DNA of 64,000 nt from Hasllibacter sp. MH4015 (GTDB lineage: Bacteria; Pseudomonadota; Alphaproteobacteria; Rhodobacterales; Rhodobacteraceae), in the NCBI RefSeq assembly GCF_020177575.1, contig NZ_JAHTBK010000001.1:1116001-1180000 (forward strand), read 5' to 3'. The notes beneath the pieces were generated by a model that was not told the origin of the DNA, ran no database searches, and saw only the letters and a program-made list of their open reading frames with translations. A program made the translations under genes and the position numbers. Positions 1-64,000 of this stretch are shown here, one piece after another; positions within the stretch are counted from its first letter, which is position 1, and each line of letters opens with the position of its first letter.

Positions 1-1494
1 TTCGGCTACGCGCTTGTCTTCCCGTCCCGCGCGCCCGCCGTGCAGATGGGCGAGGGCACCGGTGAGCCGGTCACGCGCAACGAGGCGCTGACCTGGTTCC
101 TCGGTCTGCCCGCGGCCCTGATCATCGGTGTCAGCCTGATGGCGTCGGCCGGGATCATCGGTGGCCAGGCCATCAACGTCTCCAGCTACTCCGACGCGGG
201 CGAGAGCGCCTCGCTCCGGACCAATGTGCCCGAGCAATGCGCGGCCGCAATGATCGACCTGCATGGCCAAGCCGCCTGGGACCGCGCGGTTGCCGAACAG
301 GCCGCCATTGACGAGGCCGGGGGGGCGGAGGCCGCCCACGAGCGTTCACCCGAGGAATTGGAAGCCGCGACCAACGCCGCACTGGCCGCCGCGGCGCCCA
401 TCGGCTCGGGCGTTGCTGCGCTCTTCACCATCCTTGCGCTGACGCTGATCCTGGCGCGCGGCATCTCGCCGTCATCCAACCCGGTTCCGCTCATCGTGGG
501 CGGGTTGGGTGTCGTGTTGGCGGTGATCGTCGACATCGCCCTCATCACGCCGCTGACCGGGCCGGGGGCGACCTTCGTGCTCCTCGCCATCCCCTTCGCC
601 TTGACGATCTATGGCTGCTACCACGCGGTGCTCCGGCTTTCGAAGAACGACCTGTTGCGGGTCGTCTTCCCGCCGCTCGTGCTGATCGTCGCGGTTCTGG
701 GCTCGATCCTCGGCGGGATCACCAACCCGACGCCCGCCGCCGCCCTGGGGGCCGCGGGCGCGATCATGCTGGCGGCCTATCGCAAACTCGGCGACGACCG
801 CAAAGGCTCCAAGATCATCATCTGGGCCAGCTTCGCCGTGGTCATCATGATCCTGGTCGGCGTGAATTTCGATCTGCGCCTCGGTCGGGAATCCGTCACC
901 GGAGCCGATTACATCGCCTATATCGTGACGCAGATCGCCTACCACTTCTCGTTCTTCGGGCTGCTTTTTGCCTGCTGGGTGTTGTTGCGAACGAGCGTTC
1001 TGGGGCCGGTGGTGCGCGAGACGGCGAAGGTCACGAGCATGGTCTTCACCATCCTCATCGGCTCACAGGTTCTCAACCTGACACTGATCGCCTTCGGCGG
1101 CGAACATTACATTCAGGACTTCCTGAGGGCATTCGACCAGGAATGGGTCGTGTTCCTCCTGGTGATGGCGATCCTGTTCGTCCTCGGCTTCGTGCTCGAT
1201 TTCCTTGAGATCATCTACATCGTGATCCCGATCGTGGGGCCGGTGATCTATGGCGGGACGCTGGATCCGAAATGGGTGACGATCATGATCGCGGTGAACT
1301 TGCAGACCTCGTTCCTGACGCCACCCTTCGGTTTCGCGCTCTTTTACCTGCGCGGGGTCGCGCCGAAATCGGTGACGACCGGCCACATCTATCGCGGGGT
1401 CATACCCTTCGTGGGGATCCAGGTGATCGGATTGGCGATCCTGTGGTTCTTCCCCGGCATCGTGACGATCGTGCCCGACCTGCTTCCAAACTGA
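1..1494 (+). CDS. TRAP transporter large permease (DctM family), 5' end cut by the window
   Basis: The frame is open from base 1, so the amino end lies outside; 497 residues are visible. This is the membrane subunit that moves a solute, usually an organic acid, with a sodium or proton gradient, together with a periplasmic binding protein and a small permease not seen here. The last 150 residues are typical of DctM: a FLEI...IPIVGPVIYG segment and a LQTSFLTPPFGFALFY segment near the end. Odd point: a long polar stretch (about residues 60-120) followed by extra hydrophobic helices lies before the conserved GGITNPTPAAALG motif, so this is one of the expanded large permeases. The substrate cannot be read from the sequence. 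Confidence 0.9.
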   Translation, partial: FGYALVFPSRAPAVQMGEGTGEPVTRNEALTWFLGLPAALIIGVSLMASAGIIGGQAINVSSYSDAGESASLRTNVPEQCAAAMIDLHGQAAWDRAVAEQAAIDEAGGAEAAHERSPEELEAATNAALAAAAPIGSGVAALFTILALTLILARGISPSSNPVPLIVGGLGVVLAVIVDIALITPLTGPGATFVLLAIPFALTIYGCYHAVLRLSKNDLLRVVFPPLVLIVAVLGSILGGITNPTPAAALGAAGAIMLAAYRKLGDDRKGSKIIIWASFAVVIMILVGVNFDLRLGRESVTGADYIAYIVTQIAYHFSFFGLLFACWVLLRTSVLGPVVRETAKVTSMVFTILIGSQVLNLTLIAFGGEHYIQDFLRAFDQEWVVFLLVMAILFVLGFVLDFLEIIYIVIPIVGPVIYGGTLDPKWVTIMIAVNLQTSFLTPPFGFALFYLRGVAPKSVTTGHIYRGVIPFVGIQVIGLAILWFFPGIVTIVPDLLPN

Positions 1495-1517
1495 CCCCGG
1501 GTGACAAGACGGATGCG

Positions 1518-1561
1518 GAGGGGGGCTTTCTGCCCCCCTCTTGCTGTCCGGGGGACAGCAA
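1518..1561. terminator. Two back-to-back perfect hairpins between convergent genes
   Basis: The first hairpin has 9-bp arms at 1518-1526 and 1532-1540 around TTTCT. The second has 9-bp arms at 1541-1549 and 1553-1561 around GGG. They lie between the TRAP gene (rightward) and the VOC gene (leftward). No clear run of T follows on either strand, so factor-independent termination is only likely, not certain. Confidence 0.5.
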
Positions 1562-1564
1562 TTC

Positions 1565-1595
1565 ACCCCCCGAGGATATTTGGGGCACATGGAAG
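1565..1595 (+). repeat. Short dispersed intergenic element, copy 1 (CCCGAGGATATTTGGGGCA core)
   Basis: The pattern is C-run, GAGG, ATATTT, then GGGGCACATGGAAG. It aligns with a second copy at 40828-40860 (GAGG-TATTTTTGAAGCAAAGAAG). I recall similar GATATTT...GCCA..A.GAAG strings from intergenic DNA of other Rhodobacterales; that is memory, not a search. No function can be assigned. Confidence 0.5.
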
Positions 1596-1602
1596 AGGGG
1601 GG

Positions 1603-1995
1603 TCAGGCGCGGGGCGGTGCGATCAGGTCCCACAGATTGCCCCATGGGTCGCGCCATTGGGCGACCCGGCCATAGGGCTCATCGCGCGGCGCCTCGATGA
1701 AGGTGCCACCGGCGGCGGTGATCCGCGCCGCGTCCCGCTCGAAATCGTCCGTTTGCAGGAAGAACCCCACACGGTCCCCGGTTTGCTGCCCGAGGGCCGC
1801 GCGTTGCGCCGGGGTTGTCGGAACGGCGAGGACAAGCGACGGCGCGTCCGGCGCAGCCAGATCCCGCGTCACCACGACCCAGCGTTTGCGCCCCTGGTCT
1901 TCGTCGCTGACCAGATCCCAGCCAAGCCCGTCGCCGAAGAAGCGCAGGCCGGTATCGTAGTCGGGAACGAGAAACGTGATGAGGCCGAGGCGCAC
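1603..1995 (-). CDS. VOC-superfamily (glyoxalase/bleomycin-resistance fold) protein
   Basis: 130 residues, a single VOC module of the usual length. The start LITFLVPDYDTGLRFF and the end GRVAQWRDPWGNLWDLI are typical beta-alpha-beta-beta-beta VOC units. The start codon is GTG directly after the TAG stop of bpt (no spacer), so it is probably translated with bpt. VOC proteins include glyoxalases, dioxygenases and drug-binding proteins; the reaction here cannot be told. Confidence 0.8.
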   Translation of the reverse strand: MRLGLITFLVPDYDTGLRFFGDGLGWDLVSDEDQGRKRWVVVTRDLAAPDAPSLVLAVPTTPAQRAALGQQTGDRVGFFLQTDDFERDAARITAAGGTFIEAPRDEPYGRVAQWRDPWGNLWDLIAPPRA

Positions 1996-2838
1996 CTAGC
2001 CGTCGCCGCGCAGGTCCGGCAGCGTGATCTGGGCCACCTGCTGCGCAATGGGATCGGTGGACAGCGGGTGGGTCTGGGTCGAGTACTCTTCCGGATCACC
2101 GAGGCTTTGCCATTGCCCGCCCACATAAACCTCCAGCGCCGGGAAGCTCGCCTTGTATCCCATCTTGGACGATCCCGGCACCCAATAGCCGAGATAGACA
2201 TAGGGCAGCCCCGCTTCCTGCGCGAGGGTGACGTGGTCGAGGATCAGGTAGGTCCCGAGGGAGGATTTCTGCAACGCGGGCTCGAAGAACGAATAGACGA
2301 GGCTCAACCCGTCATCGAGGATGTCGGTCAGGCACACGGCGGCCAGCGGCCCCTCTTCATCCGTGTCCGGTCCGATCCGGTCGGGGTCGCGATATTCGAT
2401 CACGCGGGTGCGGACCGGCGTTTCCTCGATCATCGCGGCGAATTCGAAGACATCCATATCCGCCATGCCGCCATCGGCGTGGCGCGCATCGAGGTAGGTG
2501 CGGAAGAGGTTGTACTGCTCTTCCGTCGCCCAGGCGGAGCGCGGCGCGCGGGTCAAGCGCGCATTGCGCCGGGCGACCCGGCGGTGGCTGCGGGTGGGGG
2601 CGAAATCCGCCACCCGGATCCGCGCCGAAAGGCATGCCGCGCAATCGGTACAGGACGGACGGTAAAGGACATTCTGCGACCGCCGGAAGCCCTGCTTGGA
2701 CAGGGAATTGTTCAGGGTCTCCGCCTGGTCGCCCTGCAACGCGGTGAACAGCTTCCGCTCCCGCCGCCCATCGAGATAGGGGCAGGCCTGTGGGGCCGTC
2801 ACATAGAATTGCGGCGCGATTGGCAGGGTATGGCGCAT
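1996..2838 (-). CDS. bpt: Aspartate/glutamate leucyltransferase (bacterial tRNA-protein transferase)
   Basis: 280 residues. Family proteins move leucine (or arginine) from aminoacyl-tRNA to the amino end of proteins that begin with Asp or Glu, marking them for ClpS/ClpAP degradation. The amino-terminal domain carries the Cys-rich [16 protein letters not shown] segment near residue 60, and the GNAT-like carboxy-terminal half has [22 protein letters not shown]. Length and motifs fit the family well. It lies downstream of the RDD gene and directly ahead of the VOC gene. Confidence 0.92.
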
Positions 2839-2936
2839 GTCACGGTGGTCCTGAACGTCTGCAAAACAGCCTGCAACAGGGGCGGGGCGGGGGGCAACAG
2901 CTATTTCCGTGGTCGGTTACTGCCGCGTGCCCCGGG

Positions 2937-3386
2937 TCAGGCGCAGCGGTTGAGCATGACCGATCCCACAATCTCGTCCGGCAGCGACCGGTTGAGCGGC
3001 CGCCCCAGCATCATCGCGATGGACACAAGCTGGAGGAGGAAAAAGAACGCGAAGCCCAGGAAGCTGACGGTGTGGATCGCGGCCTCCCCCGAGGTCAGGG
3101 GCGCGCCGTTTGGCCCACGCAACTCGATATTCATCACCCGCATCCCGAAGGTGGCCGACCGGTTCTTGATCGTCGTCCAGCGGTAGAGGAAAGCGAGGGT
3201 CGCGTGTACGGGAATCCACAGCACGAACGCGATGCCCGCGGTCACGATGCTGAGCAGGATCATCCCGGCGACGATCAGGCTGGCGTCGATCACCCAGGCG
3301 AAGAGGCGCTTGGGCAGGACACCGTCATAGAACGCGGCATCGTAATGGGGATCGGGCAGACTCGCATTGGTCATGACATGGGACAT
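2937..3386 (-). CDS. RDD-family membrane protein
   Basis: 149 residues from the ATG at 3386; a second in-frame ATG lies at 3374 and neither has a strong ribosome site. The protein has the RDD pattern: an early R-x-x-A-W-x-I-D (KRLFAWVIDASLI), two hydrophobic helices, then an RSATFGMRVMNIEL block and a third helix near the end. RDD proteins are small integral membrane proteins of mostly unknown role; some have been linked to ion exchange. Transcribed with the DUF2852-like gene upstream (71-bp gap). Confidence 0.8.
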   Translation of the reverse strand: MSHVMTNASLPDPHYDAAFYDGVLPKRLFAWVIDASLIVAGMILLSIVTAGIAFVLWIPVHATLAFLYRWTTIKNRSATFGMRVMNIELRGPNGAPLTSGEAAIHTVSFLGFAFFFLLQLVSIAMMLGRPLNRSLPDEIVGSVMLNRCA

Positions 3387-3457
3387 GGGAAACGGATTCC
3401 GGGTTTGAAAGGGGAAAAAGGGCGGGGCGCGCGCCACGAATTCGGGCGCGCCCCGGA

Positions 3458-3895
3458 TCAGGCGTCTATCGCCTCCGCACTCAGGCGGACGCGGCGGGCG
3501 CGGTCATCCATGAAGGTGTCGAATTCCCGCTTGTCCTTGGCATCGCGCAGGCGGTCGAGGAAGCCTTCGAACTGGCCCTGCTCCTGCTCCAGCCGGTGCA
3601 AAAGGGTGGCGCGATAGGCATCGAAACTGGAATTTCCGCTGGCGGGTTGTTCCGCCATTTCCGCCACGTCGGGACGCAGGGCGGCGATCCCGTCTTCCAG
3701 GGCGAAACGTCCGCTCAGCACCGGGATGCGGCCCCATTGCCAGGCGAAAAGGGCGGCCAGCGCGATGCCGATCATGCCGAACATCGCCATCGTCACGATG
3801 GAGACGGAGATCGCGAAGCCCGCGTAGAGCAGGATCGAAATGACCTGTACGGCCGGGGCAACCGGGGCAGCGGGGGAGGGTGCGGGTTCAGCCAT
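3458..3895 (-). CDS. DUF2852-like membrane protein, paralogue B
   Basis: 145 residues with an AAGGAG ribosome site just before the ATG. Two hydrophobic segments cover about residues 18-55. The carboxy-terminal part is an acidic and basic helix (SSFDAYRATLLHRLEQEQGQF, then DRLRDAKDKREFDTFMDDRA). That half closely matches the gene at 3972-4379, so the two are tandem paralogues. DUF2852 proteins are common in alphaproteobacteria and have no known function. The loss of the aromatic FFWPLGLALL core seen in paralogue A suggests that B has diverged. Confidence 0.75.
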   Translation of the reverse strand: MAEPAPSPAAPVAPAVQVISILLYAGFAISVSIVTMAMFGMIGIALAALFAWQWGRIPVLSGRFALEDGIAALRPDVAEMAEQPASGNSSFDAYRATLLHRLEQEQGQFEGFLDRLRDAKDKREFDTFMDDRARRVRLSAEAIDA

Positions 3896-3928
3896 GATCG
3901 GATCTCCTTGCGCAGGGCGTCATTCCTC

Positions 3929-3963
3929 AAAAAAAACCGGGCCCGGATCATCTCCGGGCCCGG
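3929..3963 (-). terminator. Intrinsic terminator after the DUF2852 gene (leftward)
   Basis: Arms CCGGGCCCGG at 3937-3946 and 3954-3963 around a 7-base loop. Eight A's at 3929-3936 read as U8 on the leftward transcript. It sits between the two paralogues, so most transcripts of the first should stop before the second. Confidence 0.9.
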
Positions 3964-3971
3964 CCATTCTA

Positions 3972-4379
3972 TCAGGCGGAGGCAGGTTTGCCGTCGTCGG
4001 ATTTCGCGCGATCTTCCATGAACTGGTCGAATTCCGCCTTGTCCTTGGCTTCCCGCAGGCGCTGGAGGAAATCCTCGAACGCGCCCTGTTCTTCTTCCAG
4101 GCGGCGCAACGTGTCGGCCTTATAGGCGTCAAAGGCGTTGTTGCCGGTGGTGCGGAAATTGGCGCCGCGGTGGCGGCGGGACGAACACGATCCGTTGAAC
4201 ATGCGTTTGCTCCATATCATATAGGCCAGAAGGGCGAGGCCGAGCGGCCAGAAGAAGATGAACCCGAGCACCATGGCGGCGATCCATGCGCCTTTGCCGC
4301 GGGCGTCGAGCCAGGATTCCGCCTTCGACAGCCAGCCCTGATGGTCGGCTTGAATGGCGGGGGCTGCGGTACTTGTCAT
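3972..4379 (-). CDS. DUF2852-family membrane protein, paralogue A
   Basis: The start at 4379 is chosen for its AGGAGACAGAT ribosome site; an upstream in-frame ATG at 4424 lacks one. 135 residues: an amphipathic start with W-LSKAESWLDARGKG, one strong membrane segment with the family's FIFFWPLGLALLAYMIW core, then a charged helix NNAFDAYKADTLRRLEEEQGAF and EDFLQRLREAKDKAEFDQF. Function unknown. It has its own terminator just downstream. Confidence 0.8.
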   Translation of the reverse strand: MTSTAAPAIQADHQGWLSKAESWLDARGKGAWIAAMVLGFIFFWPLGLALLAYMIWSKRMFNGSCSSRRHRGANFRTTGNNAFDAYKADTLRRLEEEQGAFEDFLQRLREAKDKAEFDQFMEDRAKSDDGKPASA

Positions 4380-4581
4380 ATCTGTCTCCTGTTTGGTGTG
4401 TTGGTGAATGTAAATGTTAATCACATTAACTCATATGGGATCGTCCACGGCGGAGGCAAGAGGAAAGTGAATCTTTTTTACATGCCGTCCCGCAAGCCGA
4501 TTTCCGGAACGCGCAACGGCCTGTTAGGATAGGGAAGCTAGACAATGCTCTGATTGTGCAACGGCACCAAAGGATGAAGCC

Positions 4582-5082
4582 ATGCCCGAGCCCTGCAAGG
4601 TGACAGAAGACGGCGACAGCGCCCTTGTGATCGACCGCCAATTCGATGCTCCGCGTCCGGACGTCTGGCGCGCCAACATCGAACCGGATCAATTGGTGCA
4701 ATGGCTTCTTGGGCCACCGGGCTGGGACATGACCCTTTGCGAGGTGGAGGCGCGGGCCGGCGGCACCTACCACTGGCGCTGGCGCAACACGCAATCGGGG
4801 GAGGAATTCGGCTTTTCCGGCATCTATTCGGAGGTCGATCCAGGCCGAAGGCTTGCCGACACCCAGACGTTTCACCAAGGCACGAGCGATGCGGCGATGG
4901 GGCCGCCCACGAAGAACATCGTCACGTTTGAGGATACGGAAGGGGGCGGAACCCTCGTGCGTACCCGTATCGAATATGCCGACGCGGCGACCCGGAAAAT
5001 GGTGCTCGACCATGGCATGGTCGACAGGATGGAGATGTCCTACGCCCGGCTTGACGCGCTGTTGGCGAACGGCCGGGCCTGA
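4582..5082 (+). CDS. SRPBCC/AHSA1-like domain protein
   Basis: 166 residues. The start LVIDRQFDAPRPDVWRA and the later W..GPPGWDMTLCEVEARAGGTYHWRWR, then EEFGFSGIYSEVDPGRRL, are the standard pattern of activator-of-Hsp90-type START-fold proteins (SRPBCC superfamily), which bind hydrophobic ligands in a cavity. The gene stands alone between leftward genes, with about 200 bp of AT-richer DNA upstream (4380-4581) that probably holds both divergent promoters. No ligand can be proposed. Confidence 0.8.
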   Translation: MPEPCKVTEDGDSALVIDRQFDAPRPDVWRANIEPDQLVQWLLGPPGWDMTLCEVEARAGGTYHWRWRNTQSGEEFGFSGIYSEVDPGRRLADTQTFHQGTSDAAMGPPTKNIVTFEDTEGGGTLVRTRIEYADAATRKMVLDHGMVDRMEMSYARLDALLANGRA

Positions 5083-5093
5083 TCCCAAAAAGA

Positions 5094-5121
5094 AACGCTC
5101 CGCAGGTTAGTGCGGAGCGTT
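5094..5121. terminator. Hairpin terminator, probably used from both sides
   Basis: Perfect 10-bp arms AACGCTCCGC (5094-5103) and GCGGAGCGTT (5112-5121). It starts 11 bases after the SRPBCC stop. On the leftward strand the stem is followed by TTTCTTTTT, so it can also stop transcripts from the valine genes; the rightward U-tract is weak. Confidence 0.75.
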
Positions 5122-5276
5122 CTGTGACACATCTGTCCGACGATCCCGGGCGGCAAGAACGAGGTGCACCTTCCAAATGCAGCGTACGGGACCGACGAGG
5201 TGGACATATCTTGGAGTGTCTTGCATCAGTATGCCACATTTTCGCAACAACACCTAGAAAAAGAAAATGAGCACCT

Positions 5277-6152
5277 TCAACCGCTTCGCCCCCGTGATTC
5301 GAAGCGTGGCAGCATGGCGGAGAAATCTTGTCCGCGTCCGTCCTCGTCCTCCACGAATTGCCGGTAGAGCGCCAGCGCCGCAGCGCCCATGGGCGTATCT
5401 GCATCCGCCGCCTCCGCCGCCGCCTGCGCAAGTCCCAGATCCTTGACCATCAACTCCGCCGCGAAGCCGGGTTTGTACCCGTTATCCGCCGGGCTCTGCG
5501 GCCCGACGCCGGGGGCGGGGCAATAGGCGTTCATCGTCCAGCTATAGCCGGAGGAGGTGGAGACGACGTCGAACATCGCCTGACGGCTCAATCCCAGCTT
5601 GTCGGCCATGGCGAAGGCCTCGCAGGTGGCAATCATCGTGACGCCCAGGATCATGTTGTTGCAGATCTTCGCGGCTTGCCCGTTGCCGGCGGGCCCACAC
5701 AAAACCGCCTTCTGCCCCATGATTTCGAAAAGCGGCTGGACCGTTTCAAATGCTGTCTCCGACCCGCCGACCATGAAGGTGAGCGTGCCGCCCGCCGCCC
5801 CGCCCACACCGCCCGAGACCGGCGCGTCCAGCCATCCCAGGCCCTCTGCCTCGGCCTGTTTGGCCACCTCGCGCGCCGCGTCGACCTCCACGGTGGAGCA
5901 ATCGACGAACACGGCGCCCTGCGCCATGGCCGGGATCACTTCCGTCGCGACACTGCGCAAGATCGCGCCATTGGGCAGCATGGTGATGACCACATCCGCA
6001 CCCTTTGCCGCCTCCGCGGCGGAGCTTGCGCGCGTCACGCCCTCTGGCGCATCGGCGATGGTATCGAAACCGCGGACATTGTGGCCCGCCGCCGCCAGAT
6101 TGGCCGCCATCGGCGCGCCCATGTTCCCCAATCCGATGAACCCGATCTCCAT
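5277..6152 (-). CDS. mmsB: 3-hydroxyisobutyrate dehydrogenase
   Basis: 291 residues. Oxidises 3-hydroxyisobutyrate to methylmalonate semialdehyde with NAD+, a late step of valine breakdown. The Rossmann start IGFIGLGNMGAPMA, the DAPVSGGVGGAAGGTLTFMVGG substrate motif region (about residues 109-130) and catalytic Lys162 in GQAAKICNNM are all present. The start has a GGAGG site. Its stop is followed by about 150 bp with only the 5094-5121 hairpin. Last gene of the leftward cluster that also holds the hydrolase and the acyl-CoA dehydrogenase. Confidence 0.93.
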   Translation of the reverse strand: MEIGFIGLGNMGAPMAANLAAAGHNVRGFDTIADAPEGVTRASSAAEAAKGADVVITMLPNGAILRSVATEVIPAMAQGAVFVDCSTVEVDAAREVAKQAEAEGLGWLDAPVSGGVGGAAGGTLTFMVGGSETAFETVQPLFEIMGQKAVLCGPAGNGQAAKICNNMILGVTMIATCEAFAMADKLGLSRQAMFDVVSTSSGYSWTMNAYCPAPGVGPQSPADNGYKPGFAAELMVKDLGLAQAAAEAADADTPMGAAALALYRQFVEDEDGRGQDFSAMLPRFESRGRSG

Positions 6153-6171
6153 GGCCTGGCCTCCCTCTCAC

Positions 6172-7209
6172 TCAAATCTTCAGTTCGTCCGGCCCCAGCG
6201 GGCGCAGCATGTTCGATACGTCCAAGGGGGACGGATCGGTCAACCCCGCGTGCTTCCACGACGGGTTGCGGTCCTTATCGATGATCGCGGCGCGGATGCC
6301 TTCAAGGAAATCACCGTGCTCCATCGACCGCGCAGTGAACCGGTATTCGTTCTGAAGCGCGTGGCCGATATCGTCGCGCAGACGCGCGCGATGGACCAGC
6401 TCGATCGCGCAGGCCATCGAAAGCGGCGAATTGCGCGCCATCATCTTCATGGCCTCCCGGCAGGTGACGCTGACGCCGTCATTTTGTAGGTCCGTCGCCA
6501 CATCGCGCAGCGTCTCTCCCCCGAAAAGCCGATCAATCGCGTCTTGCTGAAAGTTCAACACGCCCTGGGGCGGGGCCTCGGCGGCGCGGTCCACCGCCTC
6601 CCAATCGCCGGTCTCGATCAGCGTATCCTTCAGGCTCTGCCACGTGTCCTCGGGGATGTAGTAATCCGCGAATTCGGCATAGATCGCGTCGGCGGGCCCC
6701 ATGCGGGCTGCCGTCACGCCCAGATATTCCCCCAACCGCCCCGGCGCGCGCGCGAGCAGCAACGAGCCGCCGACATCCGGCACCAGCCCGATCCCGCATT
6801 CCGGCATCGCGATCTGGGAGCTTTCGCAGACGATCCTGTGCGACCCATGGCAGCCGACGCCGACGCCGCCACCCATGGTGAAGCCGTGCAGGAACGTGAC
6901 CACCGGCTTAGGGAACCGGAACATCTTGGCATTCATCCGGTATTCATCGGCCCAGAACCGGCGGCCATAGGCGAAATCGCCCGCCATCCCGGTGTCGTAC
7001 ATCTCCTGAATATCGCCACCCGCGCAAAAGGCCCGCTCGCCCGTGGCGTCGATCAGGACCAATTCGACTCGGTCGTCACCGGTCCAATCATCCAGCGCGG
7101 CCTCGATCGCGAGGCACATCTTGTAGGTGATCGCGTTCAGCGCCTCGGGCCGGTTCAGCGTGATCCGCCCGGCGCGGCCTTCGATGCGAATGTGGATGTC
7201 GTCGCTCAT
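6172..7209 (-). CDS. 3-hydroxyisobutyryl-CoA hydrolase (enoyl-CoA hydratase family)
   Basis: 345 residues from the ATG at 7209; an upstream extension to 7275 is unlikely to be translated. Releases 3-hydroxyisobutyrate from its CoA ester, the step before MmsB. The crotonase motifs ITLNRPEALNAI, FCAGGDIQEMYD and HGFTMGGGVGVGCHGSHRI, followed by MPECGIGLVPDVGGS, match the HIBCH branch. Its length is also that of HIBCH rather than the 260-residue hydratases. It lies 19 bp upstream of mmsB, which supports the call. Confidence 0.9.
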   Translation of the reverse strand: MSDDIHIRIEGRAGRITLNRPEALNAITYKMCLAIEAALDDWTGDDRVELVLIDATGERAFCAGGDIQEMYDTGMAGDFAYGRRFWADEYRMNAKMFRFPKPVVTFLHGFTMGGGVGVGCHGSHRIVCESSQIAMPECGIGLVPDVGGSLLLARAPGRLGEYLGVTAARMGPADAIYAEFADYYIPEDTWQSLKDTLIETGDWEAVDRAAEAPPQGVLNFQQDAIDRLFGGETLRDVATDLQNDGVSVTCREAMKMMARNSPLSMACAIELVHRARLRDDIGHALQNEYRFTARSMEHGDFLEGIRAAIIDKDRNPSWKHAGLTDPSPLDVSNMLRPLGPDELKI

Positions 7210-7302
7210 CTGGCGCAGGCTCCCTGTATGATCTTGCCGAAGAACCGCCTGCCTGGGGCATCCGGTACCGGCCATTCTCGGACCATGACGCGTCTACGCG
7301 GC

Positions 7303-8448
7303 TCAGCCACGGTCGGCCAGCATTTGGCGGGCCACGATCATCCGCATGATCTCATTCGTGCCTTCAAGGATCTGATGCACCCGCAAATCGCGGACGATCT
7401 TCTCGATCCCGTAATCGGCGAGGTAGCCATAGCCGCCATGGAGTTGCAGGCATTGATCGGCGATGCGTGACCCGGCCTCGGTGCAGAATTTCTTGGCCAT
7501 CGCGCAGGCCTTGGTGGCATCGGGCGCGCCGGTGTCGAGCTTCCACGCCGCCTGGCGCAGGAACACGCGGGCGGCTTCAAGCTCGATCTCCATATCCGCG
7601 AGCCGAAACTGCAACGCCTGGAACTGGTCGATGCTTTTGCCGAACGCGCGACGTTCGCCCATGTAATCCAGCGTTGCACGCAGACCCGCCGCCGCAGCCC
7701 CGAGGGAGCAGGCCGCGATGTTGAGCCGCCCGCCGTCCAGGCCCGCCATGGCATAGCGGAACCCCTTGCCCTCTTCGCCAAGCAGGTTCTCTGCCGGGAT
7801 CGCGCATCCGTCCAGCTGCACCTGGCGCGTCGGTTGCGACCGCCAGCCCATCTTTTCCTCAAGGCCCCCAAAGGACAGCCCGTCAGCGCCGTCCTCGACA
7901 ATCACTGCCGATACGCCCTTCGGCCCGTCCTCGCCCGTGCGGCACATCACGATATAGGCGTCCGAATAGCCGCCGCCCGAGATGAAAGCCTTGGTGCCGG
8001 TCAGGCGATAGCCCTCGTTCGTGCGCTCAGCCCGCGTTTTCAGAGCTGCCGCGTCCGAGCCGGACCCGGGTTCCGTCAGACAATAGGAGAAAACGGTGTC
8101 CATCGTCAGGGCGGGGGGCAGAAACCGCGCGCGCATCTCGTCCGACCCGAAGGTCTCGATCATCTTGGCGCACATGTTGTGGATCGACAGAAACGCCGCA
8201 ACCGACGCGCAGCTTTCCGACAGCGCCTCGAACACCAGCGTCGCCTCCAGCCGTGACAGGCCTGATCCCCCGTTCTCCTCGGACACGTAAAGCCCCGCAA
8301 AACCCAGTTCGGCCAGTTTCGGCCAAAGCGCCTTGGGAATGTCGCCGTCGCGCTCCCATTGCAGGGCGTTCGGCGCGATCTCGGCCTCACCGAAGGCCCG
8401 CGCCATGTCGTAGATCGCCGTGGCCTCTTCGCTCAGTGCAAAATCCAT
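7303..8448 (-). CDS. Acyl-CoA dehydrogenase, probably isobutyryl-CoA dehydrogenase
   Basis: 381 residues, FAD enzyme. It has the YCLTEPGSGSDAAALKT flavin/substrate loop and the closing LEGTNEIMRMIVARQ, with Glu362 as the expected catalytic base. Acyl-CoA dehydrogenases differ in chain preference; isobutyryl-CoA is inferred from the neighbours, which carry out the following steps of valine breakdown. Good GGGGCGGAG ribosome site. The 72 bp upstream are AT-richer and should contain the operon promoter. An enoyl-CoA hydratase for the step in between is not in the window. Confidence 0.88.
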   Translation of the reverse strand: MDFALSEEATAIYDMARAFGEAEIAPNALQWERDGDIPKALWPKLAELGFAGLYVSEENGGSGLSRLEATLVFEALSESCASVAAFLSIHNMCAKMIETFGSDEMRARFLPPALTMDTVFSYCLTEPGSGSDAAALKTRAERTNEGYRLTGTKAFISGGGYSDAYIVMCRTGEDGPKGVSAVIVEDGADGLSFGGLEEKMGWRSQPTRQVQLDGCAIPAENLLGEEGKGFRYAMAGLDGGRLNIAACSLGAAAAGLRATLDYMGERRAFGKSIDQFQALQFRLADMEIELEAARVFLRQAAWKLDTGAPDATKACAMAKKFCTEAGSRIADQCLQLHGGYGYLADYGIEKIVRDLRVHQILEGTNEIMRMIVARQMLADRG

Positions 8449-8520
8449 CTCCGCCCCTCCGAGGAATTGAACGCTTGTTTAATTACCGAGTGTTGCAGGA
8501 CTTTTGCAAGCGGTGGCCAC

Positions 8521-9657
8521 TCAAAGGTCCATGTGGAATTCGTCGACCAAATGCTCGACCACGCTGCGCATCCCCGCGTCATGGTCGCCACCCGCGTTCC
8601 GGATCCCCTGGTACACCTTGCGCTGTCGGTCGGCGCTGGTCTCGGTGGCCATGCTATGCAGGCGCTCAAGCTCCTCCCGGCAGCCAAGGATTTCGGCATC
8701 CTCCTCCACCAAAGCGATCAGTTCCTTGACCAGCACGCCCATGTCCACGATCTCCCCGCGTCCGAAATCGATCAGCCCTTCGGACACGCCGTAGCGTTGC
8801 GCGCGCCAGCGGTTTTCGTTGATGAGGAACCGGTCATACACCCGCCAGCGTTGATTGTTCTGGCGCAGCCGCATCAGCATCCGGACGAGGCACTGGATCA
8901 GGGCCGACAGCGCCAGCTGATCCTCCAGCCGGGGGGACACGTCGCAGATCCGCGTCTCCAGCGTCGGGAAATTCGCTGACGGGCGCAGGTCCCACCAGAT
9001 TTTTGACGTATCCTCGATCACCTCCAGCCCGAGCAGCACCTCGACGGAGCGGCGGAACTCCCCGAAGGAGGAGAATTCGGGCGGCAACCCCGTGCGCGGA
9101 AGATTGTCGAACACGGTCAGCCGGTAGGATGCGAGGCCGGTATCACGCCCCTGCCAGAAGGGAGAGGACGTCGAAAGCGCCAGGAGATGCGGCAGGAAAT
9201 AGGCCAGCTGCCCCATGATGTCGATGCGCACGTTCTCGGCGGGCAGGCCCACGTGGCAATGGGCCCCGCAGATCAACATGCGCTGCACGACGCCGCCCAG
9301 ATCGCGCGCCAACTGGTTATAGCGGTCGCGGTCGGTGTGGGGCTGGTCCTTCCAATCGGCGAAGGGATGGCAGGACACGGCGATGGGCGCGAGGTTGAAG
9401 CGTTCGGCGCAATCCGCAACGGTGGCGCGCAGGCGGCCAAGATCGGCGCGGGCGTCGGCGATCGTCGGGCAGATCCCGGTGCCGACCTCGATCTGGCATT
9501 GCAGGAATTCCGGGCTGACCTGCCCGGCCAGCTTGTCGACGCAGGCGGCCATCAAACCGTCGGGCGCTTCGGCCAATTCATAGGTATCGCGATCCACGAG
9601 GAGGTATTCCTCCTCCAACCCGAGGGTGAAGTGGTCGTCATCGAAGCTATAGGCCAT
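8521..9657 (-). CDS. YbdK-type carboxylate-amine ligase (glutamate-cysteine ligase 2 family)
   Basis: 378 residues from the ATG at 9657, chosen for a GGGAGGG site; an extension to 9861 is not supported. The start [13 protein letters not shown] is the GCS2 signature, and the core holds GAHCHVG and LETRICDV. E. coli YbdK has weak gamma-glutamylcysteine ligase activity; the natural substrates of most members are not known. It separates the valine genes from mmsA and has its own start region, so it need not belong to that pathway. Confidence 0.88.
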
Positions 9658-9873
9658 GGCATCCCTCCCGCATCCCATGCAGCGTGGGCCGGGGCAGGGG
9701 GGCTTGGCAAGTGGGCAGCGGCGCGGTGGGCGGTTTCGAACCACGCAGGCAACGGCCTCGGGTACGGATTCCCCGACCGGTCCGGCACCTGAGGGTAGGG
9801 TTTCCCGCAATCGCGGAACACGGGGGCGGGGCGGTAGGGTGATCTCAACAAAAGCCACCAAGGACCTCGCCCG

Positions 9874-10005
9874 ATGCTGATCCGCTCCATCCTGACCATC
9901 GCCGTCCTCGGCTCCCTCGTCTTCGGAGCCGCCGCGAATGCCGCGCCCCTGGCCGTTCCGGTGACGGGCAGCGCCCCCCAGATTTCCAGCGTGGCCTCGC
10001 GCTGA
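9874..10005 (+). CDS. Small secreted peptide (43 residues), unknown
   Basis: ATG at 9874 after AAGGA, TGA at 10003-10005. The first 27 residues look like a signal peptide: Arg at position 4, a hydrophobic core [15 protein letters not shown], then an ANA-AP cleavage site. Only about 16 residues would remain ([20 protein letters not shown]). A strong terminator begins 33 bases after the stop, so this is a separate transcription unit. That makes a real gene likely although the peptide resembles nothing I know. Confidence 0.6.
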
Positions 10006-10037
10006 TCCCCCACGACCCTCCCTCCCTGTTGGACTTG

Positions 10038-10068
10038 CCCCCGGAGCCTGCTCCGGGGGTTCTTTTTT
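10038..10068 (+). terminator. Intrinsic terminator of the small secreted peptide gene
   Basis: Arms CCCCCGGAG (10038-10046) and CTCCGGGGG (10051-10059) followed by TTCTTTTTT. Confidence 0.9.
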
Positions 10069-10172
10069 GCGCCGGGGGCAGGGCGTATCACGCGTGATAA
10101 ATCGCGTAAGTCATTGAAATACTTTGAAGTCGAATGTGATTTTAACGGAATGTTAACCCGTCGGAGAGCCGC

Positions 10173-10598
10173 TCAATCCTCCGCCACACGGCGCTTCAAT
10201 TCGGCGATGCGCGTCTCCGCACAGCCTACGAGGGCCAGTGCCTCCGCCTCATCCTCAATCATCGCAAGCGCGGGTCCACCCACGCCGTCCCAGCTTTTGT
10301 AGACCATTTCGGCCATGCGGCGGGCGATGGGCGTGGGGCAGAAATAGACCAGCATCGACGGCATGATGGGCAGGCCCAGTTCCCCGGCCTTGCGGGCCTG
10401 GAGCGCCATAAGGCGGGGAAAATCCTGTTCCACCTCCGTGACCTGTGACAGGTCGATCAGGTGCTTCTGCCCCGGCGCGGCGTCGGGATGCTGCGCGAAT
10501 TGGGCAAAGACGCGGCCCGTCTCCTCGATCTCGGCCCGACCGATATAGGTGATGACAACCAGGCCGCGATCGGGGAAGATTTGATAATTCAAGGACAT
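10173..10598 (-). CDS. Hypothetical protein, STAS/SpoIIAA-like size and pattern
   Basis: 141 residues from the ATG at 10598 (a TTG three codons upstream is less likely). The start LNYQIFPDRGLVVITYIG, an early acidic helix and KHLIDLSQVTEV about residue 50 recall the alternating beta-alpha layout of SpoIIAA/STAS-like domains, but no decisive motif is present. It lies downstream of mmsA in the same direction with a 56-bp gap. No function proposed. Confidence 0.6.
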   Translation of the reverse strand: MSLNYQIFPDRGLVVITYIGRAEIEETGRVFAQFAQHPDAAPGQKHLIDLSQVTEVEQDFPRLMALQARKAGELGLPIMPSMLVYFCPTPIARRMAEMVYKSWDGVGGPALAMIEDEAEALALVGCAETRIAELKRRVAED

Positions 10599-10654
10599 AG
10601 ACGACAATTAACCACGGACGCCCCGCCCCCCGCAAGGGGCGCGGCGCGGGGGAC

Positions 10655-12151
10655 TTATTCCATCACGGGAATGGTGAATTCCCCGCCTTCCTTGATGCCC
10701 GAGGGCCAGCGGGAGGTGACGGTCTTGGTCTTGGTGTAGAAGCGGAAGGCGTCCGGTCCGTGCTGATTCAGGTCGCCAAAGGCCGATTTCTTCCATCCCC
10801 CGAAGGTGTGATAGGCCAGCGGCACGGGGATCGGGACGTTGATGCCCACCATGCCCACGTTCACACGAGACGCGAAGTCCCGCGCCGCGTCACCGTCCCG
10901 GGTGAAAATCGCGGTGCCGTTGCCGTACTGGTTGTCCATCGCAAGTTTCAGGGCTTCCTCGTAAGATCCCGCGCGCAAGGTGCTGAGGACCGGGCCGAAG
11001 ATCTCCTGCTGGTAGATGTCCATGTCGGGCGTCACGCGGTCGAAGAGGTGGGGACCGACGAAAAAGCCATCCTCGTAACCTTGGAGCGAGAAGTCGCGAC
11101 CATCGACGACCAGCTCCGCCCCCTGTTCGACGCCGGAATTGACCAGCTTGAGGATGTTGTCCTTCGCCATCGGCGTGACGACAGGGCCATAATCCACGTC
11201 ATCGCCCGAGGTGTAGGGGCCGACCTTCAGCGCCTCGACCTTCGGGACCAGCTTCTCGATCAGGCGATCCGCCGTCTCCTCCCCCACCGGGACGGCGACG
11301 GAGATTGCCATGCAACGCTCACCCGCCGCGCCGTAGCCCGCACCCACAAGCGCATCGGCGGCCTGATCCAGATCCGCGTCGGGCATGATGATCATGTGGT
11401 TCTTGGCCCCGCCGAAGCATTGCACGCGCTTCCCGTTGGCGCAGCCACGGCTGTAGATATATTCGGCGATCGGCGTGGAGCCGACGAAGCCGATGCCCGC
11501 GATGGTCTCATTATCCAGGATCGCATCGACGCTTTCCTTGTCGCCGTTGACGACCTGCAGGACGCCATCGGGCAGGCCCGCCTCTTGCAGCAATTCCGCC
11601 AGCATCATCGGAACGGACGGATCGCGTTCGGACGGCTTGAGGATGAAGGCGTTGCCGCAAACGAGCGCGGGGGCCATTTTCCACATCGGGATCATGGCGG
11701 GGAAGTTGAAGGGCGTGATCCCTGCCGCCACGCCGATCGGCTGGCGCATGGAATACATGTCGATGCCGGGGCCAGCGGCGTCGGTGAATTCGCCCTTGAG
11801 GTGATGCGGGGCGCCGATGCAGAATTCCACCACTTCTAGGCCGCGCTGCACGTCGCCCTTGGCATCGGGGATCGTCTTGCCGTGTTCGCGGCTGAGCGCC
11901 TCGGCCAGTTTGTCCATGTCGCGGTGCAGAAGCTGCACGAAAGCCATCATCACGCGCGCCCGGCGCTGCGGGTTCATCGCGGCCCAGGCGGGTTGCGCGG
12001 CGGCGGCGTCGGCCACGGCCTGATCCAACTCCGCCTTCGAGGCAAGGGCGACCTGCGCCTGAACCTCACCGGTGGCCGGGTTCCACACATCCGCCGTCCG
12101 GCCCGAGCCGGCGACATGGCTGCCGTTGATCCAATGTCCGATCTGCTGCAT
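10655..12151 (-). CDS. mmsA: CoA-acylating methylmalonate-semialdehyde dehydrogenase
   Basis: 498 residues from the ATG at 12151, which has a GGAGAG site. Converts methylmalonate semialdehyde, NAD+ and CoA to propionyl-CoA, the final step after MmsB. Aldehyde-dehydrogenase motifs: GITPFNFPAM at about 144-153, the NAD loop GFVGSTPIAEYIY, catalytic Cys280 in GAAGERCMA, and NPYGNG-like DNQYGNGTAIFT. Length is typical of MmsA. Divergent from a LysR gene across 96 bp, which makes LysR control likely. Confidence 0.94.
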   Translation of the reverse strand: MQQIGHWINGSHVAGSGRTADVWNPATGEVQAQVALASKAELDQAVADAAAAQPAWAAMNPQRRARVMMAFVQLLHRDMDKLAEALSREHGKTIPDAKGDVQRGLEVVEFCIGAPHHLKGEFTDAAGPGIDMYSMRQPIGVAAGITPFNFPAMIPMWKMAPALVCGNAFILKPSERDPSVPMMLAELLQEAGLPDGVLQVVNGDKESVDAILDNETIAGIGFVGSTPIAEYIYSRGCANGKRVQCFGGAKNHMIIMPDADLDQAADALVGAGYGAAGERCMAISVAVPVGEETADRLIEKLVPKVEALKVGPYTSGDDVDYGPVVTPMAKDNILKLVNSGVEQGAELVVDGRDFSLQGYEDGFFVGPHLFDRVTPDMDIYQQEIFGPVLSTLRAGSYEEALKLAMDNQYGNGTAIFTRDGDAARDFASRVNVGMVGINVPIPVPLAYHTFGGWKKSAFGDLNQHGPDAFRFYTKTKTVTSRWPSGIKEGGEFTIPVME

Positions 12152-12247
12152 CTGATCTCTCCCCAATAAACGTTATGCGCAGCTTACCCTTGCATTCTCG
12201 CCGGGAAAAGAGACAGGTTCGCAGGATCATTTTGCGGAAATACAAGA

Positions 12248-13141
12248 ATGAACTGGGACGATCTGCGTGTATTCCTGGCCACGGCGCGGGCCGAAAGCCT
12301 GACGGCGGCCAAGGGCGCGCTGCGGATGGACCCGGCCACCATCGCCCGCCGGATCGCGCGTCTGGAGGAGGCGGCGGGCGCGAGCCTGTTCCTGAAATCG
12401 CCACAGGGCTACCGCCTGAGCGAGGCAGGCCAGCGCCTTCTGACCCATGCGGAGGAGGCGGAGGGCGCGTTGGCGCGCGGCGTGGGGGCCCTGACGGGGG
12501 CGGGGGAGCGCCTGTCGGGCGCGATCCGCATCGGTGCGCCGGACGGGTGTGCCACCTATCTTCTGCCGCAGGTCTGCGCGCGGATCGCGGAGAGCCACCC
12601 GGATCTGGACCTGCAAATCCTCGCCCTGCCGCGGATCGTGAACCTGTCCCGGCGGGAGGCTGATCTGGCGATCAGCGTCTCACGCCCGCAGACGGATAAA
12701 TTACTGGCGGAGAAGTTGGGGGATTATCGCCTGTCGCTGGCCGCGTCCAAGGACTGGCTGGCGCGAAACGGCGCGCCGCGCGGGGTAGCGGACCTCCGCG
12801 ATGCGCGGATGATCGGCTATATCCCGGACATGATCTTCGATGCGGAGTTGGATTACCTCTCCGCCCTCGGGGTGGTGCGGGTGCCGCTCACCTCCACCTC
12901 GATCTCGGTTCAATTGCAGATGGCGCGCGCGGGGGGCGGGTTGGCGGTGGTCCACGATTTCGCCCTGCCGGCCGCCCCGGAACTGGTGCGGGTCCTGCCC
13001 GGCGATGTCGCGCTCACGCGGACCTTCTGGCTGACCCGCCATGCGGGGCAACGGGACGCGCGGCTGGACCGGGTGGCGGGGCTTCTGGGCGATGGCATCC
13101 GGGGTGAGATCGCGCGGCTGGAGGCGCAGAGCCTTGGCTAA
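12248..13141 (+). CDS. LysR-family transcriptional regulator, likely controls mmsA
   Basis: 297 residues. The amino-terminal winged helix-turn-helix (MNWDDLRVFLATARAESLTAAK, then IARRIARLEEAAGASLF) is clear, and a ligand-binding domain begins near residue 90. LysR proteins usually activate a divergent neighbour and repress themselves. Here the neighbour is mmsA. The 96-bp shared region contains an imperfect ATTT-TGCGG-AAAT dyad at 12229-12241, a possible site only. The inducer is unknown; a valine intermediate would fit. Confidence 0.9.
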   Translation: MNWDDLRVFLATARAESLTAAKGALRMDPATIARRIARLEEAAGASLFLKSPQGYRLSEAGQRLLTHAEEAEGALARGVGALTGAGERLSGAIRIGAPDGCATYLLPQVCARIAESHPDLDLQILALPRIVNLSRREADLAISVSRPQTDKLLAEKLGDYRLSLAASKDWLARNGAPRGVADLRDARMIGYIPDMIFDAELDYLSALGVVRVPLTSTSISVQLQMARAGGGLAVVHDFALPAAPELVRVLPGDVALTRTFWLTRHAGQRDARLDRVAGLLGDGIRGEIARLEAQSLG

Positions 13142-13225
13142 ATGGCGCAAAACCTTGACAGAACGCCCCGTGCCGGGGGACGCTTGCCCATGCAATCGAG
13201 CCACAGGTGGTAAAGGAGCGTTCCC

Positions 13226-13660
13226 ATGCTGGTCCAAGAAATCCTGAAGGACAAAAGCGGTGACGGCGTGGTGTCGGTGGCACCGGGCTCCAGCGTCGGG
13301 GATGCGGCCAAGATCCTGTCGGCCAAGCGGATCGGCGCGGTCGTGGTGTCGTCGGACGGCACCTCCATGAACGGCATCTTGTCGGAACGCGACATCGTGC
13401 GCGCCATAGGGGCGACCGGCCCGGGCTGCCTGAGCGATCCGGTGGAAAAGTTGATGACATCCAAGATCATCTCCGCCACGCGGGACGAGACCGTGGACAG
13501 CGTGCTCAAGAAGATGACCGAGGGGCGGTTCCGCCACATGCCCGTGATGGACGGGGCGGAGATGATCGGCCTGATCTCCATCGGTGACGTGGTGAAGGCG
13601 CAATTGGCCGAGCTTTCGATGGAAAAGGCCGCACTTGAAGGCATGATAAAGGGCTTCTGA
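13226..13660 (+). CDS. CBS-domain pair protein
   Basis: 144 residues made of two CBS repeats: the first about 10-60 (VSVAPGSSVGDAAKILSAKRIGAVVV, then GILSERDIVRAIG), the second about 75-130 (ISATRDETVDSVLKKMTEGRFRHMPV, then GLISIGDVVKAQL). Such stand-alone pairs bind adenine nucleotides and regulate partner proteins. GGAGCG site before the ATG. The partner cannot be inferred; the flanking genes are a LysR regulator and coaD. Confidence 0.9.
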   Translation: MLVQEILKDKSGDGVVSVAPGSSVGDAAKILSAKRIGAVVVSSDGTSMNGILSERDIVRAIGATGPGCLSDPVEKLMTSKIISATRDETVDSVLKKMTEGRFRHMPVMDGAEMIGLISIGDVVKAQLAELSMEKAALEGMIKGF

Positions 13661-13752
13661 CCGCCGACGCCCCGCCGCCCGTCCCCTGACTCGGTTGCAA
13701 CCGGCGCGCCAATCGTGTTTGCCTCCGTCGCGACGCACGAGGGAGGGCGCCG

Positions 13753-14247
13753 ATGCGCACAGGGCTTTATCCGGGGACATTCGACCCGATCACGCTTGGC
13801 CATGTCGATGTGATCAAGCGGGCCTGCAAGCTGGTCGACAAGCTGGTGATCGGCATCGCGATCAACCGCGACAAGGGGCCGTTGTTCGACCTCGATGAAC
13901 GCGTCGCGATGGTTGAGGCCGAATGCGCCAAGATGACCGATGCCTTCGGGACGGAGATCGTGGCCCACCCGTTCGAGAACCTGCTGATCGACTGCGCCGT
14001 GGACGTGGGGGCGGAATTCATCATCCGCGGCCTGCGCGCGGTGGCGGATTTCGAATACGAATTCCAGATGGTCGGCATGAACCGGAAGCTGAACGCCGAC
14101 ATCACCACCGTCTTCCTGATGGCAGAGGCCGAACACCAGGCCATTGCGTCGAAACTCGTCAAGGAAATCGCGCGCCTTGGCGGGGACGTCTCCCCCTTCG
14201 TGACGCCCGCCGTCCACAAAGCGCTGAACGAGAAATATGCCCGCTGA
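13753..14247 (+). CDS. coaD: Phosphopantetheine adenylyltransferase
   Basis: 164 residues, the usual length. Joins 4'-phosphopantetheine and ATP to give dephospho-CoA, the fourth step of coenzyme A synthesis. The nucleotidyltransferase signature YPGTFDPITLGH (TxGH at 14-17) and the RGLRAVADFEYEFQM block near 90-104 are both present. GGGAGGGCG precedes the ATG. Two cyclophilin genes follow 51 bp later. Confidence 0.96.
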   Translation: MRTGLYPGTFDPITLGHVDVIKRACKLVDKLVIGIAINRDKGPLFDLDERVAMVEAECAKMTDAFGTEIVAHPFENLLIDCAVDVGAEFIIRGLRAVADFEYEFQMVGMNRKLNADITTVFLMAEAEHQAIASKLVKEIARLGGDVSPFVTPAVHKALNEKYAR

Positions 14248-14298
14248 GGCGGGACATCCCGGACACTTCACACAACAGACATCTCAAGGAGAGCCAAA

Positions 14299-14799
14299 TT
14301 GGCCGATATCAAAGACCCCGAAAACACGATCCTCATGGAACTCAAGGACGGCACCGTCACGATTGAGCTGATGGCCGATGTCGCGCCCGAACACACCAAC
14401 CGGATGAAGGAGCTGGCCCGCGAAGGTGCCTATGACGGCGTGGTCTTTCACCGGGTGATCGACGGCTTCATGGCGCAAACCGGCGACGTGCAGCACGGCA
14501 AGGACGGCGGCAATCTGCGCATGGCGGGGACCGGCGGGTCGGACAAGCCGGATCTGCCGGCGGAATTCTCCAAACTGCCCCATGCACGCGGCACCCTTGG
14601 CGCGGCGCGATCCTCCAATCCCAATTCCGCCAACAGCCAGTTCTTCATCAACTTCAAGGACAACGATTTCCTCAACGGTCAATACACGGTCTATGGCCGC
14701 GTCATCGACGGGATGGAGCATGTGGACGCGATCACCCGGGGGGAGCCGCCCGCGAACCCCGACAAGATGATCTCCGTCAAGGTGGCCGCCGATGCGTAA
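14299..14799 (+). CDS. Cytoplasmic cyclophilin-type peptidyl-prolyl isomerase
   Basis: 166 residues starting with TTG, supported by an AAGGAGAG site six bases upstream and by homology beginning at the next residues. Cyclophilin motifs: YDGVVFHRVIDGFMAQTGD, SNPNSANSQFFINF and LNGQYTVYGRVIDGMEHVD. There is no signal peptide, so it acts in the cytoplasm on proline bonds during folding. Its last codons overlap the next gene by 8 bases. Confidence 0.93.
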   Translation: MADIKDPENTILMELKDGTVTIELMADVAPEHTNRMKELAREGAYDGVVFHRVIDGFMAQTGDVQHGKDGGNLRMAGTGGSDKPDLPAEFSKLPHARGTLGAARSSNPNSANSQFFINFKDNDFLNGQYTVYGRVIDGMEHVDAITRGEPPANPDKMISVKVAADA

Positions 14800-15397
14800 G
14801 GGGCTGGTCCTTGCGATGATCGTGGCGGGCGCGGCGACGCAGGCCGCGGCCACCGGGCTGGAGATCGATATCGCGGGCGAAGGCGAAGGCACGATCATCA
14901 TCGACCTGTTCGAGGAGACCGCCCCGCTTCATGTGGAGCGGATCGTGACCCTGGCCGAGGAAGGCGCCTATGACAACGTGGTCTTTCACCGGGTGATCGA
15001 CGGCTTCATGGCGCAGACGGGCGACGTCGAATTCGGGCGCATCGGCATGGACATGCGCTATGCCGGGCGGGGTGGGTCGGAATATCCCGATCTTCCCGCT
15101 GAATTCTCGGACCTGAGCTTTGAGAGGGGCACCATCGGCATGGCCCGCGCGCAGCGGCCCGACAGCGCCAACTCGCAGTTCTTCATCATGTTCGAGCCCG
15201 CCGCGCATCTCAACGGCAGCTACACGATCGTGGGGCAGGTGGTCGAAGGCATGGAGCATGTCGATCTGATCCGCCGGGGCCGGGGACGGAACGGTGCCGT
15301 GGTGGGGGAGCCGGATCGCATGGTCGCGGTTCGCGTCCGCGCCGATGATCCCGTGCCGCCGCCGCCCGAGGACGAAGAGGCCGAGGTGACGGAGTAA
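14792..15397 (+). CDS. Exported cyclophilin-type peptidyl-prolyl isomerase
   Basis: 201 residues with a signal peptide (RKGLVLAMIVAGAATQAAA), so a periplasmic partner of the preceding enzyme. Same core motifs: YDNVVFHRVIDGFMAQTGD, RPDSANSQFFIMF, LNGSYTIVGQVVEGMEHVD. The ATG overlaps the end of the first gene, so the two are translationally coupled. The tail after residue 185 is Pro/Glu rich and probably disordered. Confidence 0.93.
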   Translation: MRKGLVLAMIVAGAATQAAATGLEIDIAGEGEGTIIIDLFEETAPLHVERIVTLAEEGAYDNVVFHRVIDGFMAQTGDVEFGRIGMDMRYAGRGGSEYPDLPAEFSDLSFERGTIGMARAQRPDSANSQFFIMFEPAAHLNGSYTIVGQVVEGMEHVDLIRRGRGRNGAVVGEPDRMVAVRVRADDPVPPPPEDEEAEVTE

Positions 15398-15460
15398 CCT
15401 CTCGCCCGCGCACATCTGCGTGAAAGGGGCTGTGACCCGCCTCGTCCGCCTGACATCCTG

Positions 15461-15497
15461 AACGGGCGCGTCCGAGCGAACGGCGCGCCCGTTTCTT
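15461..15497 (+). terminator. Terminator of the coaD-cyclophilin unit
   Basis: Arms AACGGGCGCG (15461-15470) and CGCGCCCGTT (15484-15493) around a 13-base loop, followed by TTCTT. The U-tract is short. Confidence 0.7.
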
Positions 15498-15513
15498 GTG
15501 GGAGGGGACGCAG

Positions 15514-16488
15514 ATGATGATGGGACATTTGAAACCGTTGGCGCTGGCCGCCGCTCTGCTGGCCGCACCTGCCGTGGCCCAGGGCATCGACCCGACCGCC
15601 GGCTGGCCCAACACCGATTTCAGCACCGCGATTGTCGATCTGTCGGAGGTCCGCTCCGGCGGGGTGCCGCGCGATGGTATCCCCGCGCTCGACATGCCCC
15701 GGATGATCGACGCCGCGCGCGAAGACGGCCTCGCGGGCGCGGAGCCGGTTCTGACCGTCGCCTTCGAGGGCACCGCCGCGCGCGCCTATCCCCTGCGCTA
15801 CCTGACCTGGCACGAAATCGTGAATGATGAAGTGGGCGGGTTCCCCTTTGCCGTCACCTATTGTCCTTTGTGCAACTCCGCCATGGTGTTCGACCGGCGC
15901 GTGGGGGGCGAGGTGCTCAGCTTCGGGGTGTCGGGCAATTTGCGCCATTCCGACATGATCATGTTCGACCGTCAGACCGAAAGCTGGTGGCAACAGGCGG
16001 TCGGAGAGGGGATTGTGGGCGTCCATGCGGGCACGGAGCTGGTGCAGCTGCCGGGCTGGCTGGAAAGCTGGGAATCGTTCCGTGCCGCCTATCCCGACGG
16101 TGTCGTCATGGCCGAACCGCGCGGATTTCGCAGGCCTTATGGGCGCAACCCCTACGTGGGCTACGATACGGAGAATTGGCCGTTCCTCTATTCGGGGGAG
16201 GAGCCGCCCCACGGCATCAGCCCGCTGGCCCGCGTGGTGCGGGTGGGCGACCGCGCCTGGACGCTGGAGCGCCTGTCGCAGGTGGGGGAAGTGACGGAGG
16301 CGGGGGTGACGATCACGTGGGAAGCGGGCGCGGCCTCCGCCCTCGACGCGGCGCGGATCGCCGACGGGCGCGATGTGGGCCAGATCCGCGTGCGTAACGC
16401 CGCGGGCCAGGACCTGCCCCACGACGTCATGTTCGCGTTCGCCTTCCACGCCTTCTGGCCGGACGGCACCTGGATGCTGGGGGGTTGA
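15514..16488 (+). CDS. DUF3179 protein, exported
   Basis: 324 residues from the ATG at 15514, preceded by GGGAGGGG; the signal peptide ends near AVAQG. The conserved TYCPLCNSAMVFDRRV (a CPLC pair about residue 120), then FGVSGNLRHSDMIMFDRQTESWWQQ, is the DUF3179 hallmark. Function is not known. Two nearby cysteines could bind a metal or form a disulfide. It stops 4 bases from the convergent porin gene. Confidence 0.85.
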   Translation: MMMGHLKPLALAAALLAAPAVAQGIDPTAGWPNTDFSTAIVDLSEVRSGGVPRDGIPALDMPRMIDAAREDGLAGAEPVLTVAFEGTAARAYPLRYLTWHEIVNDEVGGFPFAVTYCPLCNSAMVFDRRVGGEVLSFGVSGNLRHSDMIMFDRQTESWWQQAVGEGIVGVHAGTELVQLPGWLESWESFRAAYPDGVVMAEPRGFRRPYGRNPYVGYDTENWPFLYSGEEPPHGISPLARVVRVGDRAWTLERLSQVGEVTEAGVTITWEAGAASALDAARIADGRDVGQIRVRNAAGQDLPHDVMFAFAFHAFWPDGTWMLGG

Positions 16489-16492
16489 AGGC

Positions 16493-17359
16493 CTACTCCA
16501 TCACGCCGCCGGACAGGGCCGACCAGTTTTCGAGGTAGCCGAGATCCGCCATCGTGGTCATGGGCCCCTGGCCACCGAAGCGGTAGGTGGCTCCGAGCGA
16601 GATTGTGTTGTCACGCATCTCCTCACCACCACTTTCGTCCTGGAAGAGCCGGGTTTGCGTGATCTCAGCGTGCAGGAAGAGGTTCTGTACGCTGGGGACA
16701 TCGAAATCCATCCGGACGGAGAAGGTGCTCGCTTCCATGTCATCCCCGTCCATCCGTCCGTTTGCATCCGCGAACGATCCGGTCAGAGTGACAAAGTCGG
16801 ACAGGTCATAACTTGCGCCCAGAAGATAGAAGTCCGCGTCGTGAATGGAATCGTCACCACCCCCATCGGTGCCGCCCGGCCCCCCGATCTGACCGATCTG
16901 CACAAAGGCGGTGACGTTCTGCGGAAGACGATAGCTGCCTTCGATGCCCCAGAATTCACGTTCACTCGTTCGATTGTTGGCATCGTTATCCTGGATCGTC
17001 TCGAACGCGCCGTAGAACGCACCAATGACAAACGTTCCGCCGACATAGCCACCGCGAACAGCATAGCGATAGCTGCTGAGATAGGCGTCCTCCACCGTCT
17101 GATCATCGAGGTCCGTTTCGGCGCTGCTGAATTCCAGCTGCCCGTAGACCATGTCATTCCAAAGGTATCCGATCGTGCCGGTATAGCGATGCAACGTGTT
17201 GTCGAAGGGTTCGTTCGTCGGGCTACCTACGATCGGATTTTGTGCGACATTGCTCAGATGAGTGTCGCTGAACGTGAAGCCCGCCGAGCCATAGACCTGC
17301 GCCTGGGCCGCGACGGTGCCGAGCGCGAGGAGGCTCGTGGAGAGAATCAGGGTCCGCAT
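16493..17359 (-). CDS. Outer-membrane beta-barrel / porin-like protein
   Basis: 288 residues from the ATG at 17359 with a GAAGGAT site. Signal peptide MRTLILSTSLLALGTVAAQA with cleavage before QVYGSAGF. The mature part is acidic, free of long hydrophobic helices and shows alternating strands such as YTGTIGYLWNDMVYGQLEF and YAVRGGYVGGTFVIGAFYG, ending in an ISLGATYRFGG strand. These are features of a barrel in the outer membrane. The last 25 residues after the YRF strand are unusual for a porin, whose final residue is normally aromatic. Confidence 0.75.
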   Translation of the reverse strand: MRTLILSTSLLALGTVAAQAQVYGSAGFTFSDTHLSNVAQNPIVGSPTNEPFDNTLHRYTGTIGYLWNDMVYGQLEFSSAETDLDDQTVEDAYLSSYRYAVRGGYVGGTFVIGAFYGAFETIQDNDANNRTSEREFWGIEGSYRLPQNVTAFVQIGQIGGPGGTDGGGDDSIHDADFYLLGASYDLSDFVTLTGSFADANGRMDGDDMEASTFSVRMDFDVPSVQNLFLHAEITQTRLFQDESGGEEMRDNTISLGATYRFGGQGPMTTMADLGYLENWSALSGGVME

Positions 17360-17519
17360 ATTGAAATCCTTCAAGAAATGGGCAGCTTTCCTGCGGGTAC
17401 TATCGTGCAGAGGTGACCCCACGGCAATCGCCCCGTAGCCAACAAAACAAGACCTGTGACCGATCTGTCTCACCACGGATCGCCTTGACCGCGGCGGGCG
17501 CGGGGACTAGCCCGGGGCC

Positions 17520-19331
17520 ATGGCCAGACCTCCGCTTCTGCAACTCTCTGACATTGCCCTCACTTTCGGGGGCGATCCGGTTTTCGCGGACCTCGAATTG
17601 ATCGTGCAGGCGGGGGACCGTATGGCGCTGGTGGGGCGCAACGGGTCGGGCAAGTCGACGCTGATGAAGGTGATGGCGGGGCTGGTGGAACCCGATGCGG
17701 GCAGCCGCGTCCTGCCCGATGGCACCTCCGTGGGCTACCTGGAGCAGGACCCGGATTTCACCGGGTTCGCCACCTTGCGGGACTTCGCGCTCGCCACGCT
17801 CGGCCCGTCCGAGGAATGGCGGGTGGAGGCGGCGGCGGAGGGGCTGAAGCTGCGCCTGGATGCGGATGTGGCGGCGGCCTCGGGCGGGGAACGGCGGCGC
17901 GCGGCGCTGGCGCGGCTTCTGGCCGAAGCGCCGGACCTGATGTTGCTGGACGAACCCACGAACCATCTGGATATCGAGGCGATCGAGTGGCTGGAGCGGG
18001 AATTGTCGGCCAGCAAGGCCGCGTTCATCGTCATCTCCCACGACCGGGCGTTCCTTCAGGCGCTGGCGCGCGGCACGCTCTGGCTCGACCGGGGCGTGGT
18101 GCGGCGCCGTGACGGGGCGTTTGACGGGTTCGAGGCATGGCGCGACACGATCTGGGCGGAGGAGGATCTGGCCCGCCACAAGCTCGACCGCAAGATCAAG
18201 GCAGAGGCGCGGTGGGCCGTGGAGGGCATCAGCGCGCGGCGCAAGCGCAACATGGGACGGGTGCGTGCGCTTGGGGAATTGCGCGCCGAACGCTCCGCCA
18301 TGATCCGGCGGCAGGGCACTGCGGCGATGGCGTTCGAGGCCGGGACCCAATCCGGCAAACGCGTGATCGAGGCGCAGGGGATTTCCAAGACCTACGGCGA
18401 CACGGTGATCCTGAAACCTTTCGACCTGCGCGTCCTGCGTGGGGATCGTGTGGCCTTCGTCGGGCCCAATGGCGCGGGCAAAACGACGCTTCTGAACATG
18501 CTGACGGGCAGGCTTGCGCCCGATACGGGGTCGGTGACGCTTGGCACCGGGATCGAAATGGCGGTCTTCGATCAGACCCGCTCCGCCCTTGACCCGAACC
18601 AGACGCTTTGGGACGCGCTGGCGGGTGATCCGGAGATCGGGGTCAGTGGCCGGGCCGATCAGGTCATGGTGCGCGGCACGCCCCGGCATGTCGTGGGCTA
18701 CCTCAAGGATTTCCTGTTCGACGATGCCCAGGCCCGCGCGCCCGTGCGTTCGCTCTCGGGCGGGGAAAAGGCGCGGCTCCTGCTGGCGCGGATCATGGCG
18801 CGGGAAAGCAACCTGCTGGTCCTCGACGAACCGACCAACGATCTGGATGTGGAAACGCTCGACCTGTTGCAGGACCTGCTCGGCGATTATCCCGGAACGG
18901 TCCTGCTGGTCTCCCACGACCGCGATTTCCTCGACCGCGTCGCGACGGTCACGGTGGCGCTGGAAGGGGCGGGGCGGGCCGTGGCCTATGCCGGCGGCTG
19001 GTCCGACATGCTGGCGCAGCGGGGCGACCGGACGCTGTTGCAAGGTGCTCCGACCAAGGCCAAGCCCATGAAGGTCGCCGCGCAAGCCGCTGAAAAACCG
19101 GCGAAAGACGGCCTGTCCTATACGCAGAAGCACCGGTTGGAGGAACTGCCCGCCTTGATCGAGCGGCTGGAGGCGGAGATTGCCAAACTCTCCGAGCTTT
19201 TATCCGATCCCGACATCTATACCGCCCATCCCGTCAAGGCCCAGAAGGCCACGGAAGCTCTGGCAGAGCGGCAGGGCAAGCTGGACGCGGCTGAAATGGA
19301 ATGGCTGGAGCTGGCCGAAAAGGCCGGCTGA
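17520..19331 (+). CDS. uup: ABC-F ATPase, Uup-like
   Basis: 603 residues with two ATPase domains and no membrane segment. Walker A motifs are GRNGSGKST (about 42-50) and GPNGAGKTT (about 318-326); signatures are SGGERRR and LSGGEKARL; both Walker B ends are LDEPTN. A coiled carboxy-terminal segment ([20 protein letters not shown]) is characteristic of Uup, a ribosome/DNA-associated ABC-F factor. Divergent from the porin gene over 160 bp. Confidence 0.9.
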
Positions 19332-19337
19332 GCGTCC

Positions 19338-19781
19338 CTAGCGCGCGAGGCCCAACTGGGTGATCGCCACGCCGATCCCCATCACCGCGATCCCGGCAAG
19401 GCGCAGGCCCGTCACCGGGGCCACCTGCGCGCCGAACAGGCCGAAATGGTCGATCGCCGCGGCGCTGACCAATTGGCCCAGAAGCACGAAGAAGACCGCG
19501 TTTCCGATCCCGAAACTGGGCGCGACATAGGTGATGCTGAGCACGTAGAACGCCACCAGGAGCCCCGCAAGGAACAGGTGTTTTGGCTGACCGGGCAGGG
19601 CGCGCAAGGGCTCCACCCCCGTCAGGATCATCGTCGCCCCCGCCGCACAGAACGCCACGATGAACAGGATCGTGGCCGCCGCCGCAGGAGAGCCGATATT
19701 CGCCCCAAGCCGCGCATTGAGCGCCGCCAGAAGCGGAATGCCGATCCCGGCGGCGAACATGATGAGCGCTTGGGTGGGCAT
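19338..19781 (-). CDS. YdcZ/DUF606-type membrane protein (DMT superfamily)
   Basis: 147 residues starting at the ATG at 19781. About five hydrophobic segments, with the DUF606 pattern AAGIGIPLLAALNARLG at the start and GNAVFFVLLGQLVSAAAIDHFGLFG in the middle. These are half-length relatives of drug/metabolite transporters. The substrate is unknown. The gene starts 11 bp after the stop of the lipoprotein gene and is probably co-transcribed with it. Confidence 0.82.
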   Translation of the reverse strand: MPTQALIMFAAGIGIPLLAALNARLGANIGSPAAAATILFIVAFCAAGATMILTGVEPLRALPGQPKHLFLAGLLVAFYVLSITYVAPSFGIGNAVFFVLLGQLVSAAAIDHFGLFGAQVAPVTGLRLAGIAVMGIGVAITQLGLAR

Positions 19782-19792
19782 GGGACCCCCGA

Positions 19793-20479
19793 TCAGGAAC
19801 AGATACCGGAGAGGGGCGCATCCTCCCACGGCAAGAAGATGGGTGTGCTGTCGGCCCGCTCCCGCAGGGGGGTGACGGGCATGACCTGTCCGATCAGCGC
19901 CTCCAGCCGCGCGGTGCGCCCGCCTTCGGGATGGACGGCACGGCAGCAGACATATTCCTCCACCAGCGAGGCCTGCTGCTCGAAGCCGTAGGACAGGAAC
20001 GCCCGCGGCTCATCGGTGGAGAACAGGTACGGGTCCTCGATCGTCGCATGTTCCCAGAAGGCGCGGAACGGGTGGTAATTGGTGATCGCCCGGTTCTGCC
20101 ATTGCCAGATATGGGTCATCTCATGGGCGAAGAACATCGCCGCGACAAGGCCGCGCGTTCCATCGGGGAACCGGGTGTAATCGGGCAAGACGAGGTCTTC
20201 GCGCAGATGCAGCGTGTTGAAAAACACGATCCCACCGGTGCGCGCGGAAATGGTGGCGGTCTCGGGCGGCGGGACGATCCGTTCGCGGCAGGTCACGGGC
20301 GGGCGCGTGGGGTAGGTCTGGGTGAAGATGCCCACCAGCGGGTTTTCGGCGATCCGAACGGGGCGAGGGTCGAACGTGTCACCCTGAAGCTCGGCCATAT
20401 AGGCGGCCTCAGCCTCGGTCAGTGGACGGCCGCAGGCAGCGAGGATCAGGGTCAGAACAATCAAAAGCGTGAGGCGCAT
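19793..20479 (-). CDS. Lipoprotein with HExxH zinc-protease motif
   Basis: 228 residues from the ATG at 20479. A lipoprotein signal ends LILAAC with lipidated Cys16. Residues 119-123 read HEMTH inside FFAHEMTHIWQWQNR, the zinc-binding helix of metallopeptidases. The rest resembles no peptidase I can name, so the catalytic role is an inference from one motif. It should be anchored in a membrane facing the periplasm. Divergent from a cytochrome c gene over 112 bp that includes an FNR-type box. Confidence 0.7.
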   Translation of the reverse strand: MRLTLLIVLTLILAACGRPLTEAEAAYMAELQGDTFDPRPVRIAENPLVGIFTQTYPTRPPVTCRERIVPPPETATISARTGGIVFFNTLHLREDLVLPDYTRFPDGTRGLVAAMFFAHEMTHIWQWQNRAITNYHPFRAFWEHATIEDPYLFSTDEPRAFLSYGFEQQASLVEEYVCCRAVHPEGGRTARLEALIGQVMPVTPLRERADSTPIFLPWEDAPLSGICS

Positions 20480-20531
20480 AACCGGCACGTTGGCGCGAAT
20501 CCCCGTCCGGCACAAGCAACACCGAACCGGT

Positions 20532-20570
20532 TTGACGGGGATCAAGGCGCGCGCCGTTTCAACCTTTAAT
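20532..20570 (+). promoter_or_regulatory. FnrL/FNR-type box plus -10 element ahead of cytochrome c
   Basis: TTGACGGGGATCAA (20532-20545) differs from the TTGAT-N4-ATCAA consensus at one base. A TTTAAT -10 lies at 20565-20570. The box centre is about 40 bases before the expected start (near 20577-20580), the spacing of class II FNR-activated promoters. This predicts activation at low oxygen. Confidence 0.7.
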
Positions 20571-20591
20571 CTGGGGGGAGGAGGATCACCC

Positions 20592-20990
20592 ATGTCATTT
20601 CTGCGCCACCTTGCACTGGCCGCCCTCATCGCGCCCATGCCCGCCGCCGCCCAAGACCTTGAGGCGGGGGCGACGCTTTATGCCGAGAACTGCGCCGTCT
20701 GCCACGGCATTGACCTGCGGGGCAATGGTCCGATGGCAGAGATCCTGGTGATCCCGCCCCCCGACCTGCGCCAGATCGAGGCGCGCTATGGCGGCTATTT
20801 CCCTCGTGTGGGCGTGGCGTGGTTGATTGACGGGCGCGACCCGCTGGTGGGCCATGGTGGCGAGATGCCGATCTTTGGCCGGGTCTTCAGCGACATGAGC
20901 GAGGTGATGACCAGCCCCGGCGGGCAGACGGTGCTGACCAGCCCGGAAGTGGTGGACCTCGTCGCTTTTCTGGAAAGCCAGCAGGATTAG
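20592..20990 (+). CDS. Small exported c-type cytochrome
   Basis: 132 residues from the ATG at 20592, after a GGGGGAGGAGG site. Signal peptide to about residue 20, then a single haem c site CAVCH (34-38) and a likely axial Met92 in GGEMPIFG. An electron carrier of the periplasm, near the size of cytochrome c class I. The FNR-type box just upstream suggests use under oxygen limitation. Its stop overlaps the stop of the convergent thioesterase gene. Confidence 0.9.
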   Translation: MSFLRHLALAALIAPMPAAAQDLEAGATLYAENCAVCHGIDLRGNGPMAEILVIPPPDLRQIEARYGGYFPRVGVAWLIDGRDPLVGHGGEMPIFGRVFSDMSEVMTSPGGQTVLTSPEVVDLVAFLESQQD

Positions 20991-21391
20991 GGCAGGGCGA
21001 GCGTGGCGGTGACCGTGGCGACGGGTTTGCCGCTCTCCTCCGCGCGCAGGTCGGCCCGGGCGAAGGCGAGGGTCTTGCCCGCCCGGATGATCGTGGCGTG
21101 GCAGAGGATCGCGGTCCCGCTGCCGGGGCGCAGGAATTGCGTGTCCAGCGTGACGGTGCCTGCGGGCACGAAATCCCCCACATAGCCCGCAAGCGCGAGG
21201 ATCATCGTCGTGTCGGCCTGGGCCGCCAGCGCCTGGCCGCAGACGATGCCGCCCACCCGCGCGAGCCGGGGAGTGAGGGGCAGGCGGGTCAGGGCGTGGC
21301 TTTCGCCGATCTCCGCCACGCTGAGATTCAGGTCGAGGACCCAGGGCGCGAAATGGTCGGCGAGGAGCGTCTGGGCGTCGGCGGGCGTCAC
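20987..21391 (-). CDS. PaaI-type hotdog thioesterase
   Basis: 134 residues from a GTG at 21391 that overlaps the TGA of the upstream gene (GTGA), so translation is coupled. The hotdog helix ARVGGIVCGQALAAQADTTMILAL and the strand VPAGTVTLDTQFLRPGSG are typical of acyl-CoA thioesterases of the PaaI group. The exact acyl-CoA is not known. Confidence 0.8.
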   Translation of the reverse strand: MTPADAQTLLADHFAPWVLDLNLSVAEIGESHALTRLPLTPRLARVGGIVCGQALAAQADTTMILALAGYVGDFVPAGTVTLDTQFLRPGSGTAILCHATIIRAGKTLAFARADLRAEESGKPVATVTATLALP

Positions 21392-21816
21392 TGGATCGAC
21401 AGGACGTGATACATGTCGCGGGTCAGGAGGATCTGTCCGTCGATCACCTCCCACAGATGCATGTAACGGGTGACGACGCGGTTCTCCCCGGCTTGCAGAA
21501 CGGTCTCTCCCACCTCCACGGCGGTGGCGTCGGTGGAGCGGATGTCGAAGGTCATGAACTGCACGTCCCGCGCGCCGGAGGCGATGGCGTCGGCGTAGTG
21601 CTGGACGATGGCCTCGCGCCCCAGGATCGCGGCCTCCCCCGGCGGGAAGAGGGCGGCATCCTCGGCATAGATCGCGCCGATCGCGGCGAGGTCCTGGGCG
21701 TTGTAGGCGGCGACCAGCTGAGCCATGCGGGCGATGATCGGGTTGGAGGTGTCGTTGGTCTGGGCCTGGGCCGCGAGGGGCAGGAGGAGGGCGAGGGCAA
21801 ATATGAGGGCGCGCAT
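21388..21816 (-). CDS. Exported SnoaL/DUF4440-like protein
   Basis: 142 residues from the ATG at 21816 with an AGGAAG site. Signal peptide MRALIFALALLLPLAAQAQ. The mature part has the NTF2-like pattern: RMAQLVAAYNAQDLAAIGAIYAEDAALFPPG, then GREAIVQHYADAIASG. Such domains bind small ligands or catalyse simple isomerisations; nothing more specific can be read. Coupled to the following thioesterase by a 4-base overlap. Confidence 0.78.
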   Translation of the reverse strand: MRALIFALALLLPLAAQAQTNDTSNPIIARMAQLVAAYNAQDLAAIGAIYAEDAALFPPGEAAILGREAIVQHYADAIASGARDVQFMTFDIRSTDATAVEVGETVLQAGENRVVTRYMHLWEVIDGQILLTRDMYHVLSIQ

Positions 21817-22093
21817 GGGGTCTTCCTTATGGGTCAATCAATGGGCCTGAGTGTGGGCGCGGGAGGTGGGGTGTGGCAAGGGGGAGTGGGTTGCAAGGTT
21901 GCAACCGGGGGTTAAGGTGTTGGTTTTGTTTGGGAAAGGGATTTTTGTTAACGGTTTGTTAAGGGGGGGGGCGTGGAAGAGGGAGGGTTGGCCGCAGCCG
22001 AAAAACGCGCGTTTTCCGGTCCGTTTTGCGGGCGCAAAACGGCAGTGCGGTGGGAGCGCGAAGGGCGGGGTTTGACCCGGCCGATGGGGAGAC

Positions 22094-22171
22094 GGCGGGA
22101 CAAGTCCCGCCCTACAGTCGAGCGGGCCAAGGCGCGAGTGGCGGACGGTGAGACTCCGGGCTGAAGCCCGG
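22094..22171. repeat. Two REP-like palindromes
   Basis: GGCGGGAC-AA-GTCCCGCC at 22094-22111 is followed by CTACAG. CCGGGC-TGAA-GCCCGG at 22156-22171 is followed by TCTACG. The common plan, a GC palindrome followed by (C/T)CTAC, is that of widespread dispersed extragenic palindromes of proteobacteria. Confidence 0.7.
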
Positions 22172-22223
22172 TCTACGGGCGAGGCGGAGACCCAAGCGCG
22201 GAACAGCACCTGTGGTGCCCGCG

Positions 22224-22379
22224 CCAGCGCCTGCCCGTTCCGGCGCACCGGAGATGCGCCGTGTATGAGCGGCACGCCTTCGGCGTGACGGGCTGGCGCT
22301 TTGGTGAGGCTGGGCGTGCGGCAGATGGCCGGGAGGGGTTTGGCCGGGATAAAGTGGAGCAAACCGGCGTCGCTGCGCC
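22224..22379. repeat. Long imperfect direct repeat, copy A
   Basis: Begins CCAGCGCC and ends TGCGCC. It aligns along its length with copy B at 22463-22619. It contains two hairpins: GGCGCA/TGCGCC (22242-22260) and CACGCC-TTC-GGCGTG (22273-22287), then a shared GGCGCTTTGGTG string and a shared ATAAAGTGG string. Confidence 0.75.
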
Positions 22380-22462
22380 ATCCCACGGGCAGGCGATGGC
22401 GCGTCTGATCTACGGATGAGCAGAGGACCCGGCCACGGAATCAAGCGCGCAGCGCGCCGTGG

Positions 22463-22619
22463 CCAGCGCCGACCCGCCCCGTCGCACCGGAGGTGCGCCA
22501 TGATTAGTCGGCACGCTTTTGGCGTGACGGGGCGGCGCTTTGGTGGATCTTGGTCCGCGGTTGATGGCTAGGAGTGCTTTGGCTGCAATAAAGTGGGTCG
22601 ATCAGAGGGCGGATGCGCC
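22463..22619. repeat. Long imperfect direct repeat, copy B
   Basis: Second copy of the 22224-22379 unit, starting 239 bases downstream. Its second hairpin reads CACGCT-TTT-GGCGTG, so the C-to-T change keeps a G-U pair. The first stem is CGCACC-GGA-GGTGCG. Confidence 0.75.
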
Positions 22620-22671
22620 GCCCCGCGGGTCTACGTGTAACCTTCAGACGAAGATCCACCGAGGTTTTGCG

Positions 22672-23316
22672 TTATTCGGCATCCAAATGACGTTTGCTGC
22701 GAACATGTTCAATTCTTGCAGGAAGACTAAAGGTAAAGGTCAAAAAGAGGTCGGCAAAGTCACGAGCTGCGTCGCAATCTTCTTTGGTTGGATCTAGATC
22801 GTCATGAATGGCGTCGTTACCAAAAAGGCGAACTTCATCGAGCAGGTCGACTAAGGATTTGGGTAAGGAACGCTCTTTTTCGATCTTTCGTATTCTCGAA
22901 TTGAGCATGCCTTTTCCTGCAGAGTCCAGTATCCTGACAGCCCGCTCAATAGCTTTTCGGTAGCATGAACCGGCTGCGGAAAAATGACCTGCGATGAAAC
23001 ACTCTTCCGCTTCCGCAAGCGGCACTGAAACTTTTTCAGGAATGTGTGCGGCCAACTTTGGCTCAGGGGGCTTTGGATAAAATCCCACAAGAGTGTATTT
23101 TGTAATGCCGTCTTCCTGTTTAGCGTTTTCGATTGGTCCCGCGCCCCGACCAGAATGCAAATACTGGAACTGGAGTAAGATATTTCGCCTGCAAACCCCG
23201 CACGCCCCTATAGTGCTAACCATTCTATCAGTACCCAAGTCGGGATAATCTCGAGCGAGTTCAAATGCCGATTTTCTTGAGCCACAGTGCGGACAATCCA
23301 ACGCAATCGATACCAT
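22672..23316 (-). CDS. DUF4145 protein with zinc ribbon, probably acquired
   Basis: 214 residues from the ATG at 23316, chosen because GTGGAG lies at the right distance; a GTG at 23364 overlapping the previous stop is the alternative. The first 40 residues hold two Cys pairs (CPHC and CGVC), a likely zinc ribbon. The rest, with AEECFIAGHFSAAGSCYRKAIERAV and VRLFGNDAIHDDLDP, is the DUF4145 helical domain. Such domains occur alone or fused to restriction-type proteins; the role is unknown. Base composition is far lower in GC than the neighbours (24 of 60 in 22681-22740), a sign of transfer. Confidence 0.82.
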   Translation of the reverse strand: MVSIALDCPHCGSRKSAFELARDYPDLGTDRMVSTIGACGVCRRNILLQFQYLHSGRGAGPIENAKQEDGITKYTLVGFYPKPPEPKLAAHIPEKVSVPLAEAEECFIAGHFSAAGSCYRKAIERAVRILDSAGKGMLNSRIRKIEKERSLPKSLVDLLDEVRLFGNDAIHDDLDPTKEDCDAARDFADLFLTFTFSLPARIEHVRSKRHLDAE

Positions 23317-23360
23317 TTTAGCTCCACAGTTCTTTGCTTTTGGAAAGCTGAAGTCCAGGC

Positions 23361-23789
23361 TCACGACACCTGCAAATCAAACACTTCCCCGTCCGTTGTC
23401 TCACACACCCCAATCGCCGTGATGTTCACGCCCGTATACCTGAACTCACACCGCATGGAGCGGCCGCCGTCGCTGGTCAGGATCGCCGTGCCGAAGCCGG
23501 CCTCGGTTTCGGACAGAAGCTCCGCCGTGCCGCGGAGGATCGACCCGCCGGCGTAGCTTTGCAGCAGCTCGAGCCCCTGGTTCGCGCCCTCGCGGACGGC
23601 GACCCAGCGGCCGGTGAAGGTCTCGTATTGGGTCTCGATCCGCATTTCGCCGGAATTGCGCAGCGCGCCTTGGGTGATCTCTCCGCTGCCGGTCAGGCCG
23701 GTGCGGCGGGACATGATGAGCGTCTCGGGCGCACTGCCGCATGCGGCGGTGGCGAGGATGAGGGTGGCGAGGCAGAAGCGGTTAAACAT
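23361..23789 (-). CDS. Small lipoprotein of unknown function
   Basis: 142 residues. Lipoprotein signal MFNRFCLATLILATAAC with Cys17 lipidated. The mature part is rich in Gly and Thr and looks like a small beta protein (LTGSGEITQGALRNSGEMRI), ending with GVCETTDGEVFDLQV. The ATG lies inside the last codons of parE (8-base overlap), so it is translated with parE. I do not recognise the family. Confidence 0.75.
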   Translation of the reverse strand: MFNRFCLATLILATAACGSAPETLIMSRRTGLTGSGEITQGALRNSGEMRIETQYETFTGRWVAVREGANQGLELLQSYAGGSILRGTAELLSETEAGFGTAILTSDGGRSMRCEFRYTGVNITAIGVCETTDGEVFDLQVS

Positions 23790-25743
23790 CCAACTCCTCC
23801 ACGAACCGCGCGTTTTCCTGGATATACTGGAAGCGCAATTCCGGCTTCTTTCCCATCAGGCGTTCGACCAGATCGCCGGTTTCCCCGGGCGCGTCTTCGT
23901 CCACCGACACGCGGATCAGCTTGCGTGTGCGCACATCCATCGTCGTCTCCTTGAGGTCCTTGGCATCCATCTCTCCCAGGCCCTTGAAGCGGGAGACGTC
24001 GATCTTGCCCTTGCCGCCGAGGCCGCGTTCGAGCCATTCGTCACGCTCCGCCTCATCAATGCTATAGACGCGCTTGGCGCCTTGGGTCAGGCGGAACAGC
24101 GGCGGGCAGGCGAGGTACAGGTGGCCCGCGTCGATCATCGGGCGCATCTGGGAGAAGAAGAACGTCATCAGCAGCGCCGCGATATGGGCGCCGTCGACAT
24201 CGGCGTCGGTCATGATGATGACCTTGTCGTAGCGCAGATCCTCGATATTGAATTTGGTCCCCATGCCGACGCCGAGGGCCTGGCAAAGATCGGAAATCTC
24301 GGCGTTCTGGCCGAGCTTGGAGGAGGCCGCCCCCAGCACGTTGAGGATCTTGCCGCGCAGGGGCAGGAGGGCTTGGGTCTTGCGGTCACGCGCCATCTTG
24401 GCCGACCCGCCCGCGCTGTCGCCCTCCACGATGAACAATTCGGTGCCGTCGCGGGTGGCGGTGGAACAATCGACGAGCTTGCCGGGCAGGCGCAGCTTCT
24501 TGGTGGCCGATTTGCGCTGCGTCTCCTTTTCCTGCTTGCGGCGCAGGCGTTCCTCGGCGCGCAGGACGAGGAAATCGAGGATCGCGCCCGCTTCCTTGGT
24601 GTTGGAGGCGAGCCAGATGTCGAAATGGTCGCGCACGGCGGCCTCCACCAGCCGGTGCGCTTCGGTGGTGGCGAGGCGGTCCTTGGTCTGGCCCACGAAT
24701 TCCGGTTCGCGGATGAAGCACGACACCAGCGCGCAGGCCCCGGTGATCAGGTCGTCGCGGGTGATCAGGCCCGCTTTCTTGTTGCCCGAAAGCTCCCCGT
24801 ATCCGCGGATGCCCTTGTGGATCGCGACCCAGAACCCGGCTTCGTGGGTGCCGCCTTCGGGGGTAGGGACGGTGTTGCAGTAGGATTGGATGAAGCCGTC
24901 ACGCGCGGGCGTCCAGGAGATCGCCCATTCGACGGAGCCGGGGACGGAAAAACGCGCCTCGAACTCGACCTTCCCGGCGAAGGGCTGCTCGGTATAGGTG
25001 GCGGTCTGGCCCAGGGTTTCCTTGAGATAATCGCTGAGGCCGCCGGGGAAGTGAAAGGTCGCCTCCGCCGGGGTTTCGCCGTCGTCGATGGCGGTTTTCC
25101 AGCGGATCTCCACCCCCGAAAAGAGATAGGCCTTGGAGCGGACCATCTTCATCAGGCGGGCGGGTTTGAACCGCAGGGAGCCGAAGATCTGCTCATCGGC
25201 ATGGAACGTGACGGTGGTGCCGCGCCGGTTGGGGGTGGCGCCGAGGGATTGGACAGGGCCTTGCGGGACACCACGGGAGAAATCCTGAGCGAAGAGCTCC
25301 CGGTTGCGGGCCACCTCCACCCGGAGCGTGTCGGACAGCGCGTTGACGACGGAGATGCCGACGCCGTGCAAACCGCCGGAGGTCTGGTAGGCCTTGCCGG
25401 AAAACTTGCCGCCCGCGTGGAGGGTGCAGAGGATCACCTCCAACGCGGATTTGTCGGGGAATTTCGGGTGCGGGTCGACGGGGATGCCGCGTCCGTTGTC
25501 GCGGATGGTGACGGAATGGTCGGCGTGCAATTCGACCTCGATCCGGGTGGCGTGGCCCGCGACAGCCTCGTCCATGGAATTGTCGAGCACCTCGGCCACC
25601 AGGTGATGCAGCGCGCGTTCATCGGTGCCGCCGATATACATGCCGGGGCGCTTGCGCACGGGCTCCAGCCCCTCCAGCACCTCGATGGAGGAGGCGTCAT
25701 AGGCATTCGCGTCGGGCTGCCCTGAAAGAAGGTCGTCGGCCAT
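23782..25743 (-). CDS. parE: DNA topoisomerase IV subunit B
   Basis: 653 residues. ATPase subunit that, with ParC, separates linked daughter chromosomes. GHKL motifs: EVLDNSMDEA near residue 50, the DNGRGIPVDPHP loop, GGLHGVGISVVNALS. The Toprim domain has IVEGDSAGGSAKMARDRKTQ and IMTDADVDGAHIAALLMTFFF. The size (about 650) and the sequence RKRPGMYIGGTDERALHHLV point to ParE rather than GyrB, which is about 800 residues. Confidence 0.95.
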   Translation of the reverse strand: MADDLLSGQPDANAYDASSIEVLEGLEPVRKRPGMYIGGTDERALHHLVAEVLDNSMDEAVAGHATRIEVELHADHSVTIRDNGRGIPVDPHPKFPDKSALEVILCTLHAGGKFSGKAYQTSGGLHGVGISVVNALSDTLRVEVARNRELFAQDFSRGVPQGPVQSLGATPNRRGTTVTFHADEQIFGSLRFKPARLMKMVRSKAYLFSGVEIRWKTAIDDGETPAEATFHFPGGLSDYLKETLGQTATYTEQPFAGKVEFEARFSVPGSVEWAISWTPARDGFIQSYCNTVPTPEGGTHEAGFWVAIHKGIRGYGELSGNKKAGLITRDDLITGACALVSCFIREPEFVGQTKDRLATTEAHRLVEAAVRDHFDIWLASNTKEAGAILDFLVLRAEERLRRKQEKETQRKSATKKLRLPGKLVDCSTATRDGTELFIVEGDSAGGSAKMARDRKTQALLPLRGKILNVLGAASSKLGQNAEISDLCQALGVGMGTKFNIEDLRYDKVIIMTDADVDGAHIAALLMTFFFSQMRPMIDAGHLYLACPPLFRLTQGAKRVYSIDEAERDEWLERGLGGKGKIDVSRFKGLGEMDAKDLKETTMDVRTRKLIRVSVDEDAPGETGDLVERLMGKKPELRFQYIQENARFVEELDV

Positions 25744-25866
25744 GGTGCTGCTCTATCTTGTGTGCCTGAACGCCAATAATGGCAGGTTTGGGGGGCCGGG
25801 GGAAGAGGATACGGCCCATGGACGTCGCGAATTCGGCGGCGTGCGGGGAATTGCGTGGCGTGGCGC

Positions 25867-27039
25867 TCACACCCCGCCCCGTCGCGCGGCCATGGCGGCC
25901 AGAAGACCCACGGCGGAGGCGCTGAGCATCAGCCCGAGCAAGACGGCAGGGGCGGGGTGGTCGGAGACGAGCGCGCCCGCCAGCGCCGTCAGCGCCGCCC
26001 CGGTGCCCACGGTCAACGCGCCCATGACACCGGCCGCGGTGCCTGCCAGATCGGGCCGGACGGACAGCGCGCCGGAATTGCTCGACGGCATTGTCAGCCC
26101 GTTGCCGAGGCCCACGCAGATCGTCGCCGCAAAGAACGTGAGGGGCGTTACGGCGCCAAACGCCACCGCGATCAGACCCAGGGACAGGCCGAGGCAGGCA
26201 GTGATACGGCCCACAAGCATCATGCCCGTCACACCCACGCGCGCGGCAAGCCGGGTCGTGAGGAAAGAGCCGGTCATATAGCCCGCGGTGATCGAGCCGA
26301 TGGCCACGCCGATCCCGGCGGCCCCGATGCCGAACGTGGCGCTCGCCACAAGCGGTGCGCCAGTGATGAAGATGTAGAAGGCCCCGGTCGAAAACGCGGT
26401 GCAAAGCGCGAAGGCCCAGAAGCGCGGCTGGGCCAGCAGCGTCCAGGCCCGTTGCCGGGGGCGGTCGGGATCGGCCTTGCCCGCCGTCTCCCCCAGATCG
26501 TGCCAGCACCACGCGAACAGCGCGGAGCCGGCCAGTGCATAGGCAAGAAAACTCGCGCGCCAGCCCAGAAACGTCTCGATCAGGCCGCCGAGCATCGGCC
26601 CCAGCATCGGGGCGAGCGCCATGAACATGGCGATGGTGGCGATGCGCGCGGCCGCAGCCTCGGGCGCGGTGGTGTCGCGGGTGATGGCCAGCGACATGGC
26701 ATAGCCCGCGCTGATCGCCGATTGGGCGAGCCGCGCGGCCAGAAAGACCCAGATGGATTGCGCAATGGCACAGACAAGCGAGGCGATCACGAAGATCGCC
26801 AGACCGCCCAAAACCACGGGCCGTCGCCCGATCCGGTCCGACAAAGGACCCACGACCAGTTGCGCCAAGGCGGTGACGGCGAGGTAGCCCGCAATGGAGA
26901 GCGAGACGAGGGCGTAGTCGGCCTCCAACGCCGCGGCGATGGCGGGCAGGGAGGGCAGGAACATGTTGAGCGACAGCGTTGTCAGCCCGCTCAGCAGGAT
27001 CAGGGTCAGAAGGCGGGGCGGGTGCCGGGACGATTGCAT
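25867..27039 (-). CDS. Bcr/CflA-type multidrug MFS exporter
   Basis: 390 residues with about twelve membrane helices. MFS motif A-like GPLSDRIGRRPVVLGG after helix 2, and FLPSLPAIAAALEADYALVSLSIAGYL before it, mark the Bcr/CflA drug:proton antiporter group. No purine-rich ribosome site precedes the ATG at 27039. The upstream DNA holds a leader ORF and an intrinsic terminator in the same direction (27141-27185 and 27076-27103), so expression is probably controlled by attenuation. Confidence 0.9.
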   Translation of the reverse strand: MQSSRHPPRLLTLILLSGLTTLSLNMFLPSLPAIAAALEADYALVSLSIAGYLAVTALAQLVVGPLSDRIGRRPVVLGGLAIFVIASLVCAIAQSIWVFLAARLAQSAISAGYAMSLAITRDTTAPEAAAARIATIAMFMALAPMLGPMLGGLIETFLGWRASFLAYALAGSALFAWCWHDLGETAGKADPDRPRQRAWTLLAQPRFWAFALCTAFSTGAFYIFITGAPLVASATFGIGAAGIGVAIGSITAGYMTGSFLTTRLAARVGVTGMMLVGRITACLGLSLGLIAVAFGAVTPLTFFAATICVGLGNGLTMPSSNSGALSVRPDLAGTAAGVMGALTVGTGAALTALAGALVSDHPAPAVLLGLMLSASAVGLLAAMAARRGGV

Positions 27040-27075
27040 GGGACGGGCCGGGATGAAGGGACGGGGGAGGGGACG

Positions 27076-27103
27076 AAAAAACCCCCGACCATCTGGGCGG
27101 GGG
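27076..27103 (-). terminator. Intrinsic terminator in the leader of the MFS exporter gene
   Basis: On the leftward strand: CCCCCGCCC-AGAT-GGTCGGGGG (one mismatch) then T6 (A6 at 27076-27081). The next gene to the right is transcribed away from it, so the only transcript it can stop is the exporter's own leader. It ends 36 bases before the exporter ATG. Confidence 0.85.
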
Positions 27104-27140
27104 CGCGTGGGACAGGCAAAGATAGCTCCGCTCAGCGGGA

Positions 27141-27185
27141 TCAGGGCCTGTCGCCGGGCGGTACGAATGGAATGCGATGCGTCAT
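27141..27185 (-). CDS. Putative leader peptide with Pro-Pro-Gly (14 residues)
   Basis: ATG at 27185, TGA at 27141-27143; peptide MTHRIPFVPPGDRP. A weak AGGG lies about nine bases before the ATG. PPG is a known ribosome-slowing sequence that depends on EF-P. The GACAGGC inside the last codons can pair with GCCTGTC between the stop and the terminator, so ribosome position could change the RNA fold. It is supported by position and terminator, not by homology. Confidence 0.5.
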   Translation of the reverse strand: MTHRIPFVPPGDRP

Positions 27186-27283
27186 GGCAGGAACCCTAGG
27201 CGCGATCGCCCGGTTGGGTAAAGGAAAACCGTGCCGAGCGCGGCACGGCCCGGCGCGCCGCGCGCGCCATAATCCTACCGCAA

Positions 27284-27340
27284 AAGCCCGGTAGCCTGCG
27301 CGTTACACGCGCAAGCCGGTAACCCGCGCGGTGCACGCGC
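27284..27340 (+). repeat. Two tandem 28-29-bp units with palindromic ends
   Basis: Unit 1 (27284-27312) and unit 2 (27313-27340) both read AAGCC-GGTA-CC-GCGCG-CACGCGC with few changes; a third AAG...GGTAG start follows. Each ends in a palindrome (GCGCGT-TAC-ACGCGC in unit 1). They lie 21 bases upstream of the lamin-tail/Hint gene and could be binding sites. Confidence 0.6.
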
Positions 27341-27360
27341 AAGAAAGGTAGTCAGGCCCC

Positions 27361-28566
27361 ATGCCCGATACGCTGCTGGGTGGCATAGCGATCAACGAGG
27401 TCCTGGTGGACCCCAACAGCTCGGGCGGGTTCAACACCGACACCGATGGCAGCGGCGTGGCCCGTGGCGGAGACGAATACCTGGAACTGGTCAACACGTC
27501 CGGGTCGGCCATCGACATCTCGGGGCTGGAATTGTGGGATGCCGGGCGCGGCAATTGGTTCACCTTCCCGCCGGGCACGGTTCTGGAGGCCGGGGCCCAC
27601 GCGGTGGTGGTGCGCAATGTCCAGAATGGCGGCAACCTGCCCGCGACAACCGGCGACAACCTGGCCTTCGACGCGGATTTCGGTGGCGGGGTCTTCAACA
27701 ATGGCCGCGACAACATCGTCGTCTACGACCCTGCGAACGACGAATATATCCAAGCCACGTATAACGGCGACACGCTTGATGACCCGCCCAATGACTACGC
27801 CGGGTTCTCCGGCACCGCGACCCGATCGGGCAGCGGCGAGGATCTGGGCAATGATGTCGACGGACGCTCCATCCAGCGCGCCTCGACGGGCTTCGACAAT
27901 GACGAGACGCCGACGCCGGGCGGCCCGAATATCTGTTTCACCGGCGGCACTCCGATCCTGACGCCCCGGGGGTTCGTGGCGGTGGAGGCTTTGCGCCCCG
28001 GCGATCTGGTGGTGACGCAGGACGCGGGTCTGCAGGCGGTGGCCTGGGTCTTCAGCCGTGATGTCAGCGTGGCGGAGGCGCGCGCCGATCCCGCGCTTTG
28101 GCCCGTGTCGATCAAGGGACCGGCGGGCGGATCGCTGCGCGTGTCGCGCCATCACCGCATCGCCGTGCGCGGCCCCGCCGTGGCGCGCATGTTCGCGGCG
28201 GCCTGCGTGCTGGCCCCCGCCAAGGATCTGCTGGGCCTGCCCGATGTGCGGGCCGAGGCGCCAAAGGCGCCGTTCCGGTATGTCCACCTGTTGCTGGAGG
28301 GGCACCATATCCTGAGCGCCGGCGGGATCGCGGTCGAAAGCCTGCTTCTGGGGCCCCAGGCGTGGGACGGGATGAGCGACGGGGCGCGCGCGGACCTGCA
28401 CCTTCTGTTCCCCGATGGCCTGCCCGAGGATCTGCACGGGCCGGAGCGGTCGGGCGACGTGCTTGCGATGGGCCGCCGGGTGCGGTCGCTGGTGGCTGGG
28501 GCGGCCAATGGCTCCACCGCCTTGTCGTTCGATTTTGCGGGGGTGTCGGCATTGCACGCGGTTTGA
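27361..28566 (+). CDS. Lamin-tail domain plus Hint-domain protein
   Basis: 401 residues. Residues 1-150 form a lamin-tail domain (IAINEVLVDPNSSGGFNTDTD near the start, then YLELVNTSGSAIDISGLELWD). From about 195 a Hint domain begins with CFTGGTPILTPRGFVAVEALR, including the VSRHHRIAVRG segment. Hint domains cut or rearrange their own peptide bond at the leading Cys, as in inteins and Hedgehog. There is no signal peptide. Rhodobacterales often carry such secreted-type Hint proteins of unknown role. Tandem palindromic repeats lie just upstream. Confidence 0.85.
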   Translation: MPDTLLGGIAINEVLVDPNSSGGFNTDTDGSGVARGGDEYLELVNTSGSAIDISGLELWDAGRGNWFTFPPGTVLEAGAHAVVVRNVQNGGNLPATTGDNLAFDADFGGGVFNNGRDNIVVYDPANDEYIQATYNGDTLDDPPNDYAGFSGTATRSGSGEDLGNDVDGRSIQRASTGFDNDETPTPGGPNICFTGGTPILTPRGFVAVEALRPGDLVVTQDAGLQAVAWVFSRDVSVAEARADPALWPVSIKGPAGGSLRVSRHHRIAVRGPAVARMFAAACVLAPAKDLLGLPDVRAEAPKAPFRYVHLLLEGHHILSAGGIAVESLLLGPQAWDGMSDGARADLHLLFPDGLPEDLHGPERSGDVLAMGRRVRSLVAGAANGSTALSFDFAGVSALHAV

Positions 28567-28637
28567 CATGGCTCAAGGCGCGGGCGGGCGAAGCGGTCTA
28601 ATCTGCGCGGCAGATCCAACCGAACAGGGGCGCTGCC

Positions 28638-29564
28638 ATGAAAGACATCGTTGAACTGCCAAGCCGGGCTAAGGCGAAGGCCAAGGCCACACCCGCATCC
28701 ACACCCGAACCGACCCGGCGCGAGATCGAGGACGTGTTCGAGACGGGGTCCTACCCCTATGAAGACCGGCTCGACCGCGGCACCTACGAGCGCGAGAAGG
28801 CGAAGTTGCAGGCGGAGCTTCTGAAGGTCCAGAAATGGGTGGGCGAGACCGGCGAACGGATCGTGATGCTGTTCGAGGGCCGCGATGCGGCGGGCAAGGG
28901 CGGCACGATCAAGCGCTTCAACGAGCATCTCAACCCGCGGGAGGCGCGCGTGGTCGCGCTCAACAAACCCACCGACGAGGAGCGCGGGCAATGGTATTAC
29001 CAACGCTACGTGCAGCATCTGCCGACGGCGGGCGAAATGGTGTTCTACGACCGCTCCTGGTACAACCGCGCGGGTGTGGAGCGGGTGATGGGCTTTTGCG
29101 AGCCGGGTGAATACCTGGAATTCATGCGCCAGACCCCGGAATTCGAGCGGATGCTGACGCGCGCGGGCATAAGGCTCTACAAATACTGGTTCTCGGTGAC
29201 GCAGGACGAGCAGAAGCGCCGCTTCGCCAGCCGGGAGACCGACCCCCTGAAACGCTGGAAGCTGTCGCCCATCGACAAGGCGAGCCTTGATAAGTGGGAC
29301 GACTACACGGAAGCCAAGGAGGCGATGTTCTTCTACACCGATACCGCCGACGCGCCGTGGACCGTCATCAAGTCCGACGACAAGAAGCGCGCGCGGCTCA
29401 ATTGCATGCGCCATTTCCTGTCGACGCTGGACTATCCCGACAAGGACGACGAGGTGGCGCAGGCGCCCGATCCCTTGATCGTGGGCCATGCGGGGCAGGT
29501 GATCCATCGCACGGATCACATCCTGGGCGCGGCGCTGCATCCCAAGGGACGGCGGAAACCGTAA
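28638..29564 (+). CDS. ppk2: Polyphosphate kinase 2
   Basis: 308 residues. Moves phosphate between polyphosphate and nucleoside phosphates. Walker A GRDAAGKGG at 81-89, Walker B VFYDRSWYNRAGVERVMGF, the lid region RFASRETDPLKRWKLSP and the closing DDKKRARLNCMRHFLS are all PPK2 features. A single PPK2 domain of this length fits the class I type (ADP/GDP kinase), but class needs testing. The first 30 residues are a charged, low-complexity tail. Confidence 0.93.
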   Translation: MKDIVELPSRAKAKAKATPASTPEPTRREIEDVFETGSYPYEDRLDRGTYEREKAKLQAELLKVQKWVGETGERIVMLFEGRDAAGKGGTIKRFNEHLNPREARVVALNKPTDEERGQWYYQRYVQHLPTAGEMVFYDRSWYNRAGVERVMGFCEPGEYLEFMRQTPEFERMLTRAGIRLYKYWFSVTQDEQKRRFASRETDPLKRWKLSPIDKASLDKWDDYTEAKEAMFFYTDTADAPWTVIKSDDKKRARLNCMRHFLSTLDYPDKDDEVAQAPDPLIVGHAGQVIHRTDHILGAALHPKGRRKP

Positions 29565-29594
29565 TCGTCGCCATCCGCGCGCTTGCGCGAACAG

Positions 29595-29626
29595 AAAAAC
29601 GCGCCCGGTGCGGAGGCACGGGCGCG
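29595..29626 (-). terminator. Intrinsic terminator of the pilin-like gene
   Basis: Stem CGCGCCCG-GTGC...GCAC-GGGCGCG (29600-29626, one bulge) with A5 at 29595-29599, which reads as U5 leftward. It follows the gene ending at 29654. Confidence 0.8.
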
Positions 29627-29653
29627 GCTGTGTCATCGGAAGATGGCCGGAGG

Positions 29654-30163
29654 TCAGCCTGAGCCGGTGGATGTCGGGGCATCGGCGACCGTCATGTAAT
29701 ACGGATCGCTGCCGTCGAGGCCGAAATAGTGGTTCAGGATCGCGTCATCGACGATATTGCGCTGGAACGCGACCGAGGCCATGGAGATCAGCTGCACCAG
29801 CTCTTCTGCGGTGATCGTGCCATCCTCGATCTCAGCGATACCGGCGGTCAGCGCCTCCACCAGGTCGTGGTTCATCATGCCGTCGGCGATGTTGTAGAGT
29901 TCTTCGGCCTGGGCCTCGTCGATGAAACCGGTTTGCAGCACGGGCTCGAAGTGGACGGCCATGAAGGTCACCCATTCCTGCGCGAGGTTCCGGGAGCGCA
30001 GTTCGGCGTCCATCCGGCTGCCCAGGATGTCGATCGAATCCGACATCACCGCCGTGGTGGCGATCGCCATGCCCACCGCGGCCGCCGATAGCACCGTCCA
30101 GTCGACGGTGACGGCACCGCGATCATCGGCGAGGAAGTGCTTGAATGTCGTCTGGCCTGCCAC
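29654..30163 (-). CDS. Protein with Flp-pilin-like amino end
   Basis: 169 residues. Begins with a short polar leader and DDRGAVTVDWTVLSAAAVGMAIA, the membrane/assembly helix seen in Flp/TadG-type pilins of Rhodobacterales. The rest is an acidic helical domain (FIDEAQAEELYNIADGMMNHD) with no known match. There are no Tad assembly genes in the window. Divergent from the DUF1007 gene over 169 bp. Confidence 0.65.
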   Translation of the reverse strand: MAGQTTFKHFLADDRGAVTVDWTVLSAAAVGMAIATTAVMSDSIDILGSRMDAELRSRNLAQEWVTFMAVHFEPVLQTGFIDEAQAEELYNIADGMMNHDLVEALTAGIAEIEDGTITAEELVQLISMASVAFQRNIVDDAILNHYFGLDGSDPYYMTVADAPTSTGSG

Positions 30164-30332
30164 TGGGTGCGTCCCTTGTACTGCTTACCTGCCGGGTCTG
30201 CCCTACAAACCGGGCGCAAATGTGGCGGATTGGAGCGGCATGGGGAACAATACCCGGCGGATTTGTGAACAATCGTCCTGACCCGGTGACAATCGGCTTG
30301 CGGGCCGGGGCCGGGCGGCCAATATCTGCGCC

Positions 30333-30989
30333 ATGTCGCGCGTTCCCCGCAAATCCCTTTTCCTTGCCCTGAGCGCCGCCCTTGCCCTCTGGCCCGCCGC
30401 GCCGAAGGCCCATCCCCATATCTTCATCGACGCGGGCCTGCGCTTGATCGTGGAGGAGGGCCGGGTGACGGCGGTGGAGGTGACGTGGCTCTACGATGAG
30501 CTCTACACCCTGATCTTGCTGGAGGATTACGGGCTGGACGAGGATTTCGACCTGACCCTGACGGAAGACGAGGTCGCGGCAACGCTGGGCTTCGATCTGA
30601 ACTGGAACAGCGGGTTCGAGGGCGGTCTGACGCTCTTGCGCGGCGACACCGCGCTGGACCTGGGCGCGCCGGAGCCGGTCAGCCTTGACCTGGTCGCGCC
30701 GGGGCAATTGCGCACGACCCATCGCCGGGCGGTCAGCGATCTGGGGGACGGCGCCCTGACGGCGCAGGTCTATGACAGGGAGTTCTACATCGCCTTCGAG
30801 ATGACCGGGGCGATGGAGGTGGCCGGTGCCGATTGCACCGATGAATTGATCCGTGCGGATCTTGACGCGGCCTATGACGCATTGGAAGCGGCGATGGAGG
30901 AGATCGGCGGCGTGATCGCGGCGGAGGACAATTTCCCGCCCGTGGGCGCGCTTTTCGCGGACAGGGTGGTGTTCGAATGCGCTGGGTGA
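30333..30989 (+). CDS. DUF1007 periplasmic protein
   Basis: 218 residues with a signal peptide and an early HPHIFIDAGLRL motif (His-x-His at the mature start, a likely metal ligand). DUF1007 proteins are usually found beside NicO-type transporters, as here: the next gene starts 13 bases before this one ends. Probably a metal-binding helper for nickel/cobalt handling at the periplasmic face. Confidence 0.85.
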   Translation: MSRVPRKSLFLALSAALALWPAAPKAHPHIFIDAGLRLIVEEGRVTAVEVTWLYDELYTLILLEDYGLDEDFDLTLTEDEVAATLGFDLNWNSGFEGGLTLLRGDTALDLGAPEPVSLDLVAPGQLRTTHRRAVSDLGDGALTAQVYDREFYIAFEMTGAMEVAGADCTDELIRADLDAAYDALEAAMEEIGGVIAAEDNFPPVGALFADRVVFECAG

Positions 30990-31948
30990 TCGTGGGTGTG
31001 GCCGTGGCATTGGCGGCGGGGCTTCTGGGCCTTTGGCTGGCGGGCGCGGACCGCGTGGTGACGGCCTGGGCGCTCGACGGCCAGCGGGAGGCGCAGGGCG
31101 CGATGGCGGGCGCGCTACGCCGTTTGCGCGCGGGCGATCCCGGCGCGGTGGCCGCCCTGATGGCGGTGACATTCGGATACGGGTTCTTCCACGCGGCGGG
31201 GCCGGGCCATGGCAAGCTGCTGATCGGCGGCTATGGCGCAGCGCGGGCGGTCGGGGCCGTCAGGTTGTCGGCGGTGGCCCTTGCCTCCAGCCTCGCCCAG
31301 GGGGTCACGGCGGTCGCGCTGGTGGGCGTCGGCCTGTGGCTGGTCGGCTGGGGACGGGAACGCATGACCGACATGGCCGATCAGGTCTTCGCACCGCTCA
31401 GCTTCGCCGCGATTGCGCTGGTGGGTCTGTGGCTGGTCTGGCGCGGGGCGCGCGGCCTGTGGCGGTTGCGCGCGGCGGGGTCGGGCGCGACCCACGGGCA
31501 TGACCATAACCACGACCATCACCACCACGATCACGACCACCATCACCCCCACAATCACGCCCATACCGGCGACGACCATGTCTGTTCGACCTGCGGCCAT
31601 GCCCATGCGCCGGACCCCGCGGCGCTTGCCCAGGCGACGTCGTGGCGGGAGGTTGCGGCCCTGATCGGCGCGGTGGCGATCCGGCCCTGCACGGGCGCGC
31701 TGTTCCTGTTGATTCTGACGGCGCAAATGGGAGTGTTCTGGGCCGGAGTGCTGGGGACATTGACCATGGCACTTGGCACGGCATCGGTGACGGTGGCCGT
31801 CGCGGTGGCCGCCGTGACCCTGCGCAAGGGCGTGCTGGCGGGGTGGAGCGAGAGTGTCGTGCTGGCCCGCGCGCAGCCGATCCTGGAGCTGGCCGTGGGC
31901 GCGCTGGTCGCCGTGCTGGCCTCCCAACTGGCGCTGGCCGCGCTTTAG
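30977..31948 (+). CDS. Nickel/cobalt efflux protein (NicO/RcnA-like)
   Basis: 323 residues, about six membrane helices. HAAGPGHGKLLIGGYG near residue 75 is the NicO-family metal motif. A cytoplasmic loop at about 173-200 has about 15 His within HxDH repeats (31498-31580), then CSTCGHAHAP, a Cys/His metal cluster. Such loops bind Ni/Co/Zn and are typical of RcnA-type exporters. Overlaps the DUF1007 gene. The direction of transport is inferred. Confidence 0.88.
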   Translation: MRWVIVGVAVALAAGLLGLWLAGADRVVTAWALDGQREAQGAMAGALRRLRAGDPGAVAALMAVTFGYGFFHAAGPGHGKLLIGGYGAARAVGAVRLSAVALASSLAQGVTAVALVGVGLWLVGWGRERMTDMADQVFAPLSFAAIALVGLWLVWRGARGLWRLRAAGSGATHGHDHNHDHHHHDHDHHHPHNHAHTGDDHVCSTCGHAHAPDPAALAQATSWREVAALIGAVAIRPCTGALFLLILTAQMGVFWAGVLGTLTMALGTASVTVAVAVAAVTLRKGVLAGWSESVVLARAQPILELAVGALVAVLASQLALAAL

Positions 31949-31956
31949 GTCGCGCG

Positions 31957-33306
31957 TCAGGTGGCCCGCGCCCGGCGCAGGATGCCGAAGAACCGCGCCA
32001 TCATCAGCGCCGCCGCAATCGCCAGCCCCACGACCAGTCCCGCCCAGATGCCTTCGCCGCCCCAGCCCATCGGCAGGCCAAGCACGTAGCCCGCCGGAAC
32101 CCCGATCGCCCAGTAGGAGATCACGGCATAGATCATCGGCACGGTCGTGTCCTTGACCCCGCGCAACAGCCCCAGCGCCATGACCTGCCCCGCATCGGCC
32201 AGCTGGAAGATCGCGGCCACGACCAGAAGCGAGGCACCGATCGTGATGATCTGGTCACGCAGGGGATCGGTCGGGTCGACGAACAGCCCGATAAGCGGCC
32301 CGGCGAGGGTGATGAGCAGCACGATGGTGGCCGCCACGGTGATCCCCGACAGAAGCAGGGCCGCGCGCGCAGCTTGGGCCAGCCCCTCCGCATCGTTCTT
32401 GGACCAGGCGCGACCGGCGCGGATCGTCGCCGCGGAGCTGAGCCCGATATGGATCATGAACGTGGTCGAGATGATCTGGAGCGCGATGCCGTGGGCCGCA
32501 AGCTCCGTCGTGCCGATCCAGCCCATCATGATCATCGTGGCCATGAAGATCCCGGCCTCCGCCAGAAGCGTCAGGGCGATGGGCCAGCCGAGGCGGAAGA
32601 CCTCTGCGATGGCCTGGGGATCGGGGCGCCAGAAGCGGGCGAAGAGCGTGTAGTCGCGCATGCCCTGCGCACGGGCGGCATAGAGCGCGAGGATGGTGAA
32701 GATCAGCAGATGCGTGCCGAGAGAGGCGATGGCCGCGCCGCGGGCCCCCAGTTCCGGGGCACCGAGATTTCCGAAGATCAGGATCCAGTTGAGGGCCGCG
32801 TTCAGGACCAGCCCGCCCAACCACGCGTAAAGCACGATATTGGGCCGATCCAGCGCCGAGAGGTGGGAGCGGAGCGTGATGAGTAGGACACCGGGCCAGA
32901 TCGACCAGCCCGCGATCATCAGGTACTCCGACGCGATGGACGCGATGACCGGATCCTGGCCCGCGGCCAGCAAGATCGCCTCCGAATACCAGAAGACGGG
33001 CATGACGAGCGCGCTGAAGGCCAGCCCGATCCAGAGGCCCATCCGCGTGACCCGGCGCACTTGCCGCGCGTCGTCGCGCGCCGAGGCCTGGGCCACCATC
33101 GGCATCACCGCCAGGCCGAAGCCCATGCCGAGGATCAGGATAAGGTGGAAATAGGTGGAGCCGAGTGCGACGGCGGCCAGCTCCTCCACCCCGTACCAGC
33201 CAGTCATGATCGTGTCGGTGACGCCCACGAAGGTCTGCGCCAATTGCCCGCCGATCAGCGGCAGGCCAAGTTTCAGCGTGGCGCGGATATGATCGGCGAA
33301 GGTCAT
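31957..33306 (-). CDS. MATE-family efflux pump (NorM-like)
   Basis: 449 residues with twelve hydrophobic helices arranged as two related halves. The start LKLGLPLIGGQLAQTFVGVTDTIM, with SSAATIRAGRAWSKND in the middle, is typical of bacterial MATE antiporters (Na+ or H+ coupled export of cationic drugs). Faces the NicO gene with only 8 bp between stops. The substrate is unknown. Confidence 0.9.
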   Translation of the reverse strand: MTFADHIRATLKLGLPLIGGQLAQTFVGVTDTIMTGWYGVEELAAVALGSTYFHLILILGMGFGLAVMPMVAQASARDDARQVRRVTRMGLWIGLAFSALVMPVFWYSEAILLAAGQDPVIASIASEYLMIAGWSIWPGVLLITLRSHLSALDRPNIVLYAWLGGLVLNAALNWILIFGNLGAPELGARGAAIASLGTHLLIFTILALYAARAQGMRDYTLFARFWRPDPQAIAEVFRLGWPIALTLLAEAGIFMATMIMMGWIGTTELAAHGIALQIISTTFMIHIGLSSAATIRAGRAWSKNDAEGLAQAARAALLLSGITVAATIVLLITLAGPLIGLFVDPTDPLRDQIITIGASLLVVAAIFQLADAGQVMALGLLRGVKDTTVPMIYAVISYWAIGVPAGYVLGLPMGWGGEGIWAGLVVGLAIAAALMMARFFGILRRARAT

Positions 33307-33467
33307 GGCCTGCGCTTACGCCGGGGCGAGAGGCCCCACAAGGGTGCGCTAGGGCGACGAAGCGACGCCCGGTTGCGCAGCGAAACCGGAGGACTGGACG
33401 CCGCGCATGGTGCGGTGGCGGGGCAGGATGCGCCGACCGATGCGCCCCCGTCGCCGCCTTGGCCGCC

Positions 33468-34841
33468 TCAGCCCGACAGGCCGTGCAGGATGCGCGCCCA
33501 GGACCGGATGCCGTGGTGGAAGCTCGACAGGTCGTATTTCTCGTTGGGGGAGTGGATCGCGTCGTCGTCCCGCCCGAAGCCCGCAAGGATCGAATCCATG
33601 CCCAGGATCTCCTTGAAATAGCCCGCGACCGGGATCGACCCGCCCGAGCCGATGAAGGCGGCCTCGTTCGGCCATTCCTCCGACAGCGCCGTGCGCGCCA
33701 CGTCGAAGGCGGGGTGCGAGATGTCCATGGTCGAGGCGGGCGAGGCACCGTGGGCGATGAAATCGGCGCTGCAATCGGGCGGCAATTGCGCCTGGACCCA
33801 ATCACGGAAGTTCTCCCGCAGGCGCAGCGGGTCCTGGCCCGCGACAAGGCGGAAGCTGATCTTGGCATGGGCCTGGCTTGGCAGCACGGTCTTGAAACCC
33901 GCACCGGTATAGCCGCCCCAGATGCCGTTGACCTCTGCCGTGGGGCGCGACCAGATCATCTCAAGCGGGGTACGGTCGGCTTCGCCGGCCGGGTGGCTGA
34001 GGCCGACCGGGCCAAGGAAGCCTTCCACGTTGAAGCCCAACCCCTCCCATTGTGCGCGCAACTCCTCCGACAATTCCGGAATGCCGTCGTAGAAACCGGG
34101 GACCTGAACGGTTCCCTGCGCGTCGTGGAGGTTGGCAAGGATGCCGGACAGCACGCGGATCGGGTTCATGGCGACGCCGCCGAACATGCCGGAATGCAGG
34201 TCGATGGACGGCCCGGTGATCGTGATCTCCTCCTGCAACATCCCGCGCAGTTGGGTCACGATGCCCGGCGTGCCGTCGGAGAAGAGGCCGGTGTCGCAGA
34301 TCAGCGCGACCTCTGCCCTCAGCTCCTCGGCATTGGCTTCAAGGAACGGGACGAGGGAGGGGGAGCCGGATTCCTCTTCCCCCTCGAAGAAGATGGTGAC
34401 GCGGGCGGGCAGTTTGCCGGTGACGGCTTTCCAAGCGCGACACGCCTCCACGAAGGTCATCAGCTGGCCGTTGTCGTCGGACGCCCCGCGCGCGCGGATC
34501 ACCTTCACGCCATTTTGCTCCTCGATCGCGGGATCGAACGGGTCGCGGTGCCAGAGATTGAGCGGATCGACCGGTTGCACATCGTAATGGCCGTAGAAAA
34601 GCACGTGGGGCCCGTCATCGGCGCCATGGGCCACGACCATCGGGTGGCCCGTCGTGGGCCGGACGGAGGCGTCGAAGCCGATGCGGCGCAGATCCGCCGC
34701 CAGCCATTCGGCGGCGCGCGCGACCTCCGCATCGAAGGCGGGATCGGTGGAGATGGACTGGATGCGCAGAAGCTCCATCAGGCGCGCGGTCGATTGGTCG
34801 AGGTCGGTGTCGATACGGGCGAGAACGGCGTCGAGGGACAT
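33468..34841 (-). CDS. M20-family dipeptidase
   Basis: 457 residues from the ATG at 34841, chosen for its AGGAGCCTCC site; the frame runs open far upstream but without coding character. Two-zinc peptidase motifs: FYGHYDVQPVD (His and Asp), RGASDDNGQLM, FEGEEESGSPSL (catalytic Glu), and a closing HSPNEKYD with the last His ligand. The dimerisation insert begins about residue 185. Likely a cytosolic dipeptidase of the carnosinase-like group. Confidence 0.92.
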   Translation of the reverse strand: MSLDAVLARIDTDLDQSTARLMELLRIQSISTDPAFDAEVARAAEWLAADLRRIGFDASVRPTTGHPMVVAHGADDGPHVLFYGHYDVQPVDPLNLWHRDPFDPAIEEQNGVKVIRARGASDDNGQLMTFVEACRAWKAVTGKLPARVTIFFEGEEESGSPSLVPFLEANAEELRAEVALICDTGLFSDGTPGIVTQLRGMLQEEITITGPSIDLHSGMFGGVAMNPIRVLSGILANLHDAQGTVQVPGFYDGIPELSEELRAQWEGLGFNVEGFLGPVGLSHPAGEADRTPLEMIWSRPTAEVNGIWGGYTGAGFKTVLPSQAHAKISFRLVAGQDPLRLRENFRDWVQAQLPPDCSADFIAHGASPASTMDISHPAFDVARTALSEEWPNEAAFIGSGGSIPVAGYFKEILGMDSILAGFGRDDDAIHSPNEKYDLSSFHHGIRSWARILHGLSG

Positions 34842-35237
34842 GGAGGCTCCTGCGGGATTTGGGGTTGTGGCGGCCATAGTGGAGGGGTGGGGCAGGGGGT
34901 GCAAGGCGGGACCGTTGCCGACCTGCCGGGGCGGCATTGCGACCGATGGATCGAGGCAGTTTATGCTGGCCAAGTCATCTGCGCGTGCAACCGAAGCGCG
35001 CTGGCTGGCCAAATCGCCACCCCGGTGGGGCGGGGCGGCGATGGTTCGGCGGCCTGACGGCCTATGTTCCGAACCTGGCGCGACATGGCGGCGGCGGGTC
35101 AGCGACGGACCGGCGTGCAACCCCCACTCCCGCCTTTGTGATCGGCCTTGTGTTTCTTTTTCGCGCGCGCCCGGTCTACCGTCGCATACGCACGGCCGCA
35201 TTGGCCAAGGGACACCAAACCAGCAGGGACGCCAGTC
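34842..35237. other. 396-bp intergenic region
   Basis: Lies between the leftward peptidase gene and the rightward P460-like gene, so both promoters should be here. I see no hairpin followed by T's, no known operator and no supportable small gene. Confidence 0.5.
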
Positions 35238-35834
35238 ATGAATACCCGCCTTCTTCTTTCCGCCGCGATGCTTGCGGCGCTTTTCGGCACTTCCGCCGCC
35301 GCCGACAGCCATGCCGATGGCTGCACGTTCGAGGCCGAAATCCCCGATTTCACGCAAGAGCAGATCGACGCGCTTTACGCCTGTGTCGAGGCCGAGTTGC
35401 TGGAGAATTACACATCCGGCGACAACGAAGTGGCGGCTGTCTACCGCGAATGGGGCCATGCCCAGACCGGACCCGCCGCGCCGGGCTTCCATGGCGGGCG
35501 GTTCCTGAACACCTTCGTCAATGACGTGGGATACGACGCCTATATCCAGTACGAGGAAGATGACGAGAGCTTCGAGATGCCGGTGGGCACCGTGATCGCC
35601 AAGGAAAGCTATACGTTGCGCGAAAACGCCCCGCGCCGGGGGCCGCTTTTCATCATGACGCGCGTGGCGACGGACGAAGCACCGGACACGGACGGATGGG
35701 TCTATTCCGCGGTGCAGCCCAACGGCAATCCGATGAGCATCTCGCAGGCGTTTTGCCACGATTGCCACGGCGGTTTCGCGTTCTCCGACAGCTTGGGATA
35801 TCCGGCGGTCGAGGTGCGCCTCGGCGCGGAATAA
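35238..35834 (+). CDS. Cytochrome P460-like exported haem protein
   Basis: 198 residues with a signal peptide ending about residue 22. The core YREWGHAQTGPAAPGFHGGR, VNDVGYDAY, MPVGTVIAKESYTL and the final haem site CHDCH (173-177) follow the P460/cytochrome c'-beta family order. P460s oxidise hydroxylamine or bind nitric oxide; a Lys (the one in VIAKESY is a candidate) can cross-link to the haem. A nitrogen-oxide role is inferred from the family only. hemA follows 222 bp later, behind an FNR-type box. Confidence 0.82.
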   Translation: MNTRLLLSAAMLAALFGTSAAADSHADGCTFEAEIPDFTQEQIDALYACVEAELLENYTSGDNEVAAVYREWGHAQTGPAAPGFHGGRFLNTFVNDVGYDAYIQYEEDDESFEMPVGTVIAKESYTLRENAPRRGPLFIMTRVATDEAPDTDGWVYSAVQPNGNPMSISQAFCHDCHGGFAFSDSLGYPAVEVRLGAE

Positions 35835-35867
35835 CGCAACGTCACGGGCCGCGTCCCCGGGCGCGTA

Positions 35868-35882
35868 GGGGGGCTGCCCCCC
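35868..35882. other. GC hairpin after the P460-like gene
   Basis: GGGGGG-CTG-CCCCCC, a 6-bp stem 33 bases after the stop, with no T-run. Possibly a weak terminator or an mRNA end-stabilising stem. Confidence 0.4.
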
Positions 35883-35910
35883 CCTGTTCCATGGACCGAT
35901 CCCGCGCGGC

Positions 35911-35924
35911 TTGACCCAGATCAA
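35911..35924 (+). promoter_or_regulatory. FnrL/FNR-type box ahead of hemA
   Basis: TTGACCCAGATCAA: one base off TTGAT-N4-ATCAA. It lies 133 bases before the hemA start. Rhodobacter hemA genes are known to be FnrL-activated, so this is the expected element and predicts more haem precursor at low oxygen. Confidence 0.75.
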
Positions 35925-36056
35925 GGCTTGCCTCGCGGCAAATTGTAGCTTGGCCAAGACGCATGTTGCGCCATATGAACGGCCAAACCGGGTGCGCCCG
36001 GACGACAGCCAGCGATCGGAATGCGTGCGGTGCACGGGTTCCGGAGGAGACCGCCA

Positions 36057-37280
36057 GTGACTTACGACCACGCGCTCGACGCCGCCTTGGGCAAGCTGCA
36101 CGAGGAGGGGCGCTACCGCACCTTCATCGACATCGAACGGCGCCGTGGCAATTTCCCCCATGCGGTCTGGACCAAGCCCGACGGGTCCGAACAGGACATC
36201 ACCGTGTGGTGCGGCAACGACTACCTCGGCATGGGGCAGCACCCGGCGGTCCTGGCGGCGATGCACGAGGCGCTGGAGGCGACCGGCGCAGGCTCGGGCG
36301 GGACGCGCAACATCTCCGGCACGACGATCTATCACAAGGCGCTGGAAGATGAGCTGCGCGACCTGCACGGCAAGGACGCGGCCCTGGTTTTCACCAGCGC
36401 CTATATCGCCAATGACGCGACTTTAAGTACGCTGCCCAAGCTCTTCCCCGGCCTCATTATCTACTCCGACGCGCTGAACCACGCGAGCATGATCGAAGGG
36501 GTGCGCCGCAATGGCGGGGCGAAGCGGATCTTCCGGCACAACGACGTGGCCCATCTGCGTGAATTGCTGGAGGCCGACGACGCGGACGCGCCGAAGCTGA
36601 TCGCGTTCGAATCGATCTATTCCATGGACGGCGATTTCGGCCCGATCGAGGCGATTTGCGATCTGGCGGAGGAGTTCAACGCGCTGACCTACCTTGATGA
36701 GGTCCATGCCGTTGGTATGTACGGCCCGCGTGGGGGCGGCGTGGCCGAACGCGACGGGCTGATGGACCGGGTCGACATCATCAACGGCACGCTTGGCAAG
36801 GCCTTCGGCGTCCATGGCGGGTACATCGCGGCGAGCGCGAAAATGTGTGACGCCGTAAGGTCTTACGCGCCGGGCTTCATCTTCACGACGTCCTTGCCGC
36901 CGGTGGTGGCCGCAGGTGCCGCAGCGTCGGTGCGGTGGCTCAAGGACCATCCCGAACTGCGCGACCTGCACCAGGAACGGGCCGCGGTTCTGAAACTGCA
37001 CCTGAAGGGTCTTGGCCTGCCGATCATCGACCACGGCAGCCATATCGTGCCCGTCATGGTGGGTGATCCGGTCCATACCAAGGCGATCTCGGACATGCTG
37101 CTGGAGGATCACGGCATTTATGTTCAACCGATAAACTATCCCACCGTGCCGCGCGGGACGGAGCGTTTGCGCTTCACGCCGTCGCCGGTCCATGACCCCA
37201 AGATGCTGGACGCCCTGGTGCAGGCGATGGACGGCCTATGGTCCCATTGCGCGCTGAACCGGCAGGAACTGGCGGGCTGA
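36057..37280 (+). CDS. hemA: 5-aminolevulinate synthase
   Basis: 407 residues from a GTG at 36057, after a strong GGAGGAGA site; this gives the exact length of Rhodobacter ALAS. Joins glycine and succinyl-CoA to 5-aminolevulinate with PLP, the first step of C4-type tetrapyrrole synthesis. The PLP lysine is Lys248 in [13 protein letters not shown], the same number as in the Rhodobacter enzyme. The substrate segment NFPHAVW lies near residue 32, and [10 protein letters not shown] at 51-60. Preceded by an FnrL box and followed by its own terminator. Confidence 0.97.
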
Positions 37281-37321
37281 CGCCGCGCGTTTCCGGGCGG
37301 GAATGCGCCATTTTTTCCGGG

Positions 37322-37348
37322 GCCGTGCCGATTTGGCGCGGCTTTTTT
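37322..37348 (+). terminator. Intrinsic terminator of hemA
   Basis: Arms GCCGTGCC (37322-37329) and GGCGCGGC (37335-37342, one G-U pair), then T6. Confidence 0.88.
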
Positions 37349-37520
37349 GCAGGTGCCTGAAATACCGCGGAAATCATGGGCTGAAACACGCCGAAACGCA
37401 CCGTTCGGTGGGTCAACAGGGTGCAACACCCGCCCGCGCCATGGTAATCGGATTGAAATGTCACGGATGGCCTTTGGGAATCATCCGTTTTGGGGTAACA
37501 TCTAGGGACACAAGGGACGG

Positions 37521-37539
37521 CCACCACTAGGCATGGTGG
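37521..37539. other. Dyad CCACCA...TGGTGG ahead of rodZ
   Basis: 6-bp arms around a 7-base loop, 28 bases before the rodZ ATG. It could be an operator or an RNA stem near the start; nothing identifies the factor. Confidence 0.4.
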
Positions 37540-37567
37540 TACGACCCATAGAATCGGGGCAGGCCAC

Positions 37568-39016
37568 ATGGGCCAGGACAAGGGTCAGTATCGGGACCGG
37601 GACGATCGGGACGGGGCACGCGCCTTCGATCCGTCGTCGCAGGTCGTGCAACCGGCCCCAGCCCCCGGATTTGACGGATATGACCTGCTAGACGTGCCGC
37701 TCGGCGATCTGCTGCGCGGGGAGCGTGCGACGCTTGGCAAGTCGCTGCTGGACGTGGAGCGGGAGCTTCGCATCCGTGCCACCTATATCGCGGCCATCGA
37801 AAATGGTGATGTGGGCGCGTTCCAATCCCCCGGCTTTATCGCCGGTTACGTACGGTCCTACGCACGCTACATGGGGATCGACCCGGAATGGACCTTCCGC
37901 CGCTTCTGCGAGGAGACGGGGTTCCAGGGCATCCACGGGGGCAATTCCTCCAAGGCCAGCGACGTCAAACGCTCCATCTCCGACGCGCCGCGCCGCATGG
38001 ACCCCAACGAGGTCATGTCGTCGTCGCGCATCTCCTACGCGCCGGAGCGTGACAGCGTGTTCGCGCGGGTCGAGCCCGGCGCGCTTGGCTCCATCGCCGT
38101 GCTGCTCGTCCTCGCCATCGGCATCGGCTACGGCGCCTGGGCGATCCTGAACGACATCCAGCGCCTGCAGATCGCGCCCATCGACGAGGCCCCCGCCGTG
38201 CCGCTGGCGCAGTTGGACCCGCTGTCGGGCGTCGCCGAAGGCGCGTTCGACGTGGCCCAGGGCTTCGATATCGCGGTGCCGGGGCCGGAAACGGCGGATC
38301 GCCTCTATCGTCCGCAGGCGCTGGAAGCGCCGGTGCTGACGCCGCGCGATTCCGCCCTGTCCACGCTCAACCCCGATGAGGTCGGCACGCTCGGCACCAT
38401 CGCGGCGGAGGATCGCGCCGCCCCGCAACTGGCCGGTGCCGCGCCGCAGGCCGCCGCCAGCCCGGTGCAGGTCACGCAGGCCAGCGACCAGGTGATGATC
38501 TTCGCCACGCGCCCCACCTGGGTGCGGGTGACGTCGGCCAGCGGCGATACGATCGACGAAATGACGCTCAATGCCGGGGACAGCTACCTCGTGCCCGAGG
38601 ATGTCGGCACGCCGCTTCTGCGCACGGGCAATGCCGGATCGCTCTATTTCGCGGTGAACGGCGTGGCGCTTGGCCCGGCCGGGCAGGGGGCGACCATCGT
38701 GCGTGACGTGGAGCTGACCGCCGATGCGCTGTCGGCCAATTTCACGATGGCCGATACCAGCGCCGATCCCGACTTGCCGGAAATCGCGTCGCTCGTCCTG
38801 GACGTCAGCGCCTTGCCCGCCGCCCCCGTCACCGTGCCGGAACAGCCGCAAAGCATCGTCTACGATCCCACAGGCGCGGCGGAGGCCGAGGCGATGCAGG
38901 CGGCCTATGCCGATCTGCCCGCGGACGTGGCCGCGGCCCTGGTGGCCGCCAACGCGCGGCCCGTCGTCGTCCTGACCCCGGGACCGGACGTGCAGCGGCC
39001 CGAGCAGCGGCCCTAA
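37568..39016 (+). CDS. rodZ: RodZ-like cell-shape protein (HTH, membrane helix, DUF4115)
   Basis: 482 residues. Cytoplasmic helix-turn-helix of the RodZ type at about 40-115 (LRGERATLGKSLLDVERELR, then YIAAIENGDVGAF). One membrane helix at about 172-192 (GSIAVLLVLAIGIGYGAWAIL). A long Ala/Pro-rich periplasmic linker, then a DUF4115 domain at about 305-385 with WVRVTSASGDTIDEMTLNAGD. RodZ links MreB to the elongasome. The Ala/Pro-rich tail is longer than in E. coli. It lies upstream of ispG, as in many bacteria. Confidence 0.9.
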   Translation: MGQDKGQYRDRDDRDGARAFDPSSQVVQPAPAPGFDGYDLLDVPLGDLLRGERATLGKSLLDVERELRIRATYIAAIENGDVGAFQSPGFIAGYVRSYARYMGIDPEWTFRRFCEETGFQGIHGGNSSKASDVKRSISDAPRRMDPNEVMSSSRISYAPERDSVFARVEPGALGSIAVLLVLAIGIGYGAWAILNDIQRLQIAPIDEAPAVPLAQLDPLSGVAEGAFDVAQGFDIAVPGPETADRLYRPQALEAPVLTPRDSALSTLNPDEVGTLGTIAAEDRAAPQLAGAAPQAAASPVQVTQASDQVMIFATRPTWVRVTSASGDTIDEMTLNAGDSYLVPEDVGTPLLRTGNAGSLYFAVNGVALGPAGQGATIVRDVELTADALSANFTMADTSADPDLPEIASLVLDVSALPAAPVTVPEQPQSIVYDPTGAAEAEAMQAAYADLPADVAAALVAANARPVVVLTPGPDVQRPEQRP

Positions 39017-39130
39017 GCCAGGTTCTCCGCCCGGCCGCATCGGGCAATTCGCAGCACCTGGCGCGCGCGTCATTGTCCAGCCCGCCTGACATGTCTATCT
39101 TGGCCCCAAGCTGTGCGAAAAGGCCCGAGC

Positions 39131-40264
39131 ATGTCCCACAATCCGATCCGTCCCTGGCGCAATATCGACCGCCGCAAGACCCGTCAGATCAGGGTGGGTA
39201 ACGTGCCGGTGGGCGGCGACGCCCCGATCTCCGTCCAGACGATGACGAACACGCTGACCACCGATGCCAGCGCCACGATCAAGCAGGTGATCGCCTCGGC
39301 GGAGGCGGGGGCGGATATCGTCCGCGTCTCGGTGCCCGACGCCGACAGCGCGGCGGCCATGCACGAGATCTGCCGCGAAAGCCCGGTGCCGATCGTGGCG
39401 GACATCCATTTCCACTACAAGCGCGGGATCGAGGCGGCGGAGGCCGGCGCGGCCTGCCTCAGGATCAATCCCGGCAATATCGGGGACGCGGCCCGCGTGA
39501 AGGAAGTGGTGCGCGCCGCCCGAGACAATGATTGCTCAATCCGGATCGGGGTGAATGCGGGGAGCCTGGAACGGCACCTGCTGGAGAAATACGGCGAGCC
39601 GTGCCCTGACGCGATGGTCGAAAGCGGCATGCATCACATCAAGCTGCTGGAAGACAACGACTTCCACGAATTCAAGATTTCCATGAAGGCGTCGGACATC
39701 TTCATGACCGCCGCCGCCTACCAGCAATTGGCCGATCAGACCGACGCGCCGTTCCATATGGGGATCACGGAAGCGGGCGGATTTGTCGGCGGCACGGTGA
39801 AATCGGCGATCGGCCTTGGCAATCTGCTCTGGGCCGGGATCGGCGACACGATGCGCGTGAGCCTCAGCGCGGACCCGGTGGAAGAGGTGAAGATCGGCTT
39901 CGAGATCCTGAAATCGCTCGGGCTGCGGCACCGCGGCGTCAACATCATCTCCTGCCCGTCCTGCGCGCGGCAGGGCTTCGACGTCATCAAGACGGTCGAG
40001 GTACTGGAGCGGCGGCTGGAACATATCAAGACGCCGATGAGCCTGTCGATCATCGGCTGCGTGGTGAATGGGCCGGGCGAGGCGCTGATGACCGATGTGG
40101 GCTTCACCGGCGGCGGGGCGGGCAGCGGCATGGTCTACCTTGCGGGCAAGCAGAGCCACAAATTGAGCAATGACCAGATGGTCGACCACATCGTCGAACA
40201 GGTCGAGAGGAAGGCCGAGGAGATCGAGGCCGCGAAAACCGCCGCCGATCAGGCCGCGGAATAG
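39131..40264 (+). CDS. ispG: 4-hydroxy-3-methylbut-2-enyl diphosphate synthase
   Basis: 377 residues from the ATG at 39131. Iron-sulfur enzyme of the MEP isoprenoid pathway. The cluster ligands are Cys275, Cys278 (ISCPSC) and Cys310 ([11 protein letters not shown]). The start [20 protein letters not shown] and the conserved [11 protein letters not shown] are typical. Reads in the same direction as rodZ and the rhodanese gene 10 bp later. Confidence 0.96.
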
Positions 40265-40274
40265 GGAGCGCGAC

Positions 40275-40655
40275 ATGACCAAGAGTGCCAAGGATTACAT
40301 GGAGGCGGCGAATGCGACCGTCCCCAAACTGTCCGCAGAGGAGGCGATCGCGAAGCACGCCGCCGGTGCGGGTGTGTTCATCGACGTGCGCGACAGCGCC
40401 GATATCGCCAAGTCCGGTACCATCAAGGGGGCGCATCGCGTGCCGCGCGGCATGATCGAGTTCCGCGCCGACCCGGGCGTCGAGGCGCTCTATGATCCGG
40501 TCTTCCGCAAGGACGCGGAGATCTACCTGATCTGCGGCGCGGGCGGGCAGGCGGCCCTGGCGGGCAAGACCCTGCAGGAGATGGGGTTCGCCAACGTCAC
40601 CAATATCGGCGGCTTCCCCGCCTGGAAAGACGCGGGCGGCCCGACGGAGGACTGA
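40275..40655 (+). CDS. Single-domain rhodanese-like protein
   Basis: 126 residues. Rhodanese fold with FIDVRDSADIAKSGTIKGAHRVPRG at about 35-59 and Cys87 in the active loop LICGAGGQAALA. It can carry persulfide sulfur; the partner is unknown. Position after ispG with a short gap suggests co-transcription. An AGGGAGCGCGAC site precedes the ATG. Confidence 0.88.
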   Translation: MTKSAKDYMEAANATVPKLSAEEAIAKHAAGAGVFIDVRDSADIAKSGTIKGAHRVPRGMIEFRADPGVEALYDPVFRKDAEIYLICGAGGQAALAGKTLQEMGFANVTNIGGFPAWKDAGGPTED

Positions 40656-40813
40656 CCCGGCGCGCCCGGATCGGGCAAGGGCGGTCCCGCCCACGACGCG
40701 AAGGCAGGGCCTTCGGTCGCGGTTGGGCGTGGCGCCGCGGGCGCGGGCCGGGGCCCGCGCGGCGCGACGTGGGGCGCGCGCGGCAGGCTCGGGTGCGCGC
40801 ATTCGGGCCGAGT

Positions 40814-40860
40814 GGTCCGGGATCGGACCCTCCGGGGGAGGTATTTTTGAAGCAAAGAAG
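40814..40860 (+). repeat. Short dispersed intergenic element, copy 2
   Basis: A hairpin GGTCCG-GGAT-CGGACC (40814-40829), then CTCC-GGG-GGAG and GAGGTATTTTTGAAGCAAAGAAG. The second part aligns with the copy at 1565-1595. It lies 46 bases upstream of the FAD oxidase start, in a 250-bp gap that is otherwise very GC-rich. Confidence 0.5.
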
Positions 40861-40905
40861 GCGCCGCTGCGTGATCTTTGGGGGCTTAGCGGGGGAGGAG
40901 ACGGG

Positions 40906-42315
40906 ATGGCATTGCTTGCGGATTTGCCGAGAAACGAAGAGGGCATCGCCACGGCGCTTGGGGTTCTGACCCAGCGCCTTGGCCCCAGGGTGGAGACCGG
41001 CCAGGCGCTGCGGGAACAGCACGGCCACACCACCACATGGCTGCGCAACCAGCCGCCCGATGCGGTGATCTTTCCGCAATCGACCGACGAAGTGCAGGAG
41101 ATCGTGCGCATCTGCGCCACCCATCGCGTGCCGATCATCCCCTTCGGCACCGGCACCTCGCTCGAGGGCCACGTGAATGCGCCCGCGGGCGGCATCTCGC
41201 TCGATTTCAGCCAGATGGACGCGATCCTGGCGGTCCATGCCGAGGATATGGATGTGGTGATCCAGCCCGGGGTGACGCGCAAGGCGCTCAACACCCATCT
41301 GCGCGATACGGGGCTGTTCTTTCCGATCGATCCCGGTGCGGACGCGTCGCTTGGCGGGATGGCGGCCACCAATGCCAGCGGCACCTGTGCGGTGCGCTAC
41401 GGGACGATGAAGGACAACGTCCTGGCGCTGAAGGCGGTGTTGCCCTCGGGCGAAGTGGTCAAGAGTGCGGCGCGGGCGCGCAAGACCTCCGCCGGATATG
41501 ACCTGACCCGGCTGATCGTGGGAAGCGAGGGCACCCTTGGCCTGATCACGGAGCTGACGCTGAAGTTGCAGGGCATTCCGGAGGCGATGTCGGCGGCCAC
41601 CTGTTCCTTCCCGAGCGTGGAGGCCGCGTGCAGGGCGGTGATTGGAGCGTTCCAATACGGCCTGCCGGTGGCGCGGATCGAATTGCTCGACGCGCTTCAA
41701 GTGCGGGCCTGCAATGCCTATTCCAAACTGTCCCTTCCGGAGACACCGCTCCTGCTGCTGGAATTCCACGGCTCGGAGGCCGGTGTCACGGAACAGGCGG
41801 AGATTTTCGGGGAGATCGCGGGCGATCACGGCGCCACCGGCTTCACCTTCACCACGCGGGAGGAGGAGCGCATTGCCCTTTGGCAGGCGCGCCACGATGC
41901 CTATTGGGCGGCGCTGCAACTCCGCCCCGGTGCGCAGGGCATTTCCACCGATGTCTGCGTCCCGATCAGCCGCCTGGCCGATTGCGTCACCGGGGCCCAG
42001 GACAAGCTGGCCGAACTGGGCTTCACTGCGCCCATCGTGGGCCATGTGGGGGACGGGAATTTCCACACCCTGCTGCTGATCGACATGGAGGATCCCGAGG
42101 AGATCGCGAAGGCGGAAGGCTTCGTGGGCTGGCTCAACGATCTGGCGATTTCTATGGACGGGACCTGCACCGGGGAACACGGGATCGGGCAGGGGAAGGC
42201 GAAGTACCTGGACCGCGAATTGGGGCCCGGCGCGGGTGCCATGATGGCGGCGATCAAGCGCGGGGTCGATCCCGACAACATCTTCAATCCCGGCAAGATC
42301 GGCTTGCCCGTCTGA
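40906..42315 (+). CDS. FAD-linked oxidase, D-lactate dehydrogenase / GlcD type
   Basis: 469 residues from the ATG at 40906, behind GGGGGAGGAG. FAD-binding type 4 domain in the first 220 residues (VIFPQSTDEVQEIVRICATH, then PFGTGTSLEGHVNAP and DPGADASLGGMAATNASGT). The carboxy half has VGHVGDGNFHTLLLID and ends CTGEHGIGQGKAKYL. Members oxidise D-lactate, glycolate or D-2-hydroxy acids; the substrate cannot be fixed here. Stop and the next ATG are adjacent. Confidence 0.9.
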   Translation: MALLADLPRNEEGIATALGVLTQRLGPRVETGQALREQHGHTTTWLRNQPPDAVIFPQSTDEVQEIVRICATHRVPIIPFGTGTSLEGHVNAPAGGISLDFSQMDAILAVHAEDMDVVIQPGVTRKALNTHLRDTGLFFPIDPGADASLGGMAATNASGTCAVRYGTMKDNVLALKAVLPSGEVVKSAARARKTSAGYDLTRLIVGSEGTLGLITELTLKLQGIPEAMSAATCSFPSVEAACRAVIGAFQYGLPVARIELLDALQVRACNAYSKLSLPETPLLLLEFHGSEAGVTEQAEIFGEIAGDHGATGFTFTTREEERIALWQARHDAYWAALQLRPGAQGISTDVCVPISRLADCVTGAQDKLAELGFTAPIVGHVGDGNFHTLLLIDMEDPEEIAKAEGFVGWLNDLAISMDGTCTGEHGIGQGKAKYLDRELGPGAGAMMAAIKRGVDPDNIFNPGKIGLPV

Positions 42316-43035
42316 ATGGTGCGGCCCGTCGCATCCAGCGTCCCGTCGGCCCATGCCGAACCGCACCTGTCGGGCCGCAGCGGGTGGTTGCGGGCCGCGG
42401 TGATGGGGGCCAATGACGGCATCCTGTCGACCGCGTCCCTGATTGCGGGGGTGGCGGCGGGGGTGGCCGACAAGCCCACGATTCTGCTGGCGGGGCTTGC
42501 GGGGCTGGTGGCGGGTGCGCTTTCCATGGCGGCGGGGGAATACGTCTCCGTCTCGTCCCAGGCGGATGCGGAAAAGGCGGATGTGGCGCGCGAACGCGCG
42601 GAGCTGGAGCGCAATCCCGAGGCGGAACTGGCGGAGCTGACGGCGATCTACGAGGAGCGGGGACTAACACCGGACCTCGCCTCCGACGTGGCGCAGCAAT
42701 TGACGGAGGCCGACGCCCTAACCGCCCATCTGCGCGACGAGATCGGGCTGACGGATCTGTCGCCACCCCGGCCCGTGCAGGCGGCACTCGTCTCGGCACT
42801 TACGTTCGCGGGCGGGGCGGCGGTGCCCCTTGGCATAGCGGCCATCTCCCCGCTCAACGGCATCACGTGGTGGGTGGCGGCGGCGACGCTGGCCGCGCTT
42901 GGCACGCTTGGTGCACTGGGCGCGCGTGTGGGCGGGGCGCCCAAGGCGCGCGCGGCCCTGCGGGTGATGATCTGGGGGGCGGTAGCCATGGCCGCGACCT
43001 CCGCCATCGGCACATTGGTGGGCGAGGCGCTCTAG
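42316..43035 (+). CDS. VIT/CCC1-family membrane protein
   Basis: 239 residues, five helices. Start HLSGRSGWLRAAVMGANDGILSTASLI is the VIT1/CCC1 signature; AAGEYVSVSSQADAEKADVARE begins the cytoplasmic metal-binding loop. Family members carry Fe2+ or Mn2+ across membranes. The ATG directly follows the preceding stop. Its stop (TAG) shares CTAG with the convergent autokinase stop. Confidence 0.88.
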   Translation: MVRPVASSVPSAHAEPHLSGRSGWLRAAVMGANDGILSTASLIAGVAAGVADKPTILLAGLAGLVAGALSMAAGEYVSVSSQADAEKADVARERAELERNPEAELAELTAIYEERGLTPDLASDVAQQLTEADALTAHLRDEIGLTDLSPPRPVQAALVSALTFAGGAAVPLGIAAISPLNGITWWVAAATLAALGTLGALGARVGGAPKARAALRVMIWGAVAMAATSAIGTLVGEAL

Positions 43036-45155
43036 TCGGTCGAGTAATAGCCCGACGAATAGCCGTCATACCCGTATTGCCCGGAATAGCCGTAGCTTTT
43101 CATCTTCTTGGCATCGACCTGTGTCAGCACCGCGCCGTCGGCGGGATGCCCGACGGAGGCCAGCATCTCCAGCCCCTGGCGCACTTGCGTGCGGGTGGTG
43201 GAGCCCCAGCGCACCGCGAAGATCGCGATATCGGCATAGCGCGTCAGCACGCGCGCATCGGGCACGGCCAGAACCGGCGGGCTGTCGATGATGATGTGGT
43301 GGTAATGGCCACGCAGGCGGGTGATCAGCTCCTTGAAGCGGCGGGTCTCGAACAGATCGGCGGCGTTGAAATCCCCGCCCGAGCCCATCAGGACCTCGAT
43401 CCCCAGCTCCTCGTCGAACAGATCGACCTCCTCCAGACGCTTGCGGCCAAGCACCACGTCGATGAGTTGCACGCAGTTGCGCGCCTCCTCGTTGACATAG
43501 GCGCGCAGGGTCTGGCGGCGCACATCGGCCTCCACCAGCAAGGTGCGCTTGCCTTCCAGCGTGGCGAAATACCGCGCCAGCGCCAGGGACAGGGTCGTCT
43601 TGCCCTCTCCGGGGATGGAGGAGGTGACGAGGATGACCTGAGGCTCGGCTTCCGTATTGGTCATCAGGATCGAGGTGCGCAGGTTGCGCACCGCCTCCGC
43701 GAAGACCGAATTGGGCTTGTCCTTGAGGCTTTTCAACACGCCGCGCCGGTCGCTGGTGGACATGGCGGGCAGGCTGCCCAGAACCGGGGTGCGGGTGTAT
43801 TGCTGCACCTCGTCGGAGGTGCGGAAGCCCGCGAAACGCATCTCGCGCACCAGCGCGATCGCGGCCCCGAGGACCGCACCCAGGAACCCGCCGACCATCA
43901 GAAGGAACATGACGCGCGGGCTTGACGGCGGGCGTGGTACCGCTTCGGACAGGATGCGGCTGTCGGCGCTTTCTAGGCCGCGCTGGACGCTGGCCTCCTG
44001 CAGGCGCGTCAGGAATGTCTGGTAGAGCAGGCGCGCGGCGTCGGCCTCCCGTTCCAGTTGCTGCATCGCGATCAATTCGTCCGATTGCGTGCTGATCTGG
44101 TCGGTCAATTCCTCCGCCGAGCGTTCGAGGGAGGTCAACTGCGCCTCGCTGCGGCGGATGTCGCTGGCCACGTCGTCCACGATCCCCTGGATCGCGAGTT
44201 CGGCCGCATCTTCGTTCAGGCGACCGGCGCGGAACCGTTGCACGATGCCGCTGAACCGTCCGTCGCCCGCGGATTCGGCCACGTCCACCATTGCCGCGCC
44301 ACCCTCGACGCCCTCGAACAGCGTCAGCAGGGATTGATCCGTGGCGATGCTGGCGCGTGCCTCGTCGATGCGGGCGCGCAGGTCGCGCAATTGCAGGTTC
44401 TGGGCCTGCAACAGGTCCGCGTCGATCACATCGGAGGCTTCCATCCGCTGTGCGAGGTCCTGTTCCAGCATCTCCACATTCGCCTCAAGCTCGGTGGTGC
44501 GTTCGGACAGGAACTCGATGGCCCGGGTGGAATCGTCGAGCTTCCGGCGGATCTGGTTGTCGATATAGAGCTCCGCCAGCCGGTTCACGATCAGCGCCGA
44601 TTGGTTCGGGTCCGTCGTCTCGATCGAGATGCGGAATGCCAGGGACTGGCGCACGTTGGTGACCCGGATCAGGCCGCTCAGGCGGTCGATCACGATATTG
44701 CGCAGCGCGCTTTCGGGCGGGGTGCGCGGTTCCGCGCCTGACAGGAAGGCGGTCAGACGGCCCATCAGGTTCAGCTCCGTACTGGCGAATTCCGGCACCT
44801 CGGTCAGGTTGAGGTCGTCGACCAGCTCCCCGATCAGGTTGCGGGAGCGGAAGACCTCGATCTCGGTATTGATCGCGACGGTATCGGTGCCACCGCCCGC
44901 AAAGATGCTCTCGATATCGCCGATGACCTGTTGCTCGCCCCCTTCCAGCGCCACCGTGGCGGTGGCGGGGTACAGCGGCACGGCGACGCGGGTGGCGTAG
45001 TAGCCGGTGCAAAGCACGCCGATGATGGCGAAAAGGAGTATCCACCACTTGCCGCGCCACAGCGTCGAGAAGAGCGCCATGAGGTCGATTTCAGCAACGA
45101 TATCGGCAGGGGGATCGAAGGAGCGTGTGTCGGATCGCTCGTCAGCTCGGCTCAT
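43032..45155 (-). CDS. Polysaccharide tyrosine autokinase (Wzc/ExoP-like)
   Basis: 707 residues. A Wzz-type chain-length domain with a first membrane helix (about 37-55, WWILLFAIIGVLCTGYYA), a long coiled periplasmic part and a second helix about residue 425. Then a BY-kinase domain: Walker A SSIPGEGKTTLS, a Walker A'-like LLVEADVRR, and Walker B-like IIIDSPPVL. The last 20 residues hold seven tyrosines (SYGYSGQYGYDGYSSGYYST), the autophosphorylation cluster. It regulates exopolysaccharide export. Divergent from the epimerase gene. Confidence 0.92.
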   Translation of the reverse strand: MSRADERSDTRSFDPPADIVAEIDLMALFSTLWRGKWWILLFAIIGVLCTGYYATRVAVPLYPATATVALEGGEQQVIGDIESIFAGGGTDTVAINTEIEVFRSRNLIGELVDDLNLTEVPEFASTELNLMGRLTAFLSGAEPRTPPESALRNIVIDRLSGLIRVTNVRQSLAFRISIETTDPNQSALIVNRLAELYIDNQIRRKLDDSTRAIEFLSERTTELEANVEMLEQDLAQRMEASDVIDADLLQAQNLQLRDLRARIDEARASIATDQSLLTLFEGVEGGAAMVDVAESAGDGRFSGIVQRFRAGRLNEDAAELAIQGIVDDVASDIRRSEAQLTSLERSAEELTDQISTQSDELIAMQQLEREADAARLLYQTFLTRLQEASVQRGLESADSRILSEAVPRPPSSPRVMFLLMVGGFLGAVLGAAIALVREMRFAGFRTSDEVQQYTRTPVLGSLPAMSTSDRRGVLKSLKDKPNSVFAEAVRNLRTSILMTNTEAEPQVILVTSSIPGEGKTTLSLALARYFATLEGKRTLLVEADVRRQTLRAYVNEEARNCVQLIDVVLGRKRLEEVDLFDEELGIEVLMGSGGDFNAADLFETRRFKELITRLRGHYHHIIIDSPPVLAVPDARVLTRYADIAIFAVRWGSTTRTQVRQGLEMLASVGHPADGAVLTQVDAKKMKSYGYSGQYGYDGYSSGYYSTD

Positions 45156-45471
45156 CTGCGGTGGGTGTCCGTCTTTTGTCGTAGAGGTCGTTGGGCCGCG
45201 AGTCTAAGCGACGGGTCCGGGAATGGCGATAGGGAAATCCCCGGGCGCAATCCCCCTTGGCGGCACGGTGCCCGGCGGGTCGGCGGGATCGCGCGGCGGG
45301 CCGGGCGCTTGATCGGCAGAAGCGCACCGATGGCGGGGACGGTTGCAGAAAATGCTGACATCGCGGGGCATTGTGGCCTATAGCGCGCTTGGGATCGCGT
45401 CTGCACACGCGACATTAAGGGAAAATTAACCTGATCCACGTCCGAATGGTCCAAGGGATCGGGGTGCCGAT
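45156..45471. other. 316-bp divergent intergenic region of the polysaccharide genes
   Basis: Contains the promoters of the autokinase (leftward) and the epimerase (rightward). I find no clear operator, hairpin with T-run or small gene. AT content rises only in the last 60 bases before the epimerase start. Confidence 0.5.
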
Positions 45472-47328
45472 ATGCTGAACGATATGACGCGCCGCCAGAA
45501 GCGGTACATGTTTCTGCTCTTTGACTGGGCGATGGTGCCGCTGGCCCTCGCCGCCGCGTTTGCGTTGCGTTACGGCGATCTCTTCCCCGGTGAACAATTG
45601 CGCGCCTCCCTTCCGCTGATCGCGGTGATGGTGGGCTTCGCGCCCTTCGTGGTCATCACCTGTCGGTTGCCATGGATCAAGCTGACGGCGCTGGACGTCA
45701 CCGCGATGATCCGGATCGCCACGGCCTCCGTCATCCTCGGCGTGGCGGCGATGGTGGCAAGCTACCTTCTGTCGGTCAGCGCGCCGCGCTCCGTGCCGAT
45801 CATCTTCGGCGCGCTGTTTTTCGTGTTGTCGGTGATCGGGCGCAATGTCGGTGCCGTGGTCATCGGCGGGCTTTTGGACCGCAATCACGGTGTGCCCGTG
45901 GCGATCTACGGGGCCGGGGCGGCGGGTATCCAGCTGGCCTCCGCCCTGCGGGCCAGTTCCGAAGTCCGCCCCGTCATATTCATCGACGATAACCCGTCGC
46001 TCCATGGCCTGCTGATCTCGGGCCTCAGCGTCGCGTCCCCTGAATCCCTGCGCCGTTTGGTGGAAGAGGGGCAGATCACCCGTATCCTCGTGGCCATGCC
46101 GTCCCTGTCCAAGGGGCAGCTGGACCGATTGGTGGAGGATCTGTCGGCCTTTGGCGTCGAGGTGCAGGTTCTGCCGTCCTATGTCGACCTGATCTCGGGC
46201 AAATCGAACGAGTTGAAGACCGTGGCGCCCGATGCGCTTCTGGGCCGCGACAAGGTGGATCTGGACGTGCCCGACATCGCCAAGGCCTATGCGGGACGGG
46301 TGGTGATGATCACCGGGGCGGGCGGGTCAATCGGGTCGGAATTGTGCCGCCAATTGCTCGATTGCGGGCCGTCGCGGATCGTCTTCTACGAACAATCGGA
46401 ATACGCGCTCTATGAGATCGACCGCGAATTGCGCCCCCGGGCGGAGGAGGCGCGGATCGCGGTGTCCGCGCGGCTCGGCTCCGTCACCAACCCCGCCCGC
46501 GTCGCATCCGTCATGGCCGATGAGGGCGTTGATATCGTCCTGCACGCCGCCGCCTACAAGCACGTCCCCCTGGTGGAGGACAATGAGCTGGAAGGCGCGC
46601 GCAACAACGTGATCGGCACCCAGATCGTCGCCGCCGCCGCGGAGGCCGCGGGGGTCGAACGCTTCATCCTCGTCTCCACCGACAAGGCGGTGCGCCCGAC
46701 CAACATCATGGGCGCGACCAAGCGCATGGCTGAAATGGTGGTGCAGGACATGGCCTCGCGCGCCACACGCACCCGTTTCGCCATGGTGCGCTTCGGCAAT
46801 GTGCTGGGATCGTCGGGCTCCGTCCTGCCGCTGTTCCAGCGCCAGATCCGCGTGGGCGGGCCGGTGACGGTCACGCATCCCGATGTCACCCGCTTCTTCA
46901 TGACCATCCCCGAGGCCGCGCGCCTTGTGCTTCTGGGCGGGGCCTATGCCACGGGCGGCGATGTCTTCGTGCTCGATATGGGCAAGCCGATGCGCATCTA
47001 CGACATTGCCGAACGGATGATCCAGATGTCGGGCGCCAAGGTGCGCGATGCGGATCATCCCCAGGGGATCGAGATCAAGATCACCGGCCTGCGTCCGGGC
47101 GAAAAGCTCTACGAGGAATTGCTGATCGACGATGACAGCCTGATCGCCACGCCGCATCCCAAGATCCTTAGGGCGGAGGAGGATCGGCTGAGCCAGATCG
47201 AAGTCGCTGGCATGGTGCGGGAGGCCAAGGCCGCGATCGAGCAGGGTGATGCAGAGCGGTTCCGCGTGACGGTGGAGGGCTTCGTGAAAGGCTACTCCCG
47301 CCCGCCCCATACCGACAAATCCGCCTGA
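45472..47328 (+). CDS. UDP-sugar 4,6-dehydratase/epimerase, CapD/PglF/WbpM type
   Basis: 618 residues. Four membrane helices in the first 130 residues, a CoA-binding-like Rossmann fold (VAIYGAGAAGIQLASALRAS) and then the SDR domain with MITGAGGSIGSELCRQLL and STDKAVRPTNIMGATKRMAE. Members make UDP-4-keto-6-deoxy-GlcNAc for bacillosamine, FucNAc or QuiNAc. This would start an exopolysaccharide or lipid-linked glycan, matching the neighbouring autokinase. Confidence 0.92.
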   Translation: MLNDMTRRQKRYMFLLFDWAMVPLALAAAFALRYGDLFPGEQLRASLPLIAVMVGFAPFVVITCRLPWIKLTALDVTAMIRIATASVILGVAAMVASYLLSVSAPRSVPIIFGALFFVLSVIGRNVGAVVIGGLLDRNHGVPVAIYGAGAAGIQLASALRASSEVRPVIFIDDNPSLHGLLISGLSVASPESLRRLVEEGQITRILVAMPSLSKGQLDRLVEDLSAFGVEVQVLPSYVDLISGKSNELKTVAPDALLGRDKVDLDVPDIAKAYAGRVVMITGAGGSIGSELCRQLLDCGPSRIVFYEQSEYALYEIDRELRPRAEEARIAVSARLGSVTNPARVASVMADEGVDIVLHAAAYKHVPLVEDNELEGARNNVIGTQIVAAAAEAAGVERFILVSTDKAVRPTNIMGATKRMAEMVVQDMASRATRTRFAMVRFGNVLGSSGSVLPLFQRQIRVGGPVTVTHPDVTRFFMTIPEAARLVLLGGAYATGGDVFVLDMGKPMRIYDIAERMIQMSGAKVRDADHPQGIEIKITGLRPGEKLYEELLIDDDSLIATPHPKILRAEEDRLSQIEVAGMVREAKAAIEQGDAERFRVTVEGFVKGYSRPPHTDKSA

Positions 47329-47440
47329 CCCATAGCGGTTTGTCCAGACCCTCAATCGGGTGTCGGGAAGACGTCGCAGCGCGGCATTGATGGCGCCGCA
47401 TTTCTCAAAAAACTGATCTCTCAGGCTTTGACGAAAGGCT

Positions 47441-48553
47441 TTAGGCCTGTTGCCATCCCTCCAGCAGATGCAGGCGCGGTGCCGCGCCTTCGGGCCAGGC
47501 ATGGAAAACAGCCGGGTCGCCAGGTGCAAGATCGGGCGCGATCCCCATCAGGGCGCGCGGCGTGGTGGTCGCCATGCGGATCACGGCATCGCGGGGCAGG
47601 GCGGTCGCCGCCTCCATCACCGCCACCGCGCGCGCCAGCGTCAGGTCCGCGCCCGCCAGCGTTCCATCCTCCAATGTCAGCCGCCCGTCTTGCCGCGTGA
47701 TCCTGCGCCCGCCCAGTGCGAACACCGCGTGATCCGTTCCCGCCACGGCCATGGCATCACTGACCAGATAGGCCGCCGCCCCGTGCCGCGCGGCAAGGCG
47801 CAGCATGTCGGGATGCACATGAACCCCGTCGGCGATCAATCCGAAGCTGCCACGCTCCAACGCCGCAAGGGCCAGACCCGGCGCGCGGTGGTCGAGCCCG
47901 GACATGGCGTTGAACAGATGTGTCGCAGCCACGGCACCTGCATCGAATGCCGTCCGCGCCGTGGCGCTGTCACACCCGGAATGGCCGAGCGCCACGATGA
48001 TACCCTCCGCGCAGAGGGCGGCGATCCGCTCCGGCGGCACAAGCTCCGGCGCTATCGTCAGTTTCAGCCGCCCGACCTGCCCCTTCACGCGGGCGTAGAG
48101 CGCCAGGTCATCGTCGGTGAGCGGGCGCAGCATCGCCGGGTCATGGGCACCGGGCCGCGTCAGATGCGGCCCTTCCAGATGCAGGCCCCGGATCTGCCAC
48201 AGACCCGCGCGGCGGGCCTCCTCGATCAGATCGGCGATCCGCGCGATCTCCGCCGCCGTGTCGGAAATCAGCGTGGGCAGGATATGGGGCACGCCATCGT
48301 GCAAATGCGCCTCGGCCATCGCCCGCAAATCCGCCACGTCGCGGCACGCCCCCAGCATCAGGCCGCCGCCGCCATTGACCTGCACGTCGAACATCGGCGG
48401 TGACACGATCTGCCCGCCAAGGTCTTCGCGCGTATCACCCGTGCCGTCGCCCGCCGCGACGATGTCCGCGATGCACCCCCCTTCCACGACCAGGTCGCGC
48501 CAGTGCATGTCCTGCGCCCCGATCAGGGCGGCATTGGCGAAGACATGCCTCAT
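47441..48553 (-). CDS. nagA: N-acetylglucosamine-6-phosphate deacetylase
   Basis: 370 residues from the ATG at 48553, which overlaps the kinase stop (ATGA); the longer frame to 48949 is antisense-like. Amidohydrolase that makes glucosamine-6-phosphate and acetate. Motifs: MFDVQVNGGGGLML at about 58, LHLEGPHLTRPGAHDPAML, GHSGCD, ATHLFNAMSGLDHR and the final LVSDAMAVAG (catalytic Asp). Last gene of the GntR-led operon. Confidence 0.9.
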   Translation of the reverse strand: MRHVFANAALIGAQDMHWRDLVVEGGCIADIVAAGDGTGDTREDLGGQIVSPPMFDVQVNGGGGLMLGACRDVADLRAMAEAHLHDGVPHILPTLISDTAAEIARIADLIEEARRAGLWQIRGLHLEGPHLTRPGAHDPAMLRPLTDDDLALYARVKGQVGRLKLTIAPELVPPERIAALCAEGIIVALGHSGCDSATARTAFDAGAVAATHLFNAMSGLDHRAPGLALAALERGSFGLIADGVHVHPDMLRLAARHGAAAYLVSDAMAVAGTDHAVFALGGRRITRQDGRLTLEDGTLAGADLTLARAVAVMEAATALPRDAVIRMATTTPRALMGIAPDLAPGDPAVFHAWPEGAAPRLHLLEGWQQA

Positions 48554-49395
48554 GGCAGGGCCCGCGCCATGGCAAGCGCCCCGTCGAGCGCGGAGCCCTT
48601 GGGCGCTTGCAGCCCCGCTGCCTCTGTGTCGCGCAACCGCCCCGCCAGCGCTTTCCCAAGCCCGCCGGTCAGGACCCAGGGCGCGCCCTCGGGATGGCCG
48701 ATGTCGCGCAGGCCGCGTCGCAATTCCGCCTCCACCGATCCTTGCAGGTCGTCCGCCCACGCGCCGGGATGTGCCAGCACTATGGGGGCGAGCGCAGCGA
48801 AGTCCTCGGGCCCCGCGTCGCGCGCGAACAGGACGGGATGCGCGCCGATCTCCGCTAGCAGGGCCGCGCGCAGGGGATCGTCGCGGAAATGGTCCAACCG
48901 CCCATCCTCGATCCGGCAAAGTTGCGACAGGGCCAGATGCCCCAGCCACGCGGCGGAGCCTTCGTCCCCCAAATCGAAGCCCCAGCCGCCCTGATGGGTC
49001 ACGCCCCGCCCGTCGCGGCGGATGAGGAACGACCCGGTGCCAAGGTTCACAAGCGTCCCCTCCGCCCCCGCAAAGGCACCTTCCAACGCCGTGACGCTGT
49101 CATCGACCACGTAGGCCAGAACCGACAGGCGCATGGCGAAGGCATCGGCCACGCCGGGCAGGCGGCACCCGGCCAGCCCCGCCACGATACGCGCGCCGGT
49201 AAGATCCTCCAGGCTCAGGTCCAATGGCCCAAGCGCATCGGCAAGCGCCAGGCGGATCGCGGCCTCCGCCGCTGCGGGGTCGGTGACGACGTTGGCGGGC
49301 CCGCCTTCGGCCCGCGCCTCCCGCCCGCCCGCCACGGCGACAACCCGGCACCCCGTGCCGCCGCCGTCGATCCCGATATGCAAGGTCGTGTCCAT
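48550..49395 (-). CDS. N-acetylglucosamine/glucosamine kinase (BadF/BadG ATPase family)
   Basis: 281 residues. Start LHIGIDGGGTGCRVVAVAGG is the phosphate-1 motif of the ASKHA fold; LVNLGTGSFLIRRDGRGVTHQGGWGFDLGDEGSAAWLG gives phosphate-2 and the adenosine loop. The family includes GlcNAc and glucosamine kinases; coupling with nagA by an ATGA overlap supports GlcNAc as substrate. It lies 23 bp after the Gfo/Idh/MocA gene. Confidence 0.88.
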   Translation of the reverse strand: MDTTLHIGIDGGGTGCRVVAVAGGREARAEGGPANVVTDPAAAEAAIRLALADALGPLDLSLEDLTGARIVAGLAGCRLPGVADAFAMRLSVLAYVVDDSVTALEGAFAGAEGTLVNLGTGSFLIRRDGRGVTHQGGWGFDLGDEGSAAWLGHLALSQLCRIEDGRLDHFRDDPLRAALLAEIGAHPVLFARDAGPEDFAALAPIVLAHPGAWADDLQGSVEAELRRGLRDIGHPEGAPWVLTGGLGKALAGRLRDTEAAGLQAPKGSALDGALAMARALP

Positions 49396-49418
49396 CGCGG
49401 GGCAGCTTAGGGCAGGGA

Positions 49419-50507
49419 TCAGATCAGCGAAACCACCCGGCCGGTCAGGGCCGCCTCCTGCGCCGCCATGCCCATGCGCACTGCCGCCGCCCCGTCGGCC
49501 AGCGTCACCTGCGGCTGGTGGCCATGGCGCACGACTTTCAGGAATTGTACGTGCTGGTAATAGGTGGAGCCGTGGTGATCGCCTGCCGTCAGCAAATCCT
49601 TGTCGACCGGGGTGTCATGCACGACCTGCCCCGTGGTCGGCGCGCGGGGGCTGACGATCACCTTGGGCATCGGGGCCGGGCCCAGATCGGGGTTCCAGAA
49701 CCGGGTGGGGCCAGGCACCTTCGCCTCGATCTTGCCGGAGGGACCGACGGCGCTGATCTCCTCCTGGTACTCGCTGCCCTCGGCGAACATGCACAGGTCC
49801 AGAAGCGCGCGCGCGCCGCGGGCGAAATCGACGATGACATAGCCATGGTCCCAGATGTCAGGCACGCGCCCGCCATAGACCTCATCAAGATGGTTCACGG
49901 CCTGACCGGCACTGGCCATCACGCGCACCGGCTCATCGCGCAGGATCAGGCGCATCAGGTCGAAGAAGTGGCAGCATTTCTCGACGAAGGTACCACCGCT
50001 ATTTTCGTTAAAGCGGTTCCAGTCGCCGACCTTTTCGAGAAACGGAAAGCGGTGTTCGCGGATTGACAGCATCTTGATCCCGCCGGTGGCGGCATCCACC
50101 AGCTCCCGGAACTTGGCCACGGGCGGCATGTAGCGGTATTCCATCGCTACCCAGACCGGGGCGGCGTAGCTGTCCGCGAAGGCCGCCACATCGCCCGCAT
50201 CCTCCGGCGCGGTGAAAAGCGGCTTCTCGCACAGGATCGGCAGGGTGCGCAGGCCCGCGATCTGCTTGAGCGTCGCGACATGGGTGTGGTTGGGCGACGC
50301 GATCACCAGCGCGTCGACATCGTTGCGCGTCACCAGGCTTTCGAGATCGGGGGCGCGGGTCGCCCGGGGCTCCGTCGCCTGCGCGCGCGCGGCCATCGTG
50401 TCATCGGGCTCGAAGAACCCCGTGACCTGCGTGTCGGCCAGAAGCGCGATGTTGCGCATATGCTCCTGCCCCATCATGCCCGCACCCACGATGCCGTATC
50501 GCGTCAT
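49419..50507 (-). CDS. Gfo/Idh/MocA-family NAD(P)-dependent protein
   Basis: 362 residues. Rossmann start YGIVGAGMMGQEHMRNIALL, the EKP motif at 94-96 (CEKPLF), and the second-domain GGTFVEKCCHFFDLMRL with His180 and Asp183 in the usual HxxD positions. Members are sugar dehydrogenases, but the same fold also includes NAD-dependent glycosidases (families GH109 and GH188, the latter acting on sulfoquinovosides). Which applies here is open; the operon partners make the glycosidase reading worth testing. Confidence 0.88.
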   Translation of the reverse strand: MTRYGIVGAGMMGQEHMRNIALLADTQVTGFFEPDDTMAARAQATEPRATRAPDLESLVTRNDVDALVIASPNHTHVATLKQIAGLRTLPILCEKPLFTAPEDAGDVAAFADSYAAPVWVAMEYRYMPPVAKFRELVDAATGGIKMLSIREHRFPFLEKVGDWNRFNENSGGTFVEKCCHFFDLMRLILRDEPVRVMASAGQAVNHLDEVYGGRVPDIWDHGYVIVDFARGARALLDLCMFAEGSEYQEEISAVGPSGKIEAKVPGPTRFWNPDLGPAPMPKVIVSPRAPTTGQVVHDTPVDKDLLTAGDHHGSTYYQHVQFLKVVRHGHQPQVTLADGAAAVRMGMAAQEAALTGRVVSLI

Positions 50508-50525
50508 AGTCTTTCGTCCTTCACG

Positions 50526-51260
50526 TCAGGGCACCCGCGCGAAATACCGCGCGCGGGTGGGATCGAACCAGGTTCGGGAAAACTCGCAAGGGGCGCCGTA
50601 TTGGTCGAAGGCGCGGCGCTCCACGTAGCCCATCATGTGCCCGGGCGCGAGGCCGAGGTCCTCGGGCGCCCAATCCGGCAAGGCGGCGGCGCTGATGCGA
50701 TCCTCCACGTTGCGGATCTTCAGGAACAGCCGCTCCTCATAGGTGCGGTAGAGCGATTCGGAGATTGTTCTAGGCGTCAGGCCATTGTCGTCATGCCAGC
50801 GCCCGTCGAGCCAGATCTCCTCCAACGCCACAGGCTCCGCGCTCAACGACCGCAGCCGGCGCATCCGGATACCGAAGGGCAGGGTCGTCCCGATATCGGG
50901 GATGTCGGCGGGCTTGGTCATCTTGGCCATGTCCAGAAGCCGCGCCGTGGGCAGGCCTCCGCCGCCCGGGTTCCGTTCCAGCCGGAACAGCGCGTAGGTG
51001 CCGACGTTGGATTTGCCCCCCAGCACGTAATTGCCCGACCCCTGCCGCCGGTCGATCAGCCCCCGGTCGGCCAGCACCTGAAGCGCCTTGCGCAGGGTCG
51101 CGACGGCCACGCCGAAATCGGCGGCCATCTGGCGTTCCGGGGGCAGCTTGTCCCCCTCACCCAGACGCCCGCCGCCGATGTCGATCGTCAGCTCTTCGGC
51201 GATGCGAAGATAGGTCGGAAGCGCGCCCTGTTCGGACGCGTCGCGCGTGTCACCCGGCAT
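50526..51260 (-). CDS. GntR/HutC-family regulator with UTRA domain
   Basis: 244 residues from the ATG at 51260, supported by AAGGGAGG; a longer frame to 51314 would cross the operator. Winged helix at about 15-75 (PTYLRIAEELTIDIGGG, then LPPERQMAADFGVAVATLRKAL), then a UTRA effector domain ending EFSRTWFDPTRARYFARV. HutC-type regulators such as NagR sense sugar phosphates. It heads the kinase/nagA operon and diverges from the monooxygenase pair, so it probably represses both. Confidence 0.9.
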   Translation of the reverse strand: MPGDTRDASEQGALPTYLRIAEELTIDIGGGRLGEGDKLPPERQMAADFGVAVATLRKALQVLADRGLIDRRQGSGNYVLGGKSNVGTYALFRLERNPGGGGLPTARLLDMAKMTKPADIPDIGTTLPFGIRMRRLRSLSAEPVALEEIWLDGRWHDDNGLTPRTISESLYRTYEERLFLKIRNVEDRISAAALPDWAPEDLGLAPGHMMGYVERRAFDQYGAPCEFSRTWFDPTRARYFARVP

Positions 51261-51286
51261 CGCGTCCTCCCTTCGCTTGGCCGAAA

Positions 51287-51307
51287 TTGATATACCATTG
51301 ATATACC
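51287..51307. promoter_or_regulatory. Duplicated 10-mer TTGATATACC, likely GntR operator
   Basis: TTGATATACC at 51287-51296 and again at 51298-51307, one base apart (one helical turn). It lies 26 bases upstream of the GntR start and 49 bases before the monooxygenase start. It stands out as AT-rich in GC-rich surroundings. Confidence 0.65.
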
Positions 51308-51356
51308 TATTCATCGTTGCTACGCCTGAGCAGGCGAAAGATCAAGGGAGGCGGCG

Positions 51357-52511
51357 ATGAGTGTGGTTCCGGTCACATCTGGGGATCTGACGGGCGCGGA
51401 AGTCAGCTGGTTCGCGGCCCTTTGTTCGGACGATTACGAATTTCTCGGCGTGCCGGACGGGCGGCTGCGGTCGTCGTGGGACCATTGCTCGGGCCTCGTG
51501 AAAGAGGCGGAGGCACAGGGCTTTCGCAACATCCTGTGCCCGTCGTCGTACCAGGTGGGGCAGGACACGCTGTCCTTCGTGGCTGGTTGCGCGCCGATTA
51601 CCAGCAAAATTAACCTCTTGGCCGCCGTCCGGTGCGGGGAAATGCAGCCGATCATGCTGGCGCGCACCATCGCCACGCTCGATCACATGCTGGAGGGGCG
51701 GCTGACGGTGAACATCATCTCCTCGGATTTTCCGGGGGAGAAGGCGGAGAGCGGGTTCCGGTATCAACGCTCCCGCGAGGTGGTGGAAATCCTCAAGCAG
51801 GCCTGGACCCAAGACGAGATCAATTACCACGGCGAAGTCTATGATTTCGAAGGATTAACCACCGACCCCGCCAAACCGTATCAGACCGGTGGGCCGCTTT
51901 TGTATTTCGGCGGCTACTCGCCCCCCGCGCTGGAGCTTTGCGGGCAGCATTGCGATGTCTACCTGATGTGGCCGGAGCCGAAGGAGGCTTTGGCACAGAG
52001 GATGAAGGACGTCCACCAAGTCGCCGAAAAATATGGAAGAACGCTCGATTACGGCCTGCGCGTTCACATGATTGTCCGCGATACGGAGGCGGAGGCGCGG
52101 GAATATGCGGAACACCTGACCTCAAAGTTGGACGACGAATACGGCCAGTTGATCCGCGAACGCGCATTGGACAGCACGTCCTTGGGTGTTTCGCATCAGG
52201 CGAAAGCCCGCGAATTGGCGGACAAATACGGCTATGTGGAGCCGCATCTGTGGACCGGGATCGGGCGGGCGCGCTCGGGCTGTGGGGCGGCGCTTGTGGG
52301 CTCCGCCGACCAGATCCTGACCCAGATCGAGGATTACAAGAAGATGGGCATTCGCGCCTTCATCTTCTCGGGCTATCCGCATATGGATGAATGCAAGCAT
52401 TTCGGCCGACTGGTCATGCCGGAGCTGGAAACCTGTTCATTGCCAGAGGTTTACGGGCGCGTCCCGGCCTCCGTGCCAGAAACGCCACTGGGCGTGGGAG
52501 AGAGACGATGA
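51357..52511 (+). CDS. SsuD-like flavin-dependent monooxygenase (LLM class)
   Basis: 384 residues, same length as alkanesulfonate monooxygenase SsuD and alignable over its length (PLLYFGGYSPPALEL, DVYLMWPEP, GLRVHMIVRDT, HLWTGIGRARSGCGAALVG, FSGYPHMDECKHFGRL). The SsuD sulfonate-site residues have counterparts: Arg235 and His237, Arg306, Tyr340 and His342. The SsuD Cys54 position is not a Cys. It should use reduced FMN and O2, most likely to cleave a C-S bond, releasing sulfite and an aldehyde. No flavin reductase is nearby. Overlaps the reductase gene (ATGA). Confidence 0.85.
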   Translation: MSVVPVTSGDLTGAEVSWFAALCSDDYEFLGVPDGRLRSSWDHCSGLVKEAEAQGFRNILCPSSYQVGQDTLSFVAGCAPITSKINLLAAVRCGEMQPIMLARTIATLDHMLEGRLTVNIISSDFPGEKAESGFRYQRSREVVEILKQAWTQDEINYHGEVYDFEGLTTDPAKPYQTGGPLLYFGGYSPPALELCGQHCDVYLMWPEPKEALAQRMKDVHQVAEKYGRTLDYGLRVHMIVRDTEAEAREYAEHLTSKLDDEYGQLIRERALDSTSLGVSHQAKARELADKYGYVEPHLWTGIGRARSGCGAALVGSADQILTQIEDYKKMGIRAFIFSGYPHMDECKHFGRLVMPELETCSLPEVYGRVPASVPETPLGVGERR

Positions 52512-53401
52512 TGGATCGCGTTGATGTCGGCGGGGTGGAGATGTCCCGCATCGTCTATGGCATGTGGCGGCTTGGCGACGACGACGATACCTCACCCGCC
52601 CATGTGCAGGCGAAGGTGGAAGCGTGCGTGGAACAGGGCATCACCACCATGGACCAGGCCGATATCTACGGCGGCTACATCGCCGAGGCGCTGTTGGGGG
52701 AGGCGTTCAAGGCGTCCCCCGGCCTGCGCGACAAGGTCGAGGTGGTGACGAAATGCGATATCGTGGCGCCCATCGGCAAGCATTCCGACAAGCGGGTGAA
52801 GTATTACGACACCAGCGCGGAATATATCTCAGCGTCGGTCGATAACTCCTTGAAAGATATGGCGATTGATGTCATCGACCTGTTGCTGATCCATCGTCCC
52901 GACCCGCTGATGGATCACGTGGAAACCGGGGCCTGCCTCGACCGGCTTGTCGCCTCCGGCAAGGTCCGCGCGGTGGGCGTGTCGAACTTCCGCCCCTGGG
53001 ATTGGGAGCTTCTGCAATCCGGGATGGAGACGCAGCTGGCCACCAACCAGATCGAGATGTCCGTCCTGCACCATGCTCCGTTCACCAATGGCGATGTGGC
53101 GTTTCACCAGCGTGGGGGGCAGCCGCTGATGGCGTGGTCGCCTTTGGCCGGGGGAACGCTTTTCGGGGATGACGGCGCGGATGTGCGCGCGGTGTTGGAG
53201 CGGATCGGTGCGGATCATGACGTTGGTGCGGATGCCGTTGCGGTCGCGTGGCTGCTCCATCACCCGGCCCGTATCCTGCCGGTGATGGGGACCAATAACC
53301 TCAACCGGATCAAAGGCTTGTCAGACGCAGTTAAAGTGACCCTGGATAAGCAGGATTGGTACGAGATCTACACCGCCGCGCTTGGCAAAGAGGTTGCCTA
53401 G
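52508..53401 (+). CDS. Aldo/keto reductase, YdhF-like
   Basis: 297 residues from the ATG at 52508, overlapping the monooxygenase stop. The catalytic tetrad is complete: Asp49, Tyr54 (DQADIYGG), Lys82 and His129 (LLLIHRPDPLMDH). Close in pattern to E. coli YdhF, which has a similar DIYGGY motif. With the monooxygenase it would reduce the aldehyde made by C-S cleavage, the division of labour known for SmoC and SmoB in the sulfo-SMO pathway of sulfoquinovose breakdown. That role is inference. Confidence 0.88.
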   Translation: MMDRVDVGGVEMSRIVYGMWRLGDDDDTSPAHVQAKVEACVEQGITTMDQADIYGGYIAEALLGEAFKASPGLRDKVEVVTKCDIVAPIGKHSDKRVKYYDTSAEYISASVDNSLKDMAIDVIDLLLIHRPDPLMDHVETGACLDRLVASGKVRAVGVSNFRPWDWELLQSGMETQLATNQIEMSVLHHAPFTNGDVAFHQRGGQPLMAWSPLAGGTLFGDDGADVRAVLERIGADHDVGADAVAVAWLLHHPARILPVMGTNNLNRIKGLSDAVKVTLDKQDWYEIYTAALGKEVA

Positions 53402-54345
53402 AGGTGAGACAAATGCGTCGCGCATCCCGTGAGCGCGGCGTAATCGTCACTGACGACTGAGACCCCGAACTGCTCCATGAAATCGGAGAACCGACCCTTG
53501 GACCGGAACGCCTGCGCAAAGCCACAGGCGTCCAGATGCGGCGTGAAGGCGCGGGTGACGCCGCCGACAAGATAAATGCCGCCGAACGGCAGATGCGAGA
53601 GCGCCAGATTGCCAGCGACGTCGCCCAGGATTTTCACGAACAAGGTGCCGGTCACCACCGCGTCCGCATCGCCCCGGCCCATGGCGGCAAGGACATCGGA
53701 GGCCTCCATCACTGACCCGTGGAGCGCCTTGTGCAGATGGCAGACCCCGCGCCCCGAAAGGACCTCCTCCACTGACGGATAGCCACCGCTATCCTCCAGC
53801 TGGGACAGGATCGGATGCAGCTCCGCGATGGAGGCGGGGAGGCTGACATGTCCGGCCTCCGACGGGGGTACGAACCGCCCGGCACTGGTGTCGAAGACGG
53901 GGCAGGCGTTGAATCCGGTGCCGAGGCCGATGACCAGTTTGGCCGCGTTTTCGTTTGCGTAGGGCTGCGGCAGGATCACCTGAAGGTCGTCATCGGCGAT
54001 GTGCCCGATTGCGTGACCCTGCGCCTGCAAGTCGTTGAGAACGGCCACTTTCTCCGCCGTCAGAACCTCCGCCAGCACCGCCTTGTCGATCCGCCAGTCA
54101 AGGTTCGTGAGCGTGCCGACACCATCGTGGACCGGCCCGGCCATCGCCACGCAAACGCCGGTGATCGCATCGGCGGAGACGCCGGTCTTGTCGAGGTAGC
54201 GTTGGATCACATCGCCGATCCCGCCATGTTCGGCGTTGCGGAAGCGATCCACGCTGTCCTTGCGCACATCCGCCCCGTCGGCCAGCGCAACGCGGGTGTT
54301 GGTGCCACCGATATCGGCCACCAGGGACAGGGTTTGCGCAGTCAT
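53398..54345 (-). CDS. glk: Glucokinase
   Basis: 315 residues. Start SLVADIGGTNTRVAL (phosphate-1 motif, Asp11), then NDLQAQGHAIG, VIGLGTGFNACPVFD and a GIYLVGGVTRAFTPHL segment, typical of proteobacterial Glk. Phosphorylates glucose freed by the neighbouring glucosidases. It converges on the reductase gene with a shared CTAG and lies 26 bp downstream of the beta-glucosidase gene. Confidence 0.93.
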   Translation of the reverse strand: MTAQTLSLVADIGGTNTRVALADGADVRKDSVDRFRNAEHGGIGDVIQRYLDKTGVSADAITGVCVAMAGPVHDGVGTLTNLDWRIDKAVLAEVLTAEKVAVLNDLQAQGHAIGHIADDDLQVILPQPYANENAAKLVIGLGTGFNACPVFDTSAGRFVPPSEAGHVSLPASIAELHPILSQLEDSGGYPSVEEVLSGRGVCHLHKALHGSVMEASDVLAAMGRGDADAVVTGTLFVKILGDVAGNLALSHLPFGGIYLVGGVTRAFTPHLDACGFAQAFRSKGRFSDFMEQFGVSVVSDDYAALTGCATHLSHL

Positions 54346-54371
54346 GCGTTCGGTCCTTCCTCAGGGGCGCG

Positions 54372-55676
54372 TCAGCCGCGCCACCATTTCGCCAGCGCGT
54401 GATAGGATGCTTTGGGCGTCCGTGCCAAGGTGTCAAAGTCCACATGGATGAGGCCGAAGCGTTTGTCATAGCCAAGCGCCCATTCGTAATTGTCCATGAG
54501 CGACCAGACGAAATAGCCGTGCACGGGCGCGCCATCGGCCAATGCCTGCTGCACCGCACGCAAGTGCCGGTCGAGGAAGTCGATGCGATCAGGATCCGGC
54601 GTGGTGGCCGATGCCATGCCGTTTTCGGTGACATAGATCGGAAGGTCGCCGGTATATTCGCGCGCCGTGCGGGTCAGGAAATCGCGCAGGCCGTCGGGAT
54701 GGATCTCCCATTCCATATCGGTCAGGGGGCCTTGGGTCGGTGCCTCCGCGTAATTGGGCCAGGGGCCGTCGACATGGGCGATGCGCTTGCGGGTGTAGTA
54801 ATTCACGCCGACCCAATCGAGGGGGGATTGAATCGTGGTAAAATCGTCCTGCCAGCCCTGGGGGAGGTGAGGCTCCAACCCGTCCAGCACCTCGGCGGGA
54901 TATTCGCCGCGGAACAGCCCGCCAAGGAAGAAGCGGTTGTAGATCGCGTCGTATCGCTCGCTTGCCGCCACATCCTCGGGCGCGTCGCTTGCAGCGGTGG
55001 CCCATTCGAAATTGCACACCGCACCGAGGTTCTGGACGCCGAGGCCCTTACAGACCTGAATGGCACGCCCATGGCTGAGCAGGACATGGTGCATGGCGCG
55101 GGCGGTGGCGCGGATGTCGCGCAGGCCGGGGGCATGGTGGCCGTCGAAATGGGACAGCCAGCCGACGCACCACGGCTCGTTGATTGGGGCGGCGGACCAA
55201 GTGCGGTCGCCGATGCGGGCCATGATCGTCTCGGTGTAATCCGCGAACCAGTTGGGCATGTCCGCGTTGCGCCAGCCGCCCCGGTCGGCCAGGGCCTGCG
55301 GCAATTCCCAATGGTAGAGCGTCACGGCGGGGGCGATGCCGCGCGCCAGCAGGCCGTCGACCAGCCTGTCATAGAAATCCAGGCCCTCGGGGTTTGCCGC
55401 CCCGGTCCCGTCGGGCATCACCCGCGCCCACGAGGTGCTGAAACGATAGACATCCGCGCCGAGGTCACGGATCAGGTCCAGATCCTCGTCCAGCCGATTG
55501 TAATGGTCGCAGGCCCGCGCGCCGTTTTCGGCCCGCGCCACGTTGCCCGGCGTCGCGGCGAAACTGTCCCAATGGGTCAGGCCCGCGCCGCCCTGTCCGT
55601 GGCCTTCGATCTGGTAGGCGGAGGTTGCGACGCCAAAGCGGAAGCCGTCGGGAAAATCGGCGCGTGTGAAGTTCAT
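54372..55676 (-). CDS. GH1 beta-glucosidase
   Basis: 434 residues. Start FPDGFRFGVATSAYQIEG, acid/base Glu167 in PINEPW and nucleophile Glu351 in YVTENGMAS, both in the usual GH1 positions. No signal peptide, so it works on imported beta-glucosides. Upstream of glk, with which it forms a leftward unit headed by the LacI gene (36-bp gap). Confidence 0.94.
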   Translation of the reverse strand: MNFTRADFPDGFRFGVATSAYQIEGHGQGGAGLTHWDSFAATPGNVARAENGARACDHYNRLDEDLDLIRDLGADVYRFSTSWARVMPDGTGAANPEGLDFYDRLVDGLLARGIAPAVTLYHWELPQALADRGGWRNADMPNWFADYTETIMARIGDRTWSAAPINEPWCVGWLSHFDGHHAPGLRDIRATARAMHHVLLSHGRAIQVCKGLGVQNLGAVCNFEWATAASDAPEDVAASERYDAIYNRFFLGGLFRGEYPAEVLDGLEPHLPQGWQDDFTTIQSPLDWVGVNYYTRKRIAHVDGPWPNYAEAPTQGPLTDMEWEIHPDGLRDFLTRTAREYTGDLPIYVTENGMASATTPDPDRIDFLDRHLRAVQQALADGAPVHGYFVWSLMDNYEWALGYDKRFGLIHVDFDTLARTPKASYHALAKWWRG

Positions 55677-55712
55677 GTCGATGTCCTTGAAAGGCCGGGG
55701 ATGGCCGTTGGA

Positions 55713-56762
55713 TCAGGTGGGGGCAGGGCCGGTGGACCGGCCAAGCGTCAGCTCTGTCTCCCACAATTCCTGTTTCGGGGGCTGGGTCGGGTTGTCGATC
55801 AGGTCGAGCAGGATCTCCGCGCACCGTTTGCCGGCCGCCCGGATGGAGGACCGCGTGGCGGTGAAGGCGGGACCTTCGGGGGCGGTGATCCCCTCGTTGC
55901 CCAGGTAGCTGAGCACGTCGTCGTGGCAGATGATGGAGATGTCGCGCCCGGTGCGCAAGCCACGCTCGCCGGCCGCGCGGCGCACGCCGATGGCGGGAAT
56001 GATGGAGGAGACGAGGAACGCGGTGGGCGCGTCGCCGCTGTCCAACATCTCGGACGCGGCGCGGTAGCCGTATTGTTCCGTCATGATCTCGGCCCGCATC
56101 CAGGCGGGGTTGGCCGTGAGCCCGCGGGCGGCCAGACCTTCCTCGAACCCGCGGCGGCGGCGGCGGGCGAAGTCCAGGCTCTCCTGTCCGTTGAGAAGCG
56201 CGATCTTGCGATGACCGAGGTCCAGCAGAAGGTCGGTGGCCCGCCGGAACCCGCGGACATTGGCCACGTCGAGCCAACTGTAGGAATCGGCACTGGCGGT
56301 GCGGCCATGGACAAGGAACGGCAGCCCCAGTTCGTGCAAGAGCGGCACGCGCGGGTCCTCGAACATCGGGGCCTGCACCATGACGCCGTCGACCGACGCA
56401 TTGGCCGCCATCTGGCGATAGGCGGCTTCGGTGGATTGTGCGGGAACCATGGATAGAAGCAGGTCATAGCCTTCGCGGGCATAGACCTCTCCGGCGCCGG
56501 CGATGAAGTCGGCGAAGATCGGGTTCACGATCTCTTCCTTGCCGGTGAGCGGCATCACGTGGCCGATCGCCATGGCGCGGCCCGTGGCGAGCCTCCGGGC
56601 GCGGGCATTGGGGATGTAATTGGCCGCCTCCGCCGCCGCGAGCACGCGCTGCCGCGTCTCCTCGCGCACCTCGGGGTAGCCGTTCAGCGCGCGGCTGACG
56701 GTGGTTTGGCTCAGGCCGAGGGATTGCGATAATTCCTTCAGGTTCATCGGGCCGATACGCAT
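55713..56762 (-). CDS. aglR: LacI-family regulator of the glucoside genes (AglR-like)
   Basis: 349 residues. HTH at the start (LKELSQSLGLSQTTVSRALNGYPEV), hinge near residue 60, then a periplasmic-binding-type sensor domain. The ATG at 56762 or the next at 56747 could be used; neither has a strong site. A near copy of the CAAAGCGCTTTG operator lies just before the start, so it likely represses itself and the divergent agl operon. The inducer is probably an alpha-glucoside. Confidence 0.9.
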   Translation of the reverse strand: MRIGPMNLKELSQSLGLSQTTVSRALNGYPEVREETRQRVLAAAEAANYIPNARARRLATGRAMAIGHVMPLTGKEEIVNPIFADFIAGAGEVYAREGYDLLLSMVPAQSTEAAYRQMAANASVDGVMVQAPMFEDPRVPLLHELGLPFLVHGRTASADSYSWLDVANVRGFRRATDLLLDLGHRKIALLNGQESLDFARRRRRGFEEGLAARGLTANPAWMRAEIMTEQYGYRAASEMLDSGDAPTAFLVSSIIPAIGVRRAAGERGLRTGRDISIICHDDVLSYLGNEGITAPEGPAFTATRSSIRAAGKRCAEILLDLIDNPTQPPKQELWETELTLGRSTGPAPT

Positions 56763-56763
56763 C

Positions 56764-56775
56764 CAAAGCGATTTG
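56764..56775. promoter_or_regulatory. Second LacI-type operator (CAAAGCGATTTG)
   Basis: 11 of 12 bases match the 56927-56938 palindrome. It lies just ahead of the lacI-type start codon, consistent with self-repression. Confidence 0.6.
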
Positions 56776-56887
56776 AATATGGCTTTGAAGCTATCCAGCC
56801 CACGGGCGCGATGTCAAAGGGGGAATGTCGGATTGGCGGATCAAACCCGTCAAGGACCGATATTTTCAACGCCGCGACAGAGTCTCA

Positions 56888-56916
56888 TTGACAGGGATCA
56901 TTGCTTGCGCAACATT
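56888..56916 (+). promoter_or_regulatory. Promoter of the agl operon
   Basis: TTGACA (56888-56893), a 17-base spacer, then AACATT (56911-56916). The -35 is a perfect consensus; the -10 is weak. The operator at 56927-56938 lies just after the predicted start. Confidence 0.65.
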
Positions 56917-56926
56917 GCCTCCACCT

Positions 56927-56938
56927 CAAAGCGCTTTG
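56927..56938. promoter_or_regulatory. LacI-type operator CAAAGCGCTTTG
   Basis: Perfect 12-bp palindrome with the central CG typical of LacI-family sites, about +4 to +15 of the predicted agl transcript. Repressor bound here would block aglE. Confidence 0.8.
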
Positions 56939-57007
56939 GAGAGAAGGCGCTGATGACGAACACCTATTGCCGGGGGACATGCCGGCAAACCGACTGGGAG
57001 GTCACCT

Positions 57008-58357
57008 ATGAAGAAGATGTATCTCGCGAGTGCCGCGGCACTGGCGCTTTCCGCAAGCGGTGCGTTGGCTGACGGGCACGTCAACCACGTCTTTCCCGTT
57101 GGCGAAGGCGATTTCAACTGGGACAGCTACAACGCTTATGCCGACGCGTTCGACCTGAGCGGGCAGGAGCTGACGATCACCGGTCCGTGGACCGGCGCGG
57201 ACGCCGAATTGGTCAATTCCGTGATCGACTATTTCGAATCCGCGACCGGCGCGACGGTGCAGTATTCCGGCTCCGACAATTTCGAGCAGGACATCGTGAT
57301 CGCGACGCAGGCGGGCTCCGCCCCCAACATCGCCGTGTTCCCGCAGCCCGGCCTGGTCACTGACCTCGCCTCCCGTGGTGCCCTGACGCCGCTGAGCGCG
57401 GAGACGGCGGACTGGATCCGCGAAAACTACGCCGCCGGTGAATCCTGGGTGTCGCTTGGCACCGCGGCAGGCGCCGACGGGGAAGAGGCGCTTTACGGCT
57501 TCTTCTACAAGGTCGACGTGAAATCGCTGGTCTGGTACTCGCCCGAAGCCTTCGACGAGGCGGGCTATGACGTTCCCACCACGATGGAAGAGCTGATCGC
57601 GCTGAGCGACCAGATCGTGGAAGACGGTGAGACGCCGTGGTGCATCGGTCTGGGATCGGGCGGCGCGACCGGCTGGCCCGCGACCGACTGGGTCGAGGAT
57701 ATCATGCTGCGCACCCAGGCGCCCGAGGTCTATGACGGCTGGGTTTCCAACGAGATCCCCTTCGATGACGAGCGCATCGTCAACGCGATCGACGTCTTCG
57801 GCTCCTTCGCGCGCAACGAGGATTACGTGAACGGTGGCGTTGCTGCCGTCGCCTCCACCGACTTCCGCGACAGCCCCGGCGGTCTCTTCACCTTCCCGGC
57901 GGAATGCTACATGCACCGCCAGGCGTCGTTCATCCCGACCTTCTTCCCGGAAGATGCGGATGCGGACTTCTTCTACTTCCCGGCCTTTGAATCCGAAGAT
58001 CTCGGCAGCCCCGTTCTGGGTGCCGGTACGCTCTTCGGGATCACCCAGGACAGCGAAGCGGCCCAGGCGTTCATGGCGTTCCTCCAGACGGAGATCAGCC
58101 ACGAAGTGTGGATGGCGCAGTCCGGCTTCCTCACCCCGCACCAGGGCGTGAACTCGGATCTCTTCGCGTCTGACAGCCTGCGTCAGATGAACGACATCCT
58201 TCTGGGTGCCACGACCTTCCGCTTCGACGCATCCGACCTGATGCCGTCCGAGATCGGGCAGGGCATCTTCTGGTCCGGCATGGTCGATTACGTGGGCGGC
58301 GAAGACGCAGCCTCCGTCGCCGAGCGGATCCAGAGCCGTTGGGCCGAAATCCAGTAA
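57008..58357 (+). CDS. aglE: Alpha-glucoside ABC transporter, binding protein
   Basis: 449 residues with a signal peptide (MKKMYLASAAALALSASGALA). A class-I-type sugar-binding lobe pattern: VQYSGSDNFEQDIVIATQAG, PNIAVFPQPGLVTDLASRG, VKSLVWYSPEAFDEAGYDVP. First gene of an aglEFGAK operon. A long GC hairpin follows the stop, before aglF, as often seen where the binding protein is made in excess. Confidence 0.93.
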   Translation: MKKMYLASAAALALSASGALADGHVNHVFPVGEGDFNWDSYNAYADAFDLSGQELTITGPWTGADAELVNSVIDYFESATGATVQYSGSDNFEQDIVIATQAGSAPNIAVFPQPGLVTDLASRGALTPLSAETADWIRENYAAGESWVSLGTAAGADGEEALYGFFYKVDVKSLVWYSPEAFDEAGYDVPTTMEELIALSDQIVEDGETPWCIGLGSGGATGWPATDWVEDIMLRTQAPEVYDGWVSNEIPFDDERIVNAIDVFGSFARNEDYVNGGVAAVASTDFRDSPGGLFTFPAECYMHRQASFIPTFFPEDADADFFYFPAFESEDLGSPVLGAGTLFGITQDSEAAQAFMAFLQTEISHEVWMAQSGFLTPHQGVNSDLFASDSLRQMNDILLGATTFRFDASDLMPSEIGQGIFWSGMVDYVGGEDAASVAERIQSRWAEIQ

Positions 58358-58379
58358 GCGGCTGACACCATAGGATTGC

Positions 58380-58406
58380 CCCCGGCCGGTGCGCTGCCGG
58401 CCGGGG
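58380..58406 (+). other. Strong intercistronic hairpin between aglE and aglF
   Basis: Arms CCCCGGCCGG (58380-58389) and CCGGCCGGGG (58397-58406), with no T-run. It probably protects the aglE message end or lowers read-through to the permease genes. Confidence 0.7.
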
Positions 58407-58511
58407 TGCGCAGACGACAAGAGGGCCCGACAAGGGTTCATCGGTCCGCAAAAGGACCGCGCTGTGGCCGAGCGTATCGACCACTCAAATGACCGGGGGA
58501 GGGCGCGCGCC

Positions 58512-59495
58512 ATGTCGCCAATCATTCAAGGCATCATCACGATCATTGTCGGCGTCGGCGGGTGTGTGGGGTACTTCTACTTCGCCAACCTGTTCCTCGA
58601 CAAAGTGCTGTTTCCCGCACGCGGCGAGAATGCCGGGCGCAACATCAACCGCGCCAACCAGATCCGGCCGTGGCTGTTCCTGTTCCCTGCCATGTTCGCC
58701 CTGGGTCTCTACCTCATGTATCCGGTCGTGGGATCGTTCATCCGGTCGATGTATGACCGCGCGGGCGACGAATTCGTGGGCGCGGGCAACTACGTGCGCC
58801 TCTTCAATAACCCCGATTTCCGGCAGGCTTTCTTCAACAACATCCTGTGGGCGCTTGTCGTGCCCGCGACGACGACCTTCATGGGCCTTCTGATCGCGCA
58901 GCTGACCGACCGCCTGAAATGGGGTGCGTTCGCCAAGTCGCTGATCTTCATGCCGATGGCGATTTCCTTCGTGGGCGCGTCGCTGATCTGGAAATTCGTC
59001 TACGCCCAGGACCCCGACATCGGCATCATCAACGCGATCCGCGTGAATGTCTTCGGCGCGGAGGAGGGGATCGACCCGCTTCAGACGGCGTTCTGGAACA
59101 ACTTCCTGCTGATGGCGATTCTGATCTGGATCCAGACCGGTTTCGCCATGGTGATCCTGAGCGCCGCACTGCGCGGCATCCCGGAGGAAACCATCGAGGC
59201 CGCGATCATCGACGGGGCGAACCCGTTCCAGGTCTTCTTCAAGATCAAGGTGCCGCAGATCATGGGCACCATCGTCGTGGTCTGGACCACGATCACCATC
59301 CTCGTCCTGAAGGTCTTCGACATCGTCTATACGATGACGGGGGGCAATTTCGGAACCGAGATCCTGCCGTCGTTCATGATGGACTTCATGTTCCGCGATG
59401 ACGGGCAAGCCACCGCCGTGGCCTTCGTGATCATGCTGGTCGTTCTGCCGGTGATGATCTGGAACATTGCGCAAGCGCGCAAAGAAATGCGCTGA
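58512..59495 (+). CDS. aglF: Alpha-glucoside ABC transporter permease
   Basis: 327 residues from the ATG at 58512, preceded by GGGGGAGGG. About seven membrane helices, with an extra amino-terminal helix and about 50 residues before PWLFLFPAMFALGLYL. The EAA loop is EETIEAAIIDGANPFQVFFKIKVPQI. MalF-like half of the sugar channel. Confidence 0.93.
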   Translation: MSPIIQGIITIIVGVGGCVGYFYFANLFLDKVLFPARGENAGRNINRANQIRPWLFLFPAMFALGLYLMYPVVGSFIRSMYDRAGDEFVGAGNYVRLFNNPDFRQAFFNNILWALVVPATTTFMGLLIAQLTDRLKWGAFAKSLIFMPMAISFVGASLIWKFVYAQDPDIGIINAIRVNVFGAEEGIDPLQTAFWNNFLLMAILIWIQTGFAMVILSAALRGIPEETIEAAIIDGANPFQVFFKIKVPQIMGTIVVVWTTITILVLKVFDIVYTMTGGNFGTEILPSFMMDFMFRDDGQATAVAFVIMLVVLPVMIWNIAQARKEMR

Positions 59496-59507
59496 GGGGA
59501 CGGGATC

Positions 59508-60656
59508 ATGGACAATATCGCAGGTAGCAAATCGAGTCTTTCCTGGGCCACGAACATCGCCGTGTTCATCATCGTCCTGGCCTGGCTGATCCCGACCGTG
59601 GGGCTGTTCGTCAGCTCGTTCCGGGACCGCGACCAGATCAGCGCCTCGGGCTGGTGGGTGGCGCCGTTCTCGGTCGAGCTGACCTATCGCACACGGGCCG
59701 ACGCGGTCCCCACGGAGGACGGAAACCTTTTCGTCATCGAGGGCAACCTCTTTGAATCCGAGGAGGTGCGCGAAAGCTTCGAGGGCGGTGAAAGCACCAT
59801 TGCGGGCTTCGGCCTGCGCGGGCGGGAGCCGGGCGTGTTCGAGCCGGGTGTCGAGGTGGAGAACCGCGATGACGGAACCATCGTCGTCAACACCGACGGC
59901 ACCTATCGCTATACCTCGGCCGAGCCCATAGACAGCCCGCCAAGGGTCTATTTCGTGGCCGAGACGCCACCGGATTTCACGTTGGACAATTACCGAAACG
60001 TGTTGACGGCGGACAACATGGACCGGGCCTTCATCAACACGCTGACCGTGACCATCCCGGCGACGATCATCCCGATCCTGATTGCGGCCTTCGCGGCCTA
60101 TGCGCTGGCGTGGATGGAGTTTCCGGGCAGGGGGCTTTTGATCGCGACGGTTGTGGGGTTGCTGGTGGTGCCGCTACAGCTTGCGCTGGTGCCCCTTCTG
60201 AACCTGCATAACCAGATCGGGATCGGGCAGAGTTTCGTGGGCATATGGTTGGCCCATACCGGGTTCGGCCTGCCGCTCGCCATTTATCTGCTGCGCAACT
60301 ACATGGTCGGTCTGCCGCGCGACATTATTGAGTCCGCCAAGGTCGACGGGGCCACCGATTTCCAGATCTTCACCAAGATCATCCTGCCGCTCAGCTTCCC
60401 GGCGCTGGCCTCCTTCGCGATCTTCCAGTTCCTGTGGACGTGGAATGACCTGCTGGTGGCCAAGGTGTTCCTGCCCTCGGCGGGGGACGCGCAGGTGATG
60501 ACGGTCAAGATCGCCGACGACCTTCTGGGCTCTCGCGGTGGCGATTGGGGTATCCTCGCGACGGCTGCCTTCATCTCCATCGCGGTGCCCTTGTTGGTCT
60601 TCTTCTCGATGCAACGGTATCTCGTGCGCGGCCTGCTGGCCGGCTCGGTCAAGTAA
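59508..60656 (+). CDS. aglG: Alpha-glucoside ABC transporter permease
   Basis: 382 residues. MalG-like half of the channel with a large periplasmic domain of about 120 residues after the first helix (SGWWVAPFSVELTYRTRADA onward). The EAA loop is RDIIESAKVDGATDFQIFTK. Starts 12 bp after aglF and is followed 14 bp later by aglA. Confidence 0.93.
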   Translation: MDNIAGSKSSLSWATNIAVFIIVLAWLIPTVGLFVSSFRDRDQISASGWWVAPFSVELTYRTRADAVPTEDGNLFVIEGNLFESEEVRESFEGGESTIAGFGLRGREPGVFEPGVEVENRDDGTIVVNTDGTYRYTSAEPIDSPPRVYFVAETPPDFTLDNYRNVLTADNMDRAFINTLTVTIPATIIPILIAAFAAYALAWMEFPGRGLLIATVVGLLVVPLQLALVPLLNLHNQIGIGQSFVGIWLAHTGFGLPLAIYLLRNYMVGLPRDIIESAKVDGATDFQIFTKIILPLSFPALASFAIFQFLWTWNDLLVAKVFLPSAGDAQVMTVKIADDLLGSRGGDWGILATAAFISIAVPLLVFFSMQRYLVRGLLAGSVK

Positions 60657-60670
60657 GGAACGATACGGCC

Positions 60671-62335
60671 ATGAACCTGATGCAGGACATGCCCCAGGGC
60701 GACATCGTGGTGTCCGACAAGGATTGGTGGCGCGGGGCGGTGATCTATCAGATCTATCCGCGCAGCTTCCAGGACAGCAACGGCGACGGGATCGGCGATC
60801 TGGCGGGGATCATTCACCGCATGGATCACATCGCCGATCTGGGCGTCGATGCGATTTGGATCAGCCCGTTCTTCCGGTCGCCCATGCTCGACTTCGGCTA
60901 TGACGTCAGTGATTATCGCGATGTCGATCCGATGTTCGGCACGCTTGGCGATTTCGACGCGCTGATCGCGCGGGCCCATTCGCTTGGGGTCAAGGTGCTG
61001 ATCGACCTGGTGCTTAGCCATACGTCGAACCAGCATCCCTGGTTCCAGGAAAGCGGATGCAGCCGGGAAAACCCCAAGGCCGATTGGTATGTCTGGGCCG
61101 ACGCGAAGCCCGATGGCAGCCCGCCGAACAATTGGCTGTCGATCTTCGGCGGCTCGGCCTGGGAATGGTCGGGCGACCGGATGCAGTATTATCTGCACAA
61201 TTTTCTGAAGGAACAGCCGGACCTGAACCTGCACAACGAACAGGTGCAGGACGAATTGCTGGCCGTGGCGAAATTCTGGCTGGATCGCGGGGTCGATGGC
61301 TTCCGTCTGGACACGATCAACTTCTACTTCCACGACAAGGAATTGCGCGACAATCCCGCGCTGGACCCCGAACAGCGCAACGCGACCATCGCGCCCGAGG
61401 TGAATCCCTATAATTGGCAAGATCACCTCTATGACAAGAACCAGCCCGAGAACCTCGATTTCCTGCGCCGCCTGCGCGCGTTGATGGACGAATACCCCGC
61501 CGCCACCGCGGTGGGCGAGGTGGGGGATGGGCAATACGGGCTCCAGATCCAGGCCGAATACACGAGCGGCAACGACAAGGTGCATATGTGCTATTCGTTC
61601 GAGTTCCTGTCGGGCCAGACGCCGTCGCCGGAACGCTTCGGGGGCGTGCTGGAGGATTACGAGCGCGAGATCGGGGACGGATGGGCCTGTTGGGCGTTTT
61701 CAAACCATGACGTCGTGCGCCATGCCAGCCGCTGGAACCTCGGCGAGGAGGCGCGCAGGCTTTACGCGGGCCTGCTGCTGTCGATGCGCGGCTCGATCTG
61801 CCTCTACCAGGGCGAAGAGCTTGGCCTGACGGAGGCTTACGTCGCCTTCGAGGATTTGCAGGACCCATACGGCATCCGGTTCTGGCCCAAGTTCAAGGGC
61901 CGCGACGGGTGCCGCACCCCGATGCCGTGGATTTCCGACAACCAGAATGGCGGGTTCACCGACAGCAAGCCGTGGCTGCCCATGGCCGTCGAGCACCTGG
62001 CGCGCGCCGTGGGCAACCAGGCCAAGGACACGGAGTCCATCTTGCATTTCTATCGCAAGATGATCGCGTTCCGCCAAAGCTACCCCGCGATGACAAAAGG
62101 GGCGCTGGAATTGCTGAGCCAATCGGACGGCATCCTGTCCTTCATCCGGACCTACGACGACCAGCAGGTCTTTTGCGCCTTCAACATGACGGGGGGGGCG
62201 TTGCCGATCGACGTGCCCGAAGGCGAATGGACACAAGACAAGGGCGCCCCCTTCACGGCGCTGGAAACCGACAAGGGCGTCACGCTGCCGCCCTTCCAAG
62301 CCTATTTCGCGGCCAAAGCCGCCGACACAGAATAA
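60671..62335 (+). CDS. aglA: GH13 alpha-glucosidase
   Basis: 554 residues from the ATG at 60671. The TIM-barrel amylase signature: YQIYPRSFQDSNGDGIGDL, nucleophile Asp214 (GFRLDT), acid/base Glu283 (AVGEVGD) and Asp347 (FSNHD). No signal peptide: it hydrolyses maltose, trehalose or sucrose-type sugars after import. Same place in the operon as aglA of other alphaproteobacteria. Confidence 0.94.
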   Translation: MNLMQDMPQGDIVVSDKDWWRGAVIYQIYPRSFQDSNGDGIGDLAGIIHRMDHIADLGVDAIWISPFFRSPMLDFGYDVSDYRDVDPMFGTLGDFDALIARAHSLGVKVLIDLVLSHTSNQHPWFQESGCSRENPKADWYVWADAKPDGSPPNNWLSIFGGSAWEWSGDRMQYYLHNFLKEQPDLNLHNEQVQDELLAVAKFWLDRGVDGFRLDTINFYFHDKELRDNPALDPEQRNATIAPEVNPYNWQDHLYDKNQPENLDFLRRLRALMDEYPAATAVGEVGDGQYGLQIQAEYTSGNDKVHMCYSFEFLSGQTPSPERFGGVLEDYEREIGDGWACWAFSNHDVVRHASRWNLGEEARRLYAGLLLSMRGSICLYQGEELGLTEAYVAFEDLQDPYGIRFWPKFKGRDGCRTPMPWISDNQNGGFTDSKPWLPMAVEHLARAVGNQAKDTESILHFYRKMIAFRQSYPAMTKGALELLSQSDGILSFIRTYDDQQVFCAFNMTGGALPIDVPEGEWTQDKGAPFTALETDKGVTLPPFQAYFAAKAADTE

Positions 62336-62353
62336 ACGGGAGGAGACGGGGAC

Positions 62354-63487
62354 ATGGCCAATCTGAAGCTGACCGACGTCGAGAAGACCTATGGCGGCAC
62401 CGTGCAGGTGCTCCGCGACATCAATCTGGACATCGAACAGGGCGAGTTGATCGTCTTCGTGGGCCCGTCGGGCTGCGGCAAGTCCACGCTTCTGCGGATG
62501 ATCGCGGGGCTGGAGCGGATCACCGGGGGGGAATTGGTGATCGACGACCAGGTGGTCAACGACATCCCGCCGTCCGAGCGCGGCATCGCCATGGTGTTCC
62601 AGTCCTACGCGCTCTACCCGCATATGACGGTGCGCGACAACATGGCCTTCGCGCTGAAGATCGCGGGCGACAGCCCGGACGAGATCAACCGCAAGGTGCA
62701 GGCGGCGGCGGAAAAGCTGCAACTGGAAAACTTCCTCGACCGTCTTCCCAAGGCGCTTTCCGGTGGTCAGCGGCAGCGGGTCGCCATCGGGCGGTCCATC
62801 GTGCGGGACCCGAAGGTGTATCTGTTCGATGAGCCGCTCTCCAACCTCGACGCCAGCTTGCGCGTCGCCACACGCATCCAGATCGCGCAGCTGAAGGAGG
62901 AAATGCCGGACAGCACGATGATCTACGTTACCCACGACCAGGTGGAGGCGATGACGCTCGCCTCCCGCATCGTGGTGCTGGCAGGCGGCGGCGTGGCGCA
63001 GGTGGGCAGCCCCCTGACGCTTTACGAGAAGCCGAACTCGACCTTCGTGGCGAAATTCATCGGCTCACCGGCCATGAATCTGATGCGCGGCAAGATCGTC
63101 GGCACCGGGGCCACTACGACGCTTGAAATGGAGCAGGGCGGGGGCACGATCACCTCCAACTATCCCTCCACCGACGCCGATATGGGCGCGGAGGTCGAAG
63201 TGGGTATTCGCCCCGAGGATATGGTAGAGGCTACGGGCTCAGACTTCGCCTATCACGGAACGGTGGAAATCACGGAAGCCTTGGGCGAGGTCACGCTGCT
63301 CTATTTCCAGCGCGCGAATGCGGAAGATGATCCCGTCATCGGCAAGCTCGCGGGTATCCACAAGAACCTGCGCGGCAATGACGTGAAGCTCACGGCGAGC
63401 GCCGACAAGGTGCACGTGTTCCGCGATGGCGTGAGCCTGCTCTACCGCGACGAGGCCGTGTTCCTGCCGGGTGTCCAGCCGCACTGA
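62354..63487 (+). CDS. aglK: Alpha-glucoside ABC transporter ATPase
   Basis: 377 residues, MalK-like. Walker [13 protein letters not shown]-loop [10 protein letters not shown], signature [20 protein letters not shown] and Walker [13 protein letters not shown], then a TOBE-type regulatory domain from about residue 235 ([10 protein letters not shown], and GIRPEDM). Drives sugar import through AglF/AglG. GGGAGGAG precedes the ATG; last gene of the operon. Confidence 0.95.
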
Positions 63488-63511
63488 CGCGCGCCCGGCC
63501 CAACGGTTCCG

Positions 63512-64000
63512 TCAGGGCACTTCACCGAGGTTGTCGGCCTTCTCCGCCCCGCGCACGCCCATCGGCTCACGCGGGCCGGTGGTCGTGTCGCGCCGGGTCT
63601 GGTGCTCCATCTCGGAATTGATCTCCGCCCCCAGCATGACGATCAGCGCCGACATCCAGAGCCAAGTCAGCAACACGATCACCGCGCCGATTGATCCATA
63701 GGTTTCGTTGTAGGAGCCGAAACTCTCCACGTAGATGGTGAAGGCGAAGGACCCCGCGACCCACAGGATCGCCGCGAGGGTTGCCCCGGGCGTCAGCCAG
63801 CGCCAGCGCGCGTCGTCCCGGTCCGGCCCCAGCCGGTAGATCACCGCAAGTCCCGCCAGCGTGAACAGCAACAACACGGGCCAGCGCGCCAACGACAGGA
63901 TCGTGTTGGCCGTCTCACCCAAGCCCACGGTCTCCAACACGATCGGCACGACGACAGCGGCCGCGATGCCAAGGATTACGCCCGCAGCGACCAGAAGCGT
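63512..64000 (-). CDS. YihY/BrkB-family membrane protein, amino end outside the window
   Basis: The frame stays open to base 64000; 162 carboxy-terminal residues are visible. Hydrophobic helices with LSLARWPVLLLFTLAGLAVIYRLGPDR and WLTPGATLAAILWVAGSFAFTIYVESFGSYNETYGSIGAVIVLLTWLWMSALIVMLGAEINSEME are the family's best-conserved part. Once thought to be RNase BN; the function is now considered unknown. The hydrophilic tail after the last helix is a normal feature. Confidence 0.9.
   Translation of the reverse strand, partial: TLLVAAGVILGIAAAVVVPIVLETVGLGETANTILSLARWPVLLLFTLAGLAVIYRLGPDRDDARWRWLTPGATLAAILWVAGSFAFTIYVESFGSYNETYGSIGAVIVLLTWLWMSALIVMLGAEINSEMEHQTRRDTTTGPREPMGVRGAEKADNLGEVP

Follow-up and report, generated by a model that had tools for sequence, protein, structure and literature searches.

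Sulfoquinovose (SQ) is a sulfur-containing sugar found in the membranes of plants and algae. The sulfo-SMO pathway of Agrobacterium and Rhizobium has SmoC and SmoB orthologues in the locus described here, although the Agrobacterium/Rhizobium cluster carries a GH31 SQase where our locus has a GH188 enzyme, and importer and gene order differ. Closer still are the sulfo-SMO clusters of the Roseobacter clade, in which a GH188 enzyme (SqgA) has already been described by Kaur et al. 2023, in the accessible part of that paper (PMC10755693), with Liu et al. 2023 also cited there. In the accessible part of PMC13372026, a sulfo-SMO pathway is called where SmoB is co-located with SmoC, and SmoA is not needed for a positive call.

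We analyzed a 64,000-nucleotide stretch of the Hasllibacter sp. MH4015 genome (the window). All six genes of the divergon proposed by the sequence-only reading were found between 47441 and 53401, in two divergent arms (Table 1), and the predicted SmoB and SmoC are co-located. The claim that no pathway with this gene set had been described has to be withdrawn, as the set without its kinase-nagA tail is the Roseobacter-clade cluster with GH188 in the accessible text of PMC10755693. The core of the divergon is thus a known pathway, and the tail is its unusual part. GH188, SmoC and SmoB occur together in that cluster and in the window, but the window lacks a linked flavin reductase or a TRAP or ABC importer of the smo-linked type and adds the kinase and nagA genes to the leftward operon. 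We put at about 65% the probability that this is a sulfo-SMO locus of Roseobacter-clade type with an attached GlcNAc-salvage tail, and by default its substrate is taken to be SQ and not a sulfo-N-acetylhexosamine. The divergon ends at 53401, directly beyond which lie a glucokinase-GH1-LacI block and then an agl-type ABC operon. The reported coupling of the monooxygenase and aldo/keto reductase genes by an ATGA overlap was seen at their junction, and the kinase-nagA junction is an ATGA overlap too, with the nagA start at 48553 overlapping the kinase stop.

Table 1. Features of the divergon and its neighbors, in window coordinates.
Feature	Position	Strand	Evidence
nagA-like, N-acetylglucosamine-6-phosphate deacetylase family	47441..48553	-	TIGR00221 190.9 bits; 1ymy 154 bits
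BadF/BadG-type kinase	48550..49395	-	PF01869 56 bits; NF046058 78 bits; 1zc6 68 bits
sqgA-like, predicted GH188 NAD-dependent sulfoquinovosidase (Gfo/Idh/MocA)	49419..50507	-	solved-chain scores, residues
GntR/HutC-type regulator (GntR + UTRA)	50526..51260	-	PF00392 + PF07702
11-bp direct repeat ATTGATATACC x2, probable GntR operator	51286..51307	.	conservation before smoC
conserved TGCTACGC block, putative -10-like region of smoC promoter	51318..51325	+	position frequencies, 81 neighborhoods
smoC, predicted FMNH2-dependent sulfoquinovose monooxygenase (LLM)	51357..52511	+	solved-chain scores
smoB, predicted aldo/keto reductase	52508..53401	+	solved-chain scores, residue tetrad
glucokinase (PF02685), neighbor, convergent with smoB	53398..54345	-	domain match
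GH1 beta-glucosidase and LacI-type regulator, neighbors	54372..56762	-	domain matches
agl-type sugar ABC importer and alpha-amylase-family gene, neighbor; common-type binding protein	57008..63487	+	

The rightward arm is predicted to encode SmoC and SmoB. The monooxygenase scored 699 bits against solved chain 7oh2 and 691 bits against 7olf, and at most 198 bits against SsuD chains, as a comparison of bit scores and not of positions in a tree. The aldo/keto reductase scored 428 bits against 7bby/7bbz and 205 bits against YdhF, and it keeps the tetrad D52, Y54, K82 and H129. We take 7oh2/7olf to be SmoC and 7bby/7bbz to be SmoB, the solved chains themselves being generically named. Residues R235, H237, R306 and Y340 of the monooxygenase, presumably the counterparts of the SsuD sulfonate-site residues, are present as had been noted and are identical in 89/89 aligned orthologues, as are W205 and H342. 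We rejected an SsuD-like alkanesulfonate role on these solved-chain scores and on TIGR03565 (SsuD alkanesulfonate monooxygenase), which the protein matches at 240.5 bits, under the curated cut-off of 518.2. The whole-length matches to solved relatives and the conserved residues support the earlier suggestion of SmoC/SmoB-type chemistry.

The assignment of the Gfo/Idh/MocA protein to a GH188-like enzyme likewise gained support, from solved-chain scores (8zn9, 493 bits; 8qc3, 372 bits; 8qc2, 363 bits) and from predicted sulfonate-binding residues. Residues K95, Y124, R153, L157, K159, E176 and H180 match those of ArSqgA in the accessible part of its published description. The counterparts of the sulfonate-site residues Arg166, Leu170 and Lys172 (R153, L157 and K159) are identical in 83/83 aligned orthologues, and those of Lys107, Tyr136, Glu189 and His193 (K95, Y124, E176 and H180) are also kept in all 83. 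The alignment is ambiguous at His321, whose counterpart is either H311 (83/83) or H312, a position with H in 11 orthologues and N in 72. We rejected a GH109-type role on GalNAc because the GH188 sulfonate residues are kept together with the counterpart of Tyr136, the GH188 tyrosine that contacts the 2-OH of SQ.

Searches for SmoC and its neighborhood covered the family and the genus, and SmoC was found in 88/198 family genomes and 12/13 genus genomes. Family neighborhoods number 78, being the 87 SmoC relatives minus nine that lie 5.5 kb or less from a contig start and were excluded by choice; the 11 genus neighborhoods are the 13 genomes minus one without SmoC (G202) and one with a 3.9-kb contig (G203). 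The two arms (gfo-gntR/smoC-smoB) stay together, as had been predicted, in 65 of the family neighborhoods and in all 11 of the genus.

Between the arms, the tandem repeat described earlier is real, but its unit is the 11-mer ATTGATATACC and not a 10-mer. The pattern TTGAT-N6-TTGAT precedes smoC in 81/89 neighborhoods and appeared in none of 200 rounds of mononucleotide shuffles, which preserve single-base content alone, indicating that the repeat is above chance at that level. Its second copy overlaps the -35-like TTGATA of smoC, and the repeat is probably the operator of the GntR protein. The gntR frame is open from 51314, but as the conserved repeat occupies 51286-51307, the likelier start is at 51260, which gives 244 aa. 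In 8/11 genus genomes the TTGAT-N6-TTGAT pattern also stands upstream of an unlinked sugar-ABC operon, 191-201 bp ahead of its binding-protein match, which favors the reading that we prefer; its absence at that place from the window's own genome, and from G207 and G208, counts against it. More copies are dispersed across some genomes, where the gene calls near them are crude.

The sequence-only reading had also suggested looking for a linked importer and flavin reductase. These are common in relatives' clusters, where the numbers given by a crude pick of the longest ORFs are lower bounds for flavin reductase and TRAP genes, but they are absent beside the window's genes. No PF01613 gene of the SmoA flavin reductase type was present among the window genes scanned, which also counts against the preferred reading; the genome has two PF01613 genes elsewhere, the better of which shares 29% identity with the smo-linked type. 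We also rejected a smo-linked kind of TRAP importer in the same genome, where the matches to its DctP are only 26-27% identical. The binding protein of the unlinked ABC operon is, in this genome, a 76% orthologue of a smo-linked binding protein, and within the genus it is absent solely from G202, the genome without SmoC. It was not accepted as SmoF, as no solved chain among its matches is recognizable as SmoF, and this too counts against the preferred reading. The neighboring agl-type ABC is not supported as a dedicated SQ importer because its type of binding protein occurs in 125/198 family genomes. In four loci (L055, L057, L058 and L105), however, smoB has a diverged agl type (53-54% identity) downstream of it, so an agl-type SQ importer may still exist.

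Taken together, these data suggest a pathway in which the GH188 enzyme would act on SQ-glycerol or another SQ glycoside to free the SQ. Using FMNH2 and O2, SmoC would convert SQ to sulfite and 6-dehydroglucose, which SmoB would reduce to glucose for entry into central metabolism through a glucokinase, such as the one convergent with smoB. The GntR protein, bound to the direct repeat over the smoC -35, would probably repress both arms, and FMNH2 and SQ uptake would probably depend on genes in other parts of the genome. Together, the kinase and NagA would most likely salvage GlcNAc (GlcNAc to GlcNAc-6-P to GlcN-6-P), having joined the SQ operon in a few lineages. Salvage is suggested by the scarcity of the tail in SQ loci (both genes in 2/78 family neighborhoods, tail absent from the other 76; within the genus, kinase in 6/11, nagA in 3/11 and neither in 5/11), by G202, which retains the kinase at a locus that has lost smoC, gntR and gfo, and by G011, which has the pair with SmoC absent at E<=1e-100. 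The single kinase match and single nagA match in the window's own genome point the same way; a contig search with the kinase as query returned two loci.

The family assignments of the tail proteins are broad. The kinase meets the PF01869 family level and scores 78.4 bits against NF046058 (NagK), under the curated cut-off of 370; its nearest solved relatives are called GlcNAc kinases. The nagA-like protein scores below the TIGR00221 (NagA) cut-off of 225.65, with E. coli NagA as its best solved relative, and the HLEGP, GHS, THL-NAM, R-PG and D motifs, which we take to be functional NagA motifs, align with that enzyme. An ordinary nagK/gntR/nagA/ABC operon of the genus (L203, L204 and L205) has the same families, at 35-38% identity for the kinase and 46-47% for NagA, but with a kinase of another clade, its own GntR and ABC genes and no SQ genes. 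Alignments were excluded from the trees if they covered less than 80% of the query for the kinase or 75% for nagA, contained stops or duplicated another row. In these trees the tail kinases form a separate, well-supported clade on a long stem, with 8/10 rows beside smoC. Both tail proteins also differ at fixed positions from their ordinary counterparts in the genus, seven distant nagA rows having been excluded from the NagA comparison. A separate clade and such differences are more than plain salvage needs and argue against it.

The kinase may instead serve the SQ route itself, phosphorylating the glucose made by SmoB or a related sugar, with NagA as a partly dispensable addition. Its clade of its own, its distant similarity to 2e2n, a broad hexokinase of Sulfolobus, and its position after gfo without nagA in three genus genomes (G199, G206 and G209) favor this. 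We consider it unlikely, however, as a glucokinase adjoins smoB in 10/10 smoC-bearing genus loci of 17 kb, the tail kinase has a GlcNAc kinase as its best solved relative, and most SQ loci lack such a kinase, which G202 has without smoC.

Quite unlikely, too, is a mixed SQ/amino-sugar glycan pathway in which the starting material is SQ-GlcNAc, cut by GH188, or else a sulfonated amino sugar, and in which the amino sugar is channeled by a dedicated, co-regulated kinase-NagA pair. SQ-bearing N-glycans of archaea include a direct SQ-GlcNAc bond in Sulfolobus. Release of SQ from GlcNAc by GH188, with SQ passing to SmoC/SmoB and GlcNAc to the kinase and NagA, is improbable, though consistent with the cleavage of alpha and beta SQ glycosides by the GH188 family, with a layout that implies co-transcription, and with a tail that recurs behind gfo in L033, in L044 and within the genus. 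Unchanged SQ enzymes fit it as well as they fit salvage, and SQ release from SQ-containing N-glycans is suggested in the accessible text of Kaur et al. (PMC10755693). Against it, we saw neither an enzyme nor an importer for glycans of this kind next to the genes, the kinase stands without nagA in three genus genomes, G011 has both without SmoC, and the accessible part of a glycoproteomics paper on ammonia-oxidizing archaea names SQ merely in a reference title. The sulfonated amino sugar originally proposed, a 6-sulfo N-acetylhexosamine that SmoC would desulfonate and SmoB would then reduce, giving GlcNAc for the kinase and NagA, has the tail's place in the operon and its distinct enzymes in its favor but is highly improbable, given the 76 tailless family neighborhoods, the lack of tail-linked residues in SmoC or SmoB between tail-bearing and other genomes, a GH188 that differs at three scattered positions (24, 291 and 360, none a checked active-site position) and retains the tyrosine touching the SQ 2-OH, and the absence of five candidate names for a sulfonated amino sugar from the literature searched.

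Under the preferred reading of a sulfo-SMO locus with a salvage tail, the question of substrate no longer concerns an unknown sugar but one that is abundant in nature. In most genomes of the genus the conserved candidate operator connects the unlinked ABC operon with the use of SQ, and it would allow SQ regulons to be mapped where transport genes do not lie beside smoC. The recurrent addition of the kinase and nagA makes the consumption of SQ-amino-sugar glycans directly testable. If the mixed-glycan pathway were true, the SQ of glycoproteins or other glycans, beyond sulfolipid alone, would be a food source.

The LLM protein of the divergon aligned over nearly its whole length with two solved chains, scoring 699 bits against 7oh2 and 691 bits against 7olf, compared with at most 198 bits for SsuD-type chains, and the reductase, which retains the aldo/keto tetrad, scored 428 bits against 7bby and 7bbz and 205 bits against YdhF. 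The PDB names of these chains are generic; we take 7oh2/7olf and 7bby/7bbz to be SmoC and SmoB, respectively, of the sulfoquinovose (SQ) monooxygenase pathway, sulfo-SMO. The Gfo/Idh/MocA protein matched 8zn9, named merely "Oxidoreductase, putative", at 493 bits, and 8qc3 and 8qc2 at 372 and 363 bits. Kaur et al. (PMC10755693) list 8QC2, 8QC3, 8QC5, 8QC6 and 8QC8 as structures of SqgA, the NAD-dependent sulfoquinovosidase of family GH188. By alignment, window residues K95, Y124, R153, L157, K159, E176 and H180 correspond to K107, Y136, R166, L170, K172, E189 and H193 of ArSqgA (same paper), and all seven are identical in 83/83 aligned orthologues. The published Glu163 adjoins a conserved glutamate numbered 164 in our alignment, and ArSqgA His321 aligns with either H311 (83/83) or H312 (histidine in 11 rows, asparagine in 72). 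GH188 variants with tyrosine at position 170 are described in PMC11465081; the window protein has the usual leucine at this counterpart, not tyrosine.

All six genes (leftward nagA, kinase, gfo and gntR; rightward smoC and smoB) lie where the sequence-only reading placed them. ATGA overlaps join smoC to smoB and kinase to nagA, and coordinates give spacings of 18 bp for gntR-gfo and 23 bp for gfo-kinase; such tight packing suggests that the leftward genes form a single operon. Among 198 family genomes, SmoC was found in 88, the window's own included (E<=1e-100), and in 12 of the 13 genus genomes. PMC13372026 scores genomes as sulfo-SMO-positive when SmoB and SmoC are both encoded. We read neighbourhoods for 78 of the 87 SmoC-bearing relatives from the family search, and gfo was present in 72, gntR in 76 and smoB in 73. 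The sequence-only reading depended on the two arms staying together in related genomes, and they do: the exact gfo-gntR / smoC-smoB arrangement occurred in 65/78 family and 11/11 genus neighbourhoods, the window among the latter. GH188 is near-universal in marine Roseobacter sulfo-SMO clusters, according to PMC10755693.

Of 89 neighbourhoods (the window, 78 from the family and 10 from the genus), 81 carry the motif TTGAT-N6-TTGAT within 200 bp upstream of smoC, whereas 200 rounds of mononucleotide shuffles never produced it. A conserved TGCTACGC lies downstream of the motif, spaced as in a promoter. In the window, the position of the direct repeat makes a GntR start at 51260 likelier than one at 51314. 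NanR, a GntR-type repressor, binds a (GGTATA)3 operator (PMC8012715), and GGTATA is present twice in the reverse complement of the window repeat. By inference, the GntR regulator probably binds the repeat.

Near-exact copies of the 22-bp repeat are also scattered, many in tail-to-tail gaps or within predicted genes, in the window's own genome and in G200, G201, G204, G205, G207 and G208. Allowing up to one mismatch, copies of the pattern ATTGATNYACNATTGATNYAC numbered 12 in the own genome, the smo site among them, and 16, 23, 20, 18, 9 and 7 in those six relatives, respectively; G198, G199, G206 and G209 had two each, G203 one and G202 none, and a reversed control pattern had zero matches in all 13 genus genomes. 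By crude gene calls, of the 11 non-smo copies in the own genome four fall in tail-to-tail gaps, three between same-strand genes and three within a predicted gene, while the setting of one is unclear. Some dispersed copies are at positions common to two or three species. These are odd sites for operators.

Coordinates of the repeat, its dispersed copies and unlinked loci discussed in the text
Feature	Location	Content	Basis
Direct repeat	51286-51307	ATTGATATACC twice in tandem	window sequence
Dispersed-copy loci, own genome	L294:1501, L305:1501, L319-L327		
Unlinked sugar-ABC operon, own genome	L280:3900-9950; G000:C1 about 2908400-2914450		
smoB-kinase locus of G202	L190:7012-8880		
Lone kinase-nagA pair of G011	L142:8037-9991		

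A flavin-reductase cluster was present in at least 36/89 neighbourhoods and a TRAP gene in at least 42/89, with Pfam verified on one representative per cluster; neither occurs in the window's own neighbourhood. Two PF01613 genes are present in the own genome; the closer of them shares 29% identity with the smo-linked type. In some other genera a sugar ABC set adjoins smo (binding-protein cluster in 5/89), and the own genome carries an unlinked orthologue: a binding protein 76% identical, then a pair of permeases and an ATPase, arranged as in those genera, with another Gfo/Idh/MocA gene after them. Within the genus, this binding protein is missing only in G202, the genome without SmoC, and is just 47% identical in the draft G203. 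An exact repeat-pattern match lies 191-201 bp upstream of it in 8/11 genus genomes (G198, G199, G200, G201, G204, G205, G206 and G209) and in none of G000 (the own genome), G207 and G208; a score scan concurs on the five genomes read. The predicted regulon link between smo and the unlinked ABC set thus holds for most of the genus and, by this repeat test, does not extend to the window's genome. The three genomes without the match are exactly those of the genus with a tail nagA; with n=3, we draw no inference. A diverged agl-type ABC set, its binding protein 53-54% identical to the window's, lies a few kb downstream of smoB in L055, L057, L058 and L105 (four genera) and is possibly an SQ-adapted importer.

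The BadF/BadG-type kinase and nagA form a tail after gfo in 2/78 family neighbourhoods (L033, L044); of 11 genus neighbourhoods, six have the kinase and three nagA. That this tail is dedicated SQ equipment is favored by its position after gfo in three lineages, by kinase and NagA positions that differ from the ordinary type, and by a tree of 44 kinases in which the tail kinases form one clade (10 rows, support 100/100, stem 0.88) that excludes the genus' ordinary NagK. Eight of those rows adjoin smoC. Evidence to the contrary comes from the other two rows, of G202 and G011, which have tail genes without SmoC, from G199, G206 and G209, which have the kinase but lack nagA at that place, and from the many SQ loci, a majority, that have no tail. 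In a NagA tree whose bootstrap had not settled, the window protein clusters with G207 and G208 (97/87), apart from a group that unites those of L033, L044 and G011 (91/84).

G202 carries a natural deletion, with smoC, gntR and gfo gone between the retained smoB and kinase, and the repeat and ABC binding protein also absent. In G011, the tail-type pair stands alone, flanked by genes named by eye as FAD-dependent-oxidoreductase-like, small lysozyme-like and large ferredoxin-oxidoreductase-like.

Since the kinase (at E<=1e-20) and nagA each have a single match in the own genome, the pair there may instead be simple GlcNAc salvage. An altered sulfo-sugar, the 6-sulfo N-acetylhexosamine of the sequence-only reading, is argued against by the alignments: no tail-linked positions were found in SmoC or SmoB, and the three in GH188 are all away from the checked sites. 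Unchanged SQ enzymes do not count against SQ-GlcNAc glycosides, because their sulfo-sugar is SQ itself. Searches of a literature set covering few subscription papers turned up no description of the tail: none of five names for a sulfonated amino sugar or SQ-GlcNAc compound was found there, nor any co-mention of "Roseicyclus" and "sulfoquinovose"; "Sulfoquinovose" and "N-acetylglucosamine-6-phosphate deacetylase" were co-mentioned only in a microbial-mat paper, and "N-acetyl" is absent from the accessible part of the review PMC12890257. The core of the divergon is the known sulfo-SMO pathway in a further host, in a variant gene order.
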